From: Humidesulfovibrio mexicanus
GTDB taxonomy: Bacteria > Desulfobacterota > Desulfovibrionia > Desulfovibrionales > Desulfovibrionaceae
DNA: 64,000 nucleotides
NCBI RefSeq assembly: GCF_900188225.1
Contig: NZ_FZOC01000007.1
Span: 124,001-188,000, forward strand
Direction of reading: 5' to 3'
Below, in pieces: positions 1-64,000 of the stretch (within the stretch, counting starts at the first letter, position 1; the number at the start of each line of letters is the position of its first letter). The position numbers and the translations under genes are program-made. Below the pieces are notes generated by a model. It was given only the letters and a program-made list of their open reading frames with translations. It searched no databases and was not told the origin of the DNA.

Positions 1-967
1 CGACGAAATAGCGTCCGTCGAACCGGCCGAAGCCTGAGGCGGCGACCACGATGCCCGCCACCAGGCCAGGGTGCCCGATGCAGTCAAGCTTGGCCTCGTA
101 CTCGCCCTTGTTACATTTGCGCAGCTCGGCCTGGGCCAGACGCTCGGCCTCGGCCATGCTCTCCACCCGGCGGTTGATGCGCAGGAGCTGTTCCGAGGGG
201 GCCTGCCCCTGCGGGGCGTACGTATGGGTGCGCAACTCGCGCGTCTCCGGGTCCAGCCAGGACACCTCGCAGGCCTTGTACATCACGCCGCTCTTGCTTT
301 TGAAATTCCACTTGAGCGCGGGCAGGCCGCCGCCGCGTTTGGTCACGGTGAGGGCGGCGGCCTTGGCGTCGTGGGACTGCGCGCCGAAGAGCGCAAGGCG
401 GCCGTCGTGGGCCTTGAGGTTGACCCCACGCTCCTCGCACAGCCGCTTGAGGAAGCCCAGATCGGATTCCTCGCGCTGGTCCACGCGGGCAAAGGGCACA
501 TCCGCGCCGTCGTAGTAGAGCTTGAGACCGTGGCGTTTGGCGATCTCGCCCGCCACCACGCGCAGGCTGGCGGACTCCCAGGCCTGGGTGCGCGATTCCT
601 GGCGCAGGGCCGTGGCCGTGCTGGCCGACACGGCCTTGATCTGCACCAGGTCGGGCGGGCCCTCGAATTCCACTTCGTCGATGGCGAAGGCGCCGAAATT
701 CAAGCCCAGGCGCTGCCCCGGCCCGGTCCAGTCAAGGCAGAGGATGGACGCGGAAATGCGCAGGCCCTTGGCCGGCCGCCAGGGGCCGCTCCACTTGCCG
801 TCCGTGTCGCGCAGGGTCAGCCGCAGATCATCGGCCTTGCCGTGGGCATGGTCCGTCAGCTCAAAGGCCAAAAGGTCCGGGGACACGGAGCCTGTCACGT
901 CCTTGCCGCCGATGACGACGGAAAGTCGTACCCTGCGGGCGTTGCTGCCCGAAATCAGATCGCTCAT
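1..967 (-). CDS. Phage late control gene D protein (baseplate hub/spike base), 3' end off the window
   Basis: This reading frame is open from ATG at 967 to the left edge (322 codons), so its C-terminus is missing. The start overlaps the stop of the upstream LysM tail gene (964). The product begins MSDLISGSNARR and contains features of the P2 gpD/phage_GPD family: the early GKDVTGSV strand, the FAIDEVEFEGPPD segment, WESASLRVVAGEIA, and the DQREESDLGFLKRLCEERG motif typical of gpD and VgrG-like hub proteins. P2 gpD forms the hub under the tail tube that holds the spike. Its place after tape measure and gpX matches P2-like tail order. Confidence 0.92.
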   Translation of the reverse strand, partial: MSDLISGSNARRVRLSVVIGGKDVTGSVSPDLLAFELTDHAHGKADDLRLTLRDTDGKWSGPWRPAKGLRISASILCLDWTGPGQRLGLNFGAFAIDEVEFEGPPDLVQIKAVSASTATALRQESRTQAWESASLRVVAGEIAKRHGLKLYYDGADVPFARVDQREESDLGFLKRLCEERGVNLKAHDGRLALFGAQSHDAKAAALTVTKRGGGLPALKWNFKSKSGVMYKACEVSWLDPETRELRTHTYAPQGQAPSEQLLRINRRVESMAEAERLAQAELRKCNKGEYEAKLDCIGHPGLVAGIVVAASGFGRFDGRYFV

Positions 968-1173
968 GCGGTCATCCACGGCGGCAGCTCCAGGGTTTGG
1001 GTGGGGGTCTCCACATCGGGCACCACAAGCACGACGCCCGCCGGGAACACCACCACGTCAAGGTGCGCGGGGTTGGCGCGCATGAGCTGGTCGAACAACC
1101 GCTCCTCGCCCCACAGCCGGTAGGCCAGGCCGTCCCAGCTATCCCCCTGGGAGGTGGTGATGGTGCTAGGCAT
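964..1173 (-). CDS. Phage tail protein X, LysM-like (P2 gpX family)
   Basis: The product is 69 residues and starts at ATG 1173, which lies inside the last codons of the tape-measure gene (stop at 1166). A longer in-frame start at 1209 is unlikely because it would sit entirely within that gene. The motifs TSQGDSWDGLAYRLWG and FPAGVVLVVP form one small LysM-type module, as in P2 gpX. Such proteins bind peptidoglycan or stabilise the tail tip. The overlap on both sides (tape measure upstream, gpD downstream) indicates translational coupling within the tail operon. Confidence 0.88.
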   Translation of the reverse strand: MPSTITTSQGDSWDGLAYRLWGEERLFDQLMRANPAHLDVVVFPAGVVLVVPDVETPTQTLELPPWMTA

Positions 1174-3511
1174 AGGCGAGCCTCCGTCCATTGCTCTGGA
1201 GGTTCTCAAGCATCTCGCGCAGGCGCGCCTCGGAAAGTTGCAGCTGCGCCCCGATCACGGCGGGGAGCTCCGGGCCGCCGCCCTGCACGTTGATGGTGGG
1301 CGCGAAGTGGATCACCAGCCCAGCCCCGCCGGGAGCGCCGCCGCCTTGTCCGCGCGGGCGAAGGCCCAGGCTGTTGTCCAGGGCCTGGCCGAGGCCGCCG
1401 TCGCCGCTCGCGTTCATGCCCTGGGCCATGGTGGCCGGGATGGCCGCGCCCGAGGCCGTCAGAGTGGACAGCGGCCCGCGCTCGGCGTCGGAGCCGGGCA
1501 GGTACTCGCGCACCTTGGTGACCACGGCCGCCACGGCCTCGACCGGAGCCATGGCCACGGCCTTGATGCCCTCGGTAAAGGTGGTGAGCAGCTTCACGCC
1601 CACATCGTAGAGCGAGAGGGAACCCAGCCAGTCCACAACCGCCCGGGCGCCGCCTGTCACCGCGCCCCAGGCCGCCGTGGCCTTGGCGGACACGCCGTCC
1701 CAAAGCCCGTCCAGCACGCGGCGTACGGGCTCGCAATAGGTGTAGAGCGCCCAGACGGCCGCACCCAGGGCGACCACGCCCGCAATCACCAGGCCGATGG
1801 GATTGGCCGTCATGGCCGCATTGAGCGCCCACTGGGCCACAGTCATGGTCTTGGTGGCCACGGCCGAGGCAATGGCCACGCCGCGATTCCAAACCAGGGC
1901 TGCATTGGTGGCGATGACCGTGGGCCGCAGGGCGGCGATGACGCCCTTTGCGATGAGCCAGCCATCGGACAGGATGGTGGCCGCATACCCGCAGGCGATG
2001 GCCCCCACCTTGAGCACCACGAGCCCGGTGACCACCCCCATGACGGCGGTGGTCAACATCGGGAACTGCTCGGCCGCGGCGATCACCGGAGTGAGCAGGG
2101 TGGACACGGCGTCCGCCCCGGCCGCCAGGGGCGGCAGCATCACCGAGCCCACGCCGATGCCGAGCGATTCCGCGCCGCGCCTGAGGCGCAGCAGGGCGTT
2201 CTTCGTGGTGGCCGAGCGGGACTCGTACTCCTTGGTCATGGACCCGGCGTAGGATTCGGCCTTGGCCACGTTCCCGAAGGCCTTCTTGAGCCCGTCCAGG
2301 TTTTGCAGCATGGGGGCGATGGCGCCCAGAGATTCGGTGCCGAACATCTCGGACAAGAGCGAGGCCTGCTCGGCTTCGGGCATGCGCCGCAGGGCCGTGA
2401 GCACGCGCAGCACCGTGGTCTCTGCGTCCTTTTGCATGTCGCTCGCCAGCAGCTTGGGGTCGAAGCCCAAGCGCGCGAAAGACTCCTTCTGATCCTTGGA
2501 CATGGCCGTGCCCTTGGCCAGGGTCAGCAGGAAATTTTTCATGCCCGTGGCCGCGATCTCCGGGCTGGGCGAGGCGGCCACGAAGCCGGCCGCCATGGCG
2601 GCTATTTCATGGGTAGCCAAGCCTGCGGTCTTGGCCACGGCACCCACGCGCTCCACCACCTCGGAGGTCTTGAGGGGATCGGCGGCCATGTTGTTGCCCA
2701 GGTGGTTGATGGCGTCGGACAAGGCCACCACTTCCGCCTGGGAGAGCCCCATCTTGGCGCGCCAGGAAGACATGCGCTGCCCCGCATCGGCGGCGCTCAT
2801 GCCAAAGGCCACGGCCATCTGGGCGGCCGTGCTGGCGAATTCCTGCAATTCCTCGCGGCTGGTGGCGATCTTTGCCGAGGCGGCGGCGGCGTAGATGCCT
2901 GCGATGTCGGCAGCTGCAAGGCCCGTCTCCTTGGACAGCTTGCGGATGTCCTTGGGCATCTGGGCAATGTCCGACTCCGTGAAGTCGTCCATGACCTTCT
3001 TGGCGTCGGCAAAGGCGCTCTCGAAATCCATGGCCATGGTCACGGGCGCAGCCACGGTCATCACCGTGGCCACGGCTCCCACCATTTCGCCCTGTAGTTC
3101 CTTGCGCTTGGCGCTGTTCTCCTGGCGCTTCTTCACCCTGGCCAGCGCTGCCTCGGCACGGGCGATCTCGCTTTCAAGCTTCTTGTACTGGGTGGCGCAC
3201 TGGACCACGGAGAGGCCGTGTTTCTGGGCGGCTTCTGTGGCACGATTGTACCGCTGCGCCACGGTCTTGATCTTGGCGTCCAGCATCTCGCGGTCGGATT
3301 CCGGGGCCTCCTTGCGCGCCTGTTTCAAGGCGGTGAGCTGGCGGCTGGTCTCGACAACGGCCTTGGCCTTGCTCGACGTGGCCCGCATGGTCTTGAGATC
3401 CGCGTTGAGGGCTTGCGCTTTCTCCTTCACCGTCTTAAATGCGGAAGTGACCGATGGGCTCAGAGCCACACCGAGGGCGAAAGATATGCCGAAGGTTCTG
3501 CCAATAGACAT
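1166..3511 (-). CDS. Phage tail tape measure protein (TP901/P2 gpT type)
   Basis: The 781-residue product has a helical, charged N-terminal third (about 1-150, coiled-coil-like KAKAVVETSRQL). A TP901 core follows at about 155-330, with DFESAFADAKKVMDDF and GLAAADIAGIYAAAASA. Hydrophobic stretches lie at about 480-600 (AVMGVVTGLVVLKVG, VIAGVVALGAAVWAL), and the C-terminus is Gly/Pro-rich. This composition is typical of tape measures, which set tail length and help DNA cross the inner membrane. It follows the E/E' chaperone genes that normally coat it during assembly. A gap of 224 bp separates it from the E' stop, unusually long for this operon. Confidence 0.94.
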   Translation of the reverse strand: MSIGRTFGISFALGVALSPSVTSAFKTVKEKAQALNADLKTMRATSSKAKAVVETSRQLTALKQARKEAPESDREMLDAKIKTVAQRYNRATEAAQKHGLSVVQCATQYKKLESEIARAEAALARVKKRQENSAKRKELQGEMVGAVATVMTVAAPVTMAMDFESAFADAKKVMDDFTESDIAQMPKDIRKLSKETGLAAADIAGIYAAAASAKIATSREELQEFASTAAQMAVAFGMSAADAGQRMSSWRAKMGLSQAEVVALSDAINHLGNNMAADPLKTSEVVERVGAVAKTAGLATHEIAAMAAGFVAASPSPEIAATGMKNFLLTLAKGTAMSKDQKESFARLGFDPKLLASDMQKDAETTVLRVLTALRRMPEAEQASLLSEMFGTESLGAIAPMLQNLDGLKKAFGNVAKAESYAGSMTKEYESRSATTKNALLRLRRGAESLGIGVGSVMLPPLAAGADAVSTLLTPVIAAAEQFPMLTTAVMGVVTGLVVLKVGAIACGYAATILSDGWLIAKGVIAALRPTVIATNAALVWNRGVAIASAVATKTMTVAQWALNAAMTANPIGLVIAGVVALGAAVWALYTYCEPVRRVLDGLWDGVSAKATAAWGAVTGGARAVVDWLGSLSLYDVGVKLLTTFTEGIKAVAMAPVEAVAAVVTKVREYLPGSDAERGPLSTLTASGAAIPATMAQGMNASGDGGLGQALDNSLGLRPRGQGGGAPGGAGLVIHFAPTINVQGGGPELPAVIGAQLQLSEARLREMLENLQSNGRRLAYA

Positions 3512-3761
3512 GCGCTACACCCACATAGAAGCGGGGAACCCACTGCCCCGCGTTGCATTCATTCTGGTCTTCGTCCTGGAGCTGGCCGTGCGCGCCCTGC
3601 TCGGGCAAGAGTCCCCGGAAGCCTGGACAGCGCCGCTCGGGCACGCCAGCCTGGCCTGGCTGGCGATCCGCTTCGTCTGCTTCGCGGTGGATTCCTTGTA
3701 CGGGCGACTCTGCATTTCCGACACCACCGTTTCCGCTAGCCGTTCCCGGCGCGCCTGCTGA
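3510..3761 (+). CDS. Doubtful 83-residue membrane-like ORF antisense to the tail operon
   Basis: An ATG at 3510, overlapping head-on with the tape-measure start codon, opens 83 codons on the plus strand. The stretch lies mostly in the 3512-3735 gap and ends inside E'. The translation has two hydrophobic segments (VAFILVFVLELAVRALLG and LAWLAIRFVCFAVDSLYG) that could each cross a membrane. Codon third positions are G/C-rich, but the opposite minus-strand frame shares the same wobble positions, so this is not independent support. There is no convincing ribosome-binding site (GAAGG lies about 14 bases upstream). It could be a small membrane protein or chance. Confidence 0.18.
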   Translation: MRYTHIEAGNPLPRVAFILVFVLELAVRALLGQESPEAWTAPLGHASLAWLAIRFVCFAVDSLYGRLCISDTTVSASRSRRAC

Positions 3762-4130
3762 CCTCGACAGAGGCCTCTCGCCACTGACTCAGCTCCGCCA
3801 CAGTCATGGAGAGCAGGTCTTCCCGGCTCCAGCCGGTCATGCCCGCCACCTCCACCACCATGCGCCGCAGCCTTACTCCATCTTCTTTCTGGACAAAAAA
3901 CCCTTGTAGATCTCCTGCAAGCCCTTGTAGTCTGCCATGTCCATAAGTTGCAGGTCCTCAGGGTTCATGCTGCAAAGGCGGCCAAACAGGACCACCTCCG
4001 CGTCAAGCTCTCCGCCCGTCGCTTTCTCGGCGACGAGGTGATCACCAACCGTGGGGCGGCGCATCACAAGGGCGGTGACTTCGCCGCCATCAAGCATCAA
4101 CGGGAATTCCAGCTTCAGCGTGTTGGACAT
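3736..4130 (-). CDS. Tail assembly chaperone gpE-E' fusion made by -1 frameshift
   Basis: The E reading frame meets T TTT TTG at 3894-3900 shortly before its stop. A slip of -1 there continues into an open frame that ends at TAG 3736. The extension reads VQKEDGVRLRRMVVEV and then MTGWSREDLLSMTV, the region corresponding to P2 gpE' (GpE+E'). In P2 the same heptamer and arrangement make a minor extended chaperone needed for tail assembly on the tape measure. E' has no good start of its own; an internal ATG at about 3861 lacks a Shine-Dalgarno. The frameshift is inferred from the site and the frame relation, not observed. Confidence 0.85.
3873..4130 (-). CDS. Phage tail assembly chaperone gpE (unshifted product)
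   Basis: An 85-residue product starts at ATG 4130 and stops with TAA at 3873. The pattern LEFPLMLDGGEVTAL, MRRPTVGDHLVAEK and SMNPEDLQLMDMADY is that of the P2 gpE/Mu gp41-like tail assembly family (phage_TAC_7). These proteins coat or fold the tape measure before tube polymerisation and are absent from the virion. The gene lies between the tail-tube gene (4190) and the tape measure, as in P2. It shares its N-terminus with the E-E' frameshift product. Confidence 0.88.
   Translation of the reverse strand: MSNTLKLEFPLMLDGGEVTALVMRRPTVGDHLVAEKATGGELDAEVVLFGRLCSMNPEDLQLMDMADYKGLQEIYKGFLSRKKME
3894..3900 (-). promoter_or_regulatory. -1 ribosomal frameshift slippery heptamer T TTT TTG
   Basis: On the minus strand the E frame reads GGT TTT TTG. 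The heptamer T TTT TTG is in the correct phase for -1 slippage, seven codons before the E stop. P2 and its relatives use the identical heptamer between E and E'. Confidence 0.85.
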
Positions 4131-4189
4131 GGTGCGTTCCTCTCTTGGGTTGAGGGAGGGGAGGCTTTGCCTCCCCTCCCTGTTGCTTG

Positions 4190-4729
4190 CTAGACTTCAA
4201 TGCCCAGGTTGGCGCGGACGGTGGCCAGATAGTCCGTGCCGTCCACCTTGAAGATGTAGTTCAGCTTGTCGATCTCGAGCACCTCGGTCCCGCCAAGCCA
4301 GACTTTGAGGTAGGTGACTTCGAGTTCGCTCTCGTTGTCCATGGGCTTGCCCATTTCAAGCTTGCCCAGGCCGCCCTTCTTAGGCGCGCAGCGCACCACA
4401 ATCTTCATGGCCTGCGGTTCGTAGGTCCCGGCGGCCGCGTCGAAGCGCTGGATGGAACCGCGCAAGTCGAGCTGGTGGCCTTTGGGGGCAAGGAGCGAAA
4501 CGGACGAACCGTTGAAGGCGCGCCACTTGAACTTGATGCTGAGGCTTTTGGTTTGGCCAAGGACAAGGGATTCGACCTCGCCGGCGATGCCTGCGCCGGA
4601 AGTGGTCTCAGTCAGGAACTCGATCTCCGGCAGCTCCACGTCGGCAAGGCCGATCTGGTCCTGGCCTTCGTTGTAGACGCGGAAGCCGATGAGCTTCTCG
4701 GGGATGGGGTTTGCGGTGGGCAGGGTCAT
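4190..4729 (-). CDS. Phage major tail tube protein (P2 FII-like)
   Basis: The 179-residue protein begins MTLPTANPIPEKLIGFRVYN and contains PEIEFLTETTSGAGIAGEV and FKWRAFNGSS, the recognisable N-terminal pattern of contractile-tail tube proteins of the P2 FII family. The C-terminal half carries YLKVWLGGTEVLEIDKLNYI, the conserved strand pair of the tube barrel. Hexamers stack into the inner tube inside the sheath encoded just upstream (stop 4742). The length matches P2 FII (about 170 residues). Confidence 0.93.
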   Translation of the reverse strand: MTLPTANPIPEKLIGFRVYNEGQDQIGLADVELPEIEFLTETTSGAGIAGEVESLVLGQTKSLSIKFKWRAFNGSSVSLLAPKGHQLDLRGSIQRFDAAAGTYEPQAMKIVVRCAPKKGGLGKLEMGKPMDNESELEVTYLKVWLGGTEVLEIDKLNYIFKVDGTDYLATVRANLGIEV

Positions 4730-4741
4730 GGCCTCATCCTC

Positions 4742-5989
4742 CTAGTTGCTGGACCCGAACAGGGCGCTCAAGTACTTGACGTCGTATTCCATGATGAACT
4801 CCAGGGAGCGCGCGGGCGGCGGCGGGCTCGCGTAGACGTGGAAGCGGATGATGCCGTCCAGCAGGTCCAGGGTGGGGTTCTCGCTCTCCAGGAAGGCCAC
4901 GCGGCCGCCCAGCAGGTACTCGCAGGAGGTGAGGCCATTGAGCCAGCAGTTGAAGGTGTCGCACACGGTCTCGATGGTGCGGCGGCGCACCGGCCAGTCC
5001 ACAAGCTGCCAAGCCGTGAGAATCAGCGTGTTGCCGATCCAGTTGAACATGCGGCGCACCGGGATGAAGGTGTCCTTCACGTCGGTGACGCCGGGATAGG
5101 CGGCGGTGCGGTTGCCCCAAATTTTCATGCCGCCGATGAAGTTCAGGCCGGTGACGATGCCTTGGCTTTCCAGATACGCGGCCTGGCCAGGGTCAAGGTG
5201 CAGCTCCTTGCCGCCGTGCACCAGACTGTTGCACAGCAGGCGGCTGTTGGAGGGGCTCCAGAAGGGCACGCCCCCGCTCTTGACGTCGCGCGCGGCGATA
5301 CCCCCGGCCAGATGCGACGATCCCCTGTGGATCTCCGTGCCGAGGACGGGCGAGCCGTAGAAGATACTCAGGCCGGAGTCGGTCAGGTTGTTGTCGTTGA
5401 TCCAGGCGGGCACGTCGGTGTAGCGACTCACGCTCGCGGGCACGTCGATGATGCCCGAGCACGTGAAGTGGCCGGAAACCAGCTTGCACTTGGCCCCCAT
5501 GACCACGGCCACAGCCGGGTCACTGCTGAAGCCGGGGCAAAGGATCTGGCCGGGCACCAGCCGGAAGCGCGGGAACACCTCGGCCACCAGCTCCAGGCCG
5601 GTGCGCTTGAGCGTGGTGGCGTCCACCCCACCGATGATGTCTGCGGCCGTGACCTTGGCGGGGTCCGGGGTCTCGCCGGTCTTGTGCACGGCCGGGTCGA
5701 ACACGTTGATGAACACGATGGGCGACATGCCGTAGAGCGACAGGTACACCTTGGCCACATCGCACAGGCCGTAGGTGGGCAGGTCGTCATCCCAGCCGAA
5801 GAGCTCCACGAACTCCTGGTAGCTGAAGACGATCTTGGGTTCGTTGACCAGGCGGCTGACGCCGATGGGCAGCTTGTGCACCGGGGCGATGCCCACCACA
5901 ACAGGCAGGGACACATCGATGCGTGCCGGCGCGACAACGCTGGTGGGCACCTCGGAAACAGAGACGCCGTGACGGTAGTTCAAGGGCAT
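4742..5989 (-). CDS. Phage tail sheath protein (P2 FI-like)
   Basis: The 415-residue product starts MPLNYRHGVSVSEVP, matching the first strand of contractile sheath proteins, and continues with VVVGIAPVHK and PIVFINVFDP. The C-terminal sheath domain is marked by DVKDTFIPVRRMFNWIGNTL and EFIMEYDVKYL. The protein polymerises around the tail tube and contracts during injection. The gene is followed at once by the tube gene (start 4729), the invariant FI-FII order. Length and architecture are normal for P2-like phages (about 395 residues). Confidence 0.96.
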   Translation of the reverse strand: MPLNYRHGVSVSEVPTSVVAPARIDVSLPVVVGIAPVHKLPIGVSRLVNEPKIVFSYQEFVELFGWDDDLPTYGLCDVAKVYLSLYGMSPIVFINVFDPAVHKTGETPDPAKVTAADIIGGVDATTLKRTGLELVAEVFPRFRLVPGQILCPGFSSDPAVAVVMGAKCKLVSGHFTCSGIIDVPASVSRYTDVPAWINDNNLTDSGLSIFYGSPVLGTEIHRGSSHLAGGIAARDVKSGGVPFWSPSNSRLLCNSLVHGGKELHLDPGQAAYLESQGIVTGLNFIGGMKIWGNRTAAYPGVTDVKDTFIPVRRMFNWIGNTLILTAWQLVDWPVRRRTIETVCDTFNCWLNGLTSCEYLLGGRVAFLESENPTLDLLDGIIRFHVYASPPPPARSLEFIMEYDVKYLSALFGSSN

Positions 5990-5992
5990 GGG

Positions 5993-6325
5993 CTATTTCC
6001 TCCGGGAGTAGCGGTTGGCGACCTGAGTCGCGGCCGTGGCCAGAGCTGCGGCGCCTTCCCCTCGCATGGCCTGACCGGCCCTTTCGACGGGCACAAGGCA
6101 GGCCCGCAGGTCCGCGTCCTCCGCAGCCAGGGCGGCAATTTCTGCCGGCAGGCCGCCCCGGAATACGGTGTGTGGGGCCAGGTGAACCGGGGCCAGCAGG
6201 CGCGGGCCGAGATACATGACCGCGCCGGTTCCCTCGGAGGCGGCCACGGCGGGCACGGCAGACTCCGCCTGGCCCTGAGGTTCGGGGGCGGTGGCGGATA
6301 TGTCGGTTTTGGGCAGCTTGCTCAT
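5993..6325 (-). CDS. Small phage protein of unknown function upstream of the sheath gene
   Basis: The start chosen is ATG 6325, preceded by AAAGGAG at a good distance; an in-frame start at 6376 would overlap the upstream gene and has no such site. The 110-residue product has an Ala/Pro/Glu-rich N-terminus (TAPEPQGQAESAVPAV) followed by a compact region (LLAPVHLAPHTVFRGG, EIAALAAEDADLRACL). It ends three bases before the sheath start. I do not recognise the family. The position suggests a minor tail or completion protein. Confidence 0.7.
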   Translation of the reverse strand: MSKLPKTDISATAPEPQGQAESAVPAVAASEGTGAVMYLGPRLLAPVHLAPHTVFRGGLPAEIAALAAEDADLRACLVPVERAGQAMRGEGAAALATAATQVANRYSRRK

Positions 6326-6342
6326 GGGGTCTCCTTTCTGCC

Positions 6343-6822
6343 TCAAGCGGGCATGCGCCAGAGCGAGATCATCCACGCTTCGGCGTAGGGTTGGGGTTGC
6401 TTGTCCGGGCGCTCCCAGAACAGGAAGCGCCCCTTGCCATCAGCCTCAAGGGAGTAGCGGGACTCCAGGGGAGCGGCCGCGTAGGGCTTGAGCACGCGGG
6501 AAACCAGCGAGACCAGATTGGACAAGTCGTTCTCGGTGGCTTCGCCGTTGTCGCCTTCCTCGCGGGAGTACACGCCAAGCCGCAGCAGCACCTCGGCCAT
6601 GTTTTCCGCGTCGGTGAGGTGGCCGGTCTTCGCCTGCAAGAGCACGAAGGGGAACTCCTGGTCCGGGCCTTCGGGCTTCTTGGGGGGAAGGTCCCCGATG
6701 AATACATTGGCCGCACGCAGCCCCTCGGGATGGGGGACGCGGCCAGGGGTAGCCAGGGGCAGTTCCGGAAGCCTGGCCTCCAGAGCCGACTTCATGGCGC
6801 ACATGAGGGTGTAGGCGTTCAT
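6343..6822 (-). CDS. Probable tail terminator/completion protein (gpU-like position)
   Basis: This 159-residue protein starts at ATG 6822, overlapping the stop of the gpZ-like gene. It has a pattern common to tail terminators: an N-terminal helix (MNAYTLMCAMKSALEARLPE), then strands rich in FPFVLLQAKTG and AEVLLRLGVYSREEGD, where a variance-type binding fold alternates with helix. The place between the gpZ-like neck protein and the sheath fits the protein that caps the tail before head joining. The assignment rests on position and fold-like pattern, since no unique motif is visible. Confidence 0.6.
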   Translation of the reverse strand: MNAYTLMCAMKSALEARLPELPLATPGRVPHPEGLRAANVFIGDLPPKKPEGPDQEFPFVLLQAKTGHLTDAENMAEVLLRLGVYSREEGDNGEATENDLSNLVSLVSRVLKPYAAAPLESRYSLEADGKGRFLFWERPDKQPQPYAEAWMISLWRMPA

Positions 6823-7469
6823 TCCCCGCCTCCCCGCGCCGAGACTTCGCGCGCCAGCGCGTCTTCAAACCGGATGATCAGCAGGCCTTCGTACTTGGCG
6901 CGCTTCTCGTCGGCGGCCACATGAAACTGGACAGAGGGGCCGGTCTCCTCACTGATCAAGCTGGAGCCAGCCAGACGGCTGAACACGCCCATGTGACCGG
7001 AACGCAGCTGGGCCACGAACAGGCGCGAATCGCCCTCGCTGCGGGGGCTGTTGTCAAAGGTCCTGCCGGAGCCGTCGAGGCGATAGCTCAAAGGCTGCCA
7101 GTCCTGGGGCCGCTTGCCTTTCTCGGCCGTGAGCCGAAGCGGCGAGATGCCGCGTGCGTAGCGGATGAGGGGCAGGCGGGAGCTGGCCACCCGGACATGA
7201 CCTTCGACCTCGGCGTTTCTGCGGCGCGGGGTCTTGGTCCGCACAGCCTTGGTGATGACCCGGGGGGCCAGGGTGGTGTCGTCCTTGAGGTCCTGGATGA
7301 GCGTCTTGCGCAGCTCCACCATGGCCTTGCGCTGGGCCGCGCCCGCGGCCTCCATGATCTGATCCGGGATGAGCTTGGCGGCCCGGTCCACGGCCAACTG
7401 CACATCGTGGCCATCGACCGTGGCCACCACTCCACCCAAGAAATCCAGTTCGCGCAGTCGTCTGTTCAT
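6819..7469 (-). CDS. Minor tail protein Z-like / neck protein
   Basis: The 216-residue product contains the helix IPDQIMEAAGAAQRKAMVEL, then TTLAPRVITKAVRTKTPRRR, a pattern shared by lambda gpZ-type and other neck proteins that connect head and tail. A strand-rich segment follows (HVRVASSRLPLIRYARGISP). The N-terminus notes a GHDVQLAVDRAAKLIP strand-helix unit. The gene lies between the head-tail joining gene (7478) and the terminator-like gene (6822), which is the usual place. Family assignment is by motif pattern. Confidence 0.7.
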   Translation of the reverse strand: MNRRLRELDFLGGVVATVDGHDVQLAVDRAAKLIPDQIMEAAGAAQRKAMVELRKTLIQDLKDDTTLAPRVITKAVRTKTPRRRNAEVEGHVRVASSRLPLIRYARGISPLRLTAEKGKRPQDWQPLSYRLDGSGRTFDNSPRSEGDSRLFVAQLRSGHMGVFSRLAGSSLISEETGPSVQFHVAADEKRAKYEGLLIIRFEDALAREVSARGGGE

Positions 7470-7477
7470 GCGTCACC

Positions 7478-7795
7478 TCAGGACAGGTTCCGGCTGAGTT
7501 CGATTTCGAGGATGCCTTCGCAATCGCGCACCGGGCCCACGGTCCAGTACACGTCATCCACCACCAGCTCCTGGCCGGAGACCGGCCGCGTGGGCAGCTC
7601 CGCAGCCAGGGCCAGCAGCAGGCGGCGCTCCACGTTGACCCCGTACATGGCCTCGCCAGCGCCGCCGGGCTGCATGGAGGCGTCCCACATGGCCGTGACC
7701 GGACGGCCATCGATGGAGAGCGGCCCGGCGAAGGTGCGCGGGTTCAGGAACACGGTTTGCGCGTGCCGGGCGAGCATGGCTTCGAAGGGGCGCAT
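7478..7795 (-). CDS. Head-tail joining protein (lambda FII-like connector)
   Basis: The 105-residue protein has an N-terminal helix and then strands typical of gpFII/stopper connectors: RPVTAMWDAS, GVNVERRLLLALAAELPTRP and GQELVVDDVYWTVGPVRDCEGI. Lambda FII is 117 residues and seals the head to form the tail-binding site. The gene follows the lysis cassette and precedes the gpZ-like gene. The start ATG at 7795 lies five bases from the stop of the XhlA-like gene (7800), consistent with coupled translation. Confidence 0.7.
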   Translation of the reverse strand: MRPFEAMLARHAQTVFLNPRTFAGPLSIDGRPVTAMWDASMQPGGAGEAMYGVNVERRLLLALAAELPTRPVSGQELVVDDVYWTVGPVRDCEGILEIELSRNLS

Positions 7796-7799
7796 CGGC

Positions 7800-8033
7800 C
7801 TACCTCGCCCCGAAGGGGAGCAGCTTGGCGACGATGCCGCCCAGGGCCGCAGCCGCGCCCATGAGGGCCACCAGCATGGCCCGGCCGCCCTTGCGCTGGT
7901 TCTCGGCGGCCTCCAGGATTTGGATGCGCTCCTCGTGCCCTTCCCACTTGGCCGCGCGCTCGTCGTCGCGGGAGAAGTGCGCGTCGAGCTTCACCTCGAT
8001 GCGGGCGAGGCGGACCTCCACGGACTCGCTCAC
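7800..8033 (-). CDS. Small coiled-coil plus membrane-segment protein, XhlA/hemolysin-like lysis accessory
   Basis: GTG at 8033 overlaps the holin stop (8030) and gives 77 residues. The N-terminal two thirds form an amphipathic charged helix (RLARIEVKLDAHF, HEERIQILEAAENQR). One C-terminal hydrophobic segment (AMLVALMGAAAALGGIVAKLL) is followed by a basic end. This layout is that of XhlA-type proteins, which act with a holin in host lysis. A second holin or a spanin-like role is possible. The frame upstream of GTG 8033 is only a shadow of the holin gene. Confidence 0.6.
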   Translation of the reverse strand: MSESVEVRLARIEVKLDAHFSRDDERAAKWEGHEERIQILEAAENQRKGGRAMLVALMGAAAALGGIVAKLLPFGAR

Positions 8034-8434
8034 CTGGCCACCCCTTTGGACTTCTCGAAGGTGCGCAGGGAGCCCAGGCCCAGCATTCCGAACATCAGCT
8101 CCCAGAGGTTGGCGTCCAGCCCCGGCAGGGGCGGCAGCTCCGGCCACCACACGCCGCCCGCCCAGCACAAGAGCGGCCGCAGCAGGTACTGGAAGCCCAG
8201 GGCCGCCGCGCACACCCAGCCGATGGCCGGACGCCAGCCGGAGACGAAGATGGAGGCGTGCTGCGCCTCGGCCCTGTTGATGTCGCGCTGGTCGGCCTCG
8301 GCCTTGGCGGCCATGGCCAGCACCTCGCGCTGATACTCCTCCGCCGCCTTGGCCCGCGCGTTGGGGTCGGGGATCAGGTCGATCAACTTCTGCGCGGCCG
8401 CGCCGATGACGGGAATAAAGCTGAGCAGGGACAT
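8030..8434 (-). CDS. Phage holin (3TM holin / GTA-release holin type)
   Basis: The 134-residue protein starts MSLLSFIPVIGAAAQKLID, has a charged helical segment (AKAAEEYQREVLAMAAKAEA), then FVSGWRPAIGWVCAAALGF, a motif typical of the 3TM holin family (pfam11351). Further hydrophobic segments follow (LLRPLLCWAGG, ELMFGMLGLGSLRTFEK). It sits directly downstream of the endolysin (stop 8438, start 8434) and overlaps the XhlA-like gene. Holins permeabilise the inner membrane and release the endolysin, which here has no export signal. Confidence 0.88.
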   Translation of the reverse strand: MSLLSFIPVIGAAAQKLIDLIPDPNARAKAAEEYQREVLAMAAKAEADQRDINRAEAQHASIFVSGWRPAIGWVCAAALGFQYLLRPLLCWAGGVWWPELPPLPGLDANLWELMFGMLGLGSLRTFEKSKGVAR

Positions 8435-8437
8435 GGC

Positions 8438-8863
8438 CTAGCCCTCCTGTTTCGCGCAGCCGTGGACCATGGCCCCCAGCCGGTTCGCCCGCGCGCCCAC
8501 CTGCTTGGCCCAGGCGCTGTCGAGCATCTCCATTTCCGCCAGCTCGTATTCGCCAGCTTCAAGGTGGGCCAGGGTGTTCTTGAACTTGAGCAGCCCCGCC
8601 AAGCCCAGGTTGAAGCACATGTTCACCAGCGCTTCCTGCACGGGCTCGGGCGCGTTGAGCACCCAGGGCAACGCGCCCACCACCTGGCCCCAGCAGCGCT
8701 TGATGTCGTTTTGGAGAAGCAGCATGGCCTCGTCCTCGGTGATGCCGCGATCCTCAAGATTGCGGCCCACGCCGATGGTGAGCTTGCCCGCAGTGCAGCG
8801 GTAGGGCTTGAGCTTCAGGCCTTCATCGGTGAGGAGCTGCTTGGCGAGGCGGTGGGTGTTCAT
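8438..8863 (-). CDS. Phage endolysin, T4-type lysozyme (GH24)
   Basis: The 141-residue product shows the GH24 signature with exact spacing: Glu14, Cys23 and Thr29 (E-8aa-D/C-5aa-T), in LTDEGLKLKPYRCTAGKLTIG. Cys replaces the usual Asp at the second position, as allowed in this family. NMCFNLGLAGLLKFKNTL matches the C-lobe. No signal sequence is visible, so release depends on the holin encoded next. The start ATG at 8863 follows AAGGA. The gene lies between the capsid gene and the connectors, whereas lambda and P2 put lysis genes elsewhere. Confidence 0.94.
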   Translation of the reverse strand: MNTHRLAKQLLTDEGLKLKPYRCTAGKLTIGVGRNLEDRGITEDEAMLLLQNDIKRCWGQVVGALPWVLNAPEPVQEALVNMCFNLGLAGLLKFKNTLAHLEAGEYELAEMEMLDSAWAKQVGARANRLGAMVHGCAKQEG

Positions 8864-8895
8864 GCGCGCCTGTCCTTTTTATTGGTTCTTGATTG

Positions 8896-8932
8896 GCGGG
8901 GATCCGACCGGGGCGGGAAGCCGGACCCCCGC
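8896..8932 (-). terminator. Strong GC hairpin between capsid and endolysin genes
   Basis: An 11-bp stem with a single mismatch (8896-8906 against 8922-8932) lies in the 86-base gap after the major capsid stop. There is no clear U-run on the minus strand. It may act as an attenuator or mRNA-stabilising end that lowers lysis-gene expression relative to capsid. Confidence 0.4.
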
Positions 8933-8949
8933 TGCGCCGAGGGAGGAGA

Positions 8950-9963
8950 TTATTTCACCACCTTGACCAGCACGCCGGGCCGCAGGCAGATGGGCAGCAC
9001 GTTGCTCTCGAACCAGAGGTCAACGCCCTTGTCGAAATCCTTCACCTTCTGCTTGGCGTAGAGCTCCACGCCCGGGGTGTTGACGGTCTCCAGAAAATCG
9101 CCGGGGGCCATGGCGTTCAGGAAGGTCGCCGAGGTGCCTTCCGGGAAGGCGTGGCCTTCGCCAACGGCGATGAAGCGCTGGATGTCGCCGGTGCCGCCGT
9201 TGGGGGCCTTGCCGAGGTGTTCCTCGAACACGAGGCCGCCGAAGCGGAAGCCCTTGCGGATGTCCTGACCGGACACCTGGCTGGCCTCGCTCTGGTTCAG
9301 GAAGAACTTCAGCACGTTGGGGTGGCCCGTCAGCGCGTCGAAGAACTCCTGGCTGACCATGACGCGCACGCCGGAGGAGACATCGCCCTTGAGGTTCTCC
9401 TCGATGTGGCGCGAGACCTCGAAGCACTTGGCCTGGACGTCGGTTGCCGGGTCGGCGAGCTCGAAGTTCACGGTCTTCTGCTGGATGCCGAACTCGTTGA
9501 ACAGGTTGTACAGCGGAGTCACGCCGTCGCCGTCGATGATGAGCCCCTTGAGGGCGCCCCACTTGAGGTGCTCCCAGGTGAGTTCGAACTTGGCACGGTT
9601 CTCGAACAGGAACCGGGCCATGACATTGGCGAAGGTCTCGGCCTGGCTGTTGGTCCCGAAGGCGCGCACGCCCGCGTAATGCTCGGGACGGATGGTGTCT
9701 TCCAGCGGGATGTGCGGCACCTTGAAGGTCAGCACGCCGCGCTTGCCGTGCTCGCTCTGCGATCCCGGGGAGCCCTTGGGCTTGGAGGGCAGCAGGCGGA
9801 TGACGTAGTTCTGCATTTCGATACTGACGACATCCGTGGTCAGCGGTTCAGGCTTGAACAGGCCCATCTGGTTCAGCCGCCCGAAGCGGTTGGGCATGAC
9901 GTTGATGGCCTTGGTCAGCGGATACAGGCCGTAGCAGTTTTCATCGGCGAACGGGTTGAACAT
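8950..9963 (-). CDS. Major capsid protein, lambda gpE family
   Basis: The 337-residue length and motif series fit the lambda E family: an N-terminal MNRFGRLNQMGLF-like segment (here PNRFGRLNQMGLFKPEPLTT), GALKGLIIDGDGVTPLYNLF, GVRVMVSQEFFDALTGHPNV and VELYAKQKVKDFDKGVDLWF near the C-terminus. It forms the HK97-fold shell. The start at 9963 is three bases after the decoration gene stop (9967). Gene order (protease/scaffold, decoration, capsid) is that of lambda C-Nu3-D-E. Confidence 0.95.
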   Translation of the reverse strand: MFNPFADENCYGLYPLTKAINVMPNRFGRLNQMGLFKPEPLTTDVVSIEMQNYVIRLLPSKPKGSPGSQSEHGKRGVLTFKVPHIPLEDTIRPEHYAGVRAFGTNSQAETFANVMARFLFENRAKFELTWEHLKWGALKGLIIDGDGVTPLYNLFNEFGIQQKTVNFELADPATDVQAKCFEVSRHIEENLKGDVSSGVRVMVSQEFFDALTGHPNVLKFFLNQSEASQVSGQDIRKGFRFGGLVFEEHLGKAPNGGTGDIQRFIAVGEGHAFPEGTSATFLNAMAPGDFLETVNTPGVELYAKQKVKDFDKGVDLWFESNVLPICLRPGVLVKVVK

Positions 9964-9966
9964 GAT

Positions 9967-10623
9967 TTAGACCCCCTTCTGGTCGAGAATGCCACGGGCC
10001 GCGAGCTGCTTGAGAGCCAGGGTTTTTTCCGGGGCGGTTATGTCGGCAGGCCAGACCAGGTGCGCGGACAGGATGAAGGCGTCGCGCTTGATGGCCACGG
10101 CCCGGCAGGCCGCTCCGGTGGCGTCGCAGGCGGCGGTGAGGAATCCGTAAGCCACCTGCGTGCCGTCTGCGGCGTCCGGGGCCAGGGCGCGGACACGGCC
10201 GTCGCCTTCGGCCACGATGATGGAGAATTCATCACCCACGGCGAAGTCGACGCTGCCGTCGTTGATGATGAAGCCGAGCTGCGGCTGGTCGTATTCCGCG
10301 CCTTCCACGGCGTCGGCCATGCGGTTGCCGCCCGGGTCGAAGACCTGGAACACTCCGCCATTGGCTTCAGCCTGGGTGCACACCAGGCGGTACTGGCCGA
10401 TGAGCACGGACGGCCCGGCCGTCACCAGCTCCACGGTGCCGTTGCCGACGTTGCCGGCCTTGGGCGTGGCGACCTCGGGACAGGCATACAAGCGGCGACC
10501 GATGACGGCGCCCAGGGGCAGGCTCTGCCCCTGGAGCACGATCACTTCCTCGCGGCAAAAGCCCGGATCGAGCTCGCGCCGCAGGATGTCGGGCAGGCGG
10601 GTGGGTTCGTTGATGAACGCCAT
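9967..10623 (-). CDS. Head decoration protein (lambda gpD-like, extended)
   Basis: The 218-residue product lies between scaffold and capsid exactly as lambda D does. It has the decoration-like core CREEVIVLQGQSLPLGAVIG at about 24-43, then GNGTVELVTAGPSVLIGQYR, and a C-terminal pattern in which helix and strand close with IKRDAFILSAHLVWP. Lambda gpD is only 110 residues, so this is a longer D-type protein with inserted strands (about 70-150). Trimers would sit on capsid threefold positions and stabilise packaged DNA. Confidence 0.82.
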   Translation of the reverse strand: MAFINEPTRLPDILRRELDPGFCREEVIVLQGQSLPLGAVIGRRLYACPEVATPKAGNVGNGTVELVTAGPSVLIGQYRLVCTQAEANGGVFQVFDPGGNRMADAVEGAEYDQPQLGFIINDGSVDFAVGDEFSIIVAEGDGRVRALAPDAADGTQVAYGFLTAACDATGAACRAVAIKRDAFILSAHLVWPADITAPEKTLALKQLAARGILDQKGV

Positions 10624-10626
10624 GGG

Positions 10627-11010
10627 CTACTCCTTGGTGTACTTGGTCACGGCCGCCAGGAGGAGATTCTCACCGGCGGGCTTGGACGCGCCGGGCTTGA
10701 CGCCGGACGGGTCCGTCTGCTGGAGGGCGTCGAGCATGTTCTTCATCTGGCCGTCGCCGCTTCCGGCCTGGGCAGGGGGCTGGGCCGACAGGCCGAGCTT
10801 GGCGGCCTGCTCGGCCGTGAGCCCGGCCTCGACCGCGGCGGACAGCTTGTCCACAGCCTCCTGGCCAAAAAGGGTGCCAGCCAGGGCCACGACGGATTCC
10901 TTGGCTTGGGCAACCCGGTCTTCCGCTGCCGCCGTGGCGGTCTTGGCGGCGTCGGCCTCGATGGCCGCGACGGCATCGGGGAACTGGGCCCGCAACTCGG
11001 TGGGATTCAT
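10627..11010 (-). CDS. Nested scaffold protein (Nu3-like), internal in-frame start
   Basis: ATG at 11010 within the protease gene is preceded by a perfect AAGGAGGT (11015-11022), four bases away. This would give a separate 127-residue protein starting MNPTELRAQFPDAV. The sequence is helical, Ala/Glu-rich and charged (EADAAKTATAAAEDRVAQAK), with a C-terminal basic tail, as expected of a scaffold removed during maturation. Lambda makes Nu3 in exactly this way from within C. The strength of this ribosome site exceeds that of the protease start itself (GAGAGG). Confidence 0.85.
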   Translation of the reverse strand: MNPTELRAQFPDAVAAIEADAAKTATAAAEDRVAQAKESVVALAGTLFGQEAVDKLSAAVEAGLTAEQAAKLGLSAQPPAQAGSGDGQMKNMLDALQQTDPSGVKPGASKPAGENLLLAAVTKYTKE

Positions 11011-11811
11011 GTTGACCTCCTTCATGATGATCGAAAGGTATTCGTCCTTGGGGCAGGCGTGGTCCAACAGGCCAACCTTCACCGCGTCGCCCGCCAGGAA
11101 CACGCGGCCTTCGGCCCAATCCTCGAAATTCTTCTCCGAGAGCCCGCGCGCCTTGGCCACGCTGGCGCGGAACAGGGAGTACATGCCTTCCAGGGTGGCT
11201 TGGTGGACCTCGCGCGCCTTGGTGTCCAGGGCTTCGAACTCGTTGCCCAGGGCCTTGAACTCACCCGCGCGGAGCACGGTGACGGTGAGGCCCACGCGCT
11301 CGTCGTACTTGGTCCACTCGGTGTGGACCCAGACCACGCCAACGGACCCGACCTCGGCCATGGGCGAGGCCGCAAACAGCTTGGCCCCCGCGCCGACGCC
11401 GTACGCCGCGCTGCACGCCGTGCCGTCGGTCCAGGCGTAGACCGGCTTGCGCGAACGCGCTGCGAACACCGCGTCGGCCAGATCCTGAAAGCCGGCCACG
11501 GTGCCGCCGGGGCTGTCGATGTCGAGCAGCACGGCCCGCACGTCAGGGTCGGAAAGGGCCGCCTCCAACTGGGCGCGGACCACCACGTAGGAGGTCCAAA
11601 AAGGAGGGTAGTGGAACTCCTTCAGCAAGTTACCCTGCACGGGGATGATGGCTAGGCCGTTTTCCAGGCGGTACAGCTTGCGCTCACCCGGCAGCGCGCC
11701 CGCCTCGCGGGGTGCCAGGTCGGCGCGGTGCGATGCGGCATCGTTCACGGCCTTGCGCAGGGCTTCGGGCTTCATGGCCCAATAGGCAGGGAGGATGTTC
11801 ACGAAGGACAT
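10627..11811 (-). CDS. Prohead protease S49 (lambda gpC-like) with C-terminal scaffold domain
   Basis: Start ATG 11811 gives 394 residues; the longer in-frame start at 11964 would run into the portal gene. The N-terminal S49 peptidase domain carries DIDSPGGTVAGF at about 98-109, the nucleophile Ser134 in DGTACSAAYGVG, and the general-base Lys168 in TEWTKYDERVG. It matures the prohead. The C-terminal part from residue 268 is Ala/Glu-rich and helical and corresponds to the Nu3-type scaffold, which is also made separately from an internal start. It is the usual lambda gpC/Nu3 arrangement. Confidence 0.93.
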   Translation of the reverse strand: MSFVNILPAYWAMKPEALRKAVNDAASHRADLAPREAGALPGERKLYRLENGLAIIPVQGNLLKEFHYPPFWTSYVVVRAQLEAALSDPDVRAVLLDIDSPGGTVAGFQDLADAVFAARSRKPVYAWTDGTACSAAYGVGAGAKLFAASPMAEVGSVGVVWVHTEWTKYDERVGLTVTVLRAGEFKALGNEFEALDTKAREVHQATLEGMYSLFRASVAKARGLSEKNFEDWAEGRVFLAGDAVKVGLLDHACPKDEYLSIIMKEVNMNPTELRAQFPDAVAAIEADAAKTATAAAEDRVAQAKESVVALAGTLFGQEAVDKLSAAVEAGLTAEQAAKLGLSAQPPAQAGSGDGQMKNMLDALQQTDPSGVKPGASKPAGENLLLAAVTKYTKE

Positions 11812-11822
11812 GGGCGCACCTC

Positions 11823-13346
11823 TCAGGTTCCCGGGATGGTTGGGGGGTCGGGCATCATGGCCAGAGGATCGGTCTCGTGGCTGTCGCCCGCGCCGGGCAG
11901 GGGCAGGTCCAGAGACTCGCGCAGACGGCGCTCGCGCGCCTGCTGCTGGAATGCTTCCTCCCAATCCATGCCCTGCTCGGCCAGGAGATCAGACCAGGAG
12001 TACAAGCCGGATTCCAGACCACGCACCTGCGACTGGATTTCCTTGTAGGGATCCACGTAACCGCGCGGGGGTGGGGTCCAGCGGCAGGCCGTGTACAGGT
12101 CCATCTGCTCGTAGAAACCGGGCGCGCCTGCGGGGATGGACCACATGCCGCGCAGCCAGGCCTCTTCGAGCACGTGCTCCCTCACCGGCTGGCAGAAGCG
12201 GCGCACCAGCCAGGCCCGGTAGTCCTGATACACGCGCCAAGCTTCGAGCAGCGCGGCGCGGGCGCTGGAATAGTTGGTGTCGCTGAAGTCCTTCAGGATT
12301 TGGTTGTAGGGGATGCCGGCCACGGCTCCGAGGGTCTTCAAAATGAGCTTGAAGAACGAATCGAAGTTGTTGCCCGGCCGGTTGGATTGGATGGCGCTCA
12401 CCTTCTCGCCGGGGTTCGGGTACAGAATCTGGCCAGGGTTCACGCCCTGATACCAGCGCTTGTCGGCCCCGGCCCCGCCGGTCCCCTGATGCACGCCGTG
12501 GTCCTTGGGGTTCTCGCTCTCGATGGCGATGGGGAAGCTGGCGGTGATGATCTGCGCAATTATCTCGTAGTCCAGGAAATCGTACTTATCGCGAAAGAGC
12601 TTGATGACCGGAGCCAGGAGCGGAATGCCGCGCACCTGCTCGGGCTCGCGGTGGCGACAGGCGTGGAACACAAGCTGGCGGTGGCCCTGGCGCGCAGGCA
12701 CGAAATGGTACTCGGTAAGCACGCCCATGCTGTCCGAGTTCGTGAACCAGTAGCCTTCGGCCTCGCCGTCTTCATCCAACAGAATGCCGTCGCGCACCTG
12801 GGGGTCAAGGGCGCGGTCGGTTGGGGTCTTGAGCCGAATGGGGTGGATGTCCTGCAGGGCAAAGCTGAACCTGCGGCCCTTGCGCAAGCGGGTGGCTTCA
12901 TCGAGCATGCGGCCGACCCATGCGTATTCGCCAAAAGTGACGACGCAGCCGATGGAGAGCTGCTGGCAGTCCTGGAAGTGCATGGCCCGGCCCACGTGGG
13001 CCTCGCGCTGCCAAAGCCGGAAGGCCCGTTCCTGGGCCTTTTCGATGCCGCGCGCCTGGTCCTCGGTGATGCCCAGCGCCTCGTAGTCGATGGCCGACTG
13101 CGGGGTGAGGCCAGTGCCGATGGCGTTGATGATGATGGTATCGCGGACGCTGGTGGCGTGGCCGTCGTTGGCCACGATGTCCTCGCTCCGGGCCTGCATG
13201 GTCTCGCGGTCCAGGGGCTCCTGGTGCGGCGAAACACGGTAGGGGCTCCAGTTGCCCAGGGTGCCGCCGTGGGAGGCGGCCACGCGGCGGACTCCGCGGA
13301 CCTGCCCTGGGCGGAGGCGATGGCGCAGCACGGCCGGGGCAGCCAC
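11823..13346 (-). CDS. Phage portal protein, lambda gpB family
   Basis: GTG at 13346 overlaps the stop of the gpW-like gene (TAGTG) and follows GGAGGAG, giving 507 residues. Family motifs are seen in order: RSEDIVANDGHATSVRDTII, IEKAQERAFRLWQ, QDCQQLSIGCVVTFGEYAWVG, GIPLLAPVIKLFRDKYDFLD (cf. lambda RGVSWFAPVLLR...), and SSARAALLEAWRVYQDYRAW. A dodecamer forms the DNA entry vertex. The size is close to lambda gpB (533). The stop lies 12 bases before the protease start. Confidence 0.95.
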   Translation of the reverse strand: MAAPAVLRHRLRPGQVRGVRRVAASHGGTLGNWSPYRVSPHQEPLDRETMQARSEDIVANDGHATSVRDTIIINAIGTGLTPQSAIDYEALGITEDQARGIEKAQERAFRLWQREAHVGRAMHFQDCQQLSIGCVVTFGEYAWVGRMLDEATRLRKGRRFSFALQDIHPIRLKTPTDRALDPQVRDGILLDEDGEAEGYWFTNSDSMGVLTEYHFVPARQGHRQLVFHACRHREPEQVRGIPLLAPVIKLFRDKYDFLDYEIIAQIITASFPIAIESENPKDHGVHQGTGGAGADKRWYQGVNPGQILYPNPGEKVSAIQSNRPGNNFDSFFKLILKTLGAVAGIPYNQILKDFSDTNYSSARAALLEAWRVYQDYRAWLVRRFCQPVREHVLEEAWLRGMWSIPAGAPGFYEQMDLYTACRWTPPPRGYVDPYKEIQSQVRGLESGLYSWSDLLAEQGMDWEEAFQQQARERRLRESLDLPLPGAGDSHETDPLAMMPDPPTIPGT

Positions 13347-13585
13347 TAGAAGCTCCTCCGGATGACGGCCTGCACGACGCGCGGGGTCTGACCGCCCAGG
13401 CGGCGGCTCTTCTCGCGGGCCATATCGGCAAGGGTTCTTTTGATCTCGGCCAGGGAGGCGAGGGTCAGCTCGCGGCCGCGGATGGTGTAGCTCTGGCCCA
13501 TGGACACGTCGCGGAGCGCCACCTTCCAGGCAGCGATCTCCGCGTCGAGTTCTTCGTCAGTGTAGAGCGAGAGGTATTCCGACAT
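13346..13585 (-). CDS. gpW-like head-tail joining protein (DUF6148 type)
   Basis: The 79-residue protein MSEYLSLYTDEELDAEIAAW... has two helices around QSYTIRGRELTLASLAEIK, the pattern of gpW/DUF6148 connectors (lambda W is 68 residues). It is directly upstream of and overlaps the portal start, as in lambda W-B. No Shine-Dalgarno is visible before ATG 13585. Instead a 7-bp GC hairpin abuts the start codon, so translation of this gene is likely low or regulated. Confidence 0.8.
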   Translation of the reverse strand: MSEYLSLYTDEELDAEIAAWKVALRDVSMGQSYTIRGRELTLASLAEIKRTLADMAREKSRRLGGQTPRVVQAVIRRSF

Positions 13586-13605
13586 GGCCGCGAAAATACG
13601 CGGCC
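13586..13605 (-). promoter_or_regulatory. Perfect hairpin abutting the gpW-like start codon
   Basis: The minus strand carries GGCCGCG-TATTTT-CGCGGCC followed immediately by ATG. A stem this strong next to the start codon, together with the lack of a ribosome-binding site, suggests control of translation or of mRNA processing. It lies in the 96-base gap between the HTH gene and the head operon, which could also hold a promoter. Confidence 0.5.
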
Positions 13606-13681
13606 CTGCCGGGCGAAGTCATTGGACGCTACGGTACGCTATGGACACCTGTGGACGGAAAGTGAGATTAGGGCACAATTC

Positions 13682-13957
13682 TCACCCTGCCTCGGCGTCC
13701 TTTTTTCGCACATAGTTATTGCGGGCTTTGTACGCGTCCACGTCGGATTGTGGGACGCGGACGGACCCGCCCACAAAGTAGGCGTTGGGGAACTCGCCCC
13801 GGTCGAGCAGCACATAGAACATGGAGCGCGAGCACCCGAGGCTGGCGCAGACCTGACGGCGGTTTCGCCCGGGGCTGTGGCTGGCGGCGGCATCTATGGT
13901 CATCGCGTCCTTCCTTTCGTGTGCTGCAGTCTGCGGTTTCGTGGCGGGCTTCGGCAT
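13682..13957 (-). CDS. AlpA/excisionase-like helix-turn-helix DNA-binding protein
   Basis: Start ATG 13957, one base after the TerL stop (13959), follows GGAGG. The 91-residue product has a MerR/AlpA-type HTH: RRQVCASLGCSRSMFYVLLD, then a wing and recognition-type end (FVGGSVRVPQSDVDAYKARN). The family includes excisionases and prophage activators. Its location between terminase and head genes is unusual, and it may regulate late genes or act in packaging as a second DNA-binding subunit. The N-terminal 30 residues are low-complexity. Confidence 0.8.
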   Translation of the reverse strand: MPKPATKPQTAAHERKDAMTIDAAASHSPGRNRRQVCASLGCSRSMFYVLLDRGEFPNAYFVGGSVRVPQSDVDAYKARNNYVRKKDAEAG

Positions 13958-13958
13958 G

Positions 13959-15875
13959 TCATCGCCTCCAGGAGGGGCGGGCGCCGCCGAAGCCAGGTCC
14001 TGAACCGCCCGGAGACGGGCCCGTGGACATGCCAGGGGCCGGGGGCGGGCCGGAGGCCTCCACACGGGCCTGAAGCATGGACTGCGCCACCACGGCGAGG
14101 CTGGGCGACCACTGGAAGTGGGCCATGGCCAGGTGGCCCACCAGGCAATCCAGCCAGTGGTTGTCCTTGCGGACCTTCTTCCACACTTCCTTGCCGCCCT
14201 CCCACTGCTTGCGCTCGCTCTGGAGCTGCCGGAAGTAATCCGGGGTCACGCTGCCGTGGAAGCGCAGCGGGTCGGCTCCCTCCTCCCCGGACATGCGCCA
14301 GAGGGCTTCGCTCTTAAAGGCGTCGGTGTCGATGTGGTAGAGCCGGAGGCCGCCCTTCATGGCCGCGCCGTCTGGGTATTTTTGCAGCAAGGACCAATAC
14401 ACGTGCACGCCGGGGCGTTGGTAGCTCATGCCCTTGGTGGCAAAGATCACCCCTGGCGGCTGGGTCATGAGCCAGCGGTAGACCTGCATGGTGCGCGAAG
14501 GCTCCAGCGGGCTTTCGCGCGAGCCACCGGAGTCAATGCCGGCGCGCCAGATTCCCAGGCGCTCGCGACCGTTCTCGCGCGGGTAGGTGGTCTGGAAGAT
14601 GAGGGTGGCCAGATCGCCAAAGGTCTGCGCCCGGCCATAGTCCACCAGCCACTCCATGCGCGGCTCCAAGCCGTGGGCGTACACCGACCACCAGAAGTGG
14701 TCCTTTTGCGTGTCCGCCATGAAGGTCAGGGCCACGGCCTGATCCGGCACGGTCTGCGCCGGGCGGCCATGGTCCACCTGGTTCTGCAAGGCCTCCTCAT
14801 CGGTTGAGGCGGTGACCTCGCAATAGGGCACGGCCTTGTGGGAGTTATCGAACCAGAGCATGCGCCTGTGCCCTTCGCGCTGGGCCTTGAAATAGTCGGC
14901 CATGACCTTGGACAGGCTCATGCCCTGCGCGGTCCAGGACGGCAGGTGGAAGGCCACCACCGAGGGCGCGGCGGATTCCCGGTTCGGGTGCCAGTGCCCG
15001 GCGGCCACGGCGCGGTTCTTCACGTAGTCGCTCCACTGGTACTGGCAGTGCGGGCACACGTAACGCGCCAGCCGCTTGTCCATGATCTCCTTGGGGTCGC
15101 GCACGCCCTCGGGCACGCGGATGTTGTCCAGATCCATGACCTCGGCCGCGCCGCAGGCCGGGCACACCGCGCGCCAGGAATAGAGCACCTGGGCCTCGGC
15201 CTTCATGTCGCGCCAGATGGTGGACTGGTCCTCGCTGCCGCGCGGCTTGGAGAAGCGCAGGATCTTGCCCGTGTGCTCGTAGGCGCGCACGCGCTCCTCG
15301 AGCACGGCCACCGCGCCCTTGTCCTGGTAGGCGTCCTCCTCGTCGATGAGCAGGGTTTCCAGCGACACCGAGGACATGCGCGACTCCGAGCCGGTCCACA
15401 GCCCGTGCACAATGGACCCATTGCGCAAGAGCAGGCTGGCCTTCTGCTCGGCGTAGCGCTCCACGGACAACAACTCGCGCAGGGGGCGCGTGTTGCGGAA
15501 GTGGGGGATGATGCGCTCGCGGAAGATGCGCTCCACGGCTTCCTGGTCCGGCATGGCGATGCCCAGGGGGCCTGGCTTGCGGCACAGGCGCGAAAAGCCG
15601 CAGGCGTAGGCGATGGTGGTCTTCGTGGTGCCCTGGCTGGGGCCGATGACAAAGATCTTGCGCACCTCGGGCCGGTCCCAGGCATCCATGATGCCACGGG
15701 CGTAGGGCGCGGCGTCCGGGTCCCACAGCCGCCCGGCCTGCGCGCCGACCACCAGCCGGAAGTGCGTGCGCGCCCATTCAAAGGTGCTCTCCCACTGACG
15801 CAGGCACAGCACCTCGAGTTCGCCCGGGAACCAGCGGACCGGCATGTACGATGTGGCAGCCTGGGGGATGATCAT
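13959..15875 (-). CDS. Terminase large subunit, GpA family
   Basis: ATG 15875 overlaps the TerS stop (ATGA) and gives 638 residues. The ATPase part shows a Walker-A-like loop GPSQGTTKTT (78-87) and a Walker B LETLLIDEEDAY; two CxxC pairs (CPACG, CPHCQ) form a zinc site; the nuclease part has GIDSGGSRE and a conserved acidic HIDTDAFK. This is the lambda/Mu-associated GpA architecture of packaging motors that cut and translocate DNA. The C-terminal 45 residues are Gly/Pro-rich. Confidence 0.95.
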   Translation of the reverse strand: MIIPQAATSYMPVRWFPGELEVLCLRQWESTFEWARTHFRLVVGAQAGRLWDPDAAPYARGIMDAWDRPEVRKIFVIGPSQGTTKTTIAYACGFSRLCRKPGPLGIAMPDQEAVERIFRERIIPHFRNTRPLRELLSVERYAEQKASLLLRNGSIVHGLWTGSESRMSSVSLETLLIDEEDAYQDKGAVAVLEERVRAYEHTGKILRFSKPRGSEDQSTIWRDMKAEAQVLYSWRAVCPACGAAEVMDLDNIRVPEGVRDPKEIMDKRLARYVCPHCQYQWSDYVKNRAVAAGHWHPNRESAAPSVVAFHLPSWTAQGMSLSKVMADYFKAQREGHRRMLWFDNSHKAVPYCEVTASTDEEALQNQVDHGRPAQTVPDQAVALTFMADTQKDHFWWSVYAHGLEPRMEWLVDYGRAQTFGDLATLIFQTTYPRENGRERLGIWRAGIDSGGSRESPLEPSRTMQVYRWLMTQPPGVIFATKGMSYQRPGVHVYWSLLQKYPDGAAMKGGLRLYHIDTDAFKSEALWRMSGEEGADPLRFHGSVTPDYFRQLQSERKQWEGGKEVWKKVRKDNHWLDCLVGHLAMAHFQWSPSLAVVAQSMLQARVEASGPPPAPGMSTGPSPGGSGPGFGGARPSWRR

Positions 15876-16825
15876 CGCGTCAGCCTCCGCGCCACGAGAA
15901 AGACTGCGGCCAGGGCCTCGGCCCGGTCCTCGGGAGCGCCCACAAGGCGGCAGGCCTCGCGGCAGGTCTCCACCTCGCGCAGGGCGCGCGCCTGCTCCCA
16001 GGCGCGCATGCGCTCGGCCATGTCCGGGGTGAGCCAGACGCCCGAGGCGTAGTCGTCCAGCGCCTTGGCCAGCTCGTCCACGAACAGGGTGACAAAGGCC
16101 GGCACGCGCGAGAGCAGGAAGGCCACCAGCTCGCCGGATTTGGCGGGGTCGCCGCCAACGCGGACCACGGCCTTGGCCGCCAGGTCCGGGTCGGCGCCGA
16201 AGGTCGCGGCCACAGTCTCGCCCGCCTTGGCCGCCCAGCCTTCCAGGCCAAGGCGGAAGGCCTGGGCCCGCACGGCGAGTTCGCGCTCGGCCGTCTCTGC
16301 CGGGAAAAGGGCCCCTTCGTCCTTGGCCAGTTGCAAGTCGAGCAAACGGCCGCGTTTTTCCTTCAGGGCGGCGTCGGCGTCCAGGCGGCGCGCCTCGGAC
16401 GAGAGGCCCGCGTCGGCCTCGGCCTCCTGCTGGGCGGAGGCGGAGCGCTTCTCCAGCTTCTTGGCCTCGATGTAGCCCTTGACCGCGCGCAAGCTGATGA
16501 CGCCCTTGCGCTTGGGAAAGAACTTCTTGTCGTTGTAGAGCGTGGAGAGCGCGGCCTTGTAGCCCTGCTCGCTCAAGTAGCGGTGCACCTCGTTGATGTT
16601 CTTGAAGCACAGGCCCGCGCCCGTGCCGTCCAGGCCCTTGTCGGCCTGGAATTTGGCCAGCATCTGCTCGGCGGTGCGCAGGGCCTCCATGTTCGACTTG
16701 GAGGATTTTTCCAGCACGGCGGCCTTGGCGTTCTCGCGCGCCTGGGCCAGGACCGCCAACCGATTGGCGTCCGCGTCGCTGAGGGCTCTGATGAGAGCGT
16801 CGCGTTTGTTCTTACGTTCGGCCAT
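15872..16825 (-). CDS. Terminase small subunit-like DNA packaging protein
   Basis: The start is ATG 16825 after GGAGGA; an in-frame codon at 16915 would overlap the relic upstream. The 317-residue product is highly charged at the N-terminus (MAERKNKRDALIRALSDADA), followed by a helical region. A recognition-helix-like segment with KNINEVHRYLSEQGYKAALS and KFFPKRKGVISLRAV resembles the DNA-binding parts of large TerS or DUF1441-type proteins. The C-terminal 120 residues are an Ala-rich helical oligomerisation-like domain. The role is supported by the ATGA overlap with the GpA-type TerL. Confidence 0.82.
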   Translation of the reverse strand: MAERKNKRDALIRALSDADANRLAVLAQARENAKAAVLEKSSKSNMEALRTAEQMLAKFQADKGLDGTGAGLCFKNINEVHRYLSEQGYKAALSTLYNDKKFFPKRKGVISLRAVKGYIEAKKLEKRSASAQQEAEADAGLSSEARRLDADAALKEKRGRLLDLQLAKDEGALFPAETAERELAVRAQAFRLGLEGWAAKAGETVAATFGADPDLAAKAVVRVGGDPAKSGELVAFLLSRVPAFVTLFVDELAKALDDYASGVWLTPDMAERMRAWEQARALREVETCREACRLVGAPEDRAEALAAVFLVARRLTR

Positions 16826-17090
16826 GTTCCTCCGGTGCCCCGGTTTTGAGTGTGCAGAAATACCAGACCACGTTGGGGTCATGGGCGTCGAAGCGCCCGC
16901 GCATCCAGCGGCCAAACCAGACGTTGCTCACCGGGCGCACCCCGGCGCTGCGGCGCCACTGACGGTAGGCGTGGTAGGCCGCCTTGGACTGGATGCGGGG
17001 ACGCGGGCCATCGGGCGTCGCCGGGAGCGCATCCAGATGCTGGAAAGCAAAAATCCCACGGAGACTGACGGCCGTGGGGCCGTCCCACGA
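16812..17090 (-). pseudogene. Relic of a gene truncated at its 5' end, upstream of TerS
   Basis: A minus-strand frame of 92 codons runs from just after a TGA at about 17091 to TAA 16812 with no usable start in its first two thirds. It reads like real protein (SLRGIFAFQHLDALPA, AAYHAYRQWRRSAGVRPVSN, DAHDPNVVWYF). The AYxxWxxxxGxRPxS and FGRWM...F pattern recalls the C-terminal winged helix of phage primase/helicase proteins. Its stop overlaps the TerS start as in an operon. The 5' part seems to have been lost where the plus-strand moron was inserted. Confidence 0.55.
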
Positions 17091-17164
17091 TCAAGGTGTT
17101 TCGAGCACCTGTCTCCCTCTTTGCCCGCTGCTGGGAGAAGAATACGCTTGGTTCGCAAAACTGT

Positions 17165-17193
17165 TTGACGAAAGGCACAAGGCCGGGCATATC
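17165..17193 (+). promoter_or_regulatory. Candidate promoter for the moron gene
   Basis: TTGACG (17165-17170) and CATATC (17188-17193) are 17 bases apart, in a 170-base stretch of lower GC just upstream of the plus-strand gene at 17269. A separate promoter on the strand opposite to the phage operons is typical of morons. Confidence 0.4.
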
Positions 17194-17268
17194 GAAAGTA
17201 AAACATTCATCGGAACATGCTGTAACATCTGAACCTCTTATCAATTTAACCCCAGGAGCGCTTCCAAT

Positions 17269-17979
17269 ATGCCCCCCACCATGATCCCCTGCCCGGCTTG
17301 CAAAAAGAAAATTTCGGACGCCGCAGAGGCCTGCCCCAAGTGCGGCCAGCCCATTACCGAGCAGGACCGCGAGGCAGGCCGGGCAAAGGTCAAGAAGGGG
17401 CAGATGGGGTGCGGCCTCGCCCTGCTGGCAGTGGTGGTCCTGGTCGTCATCGGCAACTTGGGCAGCACGGACAAAAAGAGTACGGAGCAGGCCGCAACGC
17501 CGACAGCCGAGCAAGAGCAGGTGGTAGAGGCCACAACCCCGACATTGGCCTACACTGCAGAAGCTATTGTCGAACGTTTCAATCAGGCAGCTCGAAAGAT
17601 GGATTTTCACCACAAGGCTCGTATAACGAAGAATTCCAGCGGCCCTGCGGCTTCGTCCATGCAAGTCAAGGTCGGCAAACATATCGGCTTGGTTATCGCC
17701 ACGCCAAATGATGCGCCCAACGCGTCCGGGGTCATGCTCATTGGCGTGGGGGACGGCACCATCCAGTCGGGTGCGGCCATCATAGAGGGCATGGTGGTGC
17801 TTATCGCGACGCTTTCCCCGGAGTTGGACGCCGCTGGCAGGGGCGGCGTGCTCCGCGAACTTGGATTGCTGGGTGGAGAAAAAAGCAGCGATCAAACGAG
17901 CGCCATTCGAGGCAAAGTGAAGTACAGCTATGGCTTTGTTGAAGGCATGGGGACCATTTTTGGAGCGGACGCGATTTGA
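17269..17979 (+). CDS. Zinc-ribbon membrane protein with C-terminal extracytoplasmic domain (prophage moron)
   Basis: The 236-residue product opens with a zinc ribbon (CPACKKKI...CPKCGQ, residues 8-26), a basic linker (REAGRAKVKKGQMG), one membrane segment (GLALLAVVVLVVIGNLG at about 50-66), a Thr/Glu-rich spacer and a C-terminal domain (VERFNQAARKMDFHHKARIT, VGKHIGLVIATPNDA). AGGAG precedes ATG 17269. It is transcribed against all neighbouring phage genes, next to a broken gene, and looks acquired. Function unknown; membrane sensing or superinfection interference are possibilities. Other zinc-ribbon membrane proteins occur at 22006, 22733, 23226 and 54698. Confidence 0.85.
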   Translation: MPPTMIPCPACKKKISDAAEACPKCGQPITEQDREAGRAKVKKGQMGCGLALLAVVVLVVIGNLGSTDKKSTEQAATPTAEQEQVVEATTPTLAYTAEAIVERFNQAARKMDFHHKARITKNSSGPAASSMQVKVGKHIGLVIATPNDAPNASGVMLIGVGDGTIQSGAAIIEGMVVLIATLSPELDAAGRGGVLRELGLLGGEKSSDQTSAIRGKVKYSYGFVEGMGTIFGADAI

Positions 17980-18013
17980 GAAAGCGCCCACGCCGAGGCT
18001 GTGTGGCAGAAGG

Positions 18014-19438
18014 CTATGCCTGGGCATTGACTGCCTCCTGGAACTGCTTTGACCGCACAAGGTCCAGCAGGCACTGCGGATGCCCGGCGCAGCCCTGGCA
18101 GGCCTTGGCAAAATAGACCCACCAGAACGTGGGCCGGGTGCGCGGGCACGGAACAAGGCAGCTGGGCGCGTCCAGGGGGCGGCCCTGCAGGGCGCGCACG
18201 AGATCTGGAACGGCAGGCGCGCGGGGCGGCAAGGTCATGTCGGCCAGGGCCACGCCCTCGGGCACGGGCCAGGAGCGCGCGGTCCGGCGCGGCTGTTCCG
18301 GGGCAGGCGGCGCGGCGCAGGCAGGTGCGGCGCATGGCGGAGCGCTGGCCGCCAGCAGGGCCGGGGCATGACGCCGCACGCCAGCCAGGACCCACTGGCG
18401 CACATCAACACCGGCCTTGACCAGATCGCCCGGGTCCTTGCCGAGCCGCTTGGGCACAGGCCAGCGTTTGACGCCGGGCACATTTTTGTCCCACCAGCTC
18501 CAGGCGGCCTTGGCCCCGGCATCGTCGCTGTCCAGGGCGTTGAGCACCAGCTTTGCGCTTTTGAGCAGCAGGGCCGCCGCCGCATCCGGCTTGCGCTGGG
18601 CCGAGCCCGTAGCCAGGCACAGGGCCAGGTCGCCCACGCGCTCGGCCAGGAGCATGGCGTCAAGCTCGGTCTCCACCACCACCGCCAGATCCCGGCCCTG
18701 GCCGTAGACCGAATAGCGCTGGTTCGAGCCCTTGATCTCGCGGTACTTGTCGCCCTGCGCCCACTCCGGCCAGGGCGCGCATGCGAACTCACGGACCTTG
18801 AGCTTGTGCAGCTCGCCGTGCTCGAAGAACGGAATGACCAGGCCGGGCAGGAGCGCGAGCTTGGGCGTCTTGCCGTCCTTGCGCGGCGGCGCCGGGAGCC
18901 CCCAGGCAGACAGGGGGCGGAAGGCCAGCTGGTCATGGAAGCCCAGGCGGCGGGCGCGCGCGGCCGCTTGCGTGATGCCGCGCTGGTCCAGCCACTCCAG
19001 CACCAGCGGACGCCGCGCAAGCTCCTCTTCGCAGTGGGCCACAAAGGCCGCGCCCTTGATGCGCCACAGCTCGGGCGGGGCAGCCTCGACATGGGGCTCC
19101 CACTCCGAAGCCTGGACCGGACGCAGGCCGAGCCTACGCTGCGCCGCGCGGTCGGGCGGGACGCCGAGAGACTCCCGCGCCTCCTGAAAGCTCAGGCCCC
19201 GGAAGTCGCGCAGGTACTGCACCGCGTCGCCCTGGCTGTCGCAACCCTTGCCGCCCGTGGATCCGCCCCGGCACCAATAGCGGCCGCCCCCCATCCCGCC
19301 AGAAGCCTCAGGCCAACACACAAAACGGTCACGCCCGCCGCAGCCCGGGCAGGCCGAATGGTACTCGCCGCCGTGCTTCGAGCCCTTCAAGACGGCTACG
19401 ATGCCATCTTCCGCCAGGAGATCGAGAATGGTCCGCAT
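18014..19438 (-). CDS. Phage DNA primase with zinc ribbon and TOPRIM domain
   Basis: The 474-residue protein begins MRTILDLLAEDGIV and has a P4-alpha-type zinc ribbon (CPGCGGRDRFVCW, then YWCRGGSTGG). TOPRIM follows with VVVETELDAMLLAER (catalytic Glu) and LVLNALDSDDAGAKAAWSWW (DxD). The C-terminus is Ala/Pro-rich and ends with a Cys cluster (FAKACQGCAGHPQC). It would make primers for phage replication together with the SF3 helicase encoded upstream. AAAGGCGG precedes the start at 19438. Confidence 0.93.
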   Translation of the reverse strand: MRTILDLLAEDGIVAVLKGSKHGGEYHSACPGCGGRDRFVCWPEASGGMGGGRYWCRGGSTGGKGCDSQGDAVQYLRDFRGLSFQEARESLGVPPDRAAQRRLGLRPVQASEWEPHVEAAPPELWRIKGAAFVAHCEEELARRPLVLEWLDQRGITQAAARARRLGFHDQLAFRPLSAWGLPAPPRKDGKTPKLALLPGLVIPFFEHGELHKLKVREFACAPWPEWAQGDKYREIKGSNQRYSVYGQGRDLAVVVETELDAMLLAERVGDLALCLATGSAQRKPDAAAALLLKSAKLVLNALDSDDAGAKAAWSWWDKNVPGVKRWPVPKRLGKDPGDLVKAGVDVRQWVLAGVRRHAPALLAASAPPCAAPACAAPPAPEQPRRTARSWPVPEGVALADMTLPPRAPAVPDLVRALQGRPLDAPSCLVPCPRTRPTFWWVYFAKACQGCAGHPQCLLDLVRSKQFQEAVNAQA

Positions 19439-19601
19439 TGTCCGCCTTTTGCCCGTTCGTCCGTTTTCGCCCGTTCTGAAGAATCTTTTGTTGGAGCTTC
19501 GCTCCTTCTTCTTTTTTCAACCGAGTTTTTTCTAAAAGGGGAAAAAGGGCTAAGTGCTCTTCCTGGAGCCTTGTTCCGGGGGTTCAGCCCTTCGCCCTTT
19601 G

Positions 19602-21233
19602 TCATGCCTCTTTCTTGCCCCCTCTCTTGCGGCGCTCCTTCTCCTGCTCCACCAGCTGGGCGGGGTCCGCCGCGTCCACGCCTTCGCCGGGTTTCCACTG
19701 GATGTCCTCGTACCAGACCACGTTGGAGTCCTTCACGCTCAGGCGCTTGCGCATGTCTTTGCCGAAGCGCACGCCGCTGACGGGCTTGATGCGGTTCTGC
19801 GCGCACCACAGCTCGTAGCCGATGTAGAGGTCGCCGGCCTGGATGCGGCTGCCCGGGATGGCCTCTGTCCAGGCCGAAAGGAACATGCCCGGCAGGTCGG
19901 AATCGGTGCGGTATTCCACGGTGGCCGCCGTGACTTTGGGCGGCGGGGCCAGCCCGCCGGGCTCCTGGGCCTTGAGGCAATGCTGCACCAGAGTGCAGAG
20001 GATGGCCGGGTATTCCTTGGCCAGGGCGCGCTCCAGCTCGTCCTTGTCGCGCTTGCGCCGCTGCTTGAGCTGCGGATTGGGTTCGCCGTCCACGAACTCC
20101 ACCTCGAAGGGGATCACCCGCATGCGCCGCCAGAACCCGCGGTCATCCACCGGGGGGATGGGCAGCTTGTTGGTGAGCAAAAACAGGGTCTGGCTTTGCG
20201 GGAACTCCACCTGGCGCTTGTCGTGCGGGGCCCGGGCCGTGATCTTGTCGCCGCCGGAGAGCGCCTTGATCTCGCTGGTGTCGAAGCTCTCGCCTTGCTT
20301 GGATTCGCTGGCGCAGGCGATGCGTAGGCCCCGGAGCATCATCTTGGTGGCCGAGGGCTTGTCGGCGTCGGCCGCGAAGCGCCGGTCCATGAGCATGGCC
20401 GGGGGAATGGGCCGGGCGAGCGGCCCGAGGATTTTGTAGATGGTCTCGATGAGCACGGTCTTGCCGTTGCCGCCCGGGCCGTAGAGCACGAAGAAGTGCT
20501 CCACCAGGGACTTGCCGATGAGCGAATGGCCAAGCACGCGCAGGAAGTAGTCGATCATGACGCGGTCGCCGGCGAACACCTCGTCCAGCGCCGCCCACCA
20601 GGTGGGGCATTCGGTCGAAGCGTTGGCATACGGCACCGGAGCGAACAGGCGGATGTAGTCCTCCGCCCGGGGCGGCAGGTGGGCGCCGCTGCGCAGGCAA
20701 ATGGAGCCGTCGAGCACGCCGAGCTTCCAGGGATCTGTGTCCCACTGCTCGCCGGAGACGGCCAGGTACTTTTCGCCCGAGGCGGCCAGGGCCAGCACGT
20801 TCAACTTGCGGTGCCGCTTTTTCAGGGCGCTCGCGCGTTCATTCAAGGCCTTGCGACGCGCTGCGGCCATCTTCTGTTCGTTTTCGTCCAAGGCCTCGCG
20901 CTCGATCTTGAGCTGGTTCAGCCCCTCCTTGCGGTAGAGCTCCACGATGCCGTCGATGTAGGTCAGGACGTTGTTGTGCTTGTCGAGCCGCCAATGGCCG
21001 GTGGTGCGCTCATACCAGGCCTGCTCAAGGTGGTCGAAGCACAGCTTCCCGCGATACAGGCGGCAGAACAGGTCGCGGTCGCCGTCCTCCTGATCCCACA
21101 ACGCCTGCAGGATGTCGGATGATGAAATCTCGTTAGGCTTCTTCGGCTGGCCAACGAACTTCTGCTGCTCTTCCGCAACATCGGCTTCAACCATCGCCTG
21201 GATGTCCATGTCTTCGTGCTTTTCATCGCTCAT
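19602..21233 (-). CDS. SF3 helicase / P4-type primase C-terminal family protein
   Basis: The start is ATG 21233 after AAGGAGGT, giving 543 residues; an upstream in-frame codon at 21410 lacks a site. A D5_N-like region (AALDEVFAGDRVMIDYFLRV) precedes the SF3 ATPase: Walker A YGPGGNGKTVLIE, Walker B-like region ACASESKQGE, motif C PQSQTLFLLTNKLP, and arginine-rich GFWRRMRVIPFEV. The C-terminus has the winged-helix-like pattern YELWCAQNRIKPVSGVRFGK. It unwinds phage DNA at replication. It is the first gene next to the attachment site, 163 bases upstream of the primase. Confidence 0.94.
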   Translation of the reverse strand: MSDEKHEDMDIQAMVEADVAEEQQKFVGQPKKPNEISSSDILQALWDQEDGDRDLFCRLYRGKLCFDHLEQAWYERTTGHWRLDKHNNVLTYIDGIVELYRKEGLNQLKIEREALDENEQKMAAARRKALNERASALKKRHRKLNVLALAASGEKYLAVSGEQWDTDPWKLGVLDGSICLRSGAHLPPRAEDYIRLFAPVPYANASTECPTWWAALDEVFAGDRVMIDYFLRVLGHSLIGKSLVEHFFVLYGPGGNGKTVLIETIYKILGPLARPIPPAMLMDRRFAADADKPSATKMMLRGLRIACASESKQGESFDTSEIKALSGGDKITARAPHDKRQVEFPQSQTLFLLTNKLPIPPVDDRGFWRRMRVIPFEVEFVDGEPNPQLKQRRKRDKDELERALAKEYPAILCTLVQHCLKAQEPGGLAPPPKVTAATVEYRTDSDLPGMFLSAWTEAIPGSRIQAGDLYIGYELWCAQNRIKPVSGVRFGKDMRKRLSVKDSNVVWYEDIQWKPGEGVDAADPAQLVEQEKERRKRGGKKEA

Positions 21234-21668
21234 GAGCGTGCACCTCCTTCGTGACACACCTTGCGACCGGCGTAGCACGCTTGGTGCAAGCCTGAAAAAG
21301 TTCCATTTTTCCAATGGATTTTTTTCATTTTGCGCGGGAATGTCCCGAGGTCCCTGGTGCCCGTGGTCAAGAGAGGCCAGGAAGGACCCACGGGGGTCCG
21401 AGCCGCCCAATTAGCCCTTTGCATGATCTCCCGAGGAAAGGGGGAGAGGGGGAGGCGCGGGCCGCACCCCACCACAAGCCCCTGCTGGGCCGCGATGCCA
21501 TGCCCACGTCTGAAGACAAGCCAAGGGCGCAATGGGCGAACTTGGCGCAGGGCAGGGGGTGCGGATATCCCGATGGATACCCTATGGGGTGCTGTGTGGT
21601 GCTTTTCTGGCCTCTTGGTGCGAGGACAAGGAGTTAGAATACTTGGCGGACATGGGGTTGTGGCGTGG
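21234..21668. other. Gene-free prophage end between helicase gene and attachment site
   Basis: This 435-base stretch has open frames on both strands, but none has a ribosome site or protein-like composition. It should hold the promoter of the replication genes and any attP-side sequences. I see no clear operator repeats and no Cro- or repressor-like gene, so the lysis-lysogeny switch must be elsewhere. Confidence 0.5.
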
Positions 21669-21712
21669 CTCTCACGCCGGCAACAGGGGTTCGAACCCCC
21701 TTGGGGACGCCA
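21669..21712 (+). repeat. Attachment site attR: 3' half of tRNA-Glu(CTC)
   Basis: The segment begins in the anticodon loop (CTCTCAC with anticodon CTC), continues with the 3' anticodon strand GCCGG, variable loop, a perfect T-arm (AGGGG-TTCGAAC-CCCCT), acceptor strand TGGGGAC, discriminator G and CCA. Nothing upstream can pair as the 5' half: the preceding bases do not complement GCCGG and no GTCCCCA lies at the right distance. It is therefore the tRNA-identical core left after integration at the anticodon loop. The intact gene should be at the left end of the prophage. A terminator follows directly. Confidence 0.85.
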
Positions 21713-21720
21713 GCAATCAC

Positions 21721-21753
21721 AGGCGGTCTGGAGCAATCCTGACCGCCTTTTTT
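21721..21753 (+). terminator. Rho-independent terminator of the tRNA-Glu transcript
   Basis: AGGCGGTC (21721-21728) pairs with GACCGCCT (21741-21748), followed by a run of T. It lies nine bases past the CCA of the tRNA fragment and so marks the original host tRNA terminator. Confidence 0.85.
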
Positions 21754-21924
21754 GTGGCCTTCAGACCCTTGCCGCCACACCTCTCAGCCCACGCGGTTTG
21801 CTTGCGTCCGCAGGCATTCCGCCGTCCTCTGCAGAGGCCCCGGCAGGGATGAAGACGCGCCCGAAACATTCGCCCCCCTTGACGCCCATTCCCCATTGCA
21901 CATAAGCAGCAGACGTTGGGATGA

Positions 21925-21940
21925 TGGGCCAGGGCTTGCT
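21925..21940 (+). promoter_or_regulatory. Weak sigma-54-like -24/-12 element
   Basis: TGGGCC-N5-TTGCT keeps GG and GC at the required spacing, 67 bases upstream of the gene at 22006. The -24 part deviates from TGGCAC, so this is only a possibility. Confidence 0.25.
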
Positions 21941-22005
21941 ACGGCGCTGGCCGCAAACGGCAGGAACGCACGGACAACAGGACACGCCTAAACAAGGGGC
22001 AACAC

Positions 22006-22521
22006 ATGCACTCGTCCAACATGCAGATGCACGGCGCCTACGACATGCGCGAAAACGGGCTCCGGAAGACCCTTCAGCTCTGCTACGCCCTGTTCGGTCT
22101 CGGCTACGTTTGTGGAGGCATCCCCGCCATTGTCGCCGTCATCATCGACTATATCAAAAAGGACGACGCCATCGGGTATCCACTGCTTCAAGAGCACTTC
22201 AGGTGGCAGATCAACACCTTTTGGGTCCAGCTCGGCATCGGGATAGTGGGCGCCATGACCCTCTTGTTCGTCATCGGCTTCCCGATTCTGATCATAGGCT
22301 TCTGCTGGGGTCTCTACAGGGCGATCAAAGGCTGGATATACCTGTCGGACGGGAGATCCCTGTACGGGTACTCCCAGCCTGGCGCGCCGACCCAGACGCC
22401 TTATGCCCAGCCGCAGCAGACCGTCCAGGCCAACGCGGGAAAGCGTTTTTGCACCAGCTGCGGCGGCCAGTTGGAGCCTGACGCGGCTTTCTGCTCCAAT
22501 TGCGGCGCAAAGCTTCCGTAG
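22006..22521 (+). CDS. Polytopic membrane protein with C-terminal zinc ribbon (DUF4870-like)
   Basis: The 171-residue product has three hydrophobic segments (ALFGLGYVCGGIPAIVAVII, FWVQLGIGIVGAMTLLFVIG, ILIIGFCWGLYRAIKGWIYL) with the order and spacing of DUF4870-type proteins. A Pro/Gln-rich linker and a zinc ribbon (CTSCGGQLEPDAAFCSNCGA) end the protein. AAGGGG precedes the start. Function unknown. It is the first host gene beyond the attachment site and the first of three zinc-ribbon membrane genes in 1.6 kb. Confidence 0.85.
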   Translation: MHSSNMQMHGAYDMRENGLRKTLQLCYALFGLGYVCGGIPAIVAVIIDYIKKDDAIGYPLLQEHFRWQINTFWVQLGIGIVGAMTLLFVIGFPILIIGFCWGLYRAIKGWIYLSDGRSLYGYSQPGAPTQTPYAQPQQTVQANAGKRFCTSCGGQLEPDAAFCSNCGAKLP

Positions 22522-22598
22522 CCCCCGTCACGCCAACAGGTGCAAACCCGCGAAGCCCCCGCCCGCCGGACCGCCTCGCGACAGGGATTGCCTCAGAG

Positions 22599-22629
22599 AC
22601 GCCTTCCCGGACAACCAGGAAGGCGTTTT
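22599..22629. terminator. Terminator between convergent zinc-ribbon genes
   Basis: ACGCCTTCC and GGAAGGCGT form a 9-bp stem (22599-22607, 22618-22626) followed by TTTT on the plus strand. It lies between the genes ending at 22521 and 22733. Confidence 0.8.
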
Positions 22630-22732
22630 CCGCTTGTGTCCCCTGGACCAGTGCAGGTGCCCAAGACGCTTACGGCCCCGCCCGAAAGCCCCAGGCCGAG
22701 AGGTTCCGGCTCCTGCCTGTCCGCGCGCCGCG

Positions 22733-23200
22733 CTAACAAAGCCGATTGCCGCACGCGCCGCAAAAAACATCCCCGCCATGTGCGATTGCGCCACAGCAAG
22801 GGCAGCGGTTTCCGGCCGACGAGGTCTGGAAGGGCGTTTCGCGCGCCATGCCCACGGGCCTACCGTCAAAAACCCCTTTCGCGCGAAGGACGAGGAAACC
22901 TCCCACGAACAGAAGCGCCGCATACACGAATACCGGGAGCGGAAAGCGAAAGAAGTAATCCAAGAAAACGTTGGGAAACGAAAGGTTGTTCAACAGAATC
23001 CGCCGATGCTCCCAGAGCGAAAGATCCCCGAAGCGGTGCCCCAGCAGAAACAGCTGCCGCAATTCGTCCGGCCGATCCAACTGGTTGTGCTCAATAAACT
23101 CGTTCGTGTACCGGACAGACCAAAATATTTTGTCCAAAAAGGCCACAAGGCCGACCTGAAACATGAGCGAAGACACGATGCCGGATTTCGCCATGCGCAT
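22733..23200 (-). CDS. Zinc-ribbon membrane protein
   Basis: The 155-residue product starts at ATG 23200 after GGGAGGGT. It has an N-terminal hydrophobic part (SSLMFQVGLVAFLDKIF), a charged loop (HNQLDRPDELRQLFLLGHRF), a second membrane segment (FPLPVFVYAALLFVGGFLVL) and a C-terminal zinc ribbon (CPCCGAIAHGGDVFCGACGN). The loop between the segments would face the periplasm if the ribbon is cytoplasmic. No family is recognised. Its neighbour at 23226 has the same plan, with membrane segments and then a ribbon. Confidence 0.8.
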   Translation of the reverse strand: MRMAKSGIVSSLMFQVGLVAFLDKIFWSVRYTNEFIEHNQLDRPDELRQLFLLGHRFGDLSLWEHRRILLNNLSFPNVFLDYFFRFPLPVFVYAALLFVGGFLVLRAKGVFDGRPVGMARETPFQTSSAGNRCPCCGAIAHGGDVFCGACGNRLC

Positions 23201-23225
23201 ACCCTCCCATCCTCAATGCGACAGG

Positions 23226-23624
23226 CTACCGTTTCTGCCCGCAGTACTCGCAAAACCGCGCGGAAGGCTCAACGGCGCAGCCGCAACGGGGACACGCCGG
23301 GGCGCTGCGCGGCGCCATGCCTGGCGCACCTGCGGCGCGCGGGGCCGCCACGCCGTTGTCGCCTGGGCCGGGCTTCCTCACCAGGGTAATGACAGCGCCC
23401 AGCGCCATCAGCGACAGGGCGATGTAGTGCTGGGAATGCACACGCGAAAAGCTCCACGTCACGATTTCCGTCGGAGAGGCCAAATTCCTGGGCGCAAAGA
23501 AGATCGTTCGCTTGGGCGGAAAAACGGCCACGGACAGCGCCAAAAGAAACGGCTGCACAAAAAGAAAGAGGAGGTACGCAAGCCCAAGCTAAAACACGAT
23601 ATTGCGCAGCATCCTCCCCAGCAT
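23226..23624 (-). pseudogene. Zinc-ribbon membrane protein gene with in-frame TAG near the start
   Basis: From ATG 23624 (after GGGAGGGG) the frame reads MLGRMLRNIVF, then TAG at 23589-23591, then continues LGLAYLLFLFVQPFLLALSV as a natural first membrane segment. The rest has a second membrane segment (YIALSLMALGAVITLV), a Pro/Ala-rich linker and a zinc ribbon (CPRCGCAV...CEYCGQ). The stop interrupts what looks like one protein. GTG at 23558 could restart translation and give 110 residues without the first residues of the segment. Nonsense mutation, sequencing error or suppression are all possible. Confidence 0.55.
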
Positions 23625-23817
23625 CACATCCCCTCCCGGCGAAGAGCCGCCTCCACCGCGACAACAGAGCCCCCAACAAACCTTCGTGACGCCACAGTCG
23701 CGCCAGGGCTCCCGGCCCTGGCCGCGTGGACGCGCGGACACAGCCAATCCGCGTTGCAGCGGGCCTTGCCCCGTAGTCCGAGGCGAAACCCGGTGCCGGC
23801 CGCGTATGGCGGACGCG

Positions 23818-24072
23818 TCAACGCCTTGCCGGTGCGGCGCACCTTTCGCCGCAGCCCAGCATCTCGGCCCCGCACTCGCCCCGCGCGCGCGAGAGAAACG
23901 CGCGCAACTCGGCCTCGGCCCCGGGCGCGCACCGCAGGCACAGCACCTCGCGCCCGTCCGCATCGCTCCCCAGGCTGGTGAACAGGGCCAGACCCTCGCA
24001 GGCCTCCAGCAGAAAACGAAACAGGGCCACCTGCGCGCGCGGCAGCCGCACGTACATCCGCACAGAGCGCAC
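23818..24072 (-). CDS. DUF4911 domain protein
   Basis: The 84-residue product has the DUF4911 pattern: an N-terminal strand MYVRLPRAQVALFRFLLEAC, EGLALFTSL, then a Cys-containing strand and a helical end (AELRAFLSRARGEC). These small proteins are found in delta-proteobacteria and have no assigned function. The start is GTG 24072 (AAGGGG upstream), with ATG 24057 as an alternative that fits the family's usual beginning better. The gene lies three bases after the dikinase-like gene and is probably translated from the same mRNA. Confidence 0.75.
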   Translation of the reverse strand: MRSVRMYVRLPRAQVALFRFLLEACEGLALFTSLGSDADGREVLCLRCAPGAEAELRAFLSRARGECGAEMLGCGERCAAPARR

Positions 24073-24075
24073 GCC

Positions 24076-26223
24076 CTACCCCTTCCGCCGCCGCGACAGC
24101 ATCTCGTCCACCTCGCGCAGGATCTTCTCGCGGTGCAGGCGCACCTGGGCGGGAATGCGCATGATCATGTCCAGTTGGCGGGTATGGATGATGAGGTAGC
24201 CCAGAATCCGCAGACGATCCATGAATTCGTCCGTGCTCAGGCCTTCCACCCGCGCAATGAGGGCATCGTCCTTCGTCTCCATGCTGAAGCCGAAGCCGGA
24301 AAGCAGATCGGACACGAAGGCGATGCGCCTGGCCCGGCGCGTGAATTCCGCCGCGCCGCCGCGGAACTGGAAACTCACGAAGTTCTCCCGCGCGCGGTCG
24401 CCCACAAGGGCCTCTATGGTCACGAAATGGTAGCCGAAGCGCGAGGACAGCGACACATACGACTTGGACAGCAGGATATGGTTCTGCACCCCGAAGTCGA
24501 AATCTCCGGTGATGGTGATTTCTGGGTTGGTGGTGGACTCGTACATGATGGAGAGAAAGCCGCGCGCGTCCACCGGCGGCGGCCCGGCCCAGGGAAAGGC
24601 GCTTATGCCCTCCCACACGGCCTGGAACGGGGGCGAGTCAATGTGCTCCAGCCGGATGAACTTGCCCTCCGGTGGGGCGCTGAACGCGTCCTCCAGATTG
24701 ATGATCCACCATTGCATGGCCGAGCCGTTCGCCCACAGCTGCTTGGCTTGCCGCTCGGGAAAATTCTGCTGGGCGCGACCGAAATCGAACATGGCCTCCA
24801 CCCCGCGCTGGTGGGCGATGCGCCCCACGTCGCGCAGGGTGCGGCAGGCGGCGGCGCGGAAGCCGGGATCCTCCGGCGGCGGCAGAGTAAGCGGCGAGAG
24901 CAGCTCAAGAAGTTCCAGCAACCGCGCATGAACGGGCGTTCCTTCCATGTGCGAGCGGACGCGCGCCCCGGCGGGCGTCGGCGTCGGCTCGTCCTCGTCC
25001 GGCGGGGGCAGGGGGCCGCAGCGCAACACCTGCATGTGCCCGCCAGGCTCCTTGACCCATTCGAACAGGGCCGGCGCGCCCAACCCCCGTTCTAGCCGCC
25101 GGGCCAAGTCCAGCAGTTCGGCCGCGTCCGCGGGCCCCAACCCTGCGGACCGGGCTGCGGCCTCCGGCGCGGTGCTGCGGCACACCCCGCGCAAACGCTC
25201 GCCCTCGGCCCCGCGCAGGCCGTCCTCCCGGCACTCGGGCAGCCAGTCCTCCACGCCGCCGGGCACGGCCAGCACCCCCACGCACATGGCCACGTCAATG
25301 TCCGGAATGCCGCTGATGAGCCGCCTGCGCATGGCCTGCACGGAATACTTGCCCGCAAGGGCCCGGCGGTAGGCGGCCAGCACCTCGTGGCACGGCACGC
25401 CGAACTGGGCCGGGTACACCCCGGTGAAGCCCTGCCCCTCGCCCAGGCTGCACGGCAGCAGGCACACGCGGGTGCAGCCGCTCCCCTTTGAAAGCTCTGC
25501 GCAGGCGCGGGTCACGGCGTCCTCCAGCTCGGGCGGCAGGGGCGCGGCCATCACCAGCGCCTGCGCCTCGCGGCTCAAGGCCGCCAGGGTGGCGGCATCT
25601 GGTCCGTACAGCATCGGCGGGGCGTCGCTGTCCGTCGCGGAAGCCCCGGTCACATCGTACACGGCCTGGGTGCGGCGGGCTATCTCCTCGCGCAGGCCGG
25701 GCTGCCCGGCAAAAAGCTCGTAGGCGCAGGCCCCAATGACGAACCCTTCCGGAACAGGCAGGCCCAGCCGGTTTTTGACCTCGCCCAGCTCGGCCAGACG
25801 CGCGCCAACAAGGTCGGCCATGTCCGCCTCCACCTGGGACAGATCGGCCACAAGCTGCCCGCACACGGGCGGATTGCGGCGGCCCAGCACTTCCTCCACG
25901 CGAACGCCCACCTCCTGCAGCCGCGGCTTGAGCCGCGCGGCGCACTGGGGCGCAATGGCCTCCAAGTGCTTGATCATGCGAAAGCCGTTGACCACAAGCG
26001 CGGTCGACCCGGCGCGCAGGAAGGTCATGCCGAACACGCGGCCGTCCGTGGCGGCGCGCTCCATGTCGCCCAGGATGGAAAGCAGCCGCGTGCACGCGGT
26101 CAAGAGCAGGCGGAAATTGGTGTGCCGACGGCGAAAATCGGCCCCTATGCGCTCGGCAACATCCGCATCGGCCACGTGGAGCGGCCGGGGGCGGCGGAAC
26201 AGGGCGCGCAGAGTCTCGAACAT
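24076..26223 (-). CDS. PEP/pyruvate-binding (PPDK N-terminal-like) domain protein
   Basis: ATG 26223 follows AAGGAG and gives 715 residues. An N-terminal helical part (about 10-110) is followed by a PPDK_N/PpsA-like ATP-grasp region at about 230-350 with LLPCSLGEGQGFTGVYPAQF, AAYRRALAGKYSVQAMRRR and DIDVAMCVGVLAVP, which matches the dikinase pattern in order. The C-terminal 250 residues (ITITGDFDFGVQNHILLSKS, FVSFQFRGGAAEFTRRARRI) match no family I know. There is no phosphohistidine or PEP-binding C-terminal domain, so it is unlikely to be a full dikinase. A regulatory nucleotide-binding role is inferred. Confidence 0.8.
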   Translation of the reverse strand: MFETLRALFRRPRPLHVADADVAERIGADFRRRHTNFRLLLTACTRLLSILGDMERAATDGRVFGMTFLRAGSTALVVNGFRMIKHLEAIAPQCAARLKPRLQEVGVRVEEVLGRRNPPVCGQLVADLSQVEADMADLVGARLAELGEVKNRLGLPVPEGFVIGACAYELFAGQPGLREEIARRTQAVYDVTGASATDSDAPPMLYGPDAATLAALSREAQALVMAAPLPPELEDAVTRACAELSKGSGCTRVCLLPCSLGEGQGFTGVYPAQFGVPCHEVLAAYRRALAGKYSVQAMRRRLISGIPDIDVAMCVGVLAVPGGVEDWLPECREDGLRGAEGERLRGVCRSTAPEAAARSAGLGPADAAELLDLARRLERGLGAPALFEWVKEPGGHMQVLRCGPLPPPDEDEPTPTPAGARVRSHMEGTPVHARLLELLELLSPLTLPPPEDPGFRAAACRTLRDVGRIAHQRGVEAMFDFGRAQQNFPERQAKQLWANGSAMQWWIINLEDAFSAPPEGKFIRLEHIDSPPFQAVWEGISAFPWAGPPPVDARGFLSIMYESTTNPEITITGDFDFGVQNHILLSKSYVSLSSRFGYHFVTIEALVGDRARENFVSFQFRGGAAEFTRRARRIAFVSDLLSGFGFSMETKDDALIARVEGLSTDEFMDRLRILGYLIIHTRQLDMIMRIPAQVRLHREKILREVDEMLSRRRKG

Positions 26224-26264
26224 CCAGGGGCTCCTTCTCAAGTCACGTCATAGCGGCGGCGGCG

Positions 26265-26305
26265 TAAAAATGCAAACGTCCCCGGCGGCCGTGACCACCG
26301 GGGAC
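26265..26305 (-). terminator. Terminator after the TauE-partner gene
   Basis: GTCCCCGG and CCGGGGAC (26278-26285, 26298-26305) form an 8-bp stem, followed on the minus strand by GTTTGCATTTTT. It separates the permease pair from the dikinase-like gene, so that gene may have partial read-through or its own promoter. Confidence 0.65.
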
Positions 26306-26327
26306 GCGAGGGGACGGGGGCTGAGGC

Positions 26328-27131
26328 CTAGGCCTCGCTCTTGCTCTTGGACTTGCTCATGCCAAGGCCCATGCCGGCGAACAGGTCGAAGATGGCGAAG
26401 CCGTACCACATGGTGTATACGACATAGAACACAAGCAGACCGACAAGCGGCAGCACGTTGTCCAGCACCTTCTCTCCGGCGATGCCGAAGAAGTTGTAGC
26501 CGGGCTCCAGGCCGCGCTTGTTCACGTTGCCCACGATCTTGGCCTCCTCGATGAGCTTCTGCTTCTGCAGCTCCTTGATGGAGGCATCGAGCACGGCCCA
26601 CCAGGCCTTGGTGATGGCCTTGGCCGCAAGGATTTCCCCGGCCTTCTTCTTGTCCTCCGCGCTGGCTGCGGCGGCGTCCTTGTTCCGCTCTTCCGCAATC
26701 GCGGCGATTTCGCTCTCCGAAAGGCCGGAGCGCTGCAGCACCCCATCTTGGGTGTTCTTGAACATGTCGTCGGCGTCGGCCAGGGCGGCGGTAAGAATCT
26801 TGCCCAGGTCGCCGGAATAGGTGAGGGCGCCGTCCTTGAGTTCGGCGGTGGCCCCGGCCTGGGTCAGGTTCTTGACGGCGATGGGGGCCAGGGAGGCGTC
26901 CTTGATCTTGGCCGTGACGGTGACGTTCTTGCCCGCAAGGGTCAGCGCCTGCTTCTGCACATCCGGAATGAAGTAGCTGGACCCCTTGGACAGGCGGTTG
27001 AACATGTTGTCCGCCGCGTTCAGGCCGTTGTGGCCGTCCCAAATGGGCAGGAACAGCGAGCCAAACACGCAGGCGAAGGACACGAAGAGCAGCGCGCCCT
27101 TGTTGAATGTGGATTTGTTGGCGATGAGCAT
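26328..27131 (-). CDS. Membrane-anchored partner protein of the TauE-like permease
   Basis: The 267-residue product has an N-terminal membrane segment (GALLFVSFACVFGSLFLPIW), a soluble middle domain of about 180 residues (DVQKQALTLAGKNVTVTAKI, KDGALTYSGDLGKILTAAL), and a C-terminal membrane segment (LPLVGLLVFYVVYTMWYGFA) with a Ser/Lys tail. The middle domain would be periplasmic. It starts one base after the permease stop (27133) with AGGAGG inside, so the two are co-translated. I know this pairing from Desulfovibrio genomes but no defined function; it may bind the transported anion. Confidence 0.75.
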   Translation of the reverse strand: MLIANKSTFNKGALLFVSFACVFGSLFLPIWDGHNGLNAADNMFNRLSKGSSYFIPDVQKQALTLAGKNVTVTAKIKDASLAPIAVKNLTQAGATAELKDGALTYSGDLGKILTAALADADDMFKNTQDGVLQRSGLSESEIAAIAEERNKDAAAASAEDKKKAGEILAAKAITKAWWAVLDASIKELQKQKLIEEAKIVGNVNKRGLEPGYNFFGIAGEKVLDNVLPLVGLLVFYVVYTMWYGFAIFDLFAGMGLGMSKSKSKSEA

Positions 27132-27132
27132 C

Positions 27133-28389
27133 TTAGGCCTCCTGACGCAGCTTGCCGAGGTTTCCGAAGAACTTGCTGAAGATCCAGAAGCCGAAGAAGG
27201 CGACGACGATCCAGAAGATGATGTTGCCCACGAACTCGATCTGGTTGCACAGGCCCATGTCGATCTTGACCATCTCCAGCTCGACCATCTTCTTGGGCAG
27301 CACGGAGATGCGGTTGATGAAGCCCGCGATGATGCTGATGGCGTAGAAACCGCGGATGTGGATGCCCTTGACCACCTTGGTGGTGAGCGCGCCGACCTGG
27401 ATGCCCAAAAGCGAGCCGATGAGCATTCCCATGGCCAGGGTGTAGAACACGTAGCCGTAAATGGCGTACTGGCCCACGGCGGCCAGGCCCGCGGTGAAGA
27501 TGATCTGCAGGATGTCGGTGCCGACCGTGGTCATGCTGGACACGCCGAAGATATACACGAACATGGGGAAGGTGACGAAGCCGCCGCCCACGCCCATGAT
27601 GGCCGCCAGGATGCCGACCACCATGCCGCCGGCCGCGACGATCCAGCCGGAGATCTGCTTGCCGCCGGGCACGAAGTCCTCGTCAAAGGTAATCATGGGG
27701 GCCAAGCGGATCTTTTGGACCGTTGTGGCAAGACCGGTCGAGCCGGAAGCGCCGCCGTGGGCGTCATGCCCGCTTCCGGTCTCGCCCTTGCGGCTGGCGG
27801 AGAGATAGTCGAACAGGGCGTAAAAGCCGAGGAAACCCAGCAGCACCGCGTAGATGGTGCTGATGAACATTTCGGAGAGCAGGGGATCCTTGTTGTACAG
27901 GCCGGTGTTGATGGCCCCGCCGATGACCGTGCCCACGCCCGAGCCCACCAAAAAGGCGATGGCCAACTTGACGGACACGTTGCCAAGCTTCTTGTGTACG
28001 GCGGTGCCCATGATGGCCTTGGCGAAAATGTGGAACAGGTCGGTGCCGACGGCGAGGATGCCCTTGACGCCCGCGGCCATGAGCGCCGGGGTGATGATGA
28101 AGCCGCCGCCCGCGCCGATGCAGCCGGTGATCAAACCCGCCGCCAGGCCCACGAAAATGGACACCACAAAGATGGTGTTGGTGTAGAAGGCCGGAGCATA
28201 GGCCGTCTTGCTGCCGATCATGTCCGCCGCGAAGGCGAAGTTGATGAGCAGGATGGGCAGGACCATCAGCCCCAGGATGGCCAGCTTTTTCCTGCTTCTC
28301 AAGATGGACAGGGACATCTCCATGTCCCATTTGGCGTGCGCGATGCTCGCCTGCTTGAGGAATTCGAAGACCTGTCTTCCAAAGCCCAT
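27133..28389 (-). CDS. Sulfite exporter TauE/SafE family permease
   Basis: ATG 28389 follows GGAGGG, giving 418 residues; the in-frame TTG at 28404 contains that site and is not the start. About eight membrane segments occur in two halves, each with the family loop: GLITGCIGAGGGFIITPALM at about 90-109 and GILAAIMGVGGGFVTFPMFV at about 260-279, followed by GTDLF/GTDIL. A His/Gly-rich cytoplasmic loop (SGHDAHGGASG) separates the halves. The family exports sulfite, sulfoacetate or related organosulfur anions. The substrate is not shown by the sequence. Confidence 0.9.
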   Translation of the reverse strand: MGFGRQVFEFLKQASIAHAKWDMEMSLSILRSRKKLAILGLMVLPILLINFAFAADMIGSKTAYAPAFYTNTIFVVSIFVGLAAGLITGCIGAGGGFIITPALMAAGVKGILAVGTDLFHIFAKAIMGTAVHKKLGNVSVKLAIAFLVGSGVGTVIGGAINTGLYNKDPLLSEMFISTIYAVLLGFLGFYALFDYLSASRKGETGSGHDAHGGASGSTGLATTVQKIRLAPMITFDEDFVPGGKQISGWIVAAGGMVVGILAAIMGVGGGFVTFPMFVYIFGVSSMTTVGTDILQIIFTAGLAAVGQYAIYGYVFYTLAMGMLIGSLLGIQVGALTTKVVKGIHIRGFYAISIIAGFINRISVLPKKMVELEMVKIDMGLCNQIEFVGNIIFWIVVAFFGFWIFSKFFGNLGKLRQEA

Positions 28390-28493
28390 CAAAGCACCCT
28401 CCAAGTATAAATGTTTGCCTCAACCGGAACCGGCCCGCACGAACGGTCCCGGTTCAATGCCTCGCCAGTTTATGGGCAGGCCAGCGCGACGCG

Positions 28494-28874
28494 CTACGCC
28501 CTGCCCTTGAGCGCCTTGTGCTCGCAGGCGTCCTGCAGCTTGAATACCAGCTCCTCGATGTCCACGGGCTTCATGAGATAGTCGAAGGCGCCGAGCTCCA
28601 GCCCCTTCATGGCCGTCTCCACATGGGCGTGCCCCGAAAGCATGAGCACCGCCACGCCGGGATAGCTGGCCGCGATGTGCTTCAGGGCCTCGATGCCGTC
28701 CATGCCGGGCATTTTGACATCCAGCACCACTGCGTCGGCTCCTGGATTGCGCCCCAGCCAAGCCAGGGCCTCGGCCGCGCCGGGCGCGGTTTCGGCCTCT
28801 ATGCCGCGCCGGGCGAGACGCTTGGCCAGGGTGTCCCGAAAATCCTGTTCGTCGTCGACCAAAAGCACCTTCAT
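28494..28874 (-). CDS. Single-domain response regulator (CheY-like)
   Basis: ATG 28874 overlaps the stop of the upstream receiver gene and follows AGGAG; 126 residues. All key receiver residues are present: acidic pair Asp8-Asp9 (LLVDDEQDF), phospho-acceptor Asp52 (VVLDVKMPGMDG), Ser in LMLSGHA and Lys in YLMKPVD. There is no output domain, so it signals by protein contact or passes phosphate on. No histidine kinase is adjacent. It is encoded with a second receiver-like protein behind a sigma-54 promoter and upstream of the TauE-like permease. Confidence 0.93.
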   Translation of the reverse strand: MKVLLVDDEQDFRDTLAKRLARRGIEAETAPGAAEALAWLGRNPGADAVVLDVKMPGMDGIEALKHIAASYPGVAVLMLSGHAHVETAMKGLELGAFDYLMKPVDIEELVFKLQDACEHKALKGRA

Positions 28875-29278
28875 GGCTTCTCCTGCTGCTGCGCGCGGTC
28901 CGGCCCCCGCCCTGCGAACTGCGCCGCCAAGGCGCGAATGGCCGCCTTGAGCGCGCCGATGTCGGGCTGTTTCTCCACCACAAACGCGCCCTCGAAACCT
29001 GGCTGCTGCCCCTCGCCCTCGAACACATGGAGCAGCACCAGCACCTCCGGACACCGCTTCAGGCTGGCGGCGACCTCCGCCAGGCGAGGCCCGGCGGCCT
29101 CGGGGTCCAGCACCAGCACCTGGGGCGGATGACCGCCGCGCAGCCCCTCAAGCAACTGCCCCGCTCCGGCCAGGGCGCCGACCCGGTGGCCCTCGCCGCA
29201 CAGCTCCCGGCATAAGAACTCGCGCACATGCGGGTTTCTATCGGTGATGGCGATGTCGAGCCGGATGGACGCGGGCAT
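28871..29278 (-). CDS. Atypical receiver-domain protein
   Basis: ATG 29278 follows AAAGGAG; 135 residues. The fold pattern is receiver-like (LDIAITDRNPHVREFLCREL, PQVLVLDPEAAG with Asp58, AFVVEKQPDIGAL with the conserved Lys), but the N-terminal acidic pair is reduced to one Asp (TDRN), and the MPxMDG loop after Asp58 is missing. Phosphorylation may therefore be weak or absent. A C-terminal Gln/Arg-rich tail (GRGPDRAQQQEKP) follows. ATGA overlap with the CheY-like gene suggests a working pair. Confidence 0.8.
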   Translation of the reverse strand: MPASIRLDIAITDRNPHVREFLCRELCGEGHRVGALAGAGQLLEGLRGGHPPQVLVLDPEAAGPRLAEVAASLKRCPEVLVLLHVFEGEGQQPGFEGAFVVEKQPDIGALKAAIRALAAQFAGRGPDRAQQQEKP

Positions 29279-29303
29279 TGTCGCTCCTTTTGCTTGGCGA
29301 TAG

Positions 29304-29318
29304 GCAATTGCCGTGCCA
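29304..29318 (-). promoter_or_regulatory. Sigma-54 (RpoN) promoter of the receiver pair
   Basis: The minus strand reads TGGCACG-GCAA-TTGC, an exact match to the -24/-12 consensus. The expected transcription start is about 14 bases upstream of ATG 29278, which leaves the AAAGGAG ribosome site within the leader. A bacterial enhancer-binding protein should act here, and none is encoded nearby. Confidence 0.85.
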
Positions 29319-29444
29319 GGCTGAGGAAAAAACAAAGCCATTTAACGACAGCAGGTTATCCATGCCGACGTTGCATCATGGCGTCATCCGGCGCGACTCC
29401 GGTGTCAGCTTTTTTTACAGTCTGTCAAGGCAGGGGAAAAGACT

Positions 29445-29481
29445 CCCCCCGCCCGGAAGCGGATGCACTCTGGGCGGGGGG
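29445..29481 (-). terminator. G/C-run hairpin terminator
   Basis: CCCCCCGCCC (29445-29454) pairs perfectly with GGGCGGGGGG (29472-29481). On the minus strand the stem is followed by AGTCTTTT. It lies just past the stop of the gene ending at 29489 and includes a run of ten G (29476-29485). Confidence 0.65.
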
Positions 29482-29488
29482 GGGGACA

Positions 29489-29716
29489 TTACTGGGGAAG
29501 ATCCTGGCGAAGTGGTTCGGGCAGGTGCTGGTTGCGTTGTGACAAAATCCAGCGCTTCAAATCCTCAGGCAGGGCGCGCCAGGAGCCCGACCCCGCGCGC
29601 CGCCAGGCGGGCAGCCCCAGATCGCGCACCAGCCGCACGATCTGCTTGGGATTTTCGCCAACGGCCTCGCATATGGCCCGAGCGCCCTTGACGCAGATAT
29701 CCATGTGCAGTTCCAT
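29489..29716 (-). CDS. Small AlpA/MerR-like HTH protein
   Basis: ATG 29716 follows AGGAGG, giving 75 residues. The pattern ICEAVGENPKQIVRLVRDLG, then LPAWRRAGSGSWRALPEDLKRWI, is a typical small MerR/AlpA-type helix-turn-helix with its wing. Such proteins are phage excisionases or prophage activators. It lies 30 bases downstream of the gene at 29746-30090 and opposite an S24 repressor, which fits a remnant of a phage switch. Confidence 0.8.
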   Translation of the reverse strand: MELHMDICVKGARAICEAVGENPKQIVRLVRDLGLPAWRRAGSGSWRALPEDLKRWILSQRNQHLPEPLRQDLPQ

Positions 29717-29745
29717 ACCGTCCTCCTGATGAAGGGTTGCGAGCG

Positions 29746-30090
29746 TCACGGCGCAGCGCATAGGCCGCGCAGCGACACGGCTTGCCAATCGACAATAGAG
29801 ATGCGCAGTCCCCAGGGCGTACAGAGCACCTCCAGAACGCCAATTTCTTTGCCAACTGTCAGAGCTTGCCGCAGGTCCAGCCGCGACAGGCCCGTCTCTG
29901 CGCAAATCACCTCCAAAGGCGCGGCCGCCTGGCCGGGACCAAGGCGGACAGGAACGCCACAACAGTCAGATATTATGTGTTTTCTCGCGGCACGCAGCAG
30001 GCACCAGCCCCACAGGCGCCACAGCTCTCGGCACTGCCACAACGGGCTTTGCAGCACGGATTTGCAGGAACGCTGGCGCGCTGTTTTCAT
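29746..30090 (-). CDS. Putative DNA-binding/replication-type protein of a phage-like switch
   Basis: The 114-residue product has an N-terminal basic, Trp/Cys-rich part (MKTARQRSCKSVLQSPLWQC) and a C-terminal winged-helix-like region (LEVICAETGLSRLDLRQALT, VGKEIGVLEVL). No strong ribosome site precedes ATG 30090, only TTTTGGC, so translation may be low or the start may lie further in. It is divergent from the S24 repressor across a 140-base AT-rich interval containing repeated TTTTGTCAA. Assignment to a replication or regulator family is tentative. Confidence 0.55.
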   Translation of the reverse strand: MKTARQRSCKSVLQSPLWQCRELWRLWGWCLLRAARKHIISDCCGVPVRLGPGQAAAPLEVICAETGLSRLDLRQALTVGKEIGVLEVLCTPWGLRISIVDWQAVSLRGLCAAP

Positions 30091-30160
30091 GCCAAAATTT
30101 TGTCAAATATATAATCTTTTGTCAAGTGCAGACCACAAAAAGAAGTGGACCCGGACAAAA
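30091..30160. promoter_or_regulatory. Divergent promoter/operator region with repeated TTTTGTCAA
   Basis: TTTTGTCAA occurs at 30098-30106 and 30117-30125, with starts 19 bases apart (nearly two helical turns). A related inverted half-site, GGACAAAA, lies at 30153-30160. On the minus strand TTGTGG, 17-19 bases, then an AT-rich TATATT-like box fits a promoter for the 30090 gene, with the repeats around it. They are likely operators of the S24 repressor. Confidence 0.55.
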
Positions 30161-30230
30161 ATCCTGCTAACATTGTGCCAGAGAGCAAACGCCGCGCTCC
30201 CCCGCAGTGCGCAAACTCCAGGAGCCGAAC

Positions 30231-30974
30231 GTGGACTTCACCAACAACCTGCGCCAAATCCTCTGGGACCGGATCGGAGAGGGCAAGACCTTCCCCAACC
30301 GCAAGCGCATGGCCGACGCCCTGGGCATCGACCCCTCGCAGCTCAACCGCTTCATCGAAGGCGAGCGCGGGCTGTCCGTGGACACCCTGGGACGCGTTCT
30401 GGACGGACTGGGCGCGCGGCTGGTGCTCCCTGGCGAGGCCCCGCCCGAGGTTGCCCGCGAGGTGTGCTTCGTCTCCGCCCGGCCCACCGGAACAGTGGGG
30501 GACCCCGCCCCCCCCGCCTCCGAGGACTATTTCGCCGTGCCGCTCGCCACAGAGCCCGTTGCCGCCGGACCGGGCCGCATTCCCCAGGACGACATCCGGG
30601 GCTGGGTTCTGGTGTGGCGCCACCACGAATCCGTCCGCTTCCGCTCCGACCTGGTGGCCGTGAGCATCGGCAAGGGCGAGGTGTCCATGGTGCCCACCCT
30701 GCACCCCGGCGACATCGTTCTGGTGGACCGGGGAGAAAAGGCCCCGGACCCGCCGGGCAAGATCATGCTCGTGTGCGAGCCCGACGGAGGCTGCGCGGTG
30801 AAGCGCGTCTCCACCCGCCCGGTGGACGGAGACCTGGAGCTTGTGTTCTACTCCGACAACTCGCGCGACTACCCCCCGCGCGTATTCCGGCTCAACCGCG
30901 ACTACGGCGGGGAGCTCTCCGCCGCCATCGGGGGGCGCGTGGTCTGGGCCTGGAGCGACATGACCCGCAAATAG
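30231..30974 (+). CDS. XRE-S24 (CI/LexA-like) phage-type repressor
   Basis: GTG 30231 is chosen because AGGAG lies seven bases before it; an in-frame GTG at 30207 has none. The 247-residue product has an N-terminal HTH (RKRMADALGIDPSQLNRFIE, DTLGRVLDGLGARL) and a C-terminal S24 peptidase-like domain with Ser152 (GEVSMVPTLHPGD) and Lys191 (CAVKRVS), the self-cleavage dyad. It should repress the divergent genes and be inactivated by RecA-linked damage signalling. No other phage genes surround it, so it belongs to a remnant or a co-opted regulator. Confidence 0.88.
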   Translation: MDFTNNLRQILWDRIGEGKTFPNRKRMADALGIDPSQLNRFIEGERGLSVDTLGRVLDGLGARLVLPGEAPPEVAREVCFVSARPTGTVGDPAPPASEDYFAVPLATEPVAAGPGRIPQDDIRGWVLVWRHHESVRFRSDLVAVSIGKGEVSMVPTLHPGDIVLVDRGEKAPDPPGKIMLVCEPDGGCAVKRVSTRPVDGDLELVFYSDNSRDYPPRVFRLNRDYGGELSAAIGGRVVWAWSDMTRK

Positions 30975-31063
30975 CCCGGACCTGGGCCGACGAAAGCGCT
31001 GGATTTTCTCAATCCATAGAGGTATAATCAAGAGATGTGGTCTATATCATCTCGAGGTGCGGC

Positions 31064-31552
31064 ATGAAGTGGTTCTCCAAAATTTTTTCCGAGTCGGCCG
31101 ACACGGACAACACCTCCGGCGAGCTGAACGCCTTCCTCGGCGTGGGCACCCGGTTCACCGGGAACCTGAGCTTTGAGGGCTCGGTGCGCATTGACGGGCA
31201 TTTCCAGGGGACCATAACGGCCACCGGCACGCTCATCCTCGGCCGCGACGCCCTGGTGAAGGGCGAGGTGGACGTGGCCAGCCTGAACGCCAACGGCACG
31301 TTCATCGGCACCGTGCGCGCCAGCCATCATGTGCATCTGCACGAGCACGCGGTGTTCGACGGCCATGTCCTGACTCCGGCGCTGGGCATGGACCAGGGCG
31401 CGGTGCTGAACGGCAGCATCGAGATGCCCAACCCGCGCCCGCGCACGGGGGAAGACTCCGGCGAGCCGGAAATGCCCGTGCTGCCCACCCAGTCCGGCCG
31501 CGCCCAGGCCCTTGGGGCCGAGGTTGCGCCGGAGACCGAGGACGTGAACTAG
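31064..31552 (+). CDS. Bactofilin family cytoskeletal protein
   Basis: ATG 31064 after GAGG gives 162 residues. The DUF583 beta-helix core is seen from about 20 to 115: GELNAFLGVGTRFTGNLSFE, GSVRIDGHFQGTI, TLILGRDALVKGEV, NANGTFIGTV. The flanking tails are short and disordered (Pro/Glu-rich at the C-terminus), the usual plan. Bactofilins polymerise on the membrane and organise cell shape or polar structures. A TATAAT box at 31023-31028 provides a likely -10. A terminator follows. Confidence 0.94.
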   Translation: MKWFSKIFSESADTDNTSGELNAFLGVGTRFTGNLSFEGSVRIDGHFQGTITATGTLILGRDALVKGEVDVASLNANGTFIGTVRASHHVHLHEHAVFDGHVLTPALGMDQGAVLNGSIEMPNPRPRTGEDSGEPEMPVLPTQSGRAQALGAEVAPETEDVN

Positions 31553-31577
31553 CCCGGAACGGGCAACGCCTTCCCGC

Positions 31578-31622
31578 CGGGGCCGAGTGCGCAGACAGCA
31601 GCGCCCGGCCCCGCACGCTTTT
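31578..31622 (+). terminator. Terminator after bactofilin
   Basis: CGGGGCCG (31578-31585) pairs with CGGCCCCG (31606-31613), followed by CACGCTTTT. Confidence 0.6.
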
Positions 31623-31759
31623 CGGCCCCAGCGCCGCCCACCGACCCTCTCCGACCGCCCGCCGATGCCGCGCCCCGCCGCCCTTTACGGCCCCCATGCC
31701 CGGTGCTATGCGGCGGAAAGCATTGCCGAAGCCACAAACCAGACAAGGGGGGCCAGCCC

Positions 31760-33481
31760 ATGTTTCTCGGCATTGATGTTGGCGGCACGCACACCGACGC
31801 CGTGGCGCTCGACGAATCGGGCATCGCCGCCCAGGCCAAGGTCAGGACCGACCACGCCGACCTGCTCGGCTCGGTGAACGCCGCCCTTGCGGTCATCCTC
31901 AAGAGCGTCCCCCCCGGGGACATCACCCAGCTCAACCTGTCCACCACGCTCTCCACCAACGCCATTGTGCAGGGGAACACCGAGGATGTGGGAATGCTGG
32001 TGGTGGCCGGAACCGGCATCAACCCCGGCGAGTTCATGCTCTGCCGCGACTACCACGCCCTGGGCGGCGCCATCGACCACCGGGGCAGCGAAGTGGAGCG
32101 CCTGGACGAGGACCAGGCGCGAGCGGCCATCGCCGCCTGCCGCAAGGCCGGGGTCAAGGTTTTTGGCTGCGTGGGCAAGTTCAGCACGCGCAACCCGCTC
32201 CACGAGAACAGCCTGCGGCAGCTCATCGGCCCCCTGGGCGAGGGCGGCGCCGACGCCGTGACCCTGGGACACGAGCTGGGCGGGCGGCTCAACTTCCCGC
32301 GCAGGCTGGCCACGGCCTACTTCAACTGCGCCGTGTGGCGCGTGTTCAACCAGTTCGCCGACGCCGTGGAGCAGAGCCTGGAGCGCCTGGGCCTGGGCCA
32401 TGTGCGCGTGAACACCCTCAAGGCCGACGGCGGCACCTTCCCCCTGGCCCAGGCGCGCAAAATGCCCGTGCAGAGCATCTTCTCCGGCCCTGCCGCCAGC
32501 GTCATGGGCATCATCGCCCTGTGCGACATCACCCACGACTCCGTGATCCTGGACATCGGCGGCACCACCACGGACATCGCCGTGTTCGTGGACGGGCAGC
32601 CGCTGGTGGAGCACGACGGCATTCACATCGGCAGCCACCCCACCCTGGTGCGCGCCCTCAAGGTGCGCTCCATCGGCATCGGCGGCGACTCGGCCATCGG
32701 CGTGCTGGGCGAGACCGTGCGCGTGGGCCCCAACCGCCTTGGCCCCTCCCAGGCCGATGGCGTGCCCCCGGGCCAGCGCCCGGCCGCGGACGCCCGGCCC
32801 ACCCTCATCGACGCGCTGAACTGCACCGGCGCCTGCGCCCATGGCAACGTGGAGGCCTCGCGCCTGGCCGTGGCCGCCTTCGCCGCACGGCACTCCATCT
32901 CCCCAGAACTGCTGGCGGCGCAGGCCGTTGAGGCCGCCTGCGAGGCCATTTACACCGCCACCCGCGAGCTTCTGGACGAGATCAACGACAAGCCAGTGTA
33001 CACCATTCACGAGCTGCTGGAGGGCCGCCGCGTGGCGCCCCGGCGCGTGTACGTCATGGGCGGCCCGGCGCAAGCCATGAAGGAGCCCCTGCGCCAGCGC
33101 TTCGAGCTGTTCACCGTGGTGCCCGAGCACTCCGGCGTGGCCAACGCCATCGGCGCGGCGCTGACGCGCAACACCGCCAGCCTGGAGCTTTTCGCGGACA
33201 CGGAAAAGGGCGTCATGTTCATTCCGGCCCTGAGCCACCGCGAAAACGTGCCGCGCAACTACAGCCTGCAGGAGGCCAGCCGCGACGCCCTGAACCACCT
33301 GCTGGCGCACCTCTCCGAGATGGGCGTGTTCGCCGACCGCGACAACGCGCAGGTAAACCACGCCTCCAGCTTCAACATGGTCAGCGACGGCGTCACCACG
33401 GGCCGCAACATCCGCGTGAAATGCCAGATAAAGCCCGGCGTGGCCTTCGTCCTGAACGGCCAGGGCGAGGGCGGGAGGTAG
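31760..33481 (+). CDS. Hydantoinase/oxoprolinase (HyuA-type) ATP-dependent enzyme
   Basis: ATG 31760 gives 573 residues. The ASKHA-like ATPase signatures are GIDVGGTHTDAVAL at the N-terminus and ILDIGGTTTDIAVFVDG at about 260. STTLSTNAI and GVKVFGCVGKFSTRNP are family blocks. The length is below that of typical HyuA proteins (about 680-700), so it is the shorter single-gene type without HyuB. Such enzymes hydrolyse cyclic amides with ATP. The stop lies two bases before the HDAC-like gene, so they form an operon. Confidence 0.88.
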   Translation: MFLGIDVGGTHTDAVALDESGIAAQAKVRTDHADLLGSVNAALAVILKSVPPGDITQLNLSTTLSTNAIVQGNTEDVGMLVVAGTGINPGEFMLCRDYHALGGAIDHRGSEVERLDEDQARAAIAACRKAGVKVFGCVGKFSTRNPLHENSLRQLIGPLGEGGADAVTLGHELGGRLNFPRRLATAYFNCAVWRVFNQFADAVEQSLERLGLGHVRVNTLKADGGTFPLAQARKMPVQSIFSGPAASVMGIIALCDITHDSVILDIGGTTTDIAVFVDGQPLVEHDGIHIGSHPTLVRALKVRSIGIGGDSAIGVLGETVRVGPNRLGPSQADGVPPGQRPAADARPTLIDALNCTGACAHGNVEASRLAVAAFAARHSISPELLAAQAVEAACEAIYTATRELLDEINDKPVYTIHELLEGRRVAPRRVYVMGGPAQAMKEPLRQRFELFTVVPEHSGVANAIGAALTRNTASLELFADTEKGVMFIPALSHRENVPRNYSLQEASRDALNHLLAHLSEMGVFADRDNAQVNHASSFNMVSDGVTTGRNIRVKCQIKPGVAFVLNGQGEGGR

Positions 33482-33483
33482 CC

Positions 33484-34824
33484 ATGCACGAGGCCAAGCA
33501 CAGCCTGGGGGTCATCCTTTTCCCCGCCTTCGATTGGAGCATCTCGCCCACCCACCCGGAGCGCGAGGAACGCCTGCTCTACACCCAGGACCAGTTGAAG
33601 GAAGAGGGGCTTTTCGACATCGAGGGCGTGGACGAGCACAAGCCCGGCGTGGCCGGACGCGAGGATGTGGAGCGCACGCACTTCTGCTTCCCGGAGCTGG
33701 AGGCCGTGGCCACGCGCTCGCACCTGGTGGCCGCCGGGGGCTGCATCACCGCGGCCGACCTCGTCATGGGCGGCCGGGCCAAGAAGGCCTTCGCCCTGGT
33801 GCGGCCGCCGGGGCACCACGCCATGAAGGTGGTCCACGGCTCGCGCGGGTTCTGCACCATCAACATCGAGGCCGTGATGATCGAGCACCTGCGCGAGCAC
33901 CACGGCAAACGGCGCATCGCCGTGGTGGACACCGACTGCCACCACGGCGACGGCACCCAGGACATTTACTGGCACGACCCGGACGTGCTCTTCATCAGCC
34001 TGCACCAGGACGGCCGCACCCTGTACCCCGGCACCGGTTTTCCGCAAGACTGCGGCGGCCCCAAGGCCGTGGGCCGCACCATCAACATTCCCCTGCCCCC
34101 CGGCACCGGCGACGAGGGCTACATGCAGGCCATGGAGCGCGTGGTCATGCCCATTCTCAGGCATTTCAAGCCCGAGGTGGTCATCAACTCCGCCGGGCAG
34201 GACAACCACTTCACCGACCCCATCACCAACATGAACCTCACCGCCCAGGGGTACGCGCGCCTGACCGAGCTGCTCCAGGCCGACATCGCGGTGCTGGAGG
34301 GCGGCTATTCCATCCAGGGCGCGCTGCCCTACGTCAACCTCGGCATCTGCCTGTCCATGGCCGGGCTGGACTACTCCGGCGTGCGCGAGCCGGACTTCGA
34401 CGCCGTGCGCCACGCCCAGCGCCCGCAGATCGCCGAATACCTGGACAAACTCTGCGACGCCCTGCCCGAGCTGTACTTCAGCCCGCCCCCAGCCTCCCAG
34501 GCCATGCAGGACGGACAAGTGGAACGGCGCGAAGGGGTGGAATGGTTCACCCGGCACAAGGACATCTACTACGACACCGACGGCATAAGCGAGGCGCAGA
34601 CGGAATCGCTGCTCTTGTGCGGCTCCTGCCGGGGGCTCATGAAGGTTGTAAGCCGCTCCACCAAAAACCCGGACTGCCTGGGCGTGGAAATCCCCGTGGA
34701 CGCCTGCCCGGAATGCCGCGCGCGCGGGCTTGAAATCTACGGCGAGGCCCAGGCGCGGGGGGGCTTCCGCTACACCCAGCTCATCGACCGCGTGGGCAGG
34801 CAGTACGAGCGCCACGGATTCTGA
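33484..34824 (+). CDS. Histone-deacetylase-family amidohydrolase
   Basis: ATG 33484 is two bases past the upstream stop; 446 residues. HDAC motifs are intact: LVRPPGHHAMK (catalytic His pair), VVDTDCHHGDGTQDIYW (zinc ligands Asp and His), SLHQDGRTLYPGTG, NSAGQDNHFTDP (zinc Asp) and LEGGYSIQG. Bacterial members deacetylate acetylpolyamines, acetoin-related or other amides. A C-terminal extension from about residue 340 has a zinc-ribbon-like set (LLCGSCRGLM, DACPECRARG), which is unusual for the family. Coupling with HyuA suggests joint amide catabolism, an inference. Confidence 0.92.
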   Translation: MHEAKHSLGVILFPAFDWSISPTHPEREERLLYTQDQLKEEGLFDIEGVDEHKPGVAGREDVERTHFCFPELEAVATRSHLVAAGGCITAADLVMGGRAKKAFALVRPPGHHAMKVVHGSRGFCTINIEAVMIEHLREHHGKRRIAVVDTDCHHGDGTQDIYWHDPDVLFISLHQDGRTLYPGTGFPQDCGGPKAVGRTINIPLPPGTGDEGYMQAMERVVMPILRHFKPEVVINSAGQDNHFTDPITNMNLTAQGYARLTELLQADIAVLEGGYSIQGALPYVNLGICLSMAGLDYSGVREPDFDAVRHAQRPQIAEYLDKLCDALPELYFSPPPASQAMQDGQVERREGVEWFTRHKDIYYDTDGISEAQTESLLLCGSCRGLMKVVSRSTKNPDCLGVEIPVDACPECRARGLEIYGEAQARGGFRYTQLIDRVGRQYERHGF

Positions 34825-34884
34825 CTGCACAAGCGGCCCGGCCGGGAGCGGTCGGGCTGAGGATGTTGCGCTGCGTGGCCGGAA

Positions 34885-34917
34885 CGCCGCCTTCCCTTGG
34901 ACGGGAGGCGGCGTTTT
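34885..34917 (+). terminator. Terminator after the HDAC-like gene
   Basis: CGCCGCCTTCCC pairs with GGGAGGCGGCG (one bulge), ending in GTTTTC. Confidence 0.8.
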
Positions 34918-35032
34918 CACGTTCTCTCGGCCCCCCCTCATTGACCTCCCGGATCGGCGGTGCGATATACGGCCTGGGATGCCCGCCTGACCCGGGACCG
35001 TCCCGCGTCGCGGTGCCCCAGAGGGGGAGATC

Positions 35033-36322
35033 ATGCGTAAAGGACAATGGAGAGCGCCCATTCTCGGGCTGGCGTTCTGGGGAATGCTGGCGGGTGCGAG
35101 CGCCTTTCCGGCGGCGGCCCTGGCGGACGACGCCCTTGAAGATCTCAAGGCCCAGCAGGCGATCGCAGAGGCGAAAGTGGCCATACTCAAGGCCCAGCGG
35201 GAGCAAGCCAAACTTGAAGCAACCGCGGGGCAAGACAAGATTGATGCGCTAAAAAACCTGGTGGAGGCCCAGGTCGCCATTGAGAAGGGCCAAACCGCCA
35301 CGGAGCTGTCGACCGTCACCGCCTTGAAGGAATTGCTTGGTGCGCCGAAACCCATTGGAGAGGGGGGCGCTGTCACCCCAGGAAACAAGGATATCCCATT
35401 TCTGCTGTGGTCCAGCATGGGCGACCTCCCTCTCATCCAGCAGGCTGCGGAAGCCATGTGCAATGCGACAGCGCCTCTGACGATGCTGTTCGCGCCAATA
35501 GACCTCACGGCAAGGCGTCAGGCCCTGATCGGGTTTGACGTTCAAGCAAGGCTCCTCCGCGAGGCTTCCCTCAAAATGCTTGGCGACCTTGGCGCCGGAC
35601 AGCAAAAGTCGTTCAGCGCCGCAGCCGCCATCGGCTTGGCGACCACCGGGCTCTACGCCGCAGGCGCGGTGTCGGAACTCGTCAAATCCCTTCGCACCGA
35701 CCGGGCCATTACGCTGCATTCAGCCTCGCGCGCCGATGCTTTCGAGCGGGTGGTCATGGGCAACGCCAACTGCGCCCACATAGAGCGCATAGACTGGAAG
35801 ACCGCCGTATTGGACAAAGTCGCCGCGCAATTCGAGGCAAAAAACAAAACGCTCCATACCCTGCGCGAGGCCTACGGCAAATGGTGCGCCTGGAAAGCTC
35901 AAGCGGAGACAGGCCTCAAGAAGGCGGAGGACAAACAGAGTGCGGGGAAAAGCAGAACCAAGGCCGACGCCGCAGCGGCTACGGACATGCAGGCAAGGCT
36001 TGACAAGGTTCTCGCATACGCTTGGCTTGCGGATTCCCTCAAGCAATTCCTTGATGGGGCCAGCGCCGATGCAGTCATGAAGCTGGCAGAAACAGCCGCC
36101 CTGGTCGAACACATGGACGGCAAGGCCGGCCTTTCCTACACGCTCATTGTCAACAACCTGCAGATCAACGCAAGCGGCGCATTCGGCAAGGGATTGCGGC
36201 GCATACCCATGGTGGAACTGCAGTACACCGTCACGGACACGGCGGGAGAAATCAAAAAAACCGGCATATTCGCAAAGAAGGGGAGAGAGCAGGTCATCAA
36301 TTGGGAACAGGAAACCCCTTGA
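35033..36322 (+). CDS. Exported coiled-coil protein of unknown function
   Basis: The 429-residue product has a clear signal peptide (GLAFWGMLAGASAFPAAALA, cleavage after Ala31-type site), then a long charged coiled coil at about 33-100 (LKAQQAIAEAKVAILKAQRE). A globular part contains one hydrophobic stretch (SAAAAIGLATTGLYAAGAVS at about 205-224) and a second Lys-rich helix (KKAEDKQSAGKSRTKADA). The C-terminus is strand-rich (VELQYTVTDTAGEIKKTG). No family recognised. Codon use has more A/T than the neighbours, and it may be recently acquired. Confidence 0.75.
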   Translation: MRKGQWRAPILGLAFWGMLAGASAFPAAALADDALEDLKAQQAIAEAKVAILKAQREQAKLEATAGQDKIDALKNLVEAQVAIEKGQTATELSTVTALKELLGAPKPIGEGGAVTPGNKDIPFLLWSSMGDLPLIQQAAEAMCNATAPLTMLFAPIDLTARRQALIGFDVQARLLREASLKMLGDLGAGQQKSFSAAAAIGLATTGLYAAGAVSELVKSLRTDRAITLHSASRADAFERVVMGNANCAHIERIDWKTAVLDKVAAQFEAKNKTLHTLREAYGKWCAWKAQAETGLKKAEDKQSAGKSRTKADAAAATDMQARLDKVLAYAWLADSLKQFLDGASADAVMKLAETAALVEHMDGKAGLSYTLIVNNLQINASGAFGKGLRRIPMVELQYTVTDTAGEIKKTGIFAKKGREQVINWEQETP

Positions 36323-36376
36323 AAGAGAGGCACGCCTAGGGGGGGCCGCCATTTCTCCCCAGCCCCGGTCCGCCCC

Positions 36377-37234
36377 CTATCCCAGTTCGAAGCTGGCGAC
36401 GCCGAACTCGCGCCCCAGGTCGTACTCCGGAACGCCGCCCAGGTACATGCGCCCGGTCTGGAACACCACGCGCATTCCGTGGTCCTCGGCCAGGCGCGCG
36501 GCCGCCGGGTTGGTGGCGGGCGCGTCGAAGAACACCGGGCCTTCGGGAGCAGACGCCAAGAGGCCCCGCAACAGGTCGCGGGCCACGGCCACATCGTCGG
36601 CAAACAGCGGGCCGATCTTCGCCCCCACGCCGCAGGGCCGCAGCACGCCGAAGCCCGCCAGCGCGCCCCCGCGCCGCGTGCCCAGGGCCACGTGCCCGGG
36701 CAGGTCCAGCCAGGAACGCAAAAACGCCTCGCGCCGGCCCGGAAAACAGCGGCCGTCGTAGGCCAGCACCTCATCGAAGGAGCCGCCGCTCAAGGGCAGC
36801 AGGCCCTGGGGCATCTCGCCGCCCGCGCGGCCCTGGTACCGGCTGCTGATGCGCGCCGGCTCGAAGCCGCTTTTGCGGTAGGTCTCCACCTGGCCCAGCA
36901 CGGCATCCAGGCCGATGACCGCCGCGCCGCGCGCCTGCAATGCGGCCTGTGCGGTCCGCCACAGGCGCAGGCCCAGCCCCTGGCCGCGCAACTCCGGCCG
37001 CACCACGAAGAAGCCCATGAAGCCGAAGCCGCCGCCACGGCCCGAATCGTAGCGCACGGCGGAAACCGTGGCCGCGGGCCGACCGTCCAAGAGCCCCAGG
37101 AAGAACCCGTCCGGATCCGCCGCCCAGAAGGCCTCGGCATCGCGCAGGCCGGGATTCCAGCCCTCGGCCGCGGCCGACTCGATGGCAACGCTCAATTCCG
37201 GCCGCGCCATGCGGCGGATGGCATACCCGTCCAT
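36377..37234 (-). CDS. GNAT-family N-acetyltransferase, two-domain
   Basis: ATG 37234 follows GGAGGG; 285 residues. The N-terminal GNAT domain has GGGFGFMGFFVVRPELRGQG, where RPELRGQGLGLRLW is the acetyl-CoA binding motif A. A second domain from about residue 150 (FDEVLAYDGRCFPGRREAFL, GPVFFDAPATNPAAARLA) matches the acetyltransferase C-terminal type (Acetyltransf_18). The acceptor is unknown. It is downstream of thiM-thiE on the same strand with 30 bases between, so it could share their mRNA. Confidence 0.9.
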   Translation of the reverse strand: MDGYAIRRMARPELSVAIESAAAEGWNPGLRDAEAFWAADPDGFFLGLLDGRPAATVSAVRYDSGRGGGFGFMGFFVVRPELRGQGLGLRLWRTAQAALQARGAAVIGLDAVLGQVETYRKSGFEPARISSRYQGRAGGEMPQGLLPLSGGSFDEVLAYDGRCFPGRREAFLRSWLDLPGHVALGTRRGGALAGFGVLRPCGVGAKIGPLFADDVAVARDLLRGLLASAPEGPVFFDAPATNPAAARLAEDHGMRVVFQTGRMYLGGVPEYDLGREFGVASFELG

Positions 37235-37264
37235 GCGGTTCCCTCCGTGCCTCACGCCTGTCTT

Positions 37265-37912
37265 CTAGCCTTGCGCGCCGCGCACCAGCCCGGCCAGCTC
37301 GCGGCTGGCCGCTTCCGGGTCCGGGGCGGAGCAGATGGCCGAAACCACGGCCAGGCCCTGCGCCCCGCAGCGCAACACGCTTGCGGCGTTCTCCCGCCCT
37401 ATGCCGCCTATGGCCACAATGGCCCGGCCGCTTCCGGCCTCCACCTCGGCGCGCGCGCGCGCCAGCCCGGCCAGGCCCCAGCCCGGCCCGGCGTCGGTCT
37501 TGGTGGGGGTCTGGAAAATAGGCGACAAACCATAATAGTCCACCAGCCCGGCGGGCAGGGCCTCGGCCGCGCGCAGCTGGTCCATGGTCTCCACGGAAAG
37601 CCCGAGGATCGCCCCCGGCCCGAGCATGGCCCGCGCCTGGGCCACGGGCATGTCGTCCTGGCCCAGGTGCGCGCCCTGGGCGCCGATGGCCAACGCCACG
37701 TCCAGCCTGTCGTTGATGATGAGCGGCACGCCAAGGGGCGCCAGCAGGGCGAGCAGCGCCCGGCCCAGCTCCACGAACTCGCGGGTGGGGGCATGTTTTT
37801 CGCGCAGCTGCACCACGCGCACGCCGCCGGCCACGGCAGCGCGGGCCACGTCCAGCAGGGAGCGGCCCAGGCACAGGGGCCGGTCGGTGACGAGATACAG
37901 GCCGTAGTCCAC
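37265..37912 (-). CDS. thiE: Thiamine-phosphate synthase
   Basis: GTG 37912, 11 bases after the thiM stop, gives 215 residues. ThiE motifs are present: YLVTDRPL, VVQLREKHAPTREFV, LIINDRLDVALAIGAQGAHL, GQDDMPVAQAR, GLSPIFQTPTKTDAGPGWGL and IVAIGGIGREN. It joins HMP-PP and HET-P to thiamine monophosphate. The diphosphate-binding loops and SP/T-type pyrophosphate site are intact. Together with ThiM it forms the salvage branch; thiD and thiC are not nearby. Confidence 0.95.
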   Translation of the reverse strand: MDYGLYLVTDRPLCLGRSLLDVARAAVAGGVRVVQLREKHAPTREFVELGRALLALLAPLGVPLIINDRLDVALAIGAQGAHLGQDDMPVAQARAMLGPGAILGLSVETMDQLRAAEALPAGLVDYYGLSPIFQTPTKTDAGPGWGLAGLARARAEVEAGSGRAIVAIGGIGRENAASVLRCGAQGLAVVSAICSAPDPEAASRELAGLVRGAQG

Positions 37913-37923
37913 GCCCGCCGCCT

Positions 37924-38727
37924 TTAGCGCACCAGCTTGATATGGTCGGCCACGTCCTGGGCGCTCATGGCGTACAAGGCGTCGTAGAAATGCAGCTGCA
38001 GGGTGCCCGGCCCGCTGGCCTTGGCTTCGGCCATCTCCCCGGCGATCTTCATGGTCACGCTGGCGTGGAGCGCGGCCTCCAGCGGGTTTTTGTTCACCGC
38101 GGCAAAGGCCGCGCACAGGGCCGTGGCCGTGCAGCCAAGCCCGGTGACGCGCGGCATGAGCGGGCTGCCGCCCAGCACGCGCACCTTGGCCCCGCCCTCC
38201 ACCACAAGGTCGGCCTCGCCGCTGACCACCACCGCGCAGCCGTGCTTCATGGACAGGGCGCGCGCAGCCGAGCCCGCGGCATCGCTCTTGGCCGTGGAGT
38301 CCACCCCGCGCGCGGCGCTGCCCGCATCCCCGGCAAGGGTCATGATCTCCGAGGCGTTGCCCCGGATGATGAAGGGCCGGTGCGAATCCAGCAGGGCCAG
38401 GGGGGTCACGGTGCGCAGCATGGAGGCGCCCGCGCCCACGGGGTCGAGCACCACGGGCACGCCCGCTCCATCGGCCGCGGCCCAGGCCGGGTCCATGGCG
38501 GCCAGGTACTCCGGGGCCACCGTGCCCAGGTTGATGACCAGCGCGCCGGAAATCGCCACCAGCTCGGCCATCTCCTCGACCGCGTGGCTCATGATGGGCG
38601 AGGCCCCCAGCGCCAGCAGGGCGTTGGCCGTGGTGTTGGTCACCACATAGTTGGTGATGGAGACCACCACCGGATTCCTGGCCCGTATGGCCTCGATGTC
38701 GCGGTACAGGGTGTCGGCGTCGGTCAC
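37924..38727 (-). CDS. thiM: Hydroxyethylthiazole kinase
   Basis: GTG 38727 lies five bases after GGGAGG; a longer start at 38790 would have no site. The 267 residues fit ThiM (E. coli 262). Motifs include VSITNYVVTNTTANALLALG, PIMSHAVEEMAELVA, PVVLDPVGAGASMLRT, IIRGNASEIMTLAG, GEADLVVEGG and TGLGCTATALCAAFAAV (ATP-binding GxGC). It phosphorylates the thiazole moiety for salvage. No TPP riboswitch is seen in the 133-base divergent leader. Confidence 0.95.
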   Translation of the reverse strand: MTDADTLYRDIEAIRARNPVVVSITNYVVTNTTANALLALGASPIMSHAVEEMAELVAISGALVINLGTVAPEYLAAMDPAWAAADGAGVPVVLDPVGAGASMLRTVTPLALLDSHRPFIIRGNASEIMTLAGDAGSAARGVDSTAKSDAAGSAARALSMKHGCAVVVSGEADLVVEGGAKVRVLGGSPLMPRVTGLGCTATALCAAFAAVNKNPLEAALHASVTMKIAGEMAEAKASGPGTLQLHFYDALYAMSAQDVADHIKLVR

Positions 38728-38860
38728 TGGATACCTCCCGGAGGGAATGGGGTGTGGGCCATGAATCTCCGCTTGCGTGGGCATTGTCAAGCCGCCAAGG
38801 CTTGAAATCCGGCGGGCGCGGGCCTACAGTCTCCCCTACGCAACAATAAGGAGACCCCCC

Positions 38861-40063
38861 ATGCCCCAGTTCGCCCACCGCGTGGCCAAGGCACAACGTT
38901 CCTTCATCCGCGAGATCTTGAAGGTCACAGCCGACCCGTCCGTCATCTCCTTTGCCGGAGGACTGCCCAACCCGGCCTCCTTCCCGGTGCCGGAGATAGC
39001 CGCCGCCGCCGCCAAAGTGCTGTACGAAGCCGGACCGAGCGCGCTGCAGTACTCCACCACCGAGGGCTACGCGCCCCTGCGCGAGTGGATCGCCCGGCGC
39101 TACCAGGAAAAGAAGGGCATGGACGTGCGGCCCGAGGACATCCTCATCACCACAGGGTCGCAGCAGGCCCTGGACCTGGTGGGCAAGATCCTGGTCAACG
39201 CGGGCGACACCGTGGTCATGGAAAAACCCGGGTACCTGGGGGCCATCCAGGCCTTCACCATCTTCCGTCCCAGCTGGCGCTCCGTGCCCCTTGAGGACGA
39301 CGGGCCGGACCTGGAGCTGCTGGACCGCGCCCTGAAGCGCGCCAAGCTCTTTTACGCCGTCACCAGCTTCCAGAACCCCTCTGGCCTGTCCTACTCCGAG
39401 GAAAAGCGCGCCCGCGTAGCCGAACTGCTGAAGCGGCACCGCACCTTCTTCCTGGAGGACGACCCCTACGGCGAGCTGCGCTTCAAGGGTCAGGCCCTGC
39501 CCCCGGTCTGCAAACAGCGGCCGGAGCTCTCCATGCTGTTGGGCACCTTTTCCAAGGTGGCCGCGCCCGGCTTCCGCCTGGGCTGGATCGTGGCGCGCGG
39601 GTCCATCATGGAACGGCTCGTCATCGCCAAGCAGGCGGCCGACCTGCACACCGGCTCCCTCGACCAGATGATTGTGCACCGCTTTCTGGCGGACAACGAC
39701 TTCGAGGCCCATGTGGCGCGCATCAGCCGCCTGTACGGCGAGCAGTGCCGCGCCATGCAGGACGCCATCGCCAGGCACTTCCCCAAGAACGTCCGCGTCA
39801 CGGAGCCCGAGGGCGGCATGTTCCTCTGGGCCACCCTGCCGGAGGGGCTCTCGGCCACGGAGCTTCTGCGCCGCGCGGTGGAGCGCAAGGTGGCCTTCGT
39901 GCCCGGCGCGGCCTTCTTCGTGGACGGCACCGGCGAGAACACTCTGCGCCTCAACTACTCCAACGCCGACGCCGCCACCATCGAGGACGGAATCAAGCGG
40001 CTGGCCACCTGCCTGGAGGAGTGCATGGCCGAGGCCGGGAAAGCGGCCCGCGCGGGGGCATGA
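38861..40063 (+). CDS. PLP-dependent aminotransferase (class I/II, 2-aminoadipate/LysN-like)
   Basis: ATG 38861 follows AAGGAG; 400 residues. The fold-type-I motifs are ISFAGGLPNPASFPV, ALQYSTTEGYAPLREWIA, TTGSQQALDLVGKI, TSFQNPSGLSYSEEKR (with the PLP-binding Asn and Tyr), EDDPYGELRF and the Schiff-base Lys in GTFSKVAAPGFRLGW. This group is MocR-catalytic-domain-like without the N-terminal HTH and includes 2-aminoadipate and branched or aromatic aminotransferases. The substrate is unresolved. The stop overlaps the permease start (ATGA). Confidence 0.93.
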   Translation: MPQFAHRVAKAQRSFIREILKVTADPSVISFAGGLPNPASFPVPEIAAAAAKVLYEAGPSALQYSTTEGYAPLREWIARRYQEKKGMDVRPEDILITTGSQQALDLVGKILVNAGDTVVMEKPGYLGAIQAFTIFRPSWRSVPLEDDGPDLELLDRALKRAKLFYAVTSFQNPSGLSYSEEKRARVAELLKRHRTFFLEDDPYGELRFKGQALPPVCKQRPELSMLLGTFSKVAAPGFRLGWIVARGSIMERLVIAKQAADLHTGSLDQMIVHRFLADNDFEAHVARISRLYGEQCRAMQDAIARHFPKNVRVTEPEGGMFLWATLPEGLSATELLRRAVERKVAFVPGAAFFVDGTGENTLRLNYSNADAATIEDGIKRLATCLEECMAEAGKAARAGA

Positions 40064-41298
40064 GCGCGGGCGCGCTGACGCTGCTGGCGCGCTTGCGCCG
40101 CATGGCCCTGGCCGCGGTCTGGGCCTACAAGGCGCGCTCGCTCTTCGTCATCCTGGGCGTGGGCTTCGGCGTGGCCTCGCTCACGCTCATCGTCACCGCC
40201 GTGGACGGGGCCGAGCGCAAGGCCGTGGAATTGGTGGAATGGTTCGGCCCGGATGCGGCGCTGGTGTTCGGCGGCAACTTCAAGAAGCGCGCGGTGGGGG
40301 CGCGCTTCAACACCATCACCCAGGACGACGTGCGCACCATCAGCCAGTCGCTGCCGGGCGTGTCCATGGTGGTGCCCATGCGCTCCAAGGCCGAGGTGCC
40401 CGTGCGCCACAAGGACAGCAACATGCCGGGCACCCTGGTCATCGGCGCCACGGAGAACTACGCCCAGGCCTGGAACTGGCCGCTGGTGGAAGGCCGCGAC
40501 ATTTCGGCCGAGGACGTGCGCCTGGGCGCGCGGGTGGCGCTTCTTGGCGACAAGCCCGCGCGCGAGCTTTTTGGCGACCAGTCGCCCGTGGGGCGCACGT
40601 TCCAGGTGGGCAAGTTCCAGGTGCAGGCCATCGGGCTGCTCAAGTACCGTGGGGCTTCCGGCGGCGGCGGAGAGGTGGACGACCGCATCATCATCCCCAT
40701 CACCACGCTCACCAACCGCTTCAACATGGACCGAAAATACTACCGGGCCATGCGCATCAAGTTCCTGGAGCCCGAACGCATGAGCACCCATGTGGAGAAC
40801 CTGCGCTCCTTCATGCGACAAAACCACAACCTCGGCCCCACGGACGACGACGACTTCTCCATCATCACCGCCGATGAGATCCTCAAGTTCCTTTCGGCCT
40901 TCAAGGGCGGGCTGGTGGCCTTCCTCGGCGTCACGGCGGCGGCCAGCATGACCGTGGGCGGCTTTGTGCTGGCCAACCTCTTCTCCATCAGCGTCAGCGA
41001 GCGCAGCCGCGAAATCGGCCTCAAGAAGGCGCTCGGCGCCACGCAAAACGCCATTCTGGCCCAGTTTCTCCTGGAAGCGGCCATGCTCACGGCCGTGGGC
41101 GGCCTGGTGGGCCTGGGGCTCGGCCTGGGGCTCGGCCAGCTGCTCACCCGGCTGGGAATGCTGCAAATCCTCTTTTCCTGGAAGGTATTCTTCCTGTCCC
41201 TGGGCAGCGCGCTGGTCATCGGATTCGTCTTCGGCATCAAGCCCGCGCGCGCCGCAGCCCAGCTCGACCCCATCGCCGCCCTGCGCGGAGACGCATAG
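40060..41298 (+). CDS. MacB/FtsX-type ABC transporter permease
   Basis: ATG 40060 overlaps the aminotransferase stop; 412 residues. It has an N-terminal membrane segment (YKARSLFVILGVGFGVASLT), a large periplasmic domain (about 60-270, MacB_PCD-like: GPDAALVFGGNFKKRAVG, RTFQVGKFQVQAIGLLKYRG) and three C-terminal membrane segments with the FtsX motif (REIGLKKALGATQNAILAQF). It belongs to mechanotransmission or lipoprotein-export permeases. The ATPase subunit is not adjacent, so it must come from elsewhere. Confidence 0.9.
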   Translation: MSAGALTLLARLRRMALAAVWAYKARSLFVILGVGFGVASLTLIVTAVDGAERKAVELVEWFGPDAALVFGGNFKKRAVGARFNTITQDDVRTISQSLPGVSMVVPMRSKAEVPVRHKDSNMPGTLVIGATENYAQAWNWPLVEGRDISAEDVRLGARVALLGDKPARELFGDQSPVGRTFQVGKFQVQAIGLLKYRGASGGGGEVDDRIIIPITTLTNRFNMDRKYYRAMRIKFLEPERMSTHVENLRSFMRQNHNLGPTDDDDFSIITADEILKFLSAFKGGLVAFLGVTAAASMTVGGFVLANLFSISVSERSREIGLKKALGATQNAILAQFLLEAAMLTAVGGLVGLGLGLGLGQLLTRLGMLQILFSWKVFFLSLGSALVIGFVFGIKPARAAAQLDPIAALRGDA

Positions 41299-41322
41299 CC
41301 CTCTTGCGTTCCAGGACCGGAG

Positions 41323-41970
41323 CTAGCGCCCGCTGGCCAGGGCGATGGCCTGGGTGATGCGCGCGGGGTTGCCGTTCATGGTGGGCACGTCCACATCGCG
41401 CCGCCAGGCCGGGGTGAAGCCGCTTAGCAGGGCGTCCAGACGCTGCGGGGCGAAATGGCGGCATACGGCCCCGCCGGTGCGGAACACCCCATAGATCCCG
41501 AACTCGGCCTCGTGCTGGCGGTAGCGGGCGATGTTGCGCGCGTCCGGCTGGAAGGGATAGTCGCTCAACAGAAGCAGTCCGCCGGGCCGCAAAAGCCGCC
41601 GGACCTCGGCGAGCACGGCCTCGGCTCCGGCCTCTGTGGGCACGCAGGTCAGCACGGCCACAAGCAGGCAGGCATCGAAGGAGGCGTCCGCGAAGGGGAG
41701 CGGGATACCCTGGGCCAGACGCAGGTCCAGGTCCGGGTGTTCGCGCCGCCCGCGGGCCAGAAGCGCCTCGGAGATGTCCACGCCGACGACGCGGGAGAAC
41801 CCCGCCTGGACGAGCTGGGCCGCAGCGCGTCCGTACCCGCAGCCGTAGTCCAGGATGTCGGCCTGCGGCGCAAGCCGGGCGCACAGCTCGTCCAGGGGCA
41901 GGGGGTGGCTGAAGGTCTTGCCCGCCCCCTCGCCGTTCCAGTAGTCGCGTTGCAGGTCGAGATCGGCCAT
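41323..41970 (-). CDS. Class I SAM-dependent methyltransferase
   Basis: The 215-residue product has the SAM motif I ILDYGCGYGRAAAQLVQAG, motif II VVGVDISEALLARG, then PFADASFDACLLVAVLTCVP and LLRPGGLLLLSDYPFQ. This is a Methyltransf_11/25-type small-molecule methyltransferase. The substrate is not identifiable. It starts 15 bases after the proS stop, so it is probably the second gene of a proS operon. Confidence 0.93.
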   Translation of the reverse strand: MADLDLQRDYWNGEGAGKTFSHPLPLDELCARLAPQADILDYGCGYGRAAAQLVQAGFSRVVGVDISEALLARGRREHPDLDLRLAQGIPLPFADASFDACLLVAVLTCVPTEAGAEAVLAEVRRLLRPGGLLLLSDYPFQPDARNIARYRQHEAEFGIYGVFRTGGAVCRHFAPQRLDALLSGFTPAWRRDVDVPTMNGNPARITQAIALASGR

Positions 41971-41985
41971 GGCCCCCCCCCTCGC

Positions 41986-43731
41986 CTAGGCGATGTCCAG
42001 TCCCCAGCCCTGGCGCACGGTGCGCCGCCAGGAGGCGAATTCGGCCACGAAGTCGGCCAGCTTGAGCTCGCGCTTCTCGCCGGTGCGGCGGTCCTTGGCC
42101 TCGATGACGCCATTCTTGAGGCCCTTGCCGCCCAACACCAACTGCATGGGCATCCCCAAAAGGTCGGCATCCTTGAACTTCACGCCGGGGCGCTCGTCGC
42201 GGTCGTCGTAAAGCACCTCGACGCCCATGCCCACAAGCTGCTCGTACAGGTCATCTGCTGCCTGGGCGACTTCGGGGTCCTTGCCCGCGAGCGACACAAG
42301 CGACACCTCGTAGGGCGCTATGGACGGCGGGAACTTGATGCCGTCGTCGTCGTGGTTCTGCTCGATGGCCGAGGCCACGATGCGCGACACGCCGATGCCG
42401 TAGCAGCCCATGACCATCACCTGCTCGCGGCCGTTCTCGTCCAGGAAGGTGGCGTTCATGGCCTTGGAGTACTTGAGGCCCAGCTTGAACACGTGGCCGA
42501 CCTCGATGCCGCGCCGCAGCCGGATGGCCCCGCCGCAGCGCGGGCAGGGGTCGGCCTCGGTGATGTTGCGCAAATCGGCGTAGGCGTCCACCTTCACGTC
42601 GCGGCGCAGGTCCAGGTTCTTGACGTGCGTGTCGCCCGCGTTGGCCCCGGCGATCCAACCGCAGTCCAGGTCCAGCTCGCGGTCGGCCACGATGACGATG
42701 CCCGGAGCCTTGAGCCCCATGGGCCCGGCAAAGCCCACGGGCGCGCCGGTCCAGGCGGTCACCTGCTCCGGCGAGGCGAGTTTGACATCCTGGGCGTGCA
42801 GGTGGTTCTTGAGCTTGATCTCGTTCAGCTCGCGGTCCCCGCGCACCAGCGCGGCCACGGGCTTGCCGTCCACGTCGAAGAGCAGGGTCTTGAGGATGAC
42901 GCGGGCCTCCACGCCCAAAAAGGCGCACAGCTCCTCCACCGTGTGCGCGCCGGGGGTGGGAATCTCGCTTGCGGGCGGGCAGTCGTGGCCGCAGCCGCAG
43001 GTGTCCGCAGGAACAACGGCCTCGGCCTTCTCCAGGTTGGCCGCGTACTCGCAGGCCTGGCAGGTGGCGATGGTGTCCTCGCCGGTGTCGGCCAGCACCA
43101 TGAACTCGTGGCTGAAGTTGCCGCCTATGGACCCGGTATCGGCCTCCACGGGCCGGAACTCCAGCCCAAGCCGCCGAAAGATGGCGCAGTAGGCGTCGTA
43201 CATGGCGCGGTAGCTGGCGTCCGCTCCGGCCTCGTCACGGTCGAAGGAGTAGGCGTCCTTCATGACGAACTCGCGCCCGCGCATAAGCCCGAACCGCGGA
43301 CGGATCTCGTCGCGGAACTTGGTTTGTATCTGGTACAGGTTGATGGGCAGCTGGCGGTAGGAGCGCACCTCGCCGCGCACCAGGTCGGTGACGACTTCCT
43401 CATGGGTGGGGCCCAGGCAGTAGTCGCGGTCGGCGCGGTCCTTGAAGCGCAGCAGCTCCTTGCCGTAGAACTCCCAGCGCCCGGTCTCGGCCCACAGGTC
43501 GGCCGGCTGCACCATGGGCATCAGAATCTCCTGCGCGCCCGCCCGGTTCATCTCCTCGCGGCAGATGTCCGCCACCTTGTTCACGGCCCGCAAGCCCAGG
43601 GGCAAATAGGTATAGATGCCGCGCGTAAGCTGGCGCACGAAACCGCCGCGCAAAAGCAGGCGGTGGCTTACCACCTCGGCATCGGCGGGCACTTCCTTCA
43701 GGGTGGGCACATAGGCTTTGGACAGGCGCAT
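41986..43731 (-). CDS. proS: Prolyl-tRNA synthetase, bacterial type with editing domain
   Basis: ATG 43731 has GGAG seven bases upstream and gives 581 residues; ATG 43743 is an alternative. Class II motifs are present: motif 2 [20 protein letters not shown] with DAYSFDRDE, and motif 3 [20 protein letters not shown]. The INS editing domain sits in the middle ([38 protein letters not shown]) as in E. coli ProS (572). Anticodon binding follows ([39 protein letters not shown]). It charges tRNA-Pro and clears Ala-tRNA-Pro. Confidence 0.97.
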
Positions 43732-44002
43732 TCGGTTCTCCATGCTTGCGGATTTGGTGACGCCACGCCGTCGCCTGCCCCAATACGGGGCGGCGCTCCG
43801 GAGCGGCGCTCCGCCTTCTTTGGCACAAACGTCGCCAACAGGGAAGGGCCGGGCGGGCAGAGCGCCGGACACGGCCCTCCCCCCTTCCGTTCCAAAGCGC
43901 CGCTCTGCCCAACGCCCGCGCGTCCCTACAAGCGCTCCGGGGAAAGAAAGCAGGGGGGACCGTGTTCGCGCCGGGCCTGGCTGCCGCCGCTATCTTTGCG
44001 CC

Positions 44003-45127
44003 CTACAGCGCGACCAGTTCGTAGCGCCGCGTGCCCAGGCCCAGGCTTTCGGCGTAGTCCAGGCCGAAAGCGGGCGGCAGGTGCGGGTGCAGGGCGCGCA
44101 GCTTGTCGTCGCCGGGCTTGAGCCCCTTGGGCAGGTGGCTGGGCCACAGGGGTTCGGCCTGGTTGATGAGGTCGATGCTGGCCTGGTCGATGGCCACGGG
44201 ATCCAGGGAGGCGAGCACCCCCACGTCCGGGCAGATGCAGGCGTCGGAGAAGCCCATGCAGTCGCAGTCCGGCGTGACGTTGGTGACGAAGCTGATGTGC
44301 AGGGACGGCTTGGCGCGGCCCACCAGAATGGCGGCGGCGTACTCCATCATGCGCTCCAGAAAGGCGGCGACATCGGTCTTCCAGTCGATTTCCAGGCCCC
44401 CGTGCCGACAGGCCAGGAAGCAGGCCCCGCACCCCACGCAACGGGCGGCGTCGAGGCGAATCTTCTTTCCGCCGTCCGGGGCATCGGCCAGGGAGAGGGC
44501 GCGGGCGGCGCACATGGAGACGCAGGCCCCGCAGCCCTTGCAGTTGTCGATGACCACGAGCGGCCCGGTGCTGACGTGCTGCTGCATCTTGCCCTGCTTG
44601 GAGGCCGCGCCCATGCCGATGTTCTTGAGCGCGCCGCCGAAGCCCGCCAGTTCGTGGCCCTTGGCGTGATTGACGGAGACGAGGAGGTCGGCGCCGGCGA
44701 TGTCCGCGGCGATGAAGGCCTCGGTGAAGTGTTTCCCGCCGCGCACGGGCAGGGCGGTCTGGCTTGCGCCCTTAAGGCCGTCGGCGATGATGACCGGCGC
44801 GCCGAGGAGCAGGGGATCGAAGCCGTGCAGGGCGGCCTGCATGGCGTGGGACACGGCCTCGCCGCGCTGCCCCACGTAGAGGGTGCTGGCGTCGGTGAGG
44901 AAGGGGCGCGCCCCGGCCTTGACCAGGAAATCGACCACGGGCTTGAGCATGAGGGGCTGCACGTGGCTGGTGACCCCGCGTTCGCCGAAATGGATCTTGA
45001 TGGCCGTAAGCTCGCCGCCTTCCACGTGTCCGGCGAAGCCGACGCGGGCCAGCAGGCGCCGGATGCGCTCGGCATAGGGGGCCTTGAGGCTGGCGCGCAG
45101 GTTCCAGAAGTACACGGGGCTTGTCAT
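44003..45127 (-). CDS. DUF362 protein with two 4Fe-4S clusters
   Basis: ATG 45127 follows GGAGG; 374 residues. The DUF362 core is FWNLRASLKAPYAERIRRLL, AIKIHFGERGVTSHV and NHAKGHELAGFGGALKNIGM. Two ferredoxin motifs at about 190-240 (CKGCGACVSMCAARAL, CVGCGACFLACRHGG) hold 4Fe-4S clusters, and CDCMGFSDACICPDVG adds a third Cys group. Such proteins are cytoplasmic redox or Fe-S carriers of anaerobes with no agreed function. It is well separated from proS (272 bases). Confidence 0.92.
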   Translation of the reverse strand: MTSPVYFWNLRASLKAPYAERIRRLLARVGFAGHVEGGELTAIKIHFGERGVTSHVQPLMLKPVVDFLVKAGARPFLTDASTLYVGQRGEAVSHAMQAALHGFDPLLLGAPVIIADGLKGASQTALPVRGGKHFTEAFIAADIAGADLLVSVNHAKGHELAGFGGALKNIGMGAASKQGKMQQHVSTGPLVVIDNCKGCGACVSMCAARALSLADAPDGGKKIRLDAARCVGCGACFLACRHGGLEIDWKTDVAAFLERMMEYAAAILVGRAKPSLHISFVTNVTPDCDCMGFSDACICPDVGVLASLDPVAIDQASIDLINQAEPLWPSHLPKGLKPGDDKLRALHPHLPPAFGLDYAESLGLGTRRYELVAL

Positions 45128-45643
45128 AAAGGCCTCCATTGCTGTGGTGGGCGCGAACGCGGGCAGGGGGCGGCGCGGAACACAGAATGCACCGGCGGGG
45201 CGCGCGTGGCAAGCTGGGGGCAAGGGGCTTTACACCGTCCGCATCGTGCTTATCTTAACAGTAAGCCCGCCCCGGAAGTCCCGAGGGCGGTGGTTCGACC
45301 CCAACGGCAACGGAGGGTGAACCCGAATAGACGCAGAGCGCTTCCCCACAGAATGGCGGATTGAGCCGCCCCTAGCCAAGAAAGAGCGCAGTGCGCCGCA
45401 GTGACCCGAACAGGCCCGGACAAAGGGGGGCCGGGGTCCACCCGAAGGAAACGGGAATGCGGCGCACACCACTGTGTTTTTATGTGCAGCACTGTCTCCA
45501 TATGCATCCATCCTGCACTGCACCATGCCATACTCCGTACGCCAAACCGCCATCACCGCAACGCCAATCACTGTAAAAAACATCTTGACTGGACGATATG
45601 CGTGCCTATTTTTCGCACACAACATTCGCAAGGAGGTAGCGCC
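45128..45643. other. 516-base intergenic region upstream of the heat-shock genes
   Basis: No gene with a ribosome site and natural composition is visible on either strand; the open frames here are arginine- and serine-rich shadows. The left half is GC-rich, the right half (45470-45640) is AT-richer and contains the promoter listed at 45585. The region may hold an unrecognised RNA. Confidence 0.5.
45585..45612 (+). promoter_or_regulatory. Promoter of the small heat-shock operon
   Basis: TTGACT (45585-45590) and TATTTT (45607-45612) are 16 bases apart. The same stretch also fits a sigma-32-type element (CTTGAC with CCTATTTT). It lies 30 bases before the first Hsp20 start. Confidence 0.55.
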
Positions 45644-46057
45644 ATGGTGCTCGACTTCAATACGTTGTACACCTTTCCGGGCCGCTTCGAGCGGCTGTTC
45701 GAGGACTTCTTCAAGCCGCAGTTCGCCGAGGGAAGGCGGCTTGCCTATCCGCCCTTGAACGTGAGCGAGGACGACACCGCGTACTACGTGCGTTCCGAAC
45801 TGCCCGGCCTGCCGCTGGACGCCCTCGAACTCACCCTTACGGACAAGAACCTCGTCATCAAGGGCGAACGGCCCACGGAGCAGGGCAAGTACTACCGGCA
45901 GGAGCGCCCGGCCGGATTCTTCCAGCGCGTGGTCGCCCTGAACGTTCCCGTGGAGCGCGAGGCCGTGAAGGCCACCCTGGTGGACGGGGTGCTCACCGTC
46001 ACCCTGCCCAAGTGCGCGGAATGCATTCCCCGCAAGATCAGCATCGACGTGAGCTGA
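45644..46057 (+). CDS. Small heat-shock protein (Hsp20/alpha-crystallin family) 1
   Basis: ATG 45644 after AAGGAGG gives 137 residues. The alpha-crystallin domain covers about 40-135: PPLNVSEDDTAYYVRSELPG, LTLTDKNLVIKGERP, FQRVVALNVPVEREAVKATL and GVLTVTLPK (C-terminal Ile-x-Ile/Val anchor replaced by PRKISIDVS). It is an ATP-independent holdase. The second Hsp20 gene follows after 35 bases, so they form a two-gene heat-shock operon. Confidence 0.95.
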   Translation: MVLDFNTLYTFPGRFERLFEDFFKPQFAEGRRLAYPPLNVSEDDTAYYVRSELPGLPLDALELTLTDKNLVIKGERPTEQGKYYRQERPAGFFQRVVALNVPVEREAVKATLVDGVLTVTLPKCAECIPRKISIDVS

Positions 46058-46092
46058 TGCGGCACAGCAATGCGGAACAAGGAGGACACGCC

Positions 46093-46470
46093 ATGACCGA
46101 AACACCCGACACCCAGGCCCGCGCGGAAGCCAAGGCCCTGCCCCGCGTGAGCCCCGCCACGGACATCCTTGAGCGCGAGGACGGATTCCACATCTACATG
46201 GACATTCCCGGAGTGCGCCGCGAGGACCTCAAGATCGACATCAACGAGAATGAACTGCTGGTCACCGGACGCGCCATGCAGGGGGCTTCGGACAAGGAGA
46301 CCTTCCTGGAGGTCCAGTTCGGACCGGGCGAATATGTCCGCGCGGTGGCCTTGTCCGACCTGGTGGACCGCGAGCGCATCGCCGCCGTCCTGAAGGACGG
46401 CGTACTCTCCATCCACCTGCCACGACTGGAAAAGACAGCGCCGCGCCGCATCCCCATTCAAGCGGAGTAG
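46093..46470 (+). CDS. Small heat-shock protein (Hsp20 family) 2
   Basis: ATG 46093 follows AAGGAGG; 125 residues. The crystallin domain is present (PATDILEREDGFHIYMDIPG, KIDINENELLVTGRAM, EYVRAVALSDLVDRERIAAV, GVLSIHLPRLE), ending in RRIPIQ, which supplies the IxI-like anchor that the first protein lacks. The pair may form mixed oligomers. A strong terminator follows. Confidence 0.95.
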   Translation: MTETPDTQARAEAKALPRVSPATDILEREDGFHIYMDIPGVRREDLKIDINENELLVTGRAMQGASDKETFLEVQFGPGEYVRAVALSDLVDRERIAAVLKDGVLSIHLPRLEKTAPRRIPIQAE

Positions 46471-46500
46471 GCCCCGGCGGCACTCCGGACGCAAACAGTG

Positions 46501-46538
46501 GGCTCCCCTGGTCAAACCGGCCGGGGGAGCCGTGTTTT
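46501..46538 (+). terminator. Terminator after the Hsp20 operon
   Basis: GGCTCCCC (46501-46508) pairs with GGGGGAGCC (46523-46531), followed by GTGTTTT. It also separates the convergent small gene at 46544. Confidence 0.8.
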
Positions 46539-46543
46539 GCGGA

Positions 46544-46744
46544 TCACGCCGCCCCGTCCGCACGCTTGGCCCCGTAGGCTGCAATGGTTTCCGCCGCCAG
46601 CGCCAGCGCCGCTGGCTCGCGCCGCGGACTCTCCGGTGTCGGCTGCGGCAGGGCCGCCTCCGAGACCCCGAATCCGCACCGCCGCAGAGCCTCGGCATCG
46701 GGGAGCCGCCCCTGTGAATCCCGGTAGATGAACAGGCAATGCAT
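46544..46744 (-). CDS. Small hypothetical protein
   Basis: ATG 46744 with AGGAGG eight bases upstream opens 66 codons. The product MHCLFIYRDSQGRLPDAEAL... has a strand-like start, a RRCGFGV segment, a Pro-rich middle and an Ala-rich helical end (ALALAAETIAAYGAKR). The ribosome site and codon use support a real gene. No family is recognised. It is transcribed toward the Hsp20 terminator. Confidence 0.6.
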   Translation of the reverse strand: MHCLFIYRDSQGRLPDAEALRRCGFGVSEAALPQPTPESPRREPAALALAAETIAAYGAKRADGAA

Positions 46745-47064
46745 GAAGGTCCTCCTGGATCATGGCGCAAGGCCATCTGTTGTGCGCCGTTCGTTTTGTG
46801 CGTATCTATTTAACGTACCACCCTGTGTCCAGTTGTTTTTTATAAAATAGACTATAGGTTCGCCTATTTGCTTTTTGAAATGCCTCTTTCTACGTTTAAA
46901 AGTTTTGGGCTCAGGCCATGCAACAGTGGCGTTGCAACACAGAAGGGCCGGGCCTGCGCGCGGCGCTGGCGGCGGAGAATGTGGACAATACCGCCCACAC
47001 AGCCTAGTAGTGATTGTTCCGGTCCGCACTTCCGCCGGCCGACATGCCCTCAGGAGGTCCACCC
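46745..47064. other. Divergent AT-rich intergenic region with a palindrome
   Basis: This 320-base region separates the small gene (46744, minus) from the Sel1 gene (47065, plus). At about 46845-46870 it holds AAAATAGACTATAGG-TTCG-CCTATTTG, an inverted repeat with a TTCG loop followed by T-rich sequence, as for a regulator site or small terminator. TATAAA on the minus strand provides a possible -10 box for the small gene. AT content is the highest of the surrounding 5 kb. Confidence 0.5.
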
Positions 47065-48234
47065 GTGACGCAACCGCCCTCTGCCCGCCTTCCCCGGCTC
47101 CGGGCCGCCGTGGCCGTCGGCTTGGCCCTGGCCGCGTTCTGTCCCGGCCCGGCCGACGCCAGCAAGTCCGCCCCGCCCCCGCCTTCGGTCCTGGAACCCG
47201 CCGCCGAACAGATGAGCCCCAAGGTCCGCGAGCTGCTGAAAAATGCCAAGGAGGGCGATGCGCACGCCCAGAACGAGCTGGCCATCCATCTCGCCACGGG
47301 CAAGGGCGCGCCCAAATCCCCGTCCGAGGCCGTGCGCTGGTGGACCATGGCCGCCGACAAGGGCCTGGCCGAGGCCCAGTTCAACCTGGCGCTTGCCTAC
47401 GACCAGGGCCAGGGCGTGGCCAGGGACTCCGCCCGCGCGGCCGAGCTGTACGCCAAGGCGGCGGAGCAGGGGCAGGTGGCGGCCATGTACAATCTTGCAG
47501 AGCTGTTGAGCAGCGGCCATGGCGTGCCCATGAACCTGGGCCAGGCCGCCAAGCACTACGAAACCGCCGCGACCAAGGGCCACGTGAAGTCCATGTACAA
47601 TCTGGCCCTGGCCTATTCGCGCGGCAAGGGGCTTGAGCGCGACGACGCCAAGGCCGCAGTGTGGATGCGCAAGGCCGCCGAGGCCGGACACCCGCGCGCG
47701 CAGTACCTGCTGGCGCAGATGTACGCCCAGGGCATCGGCGTTCCCAAGGATTCCGCCAAGGCGGCCCAATGGCTGGAGCGCGCGGCCAAGAAAGGCCACG
47801 CCCGGGCCCAGTATTCCTATGCCCTGCACTGCCAGCAGGGGCAGGGCGTGCCCGCCGACTGCGAGGCGGCGCGGCGCTGGTACCGCGAAGCGGCCAACCG
47901 CAACCACACCGGGGCCATGTGCAATCTGGCCCTCATGCTGCTGGACGACAAGGATTCCGCCAAGAACAGCGCCGAGGCCGAGGCCCTGCTTTTGCGCGCG
48001 GCCGAACTGGGAGATCCCAAGGCCATGTTCAACCTTGGCTTGCTGTACCAACAGGGCCAGGTCTTGGCGAAGAAGCCCGCCGAGTCCTATTATTGGTATT
48101 CCGTTGCCGCGCGGCACGGCCTTTCCACGGCGCAGCCCCCGCGCGACGCCGTGGCCAAGGAGCTTTCCCGCGTCGAGCGCGAAGGCTTGGACGCCCGCGT
48201 GTCCGCCTACAAGCCCAAGCCCGCGCGCGACTAG
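47065..48234 (+). CDS. Exported Sel1-repeat protein
   Basis: GTG 47065 follows AGGAGG; 389 residues. A signal peptide (RLRAAVAVGLALAAFCPGPADA) is followed by about eight Sel1/SLR repeats of 36 residues (pattern AxxxLAxxYxxGxGVxxDxxxAxxWxxxAA), e.g. AQFNLALAYDQGQGVARDSA and AQYLLAQMYAQGIGVPKDSA. These form a superhelix for protein contacts. It is probably periplasmic. No enzymatic domain is present, and its partner is unknown. Confidence 0.93.
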   Translation: MTQPPSARLPRLRAAVAVGLALAAFCPGPADASKSAPPPPSVLEPAAEQMSPKVRELLKNAKEGDAHAQNELAIHLATGKGAPKSPSEAVRWWTMAADKGLAEAQFNLALAYDQGQGVARDSARAAELYAKAAEQGQVAAMYNLAELLSSGHGVPMNLGQAAKHYETAATKGHVKSMYNLALAYSRGKGLERDDAKAAVWMRKAAEAGHPRAQYLLAQMYAQGIGVPKDSAKAAQWLERAAKKGHARAQYSYALHCQQGQGVPADCEAARRWYREAANRNHTGAMCNLALMLLDDKDSAKNSAEAEALLLRAAELGDPKAMFNLGLLYQQGQVLAKKPAESYYWYSVAARHGLSTAQPPRDAVAKELSRVEREGLDARVSAYKPKPARD

Positions 48235-48282
48235 CCTGGCCGCAGCCCGGCCCGCGCGCCCTTCCCGCCGGAGGTGTCCGCC

Positions 48283-48804
48283 ATGCGCATCGAACAAGTC
48301 ATGCGGCGCGACCTTGCCCGCATCGCTCCGGAAGAGCCGTTGTCCCGCCTTGTCGAGTGGTATGCGAACCCTGGCGGCCGATCGCGCTACACCTACGTTG
48401 TGGACGCCAACGGGCGGCTGCTCGGCGTGGTGACCATGCTGGAGCTGCTCAACGCCTTCATGGACGGGGGGCACGGGCAGGACAGCTCCGACGAGCAGGA
48501 GCTGGCGCGCATCGGCCGCGCGCTGGAGGCGAAGAAGTGCCTGCCCGTGTCCACGCTTATGCGCGCGGACCTGCCCACCGTGGCGCCGGACGCCCCGCTT
48601 CTGGCCGCGCGGCCGCTGCTGCGGGAACGCGGCGTTACCGCCCTGCCCGTTGTGGACGCGGCGGGCCGCCTGAAGGGTGAAGTGACCCGACGCTTGCTGC
48701 TGCGCCTGCTGGACGCCATGCTCCGGGATCCGGGCCTTGCGGCGCTGCGCACGGGCTGCACCCAGCCTGACGAAGGGACGGGCAGCGAATTCTTTGTCGG
48801 CTGA
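48283..48804 (+). CDS. CBS-domain pair protein
   Basis: ATG 48283 after GGAGG gives 173 residues. Two CBS motifs are visible: RIEQVMRRDLARIAPEEPLS to YVVDANGRLLGVVTMLEL, and VSTLMRADLPTVAPDAPLLA to ALPVVDAAGRLKGEVTRR. Such pairs bind adenine nucleotides and regulate transporters or enzymes. The insert (GHGQDSSDEQELARIGRALE) between them is charged. There is no fused effector. Confidence 0.92.
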   Translation: MRIEQVMRRDLARIAPEEPLSRLVEWYANPGGRSRYTYVVDANGRLLGVVTMLELLNAFMDGGHGQDSSDEQELARIGRALEAKKCLPVSTLMRADLPTVAPDAPLLAARPLLRERGVTALPVVDAAGRLKGEVTRRLLLRLLDAMLRDPGLAALRTGCTQPDEGTGSEFFVG

Positions 48805-48810
48805 CGCGCT

Positions 48811-50028
48811 TTAGGCCGAAAGCACGCCCAGAATCTCGATGTTGGCGGCCTGCCTGGCCGGATATGCCCCTGCCGCAAGGCCCAGCACCACCGAGCCCGC
48901 CAGGGTCGCCAGGGTGAACAGCGGCTCGAACACGTACGGAAAGCCCGCCACCGCACACACGATCTCCACCAGGAGGATGCTGGCCGCCACGCCAAACAGC
49001 CCGCCCGTGCCGGCCATGATGCCCGCCTCCAGCAGGAACTGCCGGATGATCTGGCCCCGGCTGCCGCCCACGGCCCGGCGGATGCCGATCTCCATGCGGC
49101 GGGCCTGCACCATGAGCACCATGATGGACAAGATGCCCATGGCCCCCACCGCGAAGGAGATGACCGAGGTGATGGCCCCCAGCGTCTGCACCAGGTCCAG
49201 GGCCTCGCGCCGCAGCTCCATGGCGTCGGCCGGGGTGAGCACGCTGAAGTCGTCCTTCTTGCCTTCCAGGTGGTGGCGCTGGCGCATGATGCGCCTGGCC
49301 GCCTCCCTGGCCAGCTCCACGTCCGCGCCCTCGGCCAGGCGCAGGTAGGCCCCGCTGATCCAGGTCTGGTTGGCCGCCCGGCGCATGTAGGTGGACAACG
49401 GCAAAAACGTCTGCTCGTCCTGGTCTGTGCCGGTCAGGTCGCGGCCCTTGGGCTCCATCACGCCCACCACGCGGAACCGCGCGCGGAACACCTGGACCTC
49501 GCGCCCCAGGGCCTGCTCCGCCCCGCCGAACAGCCGCTCCGCAATGGTGTTGCCCAGCACCACCACGCGCTCCATGCCCTCCACATCGGCCCGTGTGAGG
49601 AAACGCCCATGGGCGGGCTGGAAGCTGCGGATCTGGGGGTAGTCCGGCCAGGTGCCCACCATCTGCGTGGTGACAGTGACCCCTGCGGAGCGGATGGGCA
49701 TGTTTCCGGCGAGGTACGGCGCCAGGGCCACGGCCCCGGGCACCCCGCCGGCCAGGGCGCGCGCGTCCTGCACGGTGAAGGTGCGCTGCACGGACTGGCC
49801 GCGCGTGCCCCCGCCGCCATGGGTGAAACGCACTTGCCCGGCCACCACGGCGAACAGTCCGGGGCCGAGTTTTTCGGCCTCAGCCTCCGCAGCCTTGAGC
49901 ATGGCCTCGGAGACATGCTGGACCCCGTTGAACGACAACGCGCCAAGAAACACGCCCAGCATGGCCAGCAGCGCGCGCAGCTTGTGCGCGGAAAGAGACG
50001 AAAGCGCGATCTTGAGATCCAGCAGCAT
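48811..50028 (-). CDS. MacB/FtsX-type ABC transporter permease
   Basis: The 405-residue product shows an N-terminal membrane segment (AHKLRALLAMLGVFLGALSF), a MacB_PCD-like periplasmic domain (VVVLGNTIAERLFGGAEQAL, FRVVGVMEPKGRDL), and C-terminal membrane segments with the FtsX motif (RRMEIGIRRAVGGSRGQIIR). It is the second such permease in the window, and again without an adjacent ATPase or membrane-fusion protein. It may be the last gene of an incomplete MacAB-type system. Confidence 0.9.
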   Translation of the reverse strand: MLLDLKIALSSLSAHKLRALLAMLGVFLGALSFNGVQHVSEAMLKAAEAEAEKLGPGLFAVVAGQVRFTHGGGGTRGQSVQRTFTVQDARALAGGVPGAVALAPYLAGNMPIRSAGVTVTTQMVGTWPDYPQIRSFQPAHGRFLTRADVEGMERVVVLGNTIAERLFGGAEQALGREVQVFRARFRVVGVMEPKGRDLTGTDQDEQTFLPLSTYMRRAANQTWISGAYLRLAEGADVELAREAARRIMRQRHHLEGKKDDFSVLTPADAMELRREALDLVQTLGAITSVISFAVGAMGILSIMVLMVQARRMEIGIRRAVGGSRGQIIRQFLLEAGIMAGTGGLFGVAASILLVEIVCAVAGFPYVFEPLFTLATLAGSVVLGLAAGAYPARQAANIEILGVLSA

Positions 50029-50119
50029 TCCCGACTTGTAGCCCAGCGCGCCGCGCCCGGCAAGCCGTGCGACGGCAAGGATTTCCCACCTCGCTGTTGC
50101 CTTGGGCGCAAGCCCGGTG

Positions 50120-50155
50120 CTATTTTGTATTGACGTAATTCTAAAATAGTAATAG
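50120..50155 (+). promoter_or_regulatory. Promoter/palindrome before the persulfide dioxygenase gene
   Basis: CTATTTT (50120-50126) and AAAATAG (50143-50149) are perfect inverted halves around TTGACG (50130-50135), a -35-like box, with TAGTTA-type -10 sequence 17 bases on. A repressor bound there would block the promoter. An AAAATAG motif also occurs near 46845. Confidence 0.5.
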
Positions 50156-50198
50156 TTATCACTTTGAACACGGCATTGGCCGCCAGGAGGAAATCCAG

Positions 50199-51584
50199 AT
50201 GTACTTCAAGCAGATCCAAGTACCCGGTTTGGGATGCTTTTCCTATGTGCTCGGCTGCCCCGGCAAGGGCGTGATGGTCGTTGTGGACCCAAAACGCGAC
50301 ATTGAGGACTATCTGGACATCTCCCGCCAGGAAGGAATGCGCGTCACCCACATCATCGACACCCACGTGCACGCGGACCACGTTTCCGGCGCGCACGAGC
50401 TCGCCGCCCGGACCGGAGCGCCCATTTGCATGCACCCGGACACCCCGGCCCGGTTCGCCTTCACCCCCCTGCCGGAAGGCCAGGTGCTGGAGGCCGGCGT
50501 GGCGCGACTGCAGGTGCTGCACACCCCGGGCCACACGCCGCACTCCATTTCGCTGCTGGTCTCCGACCTCGCGCGCTCCGAAGATCCCTGGATGCTGCTC
50601 ACCGGCGACCTGCTCTTCGTGGGCGACATCGGTCGGCCGGACCTGGTGGGCGATGCGGCCTTGAAAGAGCAGGTCCACAACCTGTACAACTCGCTCTTCG
50701 TCAAGCTGGGAACACTGCCCGGCCACCTGGAGGTGTACCCGGCGCACGGCTCGGGCTCGCTGTGCGGCAAGGGCATGAGCCCCAAGCCCAGCACCACCCT
50801 GGGCTACGAACGCCTGCACAACCCGCGTCTGCAATACGCCTCCTTCGAGGACTTCGCCCTGGCCATGAGCCAGGACTTCCCCGTACGGCCCAAGAGCTTC
50901 AGCCACATCATCGCCACCAACGCGGGCGGTGCGCCGCTGCTCGACCGCTGCCCCCTGGAGCGCGCGCTTTCCGTGGCCGACTTCGAGGCGCGCATGGCCG
51001 CCGGAGCCACCATCATCGACGCCCGGGACGGTTCGGCCTTCGGCGGCTGCCACATCCCCGGCGCGCTGAACATCGGCTTCGAAAAGCAGCTGGCCAATTG
51101 GGTGGGCATGGTGGTGGACCCCAAGGCCGACCTCCTGCTCGTTGTGGACGGCCGCCCGGCCTACGACGCCATGCGCACCGAGCTGCACCGCATCGGCTAC
51201 GACAACATCCTTGGCTGGCTGGCCGGTGGGATGCAGGCCTGGATCTACGCGGGCAAGCCCACCGAACGCCTGGAACAGCTGGGCGCGCCGGAACTGGCCC
51301 GGCGTATCGCCACGGGAAACGCGCCCGTGCTGCTGGACGTGCGCACCCCTGCGGAATGGAACGCGGGCCGCATAGCCGGGGCGCAACACCTGCCCTTCGC
51401 AGACATCCTGCAAGCCTGCTGCTCCCTGCCCACGGATGACGAGATCGTGGTCTACTGCGGCACGGGATACCGCTCCAACATGGCAGGATCGTACATGAAA
51501 TCTCACGGATACGGCAACGTCAAGTCCCTGGCAGGGGGCACGCTCGCCTGGGCGCGCTCCGGCCAGGCCCTCGTCACGCAATAA
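50199..51584 (+). CDS. MBL-fold persulfide dioxygenase-like protein with two rhodanese domains
   Basis: ATG 50199 after AGGAGG; 461 residues. The metallo-beta-lactamase part (1-240) has THVHADHVSGA, HTPGHTPHS, TGDLLFVGDIGRPDL and YPAHGSGS, the ETHE1-type iron ligands. Two rhodanese domains follow: the first (about 260-350) ends VVDGRPAYDAM without the catalytic Cys; the second (about 370-455) has VVYCGTGYRSNMA with it. Such enzymes oxidise glutathione or low-molecular persulfides to sulfite. A peroxiredoxin gene follows after 30 bases. Confidence 0.93.
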   Translation: MYFKQIQVPGLGCFSYVLGCPGKGVMVVVDPKRDIEDYLDISRQEGMRVTHIIDTHVHADHVSGAHELAARTGAPICMHPDTPARFAFTPLPEGQVLEAGVARLQVLHTPGHTPHSISLLVSDLARSEDPWMLLTGDLLFVGDIGRPDLVGDAALKEQVHNLYNSLFVKLGTLPGHLEVYPAHGSGSLCGKGMSPKPSTTLGYERLHNPRLQYASFEDFALAMSQDFPVRPKSFSHIIATNAGGAPLLDRCPLERALSVADFEARMAAGATIIDARDGSAFGGCHIPGALNIGFEKQLANWVGMVVDPKADLLLVVDGRPAYDAMRTELHRIGYDNILGWLAGGMQAWIYAGKPTERLEQLGAPELARRIATGNAPVLLDVRTPAEWNAGRIAGAQHLPFADILQACCSLPTDDEIVVYCGTGYRSNMAGSYMKSHGYGNVKSLAGGTLAWARSGQALVTQ

Positions 51585-51614
51585 CACCCACACACAAAAA
51601 AACGGAGAAAGACA

Positions 51615-52256
51615 ATGGAAAGCAGCATCCCCCTTCTCGGCGCACAGTTCCCGGAAATGACCGTCACCACCACCCAGGGCGAACTGCACCTGCCCCAGGA
51701 CATGGCGGGCAAATGGTTCGTGCTCTTCTCGCACCCGGCGGACTTCACCCCCGTGTGCACCACCGAGTTCGTGGCCTTCCAGAAGCGCTACCAGGAGTTC
51801 AAGGCCCTGAACTGCGAACTCATCGGCCTGTCCATCGACCAGGTGTTCTCGCACATCAAATGGATCGAGTGGATCGAGGAAAAGCTGGGCGAGCGCATCG
51901 AGTTCCCGGTCATCGCCGACGACATGGGCCTGGTGGCCGCAACGCTCGGCATGGTCCATCCCGGCAAGGGCACCAACACCGTGCGCGCCGTGTTCATCGT
52001 GGACGACAAGGGCACCCTGCGCATCATGTTCTACTACCCGCAGGAACTGGGCCGGAACATCGACGAGATCCTGCGCGCGGTGCGCGGCATGCAGACCTCC
52101 GACGCCCACGGCGTGGCCATCCCCGCAGGCTGGCCCAACAACGAACTCATCGGCGGCCAGGTCATCATTCCGCCCGCCAAGGACGTGAAAACCGCCCGCG
52201 AGCGCACCGGCAAGGCCGACAGCTTCGACTGGTGGTTCTGCTACAAGCAACTGTAA
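51615..52256 (+). CDS. Peroxiredoxin, Prx6/archaeal type
   Basis: The 213-residue product has the peroxidatic motif [30 protein letters not shown] (Prx6-type), [15 protein letters not shown] and a C-terminal extension. Near its end WWFCYK provides a second Cys able to resolve the sulfenic acid. It reduces peroxides with thiol donors. GGAGA precedes ATG 51615. Its place after the persulfide dioxygenase suggests shared response to sulfur or oxygen stress. Confidence 0.94.
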
Positions 52257-52280
52257 ACAGCAGGGCAGTACGGCAGGGGG

Positions 52281-52383
52281 CTCCGCCCCTTGGACCCGGT
52301 CAAGGGAAGAAATGTAACACCCGGGCCGGGCGTGTCCCAAAACGACGACGGGGCAAGGAGCATGATCGCGCTCCTCGCCCCGT
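52281..52383. repeat. Repeat unit copy 1: CCCCTTG palindrome plus terminator
   Basis: CTCCGCCCCTTGGACCCGGT plus TCAAGGG (52281-52306) is followed by a conserved spacer and a bidirectional terminator: ACGGGGCAAGGAGC with GCTCCTCGCCCCGT (52348-52361, 52370-52383), then TTTT. It ends the peroxiredoxin and the membrane paralog genes. A nearly identical unit lies at 54564-54674. Confidence 0.85.
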
Positions 52384-52409
52384 TTTGCGTTGATGGATGC
52401 CCACCGGCC

Positions 52410-52787
52410 TCAGCGCTGCGCCTGTTCCTCCGGCGGCGGATCAGTGAAGCGCGTAGGCAGCTCTTTGATGCGCCAGAGCTTGATGGCGCCGATGACGAAA
52501 TATGCCGCAACCACAAGCCCGTACAAATTGTATACGCCGAAACCGCCGGGACCGGTGAACGACAACCAAGCCAGTGATGCCGGGATGATCGCGACCACGG
52601 TCGCCAGTGCCCGGCTGGCAATGCGCACGCCCTTGAAGGTCAGGAAAGCCAGGAACAACGTGACCATAAGTGAGCATAGGAACCTGGCGGCCGACTGTGG
52701 ATGCTCCAGAAGCGCCCGGAGCATCAGCATGCCGAGAAGAACGTGTGTTGCGCAGTATGCCTCGACAACGAACCACGCCTCACGCAT
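52410..52787 (-). CDS. Small four-segment membrane protein, paralog A (candidate RHS immunity)
   Basis: ATG 52787 follows AAGGAGG; 125 residues. It has about four hydrophobic segments (ATHVLLGMLMLRALL, FLCSLMVTLFLAFLTF, LATVVAIIPASLAWLSF, YNLYGLVVAAYFVIGAIKLW) and a Pro/Glu-rich tail. The start (REAWFVVEAYCA) and end (GAIKLWRIKE) match the neighbour at 52780-53136 (KGVWYVVETFCT, GAVKLWRMAN), so the two are tandem paralogs. They overlap by eight bases and follow the RHS gene, a typical place for immunity genes. The function is inferred from position. Confidence 0.75.
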   Translation of the reverse strand: MREAWFVVEAYCATHVLLGMLMLRALLEHPQSAARFLCSLMVTLFLAFLTFKGVRIASRALATVVAIIPASLAWLSFTGPGGFGVYNLYGLVVAAYFVIGAIKLWRIKELPTRFTDPPPEEQAQR

Positions 52788-53136
52788 GGCTGCCTCCTTG
52801 CGATTGAACGTTCGCCATGCGCCAGAGTTTGACGGCGCCCACGCAGAGATAGATGGCGAACAGTATGACGATCGCCAGGAGTGGTGTCGAGATTGCGTCG
52901 ACCATGGTGTAGCGGTAGCCAAGATACACCGCGTTCCCCACGATGAGCGCCGCGAGCAGGCGTTGGGCGAATGGCCGCCCCAGAAGCGACAAAGCCGTGA
53001 GGACGAGCGTCAGCAACAGGGAAAGCAGCTGGCCCGCAAGGAGCACGGTGGCATCACCGGCGGCAAGGATGCCGACGGCAGCCCTGTAGATGGCGAACGT
53101 GCAAAACGTCTCGACGACATACCAGACGCCTTTCAT
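52780..53136 (-). CDS. Small four-segment membrane protein, paralog B (candidate RHS immunity)
   Basis: The 118-residue product has membrane segments FAIYRAAVGILAAGDATVLL, GQLLSLLLTLVLTALSLLG, LLAALIVGNAVYLGY and LLAIVILFAIYLCVGAVKLW. It starts 24 bases after the RHS1 stop (53161) and is the nearest gene to the RHS tip. If the tip is toxic at the membrane, this would be its immunity protein. Paralog A may be a diverged copy kept from another cassette. Neither has a recognised family. Confidence 0.75.
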   Translation of the reverse strand: MKGVWYVVETFCTFAIYRAAVGILAAGDATVLLAGQLLSLLLTLVLTALSLLGRPFAQRLLAALIVGNAVYLGYRYTMVDAISTPLLAIVILFAIYLCVGAVKLWRMANVQSQGGSHA

Positions 53137-53160
53137 CGAAGACCGGCCCTTGTTGTGCGT

Positions 53161-54423
53161 TCATTTGCCGTCACCTTGAGCCTCCTTGTTTCGCTCATAT
53201 ATCTTTTCAAACGGATACACCAACGGGTCGGGGAGAAGGGGCACTCGTTTTTCCTTGGTGTCGTCCTTGCTGGTCATGCCCAAAAAGTCAGTGACGGATT
53301 TCGGGACAGGAGCTGAAAAATCCAGCAAGAACGGTTTGGCGCCTGGGTGAATGTCAATTGGCTTGTAGTCCCCCTGCATGGTCCCGTTGTCATCGCACGG
53401 ATACACCTTGCAGTAGGGGTTGTCGTCGCGGTCGGTTCTGCTCTGTTCCGTGTTTTCTTCGTCTGATTTTTGCTCCTCGGCCCCGAAGCCGAAGAGAGAC
53501 CACAGCCCCCACGCATCCACCCGATTGACCGGATCATCGACGCAATAGCCGTACCAGTCATCATCTCCGCCCTTTGCGCCCATGGGGTCAAGGGCGGTGA
53601 AGCGCCCAGTGTCGGCGTCGTAGTCCCGCCAGACGAAGCGCGTCAGGCCGGTGTCGGCGTCAAAGAGCCCGCCTGCGAAGCCGAAGGGCAGGCGCACCAC
53701 TTCACCCCGGACCTGCAACTGGTTGCCGAAGCTGTCGTATTGCATCTTCTGTACAATATGGCCATCCACTGTGACAAGGGTCAGCGGTGTGCCGACTTGG
53801 TCGCAGCACAGCAAGTACGAGTCGTCGCCGTTGGTCACGCCAACGGGCGTGCGGCTGCCACGGCCAGGGCGTTCAGAATCATACGCCAGCCGCCACCAGC
53901 GCGTCCCGTCGAAGAATTCCTCCAACCGCAGCGCATCAAGCCAGCGATAGACCTCGACGAGCCTGCCATCCATGCGCTTCTCCGTGCGCTGGCCCTTGGC
54001 GTCGTGGGTGTACTCGATGCGCCGCCCTTCCGGTAACTCCACCGCCAGCAGCAGGCCCGAGGGTTCATACTGGTAGCGCGTCTCGCGCGGATTCGAGGAG
54101 GTGGCCTCGACCTTCAGGTTGCGGAAGCCCGCTTTGTCGTGGCTGTACTGAACGCTGCCCGCCTGGCCCAGCCGATTGCCGGAAAGATAGCTGTAGCGCC
54201 GCTCGCCACGAAAGCGCTGCGGGTTGATGTCGGCGAGCCTGCGGCCCTGGTGGTCGTACTGGTAGGACTCCAGCAGACCGCCCGAACCATCGGTGACGCG
54301 GGCGAGGCGTCCGGCGGAATCATAGGCGTAGCGCCGAATTTCGGACTCGCCGCCGAAGTTCAGAGTGCGTTCTGCGATGCGGCCGCGCTCATCGCACCGC
54401 ACTGAAATAGAAGGGGAGGACAT
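53161..54423 (-). CDS. Short RHS-repeat protein 1 with variable C-terminal tip
   Basis: ATG 54423 after AGGAG gives 420 residues. YD/RHS repeats cover about 10-290 (YAYDSAGRLARVTDGSGG, YEPSGLLLAVELP, YTHDAKGQRTEKRM), followed by the RHS core (FVWRDYDADTGRFTALDPMG, YGYCVDDPVNRVDAWGL to about 307). The remaining 113 residues are unrelated to RHS2: acidic (AEEQKSDEENTEQ), a Cys pair (NPYCKVYPCDD) and a basic end (SKDDTKEKRVPLLPD). There is no signal, PAAR or TcB domain, so delivery is not explained. A toxin role of the tip is inferred from the family. Confidence 0.85.
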   Translation of the reverse strand: MSSPSISVRCDERGRIAERTLNFGGESEIRRYAYDSAGRLARVTDGSGGLLESYQYDHQGRRLADINPQRFRGERRYSYLSGNRLGQAGSVQYSHDKAGFRNLKVEATSSNPRETRYQYEPSGLLLAVELPEGRRIEYTHDAKGQRTEKRMDGRLVEVYRWLDALRLEEFFDGTRWWRLAYDSERPGRGSRTPVGVTNGDDSYLLCCDQVGTPLTLVTVDGHIVQKMQYDSFGNQLQVRGEVVRLPFGFAGGLFDADTGLTRFVWRDYDADTGRFTALDPMGAKGGDDDWYGYCVDDPVNRVDAWGLWSLFGFGAEEQKSDEENTEQSRTDRDDNPYCKVYPCDDNGTMQGDYKPIDIHPGAKPFLLDFSAPVPKSVTDFLGMTSKDDTKEKRVPLLPDPLVYPFEKIYERNKEAQGDGK

Positions 54424-54563
54424 GGCTGCTCCTAGCGTTTGCGCGCCAGGCAGGATGCCCGGCACAAATTGCGCAAGCAGAGCATGGGGTTTCGGGGCCG
54501 GACAAAAATACCCCGTTTTGGGCGGTAAAAGGACAATAATAGCGGGTTGACAGGGGTTGGAAA

Positions 54564-54674
54564 AGATCAAGGGGCGCCGCCCCTGGCCCCCGGTCAAGGG
54601 GAGAAACGCCACACCCAGCCGGGCGAGGCCAAAAACGACGACGGGGCGAGGAGCAAATAAGCTCCGCGCCCCGT
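54564..54674. repeat. Repeat unit copy 2: CAAGGGG palindrome plus terminator
   Basis: GATCAAGGGGCGCCGCCCCT and CCGGTCAAGGGG (54564-54600) are followed by the same spacer as copy 1 and the terminator ACGGGGCGAGGAGC / GCTCCGCGCCCCGT (54641-54654, 54661-54674). It ends the zinc-ribbon gene and lies upstream of RHS1, so it separates the two RHS cassettes. Confidence 0.85.
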
Positions 54675-54697
54675 TTATTTTGTGGGGGATGTCGGCG

Positions 54698-54994
54698 TCA
54701 GTGCTGTGTCGATTTCTTCCCGTCATCGGCTGTTGATACGGTTGCGGATTTGGGACCGTCCGCTGGGGTATTCCCGCAATATGGGCACTTCGCGGCCTTG
54801 CCCTTCACGTACATGCCCCAACCGACGATGAGAAATGGAAGTGTCGAGAGGATCCCTTCGACCAACCACGCTGTCTTGCTTGAAAATATGAGCGTAGCGA
54901 TGAAGGTCATGCTTGTAACGGCCATGAATGCAATTCCACGCGCTTTCAAGTCAAAACGTGGCAGACTTCGGCCACATGTGGTACATTGTTTCAT
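54698..54994 (-). CDS. Zinc-ribbon membrane protein (candidate RHS2 immunity)
   Basis: ATG 54994, with only GGGAA upstream, gives 98 residues. Split zinc ribbons flank two membrane segments: MKQCTTCGRSLP at the start and AAKCPYCGNTP near the end, with AFMAVTSMTFIATLIFSSKT and STLPFLIVGWGMYVKG between. It begins 35 bases after the RHS2 stop. Immunity is inferred from place and size; the zinc-ribbon design matches other proteins in this window and may be a general scaffold here. Confidence 0.65.
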   Translation of the reverse strand: MKQCTTCGRSLPRFDLKARGIAFMAVTSMTFIATLIFSSKTAWLVEGILSTLPFLIVGWGMYVKGKAAKCPYCGNTPADGPKSATVSTADDGKKSTQH

Positions 54995-55029
54995 GTTGTT
55001 CCCACTGTGCACGGTCGGTTTTCGGCGTT

Positions 55030-56226
55030 TCAATGCCGAGAGCCGGGCCAACCAATGCTTTCGCGTTGTCCCTGTGTGGATTCACTCTGTTTTTCGGCTT
55101 CAGACTTCTTGCCGTCGCCCCCCGTGGCGATCTCAGTTACTGTGCCTTTCAGCAAACCGTATGGGAATCCCAGGAATACTCCCGCAGCAGCCCCAGGGAT
55201 GGCACCGACCCCCTCTATGGGCAGCCCGGCAATTCCCCCTTCGACTCCCCATTCTCCGGCTGTCTTCAGACCTTGCCATACGATTCTCCCTCCCGGTGTC
55301 TCCTCTCCCCAAAACAGCCCCCACGCGTCCACCCTGTTGACCGGGTCGTCGACACAATAGCCGTACCAATCGCTGTCGCCGCCCTTTGCCCCCATGGGGT
55401 CGAGGGCGGTGAAGCGCCCGGTGTCCGCGTCGTAGTCGCGCCAGACAAAACGCGTCAGGCCGGTGTCGGCGTCAAAGAGCCCGCCCGCGAAGCCCAGCGG
55501 CAGGCGCACCACATCGCCCCGAACCTGCAACAGGTTTCCAAATGCGTCGTACCGCATCGCCTGTACAACGTTTCCGTCCATATCGGCAAGGGCCAGGGGC
55601 GTGCCAACCTGGTCGCAGAGCAGAAAGTACGAGTCCTCGCTGTTCGTTACGCCAAGTGGTGTGCGGCTGCCACGGCCAGGGCGCTCGGAATCATAGGCCA
55701 GCCGCCACCACTCGCGGCCGTCGTGGAATTCCGAGAGCCGCAGCGGATCGAGCCAGCGATAGGCCTCGACGAGCCTGCCGTCAATGCGCTTTTCCGTGCG
55801 CTGGCCCTTGGCGTCGTAAGCGTAGTCGATACGCCGCGCGTCCGGTAACTCCACCGCCAGCAGCAGGCCCGAGGGCTCGTACTGGTAGCGCGTCTCCTCG
55901 TCGCCCTCGAACTTCAGGCACCGGAAGCCCGTGCGATCGTGGCCGTACTGAACGCTGCCAGCCTGTCCCAGCCGATTGCCGGAAAGATAGCTGTAGCGTC
56001 GCTCGCCACGGAAGCGCTGCGGGTTGATGTCGGCGAGGCGTCGGCCCTGGTGGTCGTACTGGTAGGACTCCAGCAGACCGCCCGAGCCATTGGTGACGCG
56101 GGCGAGGCGTCCGGCGGAATCATAGGCGTAGCGCCGAATTTCGGCCTCACTGCCGAAGTTCAGAGTGCGCTCTGCGATGCGGCCCTGCGCGTCGCGCTTG
56201 ATGGAAAGCAGGGAGGGCTGAGGCAT
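55030..56226 (-). CDS. Short RHS-repeat protein 2 with variable C-terminal tip
   Basis: ATG 56226 after AAGGAG; 398 residues. The first 304 residues are nearly the same as RHS1 (same YD repeats and core, ending DDPVNRVDAWGL). The 94-residue tip is different: GEETPGGRIVWQGLKTAGEW, then a glycine-zipper-like stretch (IAGLPIEGVGAIPGAAAG, VFLGFPYGLLKG) and a hydrophilic end. The stretch could insert in membranes. Core identity with divergent tips is the hallmark of polymorphic toxins. It lacks any delivery domain, as does RHS1. Confidence 0.85.
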   Translation of the reverse strand: MPQPSLLSIKRDAQGRIAERTLNFGSEAEIRRYAYDSAGRLARVTNGSGGLLESYQYDHQGRRLADINPQRFRGERRYSYLSGNRLGQAGSVQYGHDRTGFRCLKFEGDEETRYQYEPSGLLLAVELPDARRIDYAYDAKGQRTEKRIDGRLVEAYRWLDPLRLSEFHDGREWWRLAYDSERPGRGSRTPLGVTNSEDSYFLLCDQVGTPLALADMDGNVVQAMRYDAFGNLLQVRGDVVRLPLGFAGGLFDADTGLTRFVWRDYDADTGRFTALDPMGAKGGDSDWYGYCVDDPVNRVDAWGLFWGEETPGGRIVWQGLKTAGEWGVEGGIAGLPIEGVGAIPGAAAGVFLGFPYGLLKGTVTEIATGGDGKKSEAEKQSESTQGQRESIGWPGSRH

Positions 56227-56634
56227 GGGGGCTCCTTACGGTTGCGCAACGGGCGGGCTGCCCATCGCAAATTCCGCAAGGATACCAGTGGTTTTTAGGC
56301 CGGACAAAAAAGGCATATTTTGGGCCGGGAAAAGGACAAAATAAGCAGGTTGACAGGGTTCGGAAAGATCAAGGGGTCCCGCCCCTTGGACCCGCCGGGT
56401 GGCTCCGCGCCCCCCGGAGCCCCTGCGCACGCGGCGCAAATCCAGCGGGCCAAAGCCCGCAGGATTTGCGCCGTGAGCATGGTCCCAGGACGGGAGCCTC
56501 TTTGGAGTCGTTCCGAGACTCGCTGCCGCTCCCCAGACCGTATCCTCTCCCGCCAGAACCCTCTACAAAGGAATTCCAAAGGGCCTGCATCCCCTTGACC
56601 GGGTCCAAGGGGCGGCGCCCCTTGTTCGCCACTA
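56227..56634. other. 408-base intergenic region with repeat copies 3 and 4
   Basis: The part next to RHS2 (56227-56366) resembles the RHS1 upstream region (shared CCGGACAAAAA, AAAAGGACAA and GGTTGACAGGG), so the promoter region was copied with the gene. Repeat copy 3 (GATCAAGGGG...CCTTGGACCC, 56367-56400) follows, then a large hairpin (56433-56472). Copy 4 lies in the other orientation (CCCCTTGACCGGGTCCAAGG at about 56591-56610). No gene is visible. Confidence 0.7.
56433..56472. repeat. 17-bp REP-like palindrome
   Basis: GGCGCAAATCC (56433-56443) pairs with GGATTTGCGCC (56462-56472), and inside it GCGGGC (56445-56450) pairs with GCCCGC (56455-56460) around CAAA. Only one mismatch interrupts the stem. 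There is no U-run, so it looks like a REP/BIME-type element rather than a terminator. Confidence 0.75.
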
Positions 56635-57831
56635 CTAGAGTTTCGCCTTCAGCACGATGTCGGTGATGGGGCCGCGCGATTTGTCGCCCTTGAGGACCAT
56701 GTGGGCGTAGTTGCGGAAACCCTTGAGTTTTTTGACGGTCCAGTTGAGGCCGTTGTTGCTTTCGTTGAGGTAGGGGTTGTCTACTTGCCGTGTATCGCCC
56801 AGGCAGATGCACTTGACGCCTTCGCCCATACGGGTGAGCAGGGCGCGGGTTTCGGTGCGCGAGAGGTTCTGCATCTCGTCCACGATGACGACGCAGTTTT
56901 CCAGGTTCATGCCCCGGATGAAGGCGATGGGCTGGATGACGAAACGTTTGGGGTTGAGTTTCAGCACATCGGCTTGGGAGTCCTGGAAGATGCGGTTGGC
57001 TGGACGAATCTCGTGGAGTTTCAGGAGCAGGTCGGTGATGTAGCGCACGTAGGGGCCCATTTTTTCTTCCACATCGCCGGGGAGAAAGCCCATTTTGGCG
57101 CCGATTTCCACCACGGGCTTGACGAGGTAGATGCGCTTGAACGGATTGTCCTTGCGTTCCAGCGTCAGGTACAGGGCCGTGGCAAGGGCGAGGTAGGTCT
57201 TGCCGTAGCCCGCTTCGGACTGGAGGGTGGTGATGTCGATGCGCGGATCGAGCATGAGCTCCAGGGCGAGGTTTTGGTATACTGAGCGCGGCTTTATGCC
57301 CCATATTTCGTGGGAGTAGCCGATGGGCTTGGGCCCGTCCGCGCCGTAAAACACCGGCACGCCGTTTTCCCAGCGGAAGCAGTTGGGTATGCACTCTTCG
57401 CCGTCGTCAACAAAGCCGGTGTAGATTTGCGATTCGCTTTGAAAGGGCACGGAGTCGCGGTAGCCCTCGCAGGGGATGCCGGATACGCGCGCCTTCAGTT
57501 GCAGGATGCGGTCGTTGGTGACGAGGATGGGCTCGGCCACGGGATGATTGGCGATCTCGCGCAGGATGCGGTCGTCCGGGGATTCGTCGATTGCCAGCGG
57601 CAATGCGCTGCCATCAGGCGGAAAGATGCGCACGTCCGCATCGTTAAGGATGGTGCTGACGGCCTGGGCCACCACATGGCCCAGGCGCGGGTCGCGCTTC
57701 AGGCGGTCCAGTTCGGTGAGCACGGTGTACGGGATGTGGATGGTGTTGTCCTGGCCGTTGCGCAGGGCCTGGACGCATTTGGGGTTTTCAATGAGCACGT
57801 TGGTGTCGAGCACGAAGTTTTTCGATGCCAT
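56635..57831 (-). CDS. PIN-PhoH family RNase/helicase (PhoH2)
   Basis: The 398-residue product joins an N-terminal PIN nuclease domain (FVLDTNVLIENPKCV, TELDRLKRDPRLGHV, ILVTNDRILQLKA with the acidic residues) to a PhoH ATPase domain: LQSEAGYGKTYLALATALYL (Walker A), NCVVIVDEMQNLSRTE (Walker B) and GDTRQVDNPYLNESNNGLNW. PhoH2 proteins unwind and cut RNA. The length is within the family range. Regulation is not evident. Confidence 0.95.
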   Translation of the reverse strand: MASKNFVLDTNVLIENPKCVQALRNGQDNTIHIPYTVLTELDRLKRDPRLGHVVAQAVSTILNDADVRIFPPDGSALPLAIDESPDDRILREIANHPVAEPILVTNDRILQLKARVSGIPCEGYRDSVPFQSESQIYTGFVDDGEECIPNCFRWENGVPVFYGADGPKPIGYSHEIWGIKPRSVYQNLALELMLDPRIDITTLQSEAGYGKTYLALATALYLTLERKDNPFKRIYLVKPVVEIGAKMGFLPGDVEEKMGPYVRYITDLLLKLHEIRPANRIFQDSQADVLKLNPKRFVIQPIAFIRGMNLENCVVIVDEMQNLSRTETRALLTRMGEGVKCICLGDTRQVDNPYLNESNNGLNWTVKKLKGFRNYAHMVLKGDKSRGPITDIVLKAKL

Positions 57832-58056
57832 CAGGATCCCTTGGGCTGGTGGTTACGGCAGCTCTGTGGCTGTCGGCAGGGTCCTCTGTCGTCGTGCTGT
57901 GTTGTGTGCAGCGGTCCGATCACCTCCGGAAAAGCGTATTGTGATTGTGAGACTTAAAGATTCTCTAAACATATGTGGTGAGAAAATCCAGCGCAATCGC
58001 GCGGCGCGGAGGTGACGATGCGGTGACGTTGGAGGCCTGGGAGGAGAGGGGGGGAT

Positions 58057-58091
58057 AAAAAAAACCGCCCGGAACAGGGGTTCCGGGCGGT
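58057..58091 (-). terminator. Terminator of the OmpH lipoprotein gene
   Basis: ACCGCCCGGAAC (58064-58075) pairs with GTTCCGGGCGGT (58080-58091), followed on the minus strand by eight T. The 283-base gap to PhoH otherwise holds only its presumed promoter. Confidence 0.93.
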
Positions 58092-58115
58092 AGGTGTGGT
58101 GCAGCGTACTTTGGA

Positions 58116-58712
58116 CTAGGGCTTCTTGGCCGGAGCAGCCGGAGCAGCCGGAGCAGCGGGAGCGGCGGGAGCGTCGGCCTTGGCGGCGTCGGCGGGCTTG
58201 GCGTCCGCAGGAGCGGCGTCCGCAGGCTTGGCGTCGGCCTTGGGGGCCTCGGCGGGGGCCTTCAGGTCGATGCTGACCTTGTTGATTTCCTCGATGATCT
58301 TGTTGGTGATGTCCGAGGCTTCGTCGTAGGACAGGACCACGTCCTTGGCCAGGATCACGTCGACCTTGTTGTCCTTGCGGTATTTTTCAAGAATCTTGTT
58401 GAACTGGTCCTGCAGCAGGCCCACCACGCGCTGCTGTTCCGCGCCCATGGTGGTCTGGTATTTGGTCACGGCCTCCTGGAAGGCGGCGGCGTTTTCCTGG
58501 GTCTGCTTGGCCTGGACCTTGTCCTGGGCGGCCTTGGCTTCGGCCTGAAGCTCGGAGCTCTTGTCGCGCAGGTAGTTCATGGCCTCCTGGCCGGGCTTGG
58601 ATTCGCGGAACACCTTGGCCCCGTCGACAACGGCGATCTTGTTGCTGCTGTTGCAGCCGACGAGCGCGGCGGACACGAGGGCCAGCAGCAGGAGTGCGCA
58701 AAGCTTCTTCAT
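58116..58712 (-). CDS. OmpH/Skp-family lipoprotein with Ala/Pro-rich tail
   Basis: ATG 58712 after AGAGGT; 198 residues. A lipoprotein signal ends in LVGC (Cys20). The OmpH region (about 24-140) starts KIAVVDGAKVFRESKPGQEA and has a coiled coil (AKAAQDKVQAKQTQENAAAF, MGAEQQRVVGLLQDQFNKIL), then DVILAKDVVLSYDEASDIT. The last 48 residues are Ala/Pro/Lys repeats (ADAKPADAA, APAAPAAP). Skp-type proteins chaperone outer-membrane proteins in the periplasm; here it is membrane anchored. Confidence 0.93.
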   Translation of the reverse strand: MKKLCALLLLALVSAALVGCNSSNKIAVVDGAKVFRESKPGQEAMNYLRDKSSELQAEAKAAQDKVQAKQTQENAAAFQEAVTKYQTTMGAEQQRVVGLLQDQFNKILEKYRKDNKVDVILAKDVVLSYDEASDITNKIIEEINKVSIDLKAPAEAPKADAKPADAAPADAKPADAAKADAPAAPAAPAAPAAPAKKP

Positions 58713-58803
58713 GGGTGTGATACCTCTTTAGAGTGTTGGGTGCGGGAACTACCCGTGTCGGCCTTGAGGGGCATATGCAACAGGGTGTGGACAATATCGC
58801 GCT

Positions 58804-59625
58804 TCAATCAGGTTGGCAAGGGGCGCGGGGCCTGCCGCCCGCGTTGGGGGCCGTTCGCCTTCTGTCGGGGTTGGCGCCCAGGTGCGGGCAGAACCGTTCA
58901 GCCTCCGGGGTCAGGCGATGCGCCTCGTCATACAGGACAAGCGGCGGTTCCAGGACAAGCGTCCTGCCCTGCCCGGAAACGGCCTGCACCAGGGCGATGC
59001 GGATTGGCCCGCCGCTGCGCCCCTGGACCGGAAGCAGGCGGCGCGGGTGCAGCCCTGCCTGGGTGAGGTGCTGGAACAGCTCCGGCAGGCGCTCCGCCAG
59101 GTGCACAAGAAAGAAGCTGCCCCCGCGCCGCAGGCGTCTGGCCGCGCAGCGCGCGAACACGGCGAAGCCGCCTGGCCCTTCAAAACGCGCCAACTGCTTC
59201 GCCTGGTTTGGGCAGGCGCGGCCGGTTTCCGGGATGCGGAAGGGCGGATTGCAGAGCGCGAAATGCGCGGGGCCTTGTATCGGGAAATCGCGTGTGGAGC
59301 AGTCATCCGCGTCTCCCGTCCAGGCGCGAAAGCGGTCCGCAAGGCCCAAGGCCAGGGCGTTCTGCCGGGCCGCGTCGGTCATGGCGGGGTTCACATCAAT
59401 GCCGGCGATGTCCAGCCCCTCGCGGCCGGGCAGCACAAGCAGGCCGAAGGAGGCCGCGCCGCAGCCGCAGCCCAGGTCCAGCCCGCAGAGGGCCGCGCGG
59501 GGTTTGAGCTGGCGGTGGGCAAACGCGGAGAGGAGCAGGGTGTCGGCCCCGAAGCGGAAGCCGCCCTCTGGCTGGACGAGCCCGCGCGGGAACAGGGCGC
59601 GCCGGGCCGCGTGCTCCGTGTCCAT
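58804..59625 (-). CDS. tRNA1(Val) (adenine-N6)-methyltransferase-like protein (TrmN6/YfiC type)
   Basis: The 273-residue product has SAM motif I GLDLGCGCGAASFG, IAGIDVNPAMTDAARQNALA, and the catalytic NPPF in FALCNPPFRIPETG, with GGSFFLVHLAERLPELFQHL and PVQGRSGGPIRIALVQA. This is the TrmN6/YfiC order, modifying A37 of tRNA-Val. The start at 59625 lies eight bases past the stop of the glycine-rich gene (59634) behind a C8 run with no ribosome site, so translation is likely coupled. Other small N6-methyltransferases are possible. Confidence 0.85.
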   Translation of the reverse strand: MDTEHAARRALFPRGLVQPEGGFRFGADTLLLSAFAHRQLKPRAALCGLDLGCGCGAASFGLLVLPGREGLDIAGIDVNPAMTDAARQNALALGLADRFRAWTGDADDCSTRDFPIQGPAHFALCNPPFRIPETGRACPNQAKQLARFEGPGGFAVFARCAARRLRRGGSFFLVHLAERLPELFQHLTQAGLHPRRLLPVQGRSGGPIRIALVQAVSGQGRTLVLEPPLVLYDEAHRLTPEAERFCPHLGANPDRRRTAPNAGGRPRAPCQPD

Positions 59626-59633
59626 GGGGGGGG

Positions 59634-61154
59634 TCAGGCCACCCGACCGACGACAGGGTTGCCCAAGCCCACATCCACGGATGCGGCCGGAAGCGCGCCG
59701 GTGAAGAACATGTTCAGCACGCGGGCGGCGTCTTCCACGTTCACCTGGGTGTTTTCCTGGCGGGTGGTGGAAAGATCCGGGCTGTTGTGTTGCGAAAAGT
59801 CGAGGGTGGTGTTCTGCTGGTTGTACTCCGGCTGCTGCACGGTCCGGTTCACGGTCGTGGAATTGTCGTAGGCGCGGTTCGTCTCGTTCACCGTGGTGCT
59901 GGCGAACTCCACGTTGCGCGACTGGGAGAAATCCTGGTTAAGGGGCTGGTTGATGTTTTCGGTGACATGCACCCCGCCCTTGGCCCCCACGCTGCCGTCC
60001 ACGTTGACCGTGACGTTTGGCCGCTCCTCCGGGAAGATGACGCGCGGCGGGTCGTAGGTGGAGGGCTTGAGGTAGTCGCTGGCCAAAAACGGTGGCGGCG
60101 GCGTGGATCTCGGCCGCTCCTGCCACACGTAGGCGGGCTCATAGAGCTGGTACGCCTCGCCGTGAAATTCGCTGTGCAGCACGCGCGTGGGGTGGTGGGC
60201 CACGTGTGTGTGCGGGTTGCCGTGGAAATGCATGGCCTGGGGCGGGTGCACATAGCCTGTGGGCGTTGGGAACGTGCGGCCGCCGGGGCTGACGGTGAAA
60301 CCCTCCGTGGCGGGGGTGGCCGGGGCCGAGGCCGAGGCCTGGGCCATGGCTTGGCCCACGCGCAGTTCCACGGGCGGCATTCCGGGGCCGGAGGTCGAGG
60401 AGTAGGTCATGCCGCCGCCGGTGGCCTGGGCCACAGGAGTGGCGCCGCCCAGAACATAGCTGACGCCGGAGGCCGCGCTTCCGCCGCCGCTGGAGACGCC
60501 GCCTCCGCCTCCTCCGCTGGAGATGCCGCCGCCGCCGCTGCTTGCGCCGCCGCCGGAAATGACGGACGCGCCGCCGGAGCCCCCGCCGCCGCTGGAGATG
60601 CCGCCGCCGCCGGACACCGTGGCGCCTCCTCCTCCGGAGATTGCGCCGCCGCCGCCGGAAACCGTGGCGCCTCCTCCACCGGAGATTGCGCCGCCGCCGC
60701 CGCCGCTGAAGCCTCCTCCTCCGCCGGACACCGCTCCGCCGCCTCCGCTGGAGACGACGGACGCGCCGCCCCCGCCAGACACGGAGCTTCCTGCTGAAAC
60801 CGCGCCGCCGCCTGCGCCGGACACAAGGCCAGCGCCGCCACCGGACACCGTGCCGCCGCCGCCGGTGCTCACATGTCCGCCGCCGCCGCCGGTGCTCGGA
60901 ATGGCCGACTGCGTTGAACCCTCCACGAAGAGCACGCCGCCGCTCAAGGGCGAATAGGGAATCACCGCGGGGGTGCAGTCGATGGGCACGTGTCCGCCCT
61001 CGCTGATGGGCACCCAGCCGCCCTCGCTGATGGGCACGTGTCCGGCCGGGCCGGGCGTGAAGCTGCCCGGAGGACCGGCCTCGAAATGCCCGGCGGGTCC
61101 TGCCGTGGTGCTGCCCGGAGGTCCGGCGACGATATTGTCGGTGAGTCCGTACAT
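59634..61154 (-). CDS. Very glycine-rich repeat protein with collagen-like N-terminus
   Basis: ATG 61154 is chosen (GGGAA upstream); a TTG at 61256 in the same frame is possible. The 506 residues have three parts. About 1-60: GPPG/GPAG repeats and VPISEGG duplicates. About 85-245: many (I/V)SGGGG(A) units. About 300-500: a low-complexity Asn/Thr-rich region (NVTVNVDGSVGAKGGVHVTE, FASTTVNETNRAYDNSTTVN) that resembles fibre or tail-spike stalks. It has no signal peptide and no known family. It is divergent from uvrA and coupled with the methyltransferase gene. Possibly a filament or surface fibre. Confidence 0.7.
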   Translation of the reverse strand: MYGLTDNIVAGPPGSTTAGPAGHFEAGPPGSFTPGPAGHVPISEGGWVPISEGGHVPIDCTPAVIPYSPLSGGVLFVEGSTQSAIPSTGGGGGHVSTGGGGTVSGGGAGLVSGAGGGAVSAGSSVSGGGGASVVSSGGGGAVSGGGGGFSGGGGGAISGGGGATVSGGGGAISGGGGATVSGGGGISSGGGGSGGASVISGGGASSGGGGISSGGGGGGVSSGGGSAASGVSYVLGGATPVAQATGGGMTYSSTSGPGMPPVELRVGQAMAQASASAPATPATEGFTVSPGGRTFPTPTGYVHPPQAMHFHGNPHTHVAHHPTRVLHSEFHGEAYQLYEPAYVWQERPRSTPPPPFLASDYLKPSTYDPPRVIFPEERPNVTVNVDGSVGAKGGVHVTENINQPLNQDFSQSRNVEFASTTVNETNRAYDNSTTVNRTVQQPEYNQQNTTLDFSQHNSPDLSTTRQENTQVNVEDAARVLNMFFTGALPAASVDVGLGNPVVGRVA

Positions 61155-61296
61155 GGGGTTCCCGTGGCCGGGCCCGCGCCGCGCATCGAAAATGCCGATA
61201 CGTGAAGGGGAGTCCGGTCCGATTGCACAATACGCGCCTTTTTCGGAATCCGTCAAGGGGCGCGCGCCCCCTTGCCAAGGCCGGGGCGATGATTAC

Positions 61297-64000
61297 ATGC
61301 CGGAAATGTCCAACACAGACGCTGCCGCACAAAACGTTCCGGCCGCCCCGCGCGGGGTTATCCGCATCGAAGGGGCCAGGCACCACAACCTCAAGAACCT
61401 GAGCCTGGACATCCCACGCGAAAAACTCGTGGTGGTCTGCGGGCCGTCGGGCTCCGGCAAGAGCACCCTGGCCTTCGACATCGTGTACGCCGAGGGCCAG
61501 CGCAGGTACGTGGAGTCGCTTTCGGCCTACGCCCGCCAGTTTCTGCCGCAGATGGACAAGCCGCTTGTGGACAAGGTGGAGGGCCTCTCCCCGGCCATCT
61601 CGCTGGAGCAGCAGTCCACCTCGCGCAACCCGCGCTCCACCGTGGGCACGGTGACCGAGGTTTACGACTTTTTGCGCGTGTTTTACGCCCGCCTGGGGGC
61701 CTTCTTTTGTCCCAAGTGCGGCAAACCAATCGCCGCGCAAAGCGGCGACGAGATCCTCGCGAGCATCATGGCCATGCCCGAGGGCGCGCGGATTCTGCTC
61801 CTGGCACCGCTGGTGGAGCACCAGAAGGGCACGCACAAGGACCTCTTCGCCCGCCTGCGCAAGGAGGGCTTCGCGCGCGTGCGCGTGAACGGCGTGGTGC
61901 ATACCCTGGACGAGGCCCCTGAGCTGGACAAGCTCAAAAAGCACAGCATCGAGCTGGTGGTGGACCGGCTGGTGGTCAAGGCCGACATCCGCCCCCGCCT
62001 GGGCGACTCGGTGGAGCTGGCCCTCAAGCAGGGCAAGGGGCGGCTTATTGTGCTGGAGCACGGCGCGGCAGACCCCGGCGCGGAGCGGCTCTTCAGCACC
62101 GAGAGCACCTGCGCGGCCTGCGGGGTCTCCATGCCGCCGCTCACTCCGCAGCTGTTCTCCTTCAACAGCCCGCAGGGGGCCTGCCCGGAGTGCTCGGGCC
62201 TGGGCTGCGTGGAGCGCTTCGAGTTCGATCTGCTGGCCCCGAACAAGGGGCTTTCCCTCAAGGGCGGCGGGCTGCTTCCCTGGCGCAACCCCAGGCTTTT
62301 CGCCCGGCACGAGGAGGACTTGCGGCGGCTGGGCAAGCGCCACGGCTTCACCCTGGACACCCCGCTCTCGGCCTTCAGCCCGGCGGCGCGGCAGGCGTTG
62401 GTGGACGGCGACGAGCAGTGCGGCTGGCCCGGCGTGGAGCCCCTGCTGGACCAGGGCTACAGCATGGGGCCCTTCTGGCGCGACGAGCTCGCCCGCTACC
62501 GCCAGACCCGGCCCTGCCCGGCCTGCGGGGGCGCGCGCCTGAAGCCCGAGGCCCTGGCCGTGCGCGCCCCGGCAACGGACCCGGAGCACAGCCTGAACAT
62601 CAGCGAATTCTGCTCCCTGTCCATTGCCCGCGCCTTGCAGTGGCTCAAGGAGCGCGACTTCACCGGGGCCAGCGAGGCCATCGCCGGGCCGCTGCTGAAG
62701 GAGCTGACCCACCGCCTGGGCTTCATGAAGAACGTGGGCCTCGACTATATCTCTCTTGGCCGCAACATGGGCACCCTCTCCGGCGGCGAGGCCCAGCGCA
62801 TCCGCCTGGCCAGCCAGCTGGGGTCGGGCTTGGTGGGCGTCACCTACGTGCTGGACGAACCCTCCATTGGCCTGCACCCGCGCGACAACGAGCGTCTTTT
62901 GCGCACCCTGCGCAGCCTGCAGCAGCGCGGCAACACCGTCCTGGTGGTGGAGCACGACGAGCCCACCATCATGAGCGCGGACCATGTCATCGAGCTTGGG
63001 CCCGGCTCGGGCGAGCTGGGCGGCGAGATCGTGTTCCAGGGCCCGGTGGACGCCCTCATGAACCAGAGCCAGTCCCTTACGGCCCAGTACCTGCGAGGCG
63101 ACCTGCGCTCCTGGCGGCCGGAGGAGCGCCGCCAGCCGAGCCCTGTGGGCGGCCGCACGCACCTGGGCATACGCGGCGCGCGCGCCAACAATCTGAAGGG
63201 GCTCGACCTGGACATCCCCCTGGGCGTGCTGGTGTGCTTCACCGGCGTGTCCGGCTCGGGCAAAAGCTCCCTTGTGGTCGATACCCTCTACAAGCATCTG
63301 GCCCTGGCCCAGGGCGTCAAGGTGGAGCAGCCCGGCCCCGTCGACGCCTTCATCGGCGCCGAGGCCATCGAGAAGATCATCGCCATCGACCAGACGCCCA
63401 TCGGCCGCACCCCGCGCTCCAACCCCGCCACCTACACCAAGGCCTTTGACGAGATCCGCACAATCTTCGCCGGGACCAAGGACGCCAAAATGCGCGGCTA
63501 TGCGCCCGGCCGGTTCAGCTTCAACGTCAAGGGCGGCCGCTGCGAAGCCTGCCAGGGCGACGGACAGGTGCGCGTGGAGATGCACTTTTTGCCAGACGTG
63601 TTCGTCACCTGCGAGGTGTGCAAGGGGATGCGCTACAACTCGCAGACCCTGGAGGTGCGGCACAAGGGCAAGAACATCGCCGAGGTGCTGGACATGACCG
63701 TGGCCGAGGCCCGCGAGTTCTTCGGCGCGCACACCGCCCTCTCCCGCAGGCTGGAGGTGCTGGAGCAGGTGGGCCTGCCCTATCTGCGCCTGGGCCAGCC
63801 CGCCACCACCCTGTCCGGCGGCGAGGCCCAGCGCATCAAGATCAGCCGCGAGCTGGGCAAGCGCAGCCTGCCGGGAACCCTGTACATTCTGGACGAGCCC
63901 ACCACCGGCCTGCACATGCACGAGGTGGGCAAGCTTATCCGCGTGCTGCACCGACTGGTGGACAAGGGGGCCAGTGTCATCGTCATCGAGCACAACGCCG
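61297..64000 (+). CDS. uvrA: Excinuclease ABC subunit A, 3' end off the window
   Basis: The frame is open from ATG 61297 to the right edge (901 codons), so the C-terminus is missing. First ATPase: Walker [14 protein letters not shown] and ABC signature [16 protein letters not shown]. Second ATPase: [13 protein letters not shown] and [16 protein letters not shown]. Zinc modules: CAACG to CPECSG and CEACQ to CEVCKG, with the beta-hairpin-type DNA-binding residues between. It detects DNA lesions with UvrB. ATG 61306 is an alternative start. Confidence 0.97.

What the first reader, a model, noticed from the sequence alone, without database searches (positions are those of the whole stretch)
52281..56634. 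Array of two RHS toxin-like cassettes bounded by the same repeat/terminator units
Two short RHS genes (420 and 398 residues) have almost identical upstream regions and cores but unrelated tips. Each is followed by small membrane-protein genes. The same unit (CAAGGGG palindrome, spacer, ACGGGGC...GCCCCGT terminator) ends each cassette at about 52.3 and 54.6 kb, and further palindrome copies lie at 56.4 and 56.6 kb. The repeats could allow exchange of tip-immunity modules by homologous recombination, giving a compact cassette array. Neither RHS protein has a signal, PAAR, VgrG-binding or TcB domain, so they are either displaced tip cassettes of a large RHS gene elsewhere or a separate small system.
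Basis: partly seen in the sequence, partly recalled or inferred. Interest (0 to 1): 0.78.

Follow-up and report, generated by a model that had tools for sequence, protein, structure and literature searches.

The report
Toxin genes wired to phage-like particles
Two short toxin-like genes with interchangeable tips belong to a family that is switched on by the same DNA signal as the scattered genes for a virus-like particle, suggesting that these bacteria make such particles and antibacterial toxins together.

Summary
In detail: two short RHS genes (420 and 398 aa) share promoter and core but have unrelated tips, each followed by small ORFs. The palindrome is a dispersed genomic repeat, not a cassette signature. 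Three searches of the complete genome found no full-length RHS gene, but at least seven short RHS loci plus displaced core-end/tip modules. In relatives, 58 of 61 tips fall into nine families, and tip and downstream gene travel together (140/201 same-family pairs versus 1/1629). This is a self-contained 'mini-RHS' polymorphic-toxin system.

The unexpected part is the promoter. Its conserved ~85-bp block also precedes Tlde1-type toxin genes and a dispersed podovirus-like gene set (terminase, portal, capsid, tail, endolysin) resembling a gene transfer agent (GTA): 53 of 63 sites examined in five genomes of the genus precede one of these classes (36 of 45 outside the own genome, from which most reference genes came). 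In one genome of a second genus, a model of three mini-RHS promoters also finds capsid, portal and tail promoters; in two sister genomes the toxin side of the link is weak or absent. Co-regulation in the genus is well supported; joint function is inferred. DNA packaging, toxicity and immunity are untested.

The parts
55030..56226 (-). RhsB: mini-RHS gene, 398 aa; core aa 1-304, glycine-rich tip aa 305-398 (tip family 3)
   Evidence: tip family 3 has 9 members in 8 loci
53161..54423 (-). RhsA: mini-RHS gene, 420 aa; core about aa 1-308, tip with a CDDNGTMQGDYKPI stretch (tip family 1)
   Evidence: tip family 1 has 10 members in 10 loci
56276..56358 (-). R1 promoter block of RhsB
   Evidence: R1 hit C7:180276-180358, E 1.3e-21; this copy was in the model's training set
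54473..54555 (-). R1 promoter block of RhsA
   Evidence: R1 hit C7:178473-178555, E 7e-20; not in the training set
52780..53136 (-). small membrane-type ORF (118 aa), putative immunity gene 1 of RhsA
   Evidence: related ORFs follow other family-1 tips
52410..52787 (-). small membrane-type ORF (125 aa), putative immunity gene 2 of RhsA
   Evidence: by eye like ORFs after other family-1 tips
54698..54994 (-). small ORF (98 aa), CxxC pairs and one hydrophobic segment, putative immunity gene of RhsB
   Evidence: by eye like the ORF after the L094 tip
52345..52392 (-). terminator-like hairpin at the end of the RhsA cassette
   Evidence: sequence
54638..54685 (-). terminator-like hairpin at the end of the RhsB cassette
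   Evidence: sequence
56367..56627 (.). two further copies of the dispersed CAAGGGG palindrome (at 56370 and 56600; not specific to RHS)

Best explanation
RhsA and RhsB are two complete members of a family of 'mini-RHS' polymorphic toxins. Each has a ~300-residue core that corresponds only to the last part of a normal RHS shell, a swappable C-terminal tip, and one or two small genes that are probably immunity genes (shown: anatomy, tip variation, co-segregation; inferred: toxicity and immunity). In this genus they stand behind a conserved promoter block that also precedes Tlde1-type cell-wall toxins and a chromosomally dispersed podovirus-like particle gene set with capsid, portal, terminase, tail and endolysin genes, which looks like a gene transfer agent (shown: shared block in five genomes; a similar link in one genome of a second genus). 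The most likely mechanism (inferred): in cells that make the particle the toxins are made too, leave by the same endolysin-mediated lysis, on or beside the particles, and attack the envelope of neighbours that lack the matching immunity gene, while kin are protected.
For: No full-length RHS gene found in the own genome. Cores under purifying selection: dN/dS 0.16-0.36, median 0.26, 105 pairs of 15 genes. 58 of 61 tips in 9 families; related downstream ORF in 140 of 201 same-family and 1 of 1629 different-family pairs. Promoter model R1: 17 own-genome sites at E<=0.01; 5-25 sites in 14 of 15 genus genomes. Downstream of 63 sites in five genomes: 13 mini-RHS, 12 Tlde1-like, 28 particle, 10 unassigned; outside the own genome 7, 7, 22 and 9 of 45. 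One of the 28 particle sites, 2 of the 12 Tlde1 and 5 of the 13 mini-RHS sites were in the training set. Tlde1-domain genes (PF10908): 4 of 4 own and 13 of 18 in the genus have a listed site within 0.8 kb upstream. Particle genes by PHROGs and Pfam. Capsid under purifying selection with the same downstream neighbour in 6 of 6 genomes. Second genus: model R2 of three mini-RHS promoters of G091 finds the capsid, portal and both tail promoters of G091; one G091 mini-RHS and the capsid promoter share 57 bp at 94.7%. R1 on 43 loci of other genera: five hits below E 0.01, two at RHS and three at capsid genes. No T6SS sheath match in four genomes, each at least 99% complete, with mini-RHS matches. 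The small genes look membrane-bound or exported.
Against: No experiment: toxicity, immunity, expression, lysis and packaging are inferred. Pfam and NCBIfam show no phage or loading domain in RhsA or RhsB, so nothing ties toxin and particle physically. The particle reference genes were first recognised behind own-genome, G083 or G029 sites, so those assignments are partly by construction. Four of the 28 'particle' sites precede a small protein of unknown-function PHROGs. 10 of 63 sites have no class. The second-genus link is firm only in G091: RHS promoters of G072 match R2 weakly (2 of 2; 15-17 bits) and those of G116 fetched do not match (0 of 3); G104 gives no hit and its capsid gene matches in two pieces. 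In other genera R1 misses 22 of 24 RHS loci and 16 of 19 capsid loci. RHS relatives occur in 26 of 95 capsid-negative genomes, and 4 of 24 capsid-positive genomes have none; the test is not corrected for relatedness. C8 has an in-frame TAG and C3 a large deletion. The own genome has a T6SS, so T6SS delivery is not excluded there.
Confidence: 0.67

Rival explanations
1. Ordinary T6SS-delivered RHS effectors: the short proteins are loaded on the T6SS spike by partner proteins, and the promoter shared with phage-like genes is incidental.
For: RHS and Tlde1 domains are known from T6SS effectors (RHS: paper; Tlde1: recalled). The own genome has a T6SS sheath gene at C3:262.6k.
Against: G083, G098, G061 and G110, each at least 99% complete, have 18, 15, 8 and 2 matches to the mini-RHS core but no VipB sheath match. 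No PAAR or VgrG domain in RhsA or RhsB. No promoter-block hit near the T6SS sheath gene.
Confidence: 0.12
2. Displaced, mostly silent orphan tips in the classic RHS sense, kept only as recombination stock or as immunity to others.
For: Core-end + tip + small-gene modules exist in the own genome (C6:967, C12:1278) and in relatives (L072, L067, L061).
Against: The window genes have a full mini-core, promoter block and ribosome-binding-site-like AGGAG; the cores are under purifying selection; no parent long gene was found.
Confidence: 0.06
3. The particle genes are a decaying prophage rather than a GTA, and the toxins are former phage cargo genes that kept the phage late promoter.
For: The particle genes are of phage families; DNA packaging was not shown.
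Against: The genes are dispersed among host genes, conserved in place where compared, and the capsid is under purifying selection; G083, G110 and G029 each show the same seven site-gene pairs.
Confidence: 0.17
4. The toxins act inside the producer cell, as part of a suicide or lysis programme or against phage infection, and the small genes are antitoxins.
For: Shared promoter block with the operon that holds the endolysin; no secretion signal noted in the mini-RHS proteins (no dedicated search).
Against: The small genes look membrane-bound or exported, and Tlde1-type domains act on the cell wall (recalled), which fits attack from outside; tip diversity fits competition between strains.
Confidence: 0.15

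Closest known systems
T6SS Rhs effectors and orphan rhs-CT/immunity modules (PMC3150448 and PMC5727410, passages seen; Jackson 2009 seen only as a cited reference)
   Same: RHS core, conserved boundary, unrelated C-terminal tips, linked small genes, displaced core-end modules in arrays
   Different: No long parent gene found, no PAAR or VgrG domain, carriers without a T6SS sheath; the main gene itself is only about 400 aa and has its own promoter block
Gene transfer agents: RcGTA (PMC11409702), podovirus-like FpGTA (PMC12946183), Desulfovibrio Dd1 (passages seen)
   Same: Phage-derived capsid, portal, terminase, tail and lysis genes at several chromosomal loci
   Different: Here polymorphic toxin/immunity genes share the promoter block. 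Packaging was not tested; kinship with Dd1 is unknown
MuF phage-capsid-like polymorphic toxins (PMC3482391, passages seen)
   Same: Toxins proposed to travel in a phage-derived capsid system
   Different: No MuF domain reported for RhsA or RhsB by Pfam; the toxins are encoded away from the capsid gene and tied to it only by a promoter
Tlde1-type effectors (Pfam PF10908)
   Same: Present behind the same promoter block, in the loci read with a downstream exported-looking ORF
   Different: Known members are T6SS-linked (recalled); here they sit behind the particle promoter block

Membership tests
RHS polymorphic toxin | YD/RHS repeats and RHS-associated core domain | tested here: met
   TIGR03696, PF05593 and PF25023 above their cut-offs for both proteins
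RHS polymorphic toxin | conserved core with unrelated C-terminal tips across homologues | tested here: met
   alignment of 13 proteins: no conserved column after WGL; 9 tip families
RHS polymorphic toxin | DPxGL motif at the core/tip boundary | tested here: inconclusive
   the boundary reads mostly DDPVNRVDxWGL, conserved but not the canonical form
RHS polymorphic toxin | long shell of roughly 1000 residues | tested here: not met
   core of about 300 aa; aligns to positions 600-866 of the 909-position YD-shell model and to the C-terminal part of solved bacterial RHS chains
RHS polymorphic toxin | gene linked to the tip that could be its immunity gene | tested here: met
   linkage only: 140/201 against 1/1629 pairs
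RHS polymorphic toxin | toxicity of the tip and neutralisation by the immunity protein | not testable with these tools
   needs expression
T6SS Rhs effector | PAAR, VgrG or other loading domain | tested here: not met
   none reported by Pfam or NCBIfam for RhsA or RhsB
T6SS Rhs effector | T6SS present in carriers | tested here: not met
   no sheath match in G083, G098, G061, G110; present in G000 and G029
Orphan rhs-CT module (window genes) | core fragment without own start or promoter, downstream of a long rhs gene | tested here: not met
   own promoter block, start codon and mini-core; no long rhs gene found
Gene transfer agent (particle genes) | phage-derived head, packaging and tail genes at several chromosomal loci | tested here: met
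   terminase, capsid, portal, tail-tube proteins, fibre, endolysin at C3:84-86k, C3:372-379k, C6:201-208k; a protease-family protein at C3:72k by similarity to G083
Gene transfer agent (particle genes) | vertical inheritance and purifying selection | tested here: met
   capsid dN/dS 0.18-0.48 in 15 pairs, same downstream neighbour 6 of 6 by eye; tail cluster beside a D-Ala-D-Ala carboxypeptidase-like gene in G000, G083, G029, G098; no tree built
Gene transfer agent (particle genes) | no integration or replication genes | tested here: inconclusive
   none recognised by eye in the flanks read; no systematic search made
Gene transfer agent (particle genes) | packages and transfers random host DNA | not testable with these tools
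   needs particles
MuF capsid-type toxin | MuF domain fused to the toxin | tested here: not met
   no phage domain reported for RhsA or RhsB by Pfam
Tc toxin BC unit | TcB partner | not tested
   no dedicated search; the RHS searches found no long RHS-type gene

The most novel reading that the evidence does not exclude
Desulfovibrionaceae carry a domesticated podovirus-like gene transfer agent whose regulon includes a swappable arsenal of mini-RHS and cell-wall toxins with matching immunity genes. The particle, or the lysis that frees it, delivers toxins along with DNA, so that gene transfer is coupled to kin recognition: kin with the immunity genes survive and receive DNA, non-kin are killed. 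The 300-residue RHS core would be an adaptor that docks the tip on the particle instead of a closed cage.
Probability: 0.33. Interest if true: 0.95.

Novelty: new variant of a known kind. Interest (0 to 1): 0.82.

Why it matters
If right, it links polymorphic toxins and gene transfer agents. It offers candidate genes for a podovirus-like GTA in the bacterial family in which Dd1 was described in 1987; [quoted passage not shown] but see PMC11841831 in the report). It also suggests a reason for keeping a costly lysis-dependent particle: toxin-backed discrimination between kin and strangers. The promoter block gives a handle for a test: find its regulator, delete it, and ask what is lost.

Tried and rejected
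The CAAGGGG palindrome as cassette end or recombination site: rejected, dispersed genome-wide. A long RHS gene elsewhere: not found. The C9-end and C6-start fragments encode the same core segment and may be one 5'-truncated gene; its tip looks phospholipase-A2-like (from a recalled CRxHDxCY pattern; Pfam did not call it in the homologue L071). AlphaFold models of RhsB (pLDDT 51) and of the RhsA tip (pLDDT 53) were too weak to read; the fold search only confirms RHS/teneurin kinship. Pfam and NCBIfam gave neither window tip a name above cut-off (best DUF6861, 15 bits, cut-off 28).

Searches for print precedent: (open-access library; listings capped at 15-20 titles where 200, 492 or 341 papers matched). 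No title or abstract start listed links RHS or polymorphic toxins to a GTA regulon. Passages only were read of PMC5727410, PMC3150448, PMC11841831, PMC11409702, PMC12946183, PMC9662315, PMC12042878 and PMC3482391. PMC11841831 speaks of a putative small terminase of Dd1, which suggests that some Dd1 gene has been proposed; [quoted passage not shown] I could not settle this.

Rows and limits: tip counts use tips of at least 60 aa that do not run off the contig, L012 left out (61 kept); the three singletons look like read-through. The 63-site table leaves out one own-genome hit (C2:168837, E 0.35), four of 25 sites of G083 (three fetched but too near contig ends, C34:289 not fetched), one of 14 of G110, two of 11 of G029 and seven of nine of G061; sites of the other genus genomes were not classified. 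The R2 table uses 24 of 25 hits (L268, second half of the promoter at L266, dropped).

For these I lowered the main confidence from 0.70 to 0.67 and the novel reading from 0.35 to 0.33.
Full report
What is there. The window is contig C7, 124001-188000, of a 3.52-Mb genome in 15 contigs, 100% complete. Two RHS genes lie on the minus strand, RhsA (53161-54423, 420 aa) and RhsB (55030-56226, 398 aa). Both carry the RHS core domain and YD repeats, but only the last part of a shell: they align to positions 600-866 of the 909-position YD-shell model and to C-terminal parts of solved bacterial RHS chains. Their cores are alike up to a conserved WGL, after which nothing is conserved. Small ORFs with one to four hydrophobic segments follow.

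Not displaced tips. Searches with the protein, TIGR03696 and PF05593 found no long RHS gene. Mini-RHS genes with open frames lie at C7 (two), C11 and C12; the C8 copy has an in-frame stop and the C3 copy a large deletion; a further copy sits at the ends of contigs C9 and C6. Displaced modules, only the end of a core plus a new tip and a small ORF, lie at C6:967 and C12:1278. In relatives such modules follow an RHS gene: four in L072, two each in L067, L061, L058 and L075 (the L075 gene runs off the contig).

Tips and small genes travel together. 61 tips of at least 60 aa, from own-genome loci and L058-L100, fall into nine families of three or more (58 tips) and three singletons. In 140 of 201 same-family pairs the downstream ORFs are related, against 1 of 1629 different-family pairs. 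Pairs are not independent, and shadow reading frames were not removed. Cores are under purifying selection: dN/dS 0.16-0.36 in 105 pairs.

The promoter block. About 85 bp upstream of mini-RHS genes are strongly conserved, with different flanks further out. A short pattern from it hit nine own-genome sites, five at RHS genes and four elsewhere; the reversed control pattern hit none. Of the four others three precede genes of one toxin family (Tlde1, PF10908) and one a phage-tail-like operon. A sequence model R1 of 15 blocks (12 in front of RHS-core matches, two Tlde1, one tail operon) found 19 own-genome sites at E<=1, 17 at E<=0.01, and 5-25 sites per genome in 14 of 15 genomes of the genus (the one without is 81% complete).

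What the sites precede. For 63 sites in five genomes I asked what is encoded within about 1.5 kb downstream on the same strand. Given as mini-RHS, Tlde1-like, particle, none: own genome 6, 5 (one weak), 6, 1; G083 3, 5, 7, 6; G110 2, 2, 7, 2; G029 1, 0, 7, 1; G061 1, 0, 1, 0. In sum 13, 12, 28, 10. Two cautions. The particle reference genes were first recognised behind sites of the own genome, G083 or G029, so the fairer count is the 45 sites outside the own genome: 7, 7, 22, 9. And four of the 28 particle sites precede a small protein whose PHROGs have no known function. The other particle genes are terminase large subunit, major capsid, portal/head-tail connector, two tail-tube proteins, internal virion protein (E 2e-4), tail fibre, endolysin, and a protein of a phage protease family that may also be a scaffold (my guess) (PHROGs; Pfam Phage_capsid_2 5e-75 and Head-tail_con 3e-134). 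They lie at several distant places among host genes. The tail cluster sits beside a D-Ala-D-Ala carboxypeptidase-like gene (named by eye) in four genomes; the capsid gene has the same downstream neighbour (by eye) in 6 of 6, with dN/dS 0.18-0.48. That is the layout of a gene transfer agent; packaging of host DNA is not shown.

A second genus. R2, a model of three mini-RHS promoters of G091 (genus g5), was run on four genomes of g5. Of 24 hits looked at (of 25), 5 precede RHS (three of them the training sites), 11 capsid, portal or tail genes, 3 a small protein (the one tested matches phrog_2524, no known function), and 5 other ORFs, one of which carries a phage-lysozyme domain. In G091 capsid, portal and both tail-tube genes are hit, and one mini-RHS and the capsid promoter share 57 bp at 94.7% identity. 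In G072 and G116 the particle promoters are hit, but the RHS promoters fetched there are weak (G072, 2 of 2 at 15-17 bits) or not matched (G116, 0 of 3; one other G116 RHS is a hit). G104 gave none; its capsid gene matches in two pieces. So the replicate is firm in G091 only. R1 run on 43 loci of other genera gave five hits below E 0.01, at 2 of 24 RHS and 3 of 19 capsid loci, and one more RHS promoter in G013 (22 bits).

Distribution. The capsid gene is in 24 of 119 family genomes and RHS relatives in 46; 20 have both (Fisher p 8e-7 by genome; 8 of 9 capsid-bearing genera have RHS against 14 of 35, p 0.02; not corrected for relatedness). Some RHS relatives in other genera lie in long frames and are not mini-RHS. 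The T6SS sheath is matched in 4 of 15 genomes of the genus and not in four near-complete ones that carry mini-RHS.

How it most likely works. Shown: shared promoter block, modular tips, linked small genes, selection. Inferred: the toxins are made in the particle-making cells, leave by the same lysis, with or on the particles, and hit the envelope of neighbours without the immunity gene. Membrane-type small genes, and the exported-looking ORFs after the Tlde1 genes read (in L106 with a BamE match above cut-off), fit attack from outside. No docking domain was found, so physical delivery by the particle remains a guess.

Novelty. RHS toxins with displaced tips, GTAs and capsid-type toxins (MuF) are known. 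I found no report that joins polymorphic toxins to a GTA regulon (open-access library, capped listings). PMC12946183 (passages) calls its Faecalibacterium element the first podovirus-like GTA and counts the Desulfovibrio one among those with unidentified clusters; PMC11841831 (passages) mentions a putative Dd1 small terminase. The names Pseudodesulfovibrio (for g5, from a genome length) and ATCC 27774 are recalled and were not checked.

Noticed in passing
G000 C3:71-86k, C3:372-379k, C6:201-208k (L157, L108, L159): Dispersed podovirus-like particle genes (terminase, capsid, portal, tails, endolysin) that look like a gene transfer agent; deserves a study of its own.
   Followed up: partly
L103, L104, L106, L160: Tlde1-domain toxin genes behind the same promoter block; followed by an exported-looking ORF, in L106 with a BamE-like match.
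   Followed up: partly
L017 and L018, about 2230-2310 and 3300-3380: Two mini-RHS loci sit just downstream of a tRNA-like gene (read by eye) and upstream of the same repeated stretch; in L018 an ORF there looks like an integrase end: possible genomic islands.
   Followed up: no
L012, about 3650-4290: Tandem array of palindrome-bearing units directly upstream of a tiny RHS core-end remnant.
   Followed up: no
L187, L182, L199 (G110 C10:8892, G083 C19:284407, G029 C2:175145): Promoter-block hits beside an alanine-rich frame that may be the antisense of a histone-like gene; function unclear.
   Followed up: no
L256 (G116 C1:1340574): 479-aa ORF with a C-terminal phage-lysozyme domain behind the g5 promoter; ORFs with a similar start at 1401781 and 1336294: perhaps a third toxin class of the regulon.
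   Followed up: partly
G000 C6:208615-208677: Isolated marginal RHS_repeat match (E 6e-4) next to the capsid gene; probably chance.
   Followed up: no
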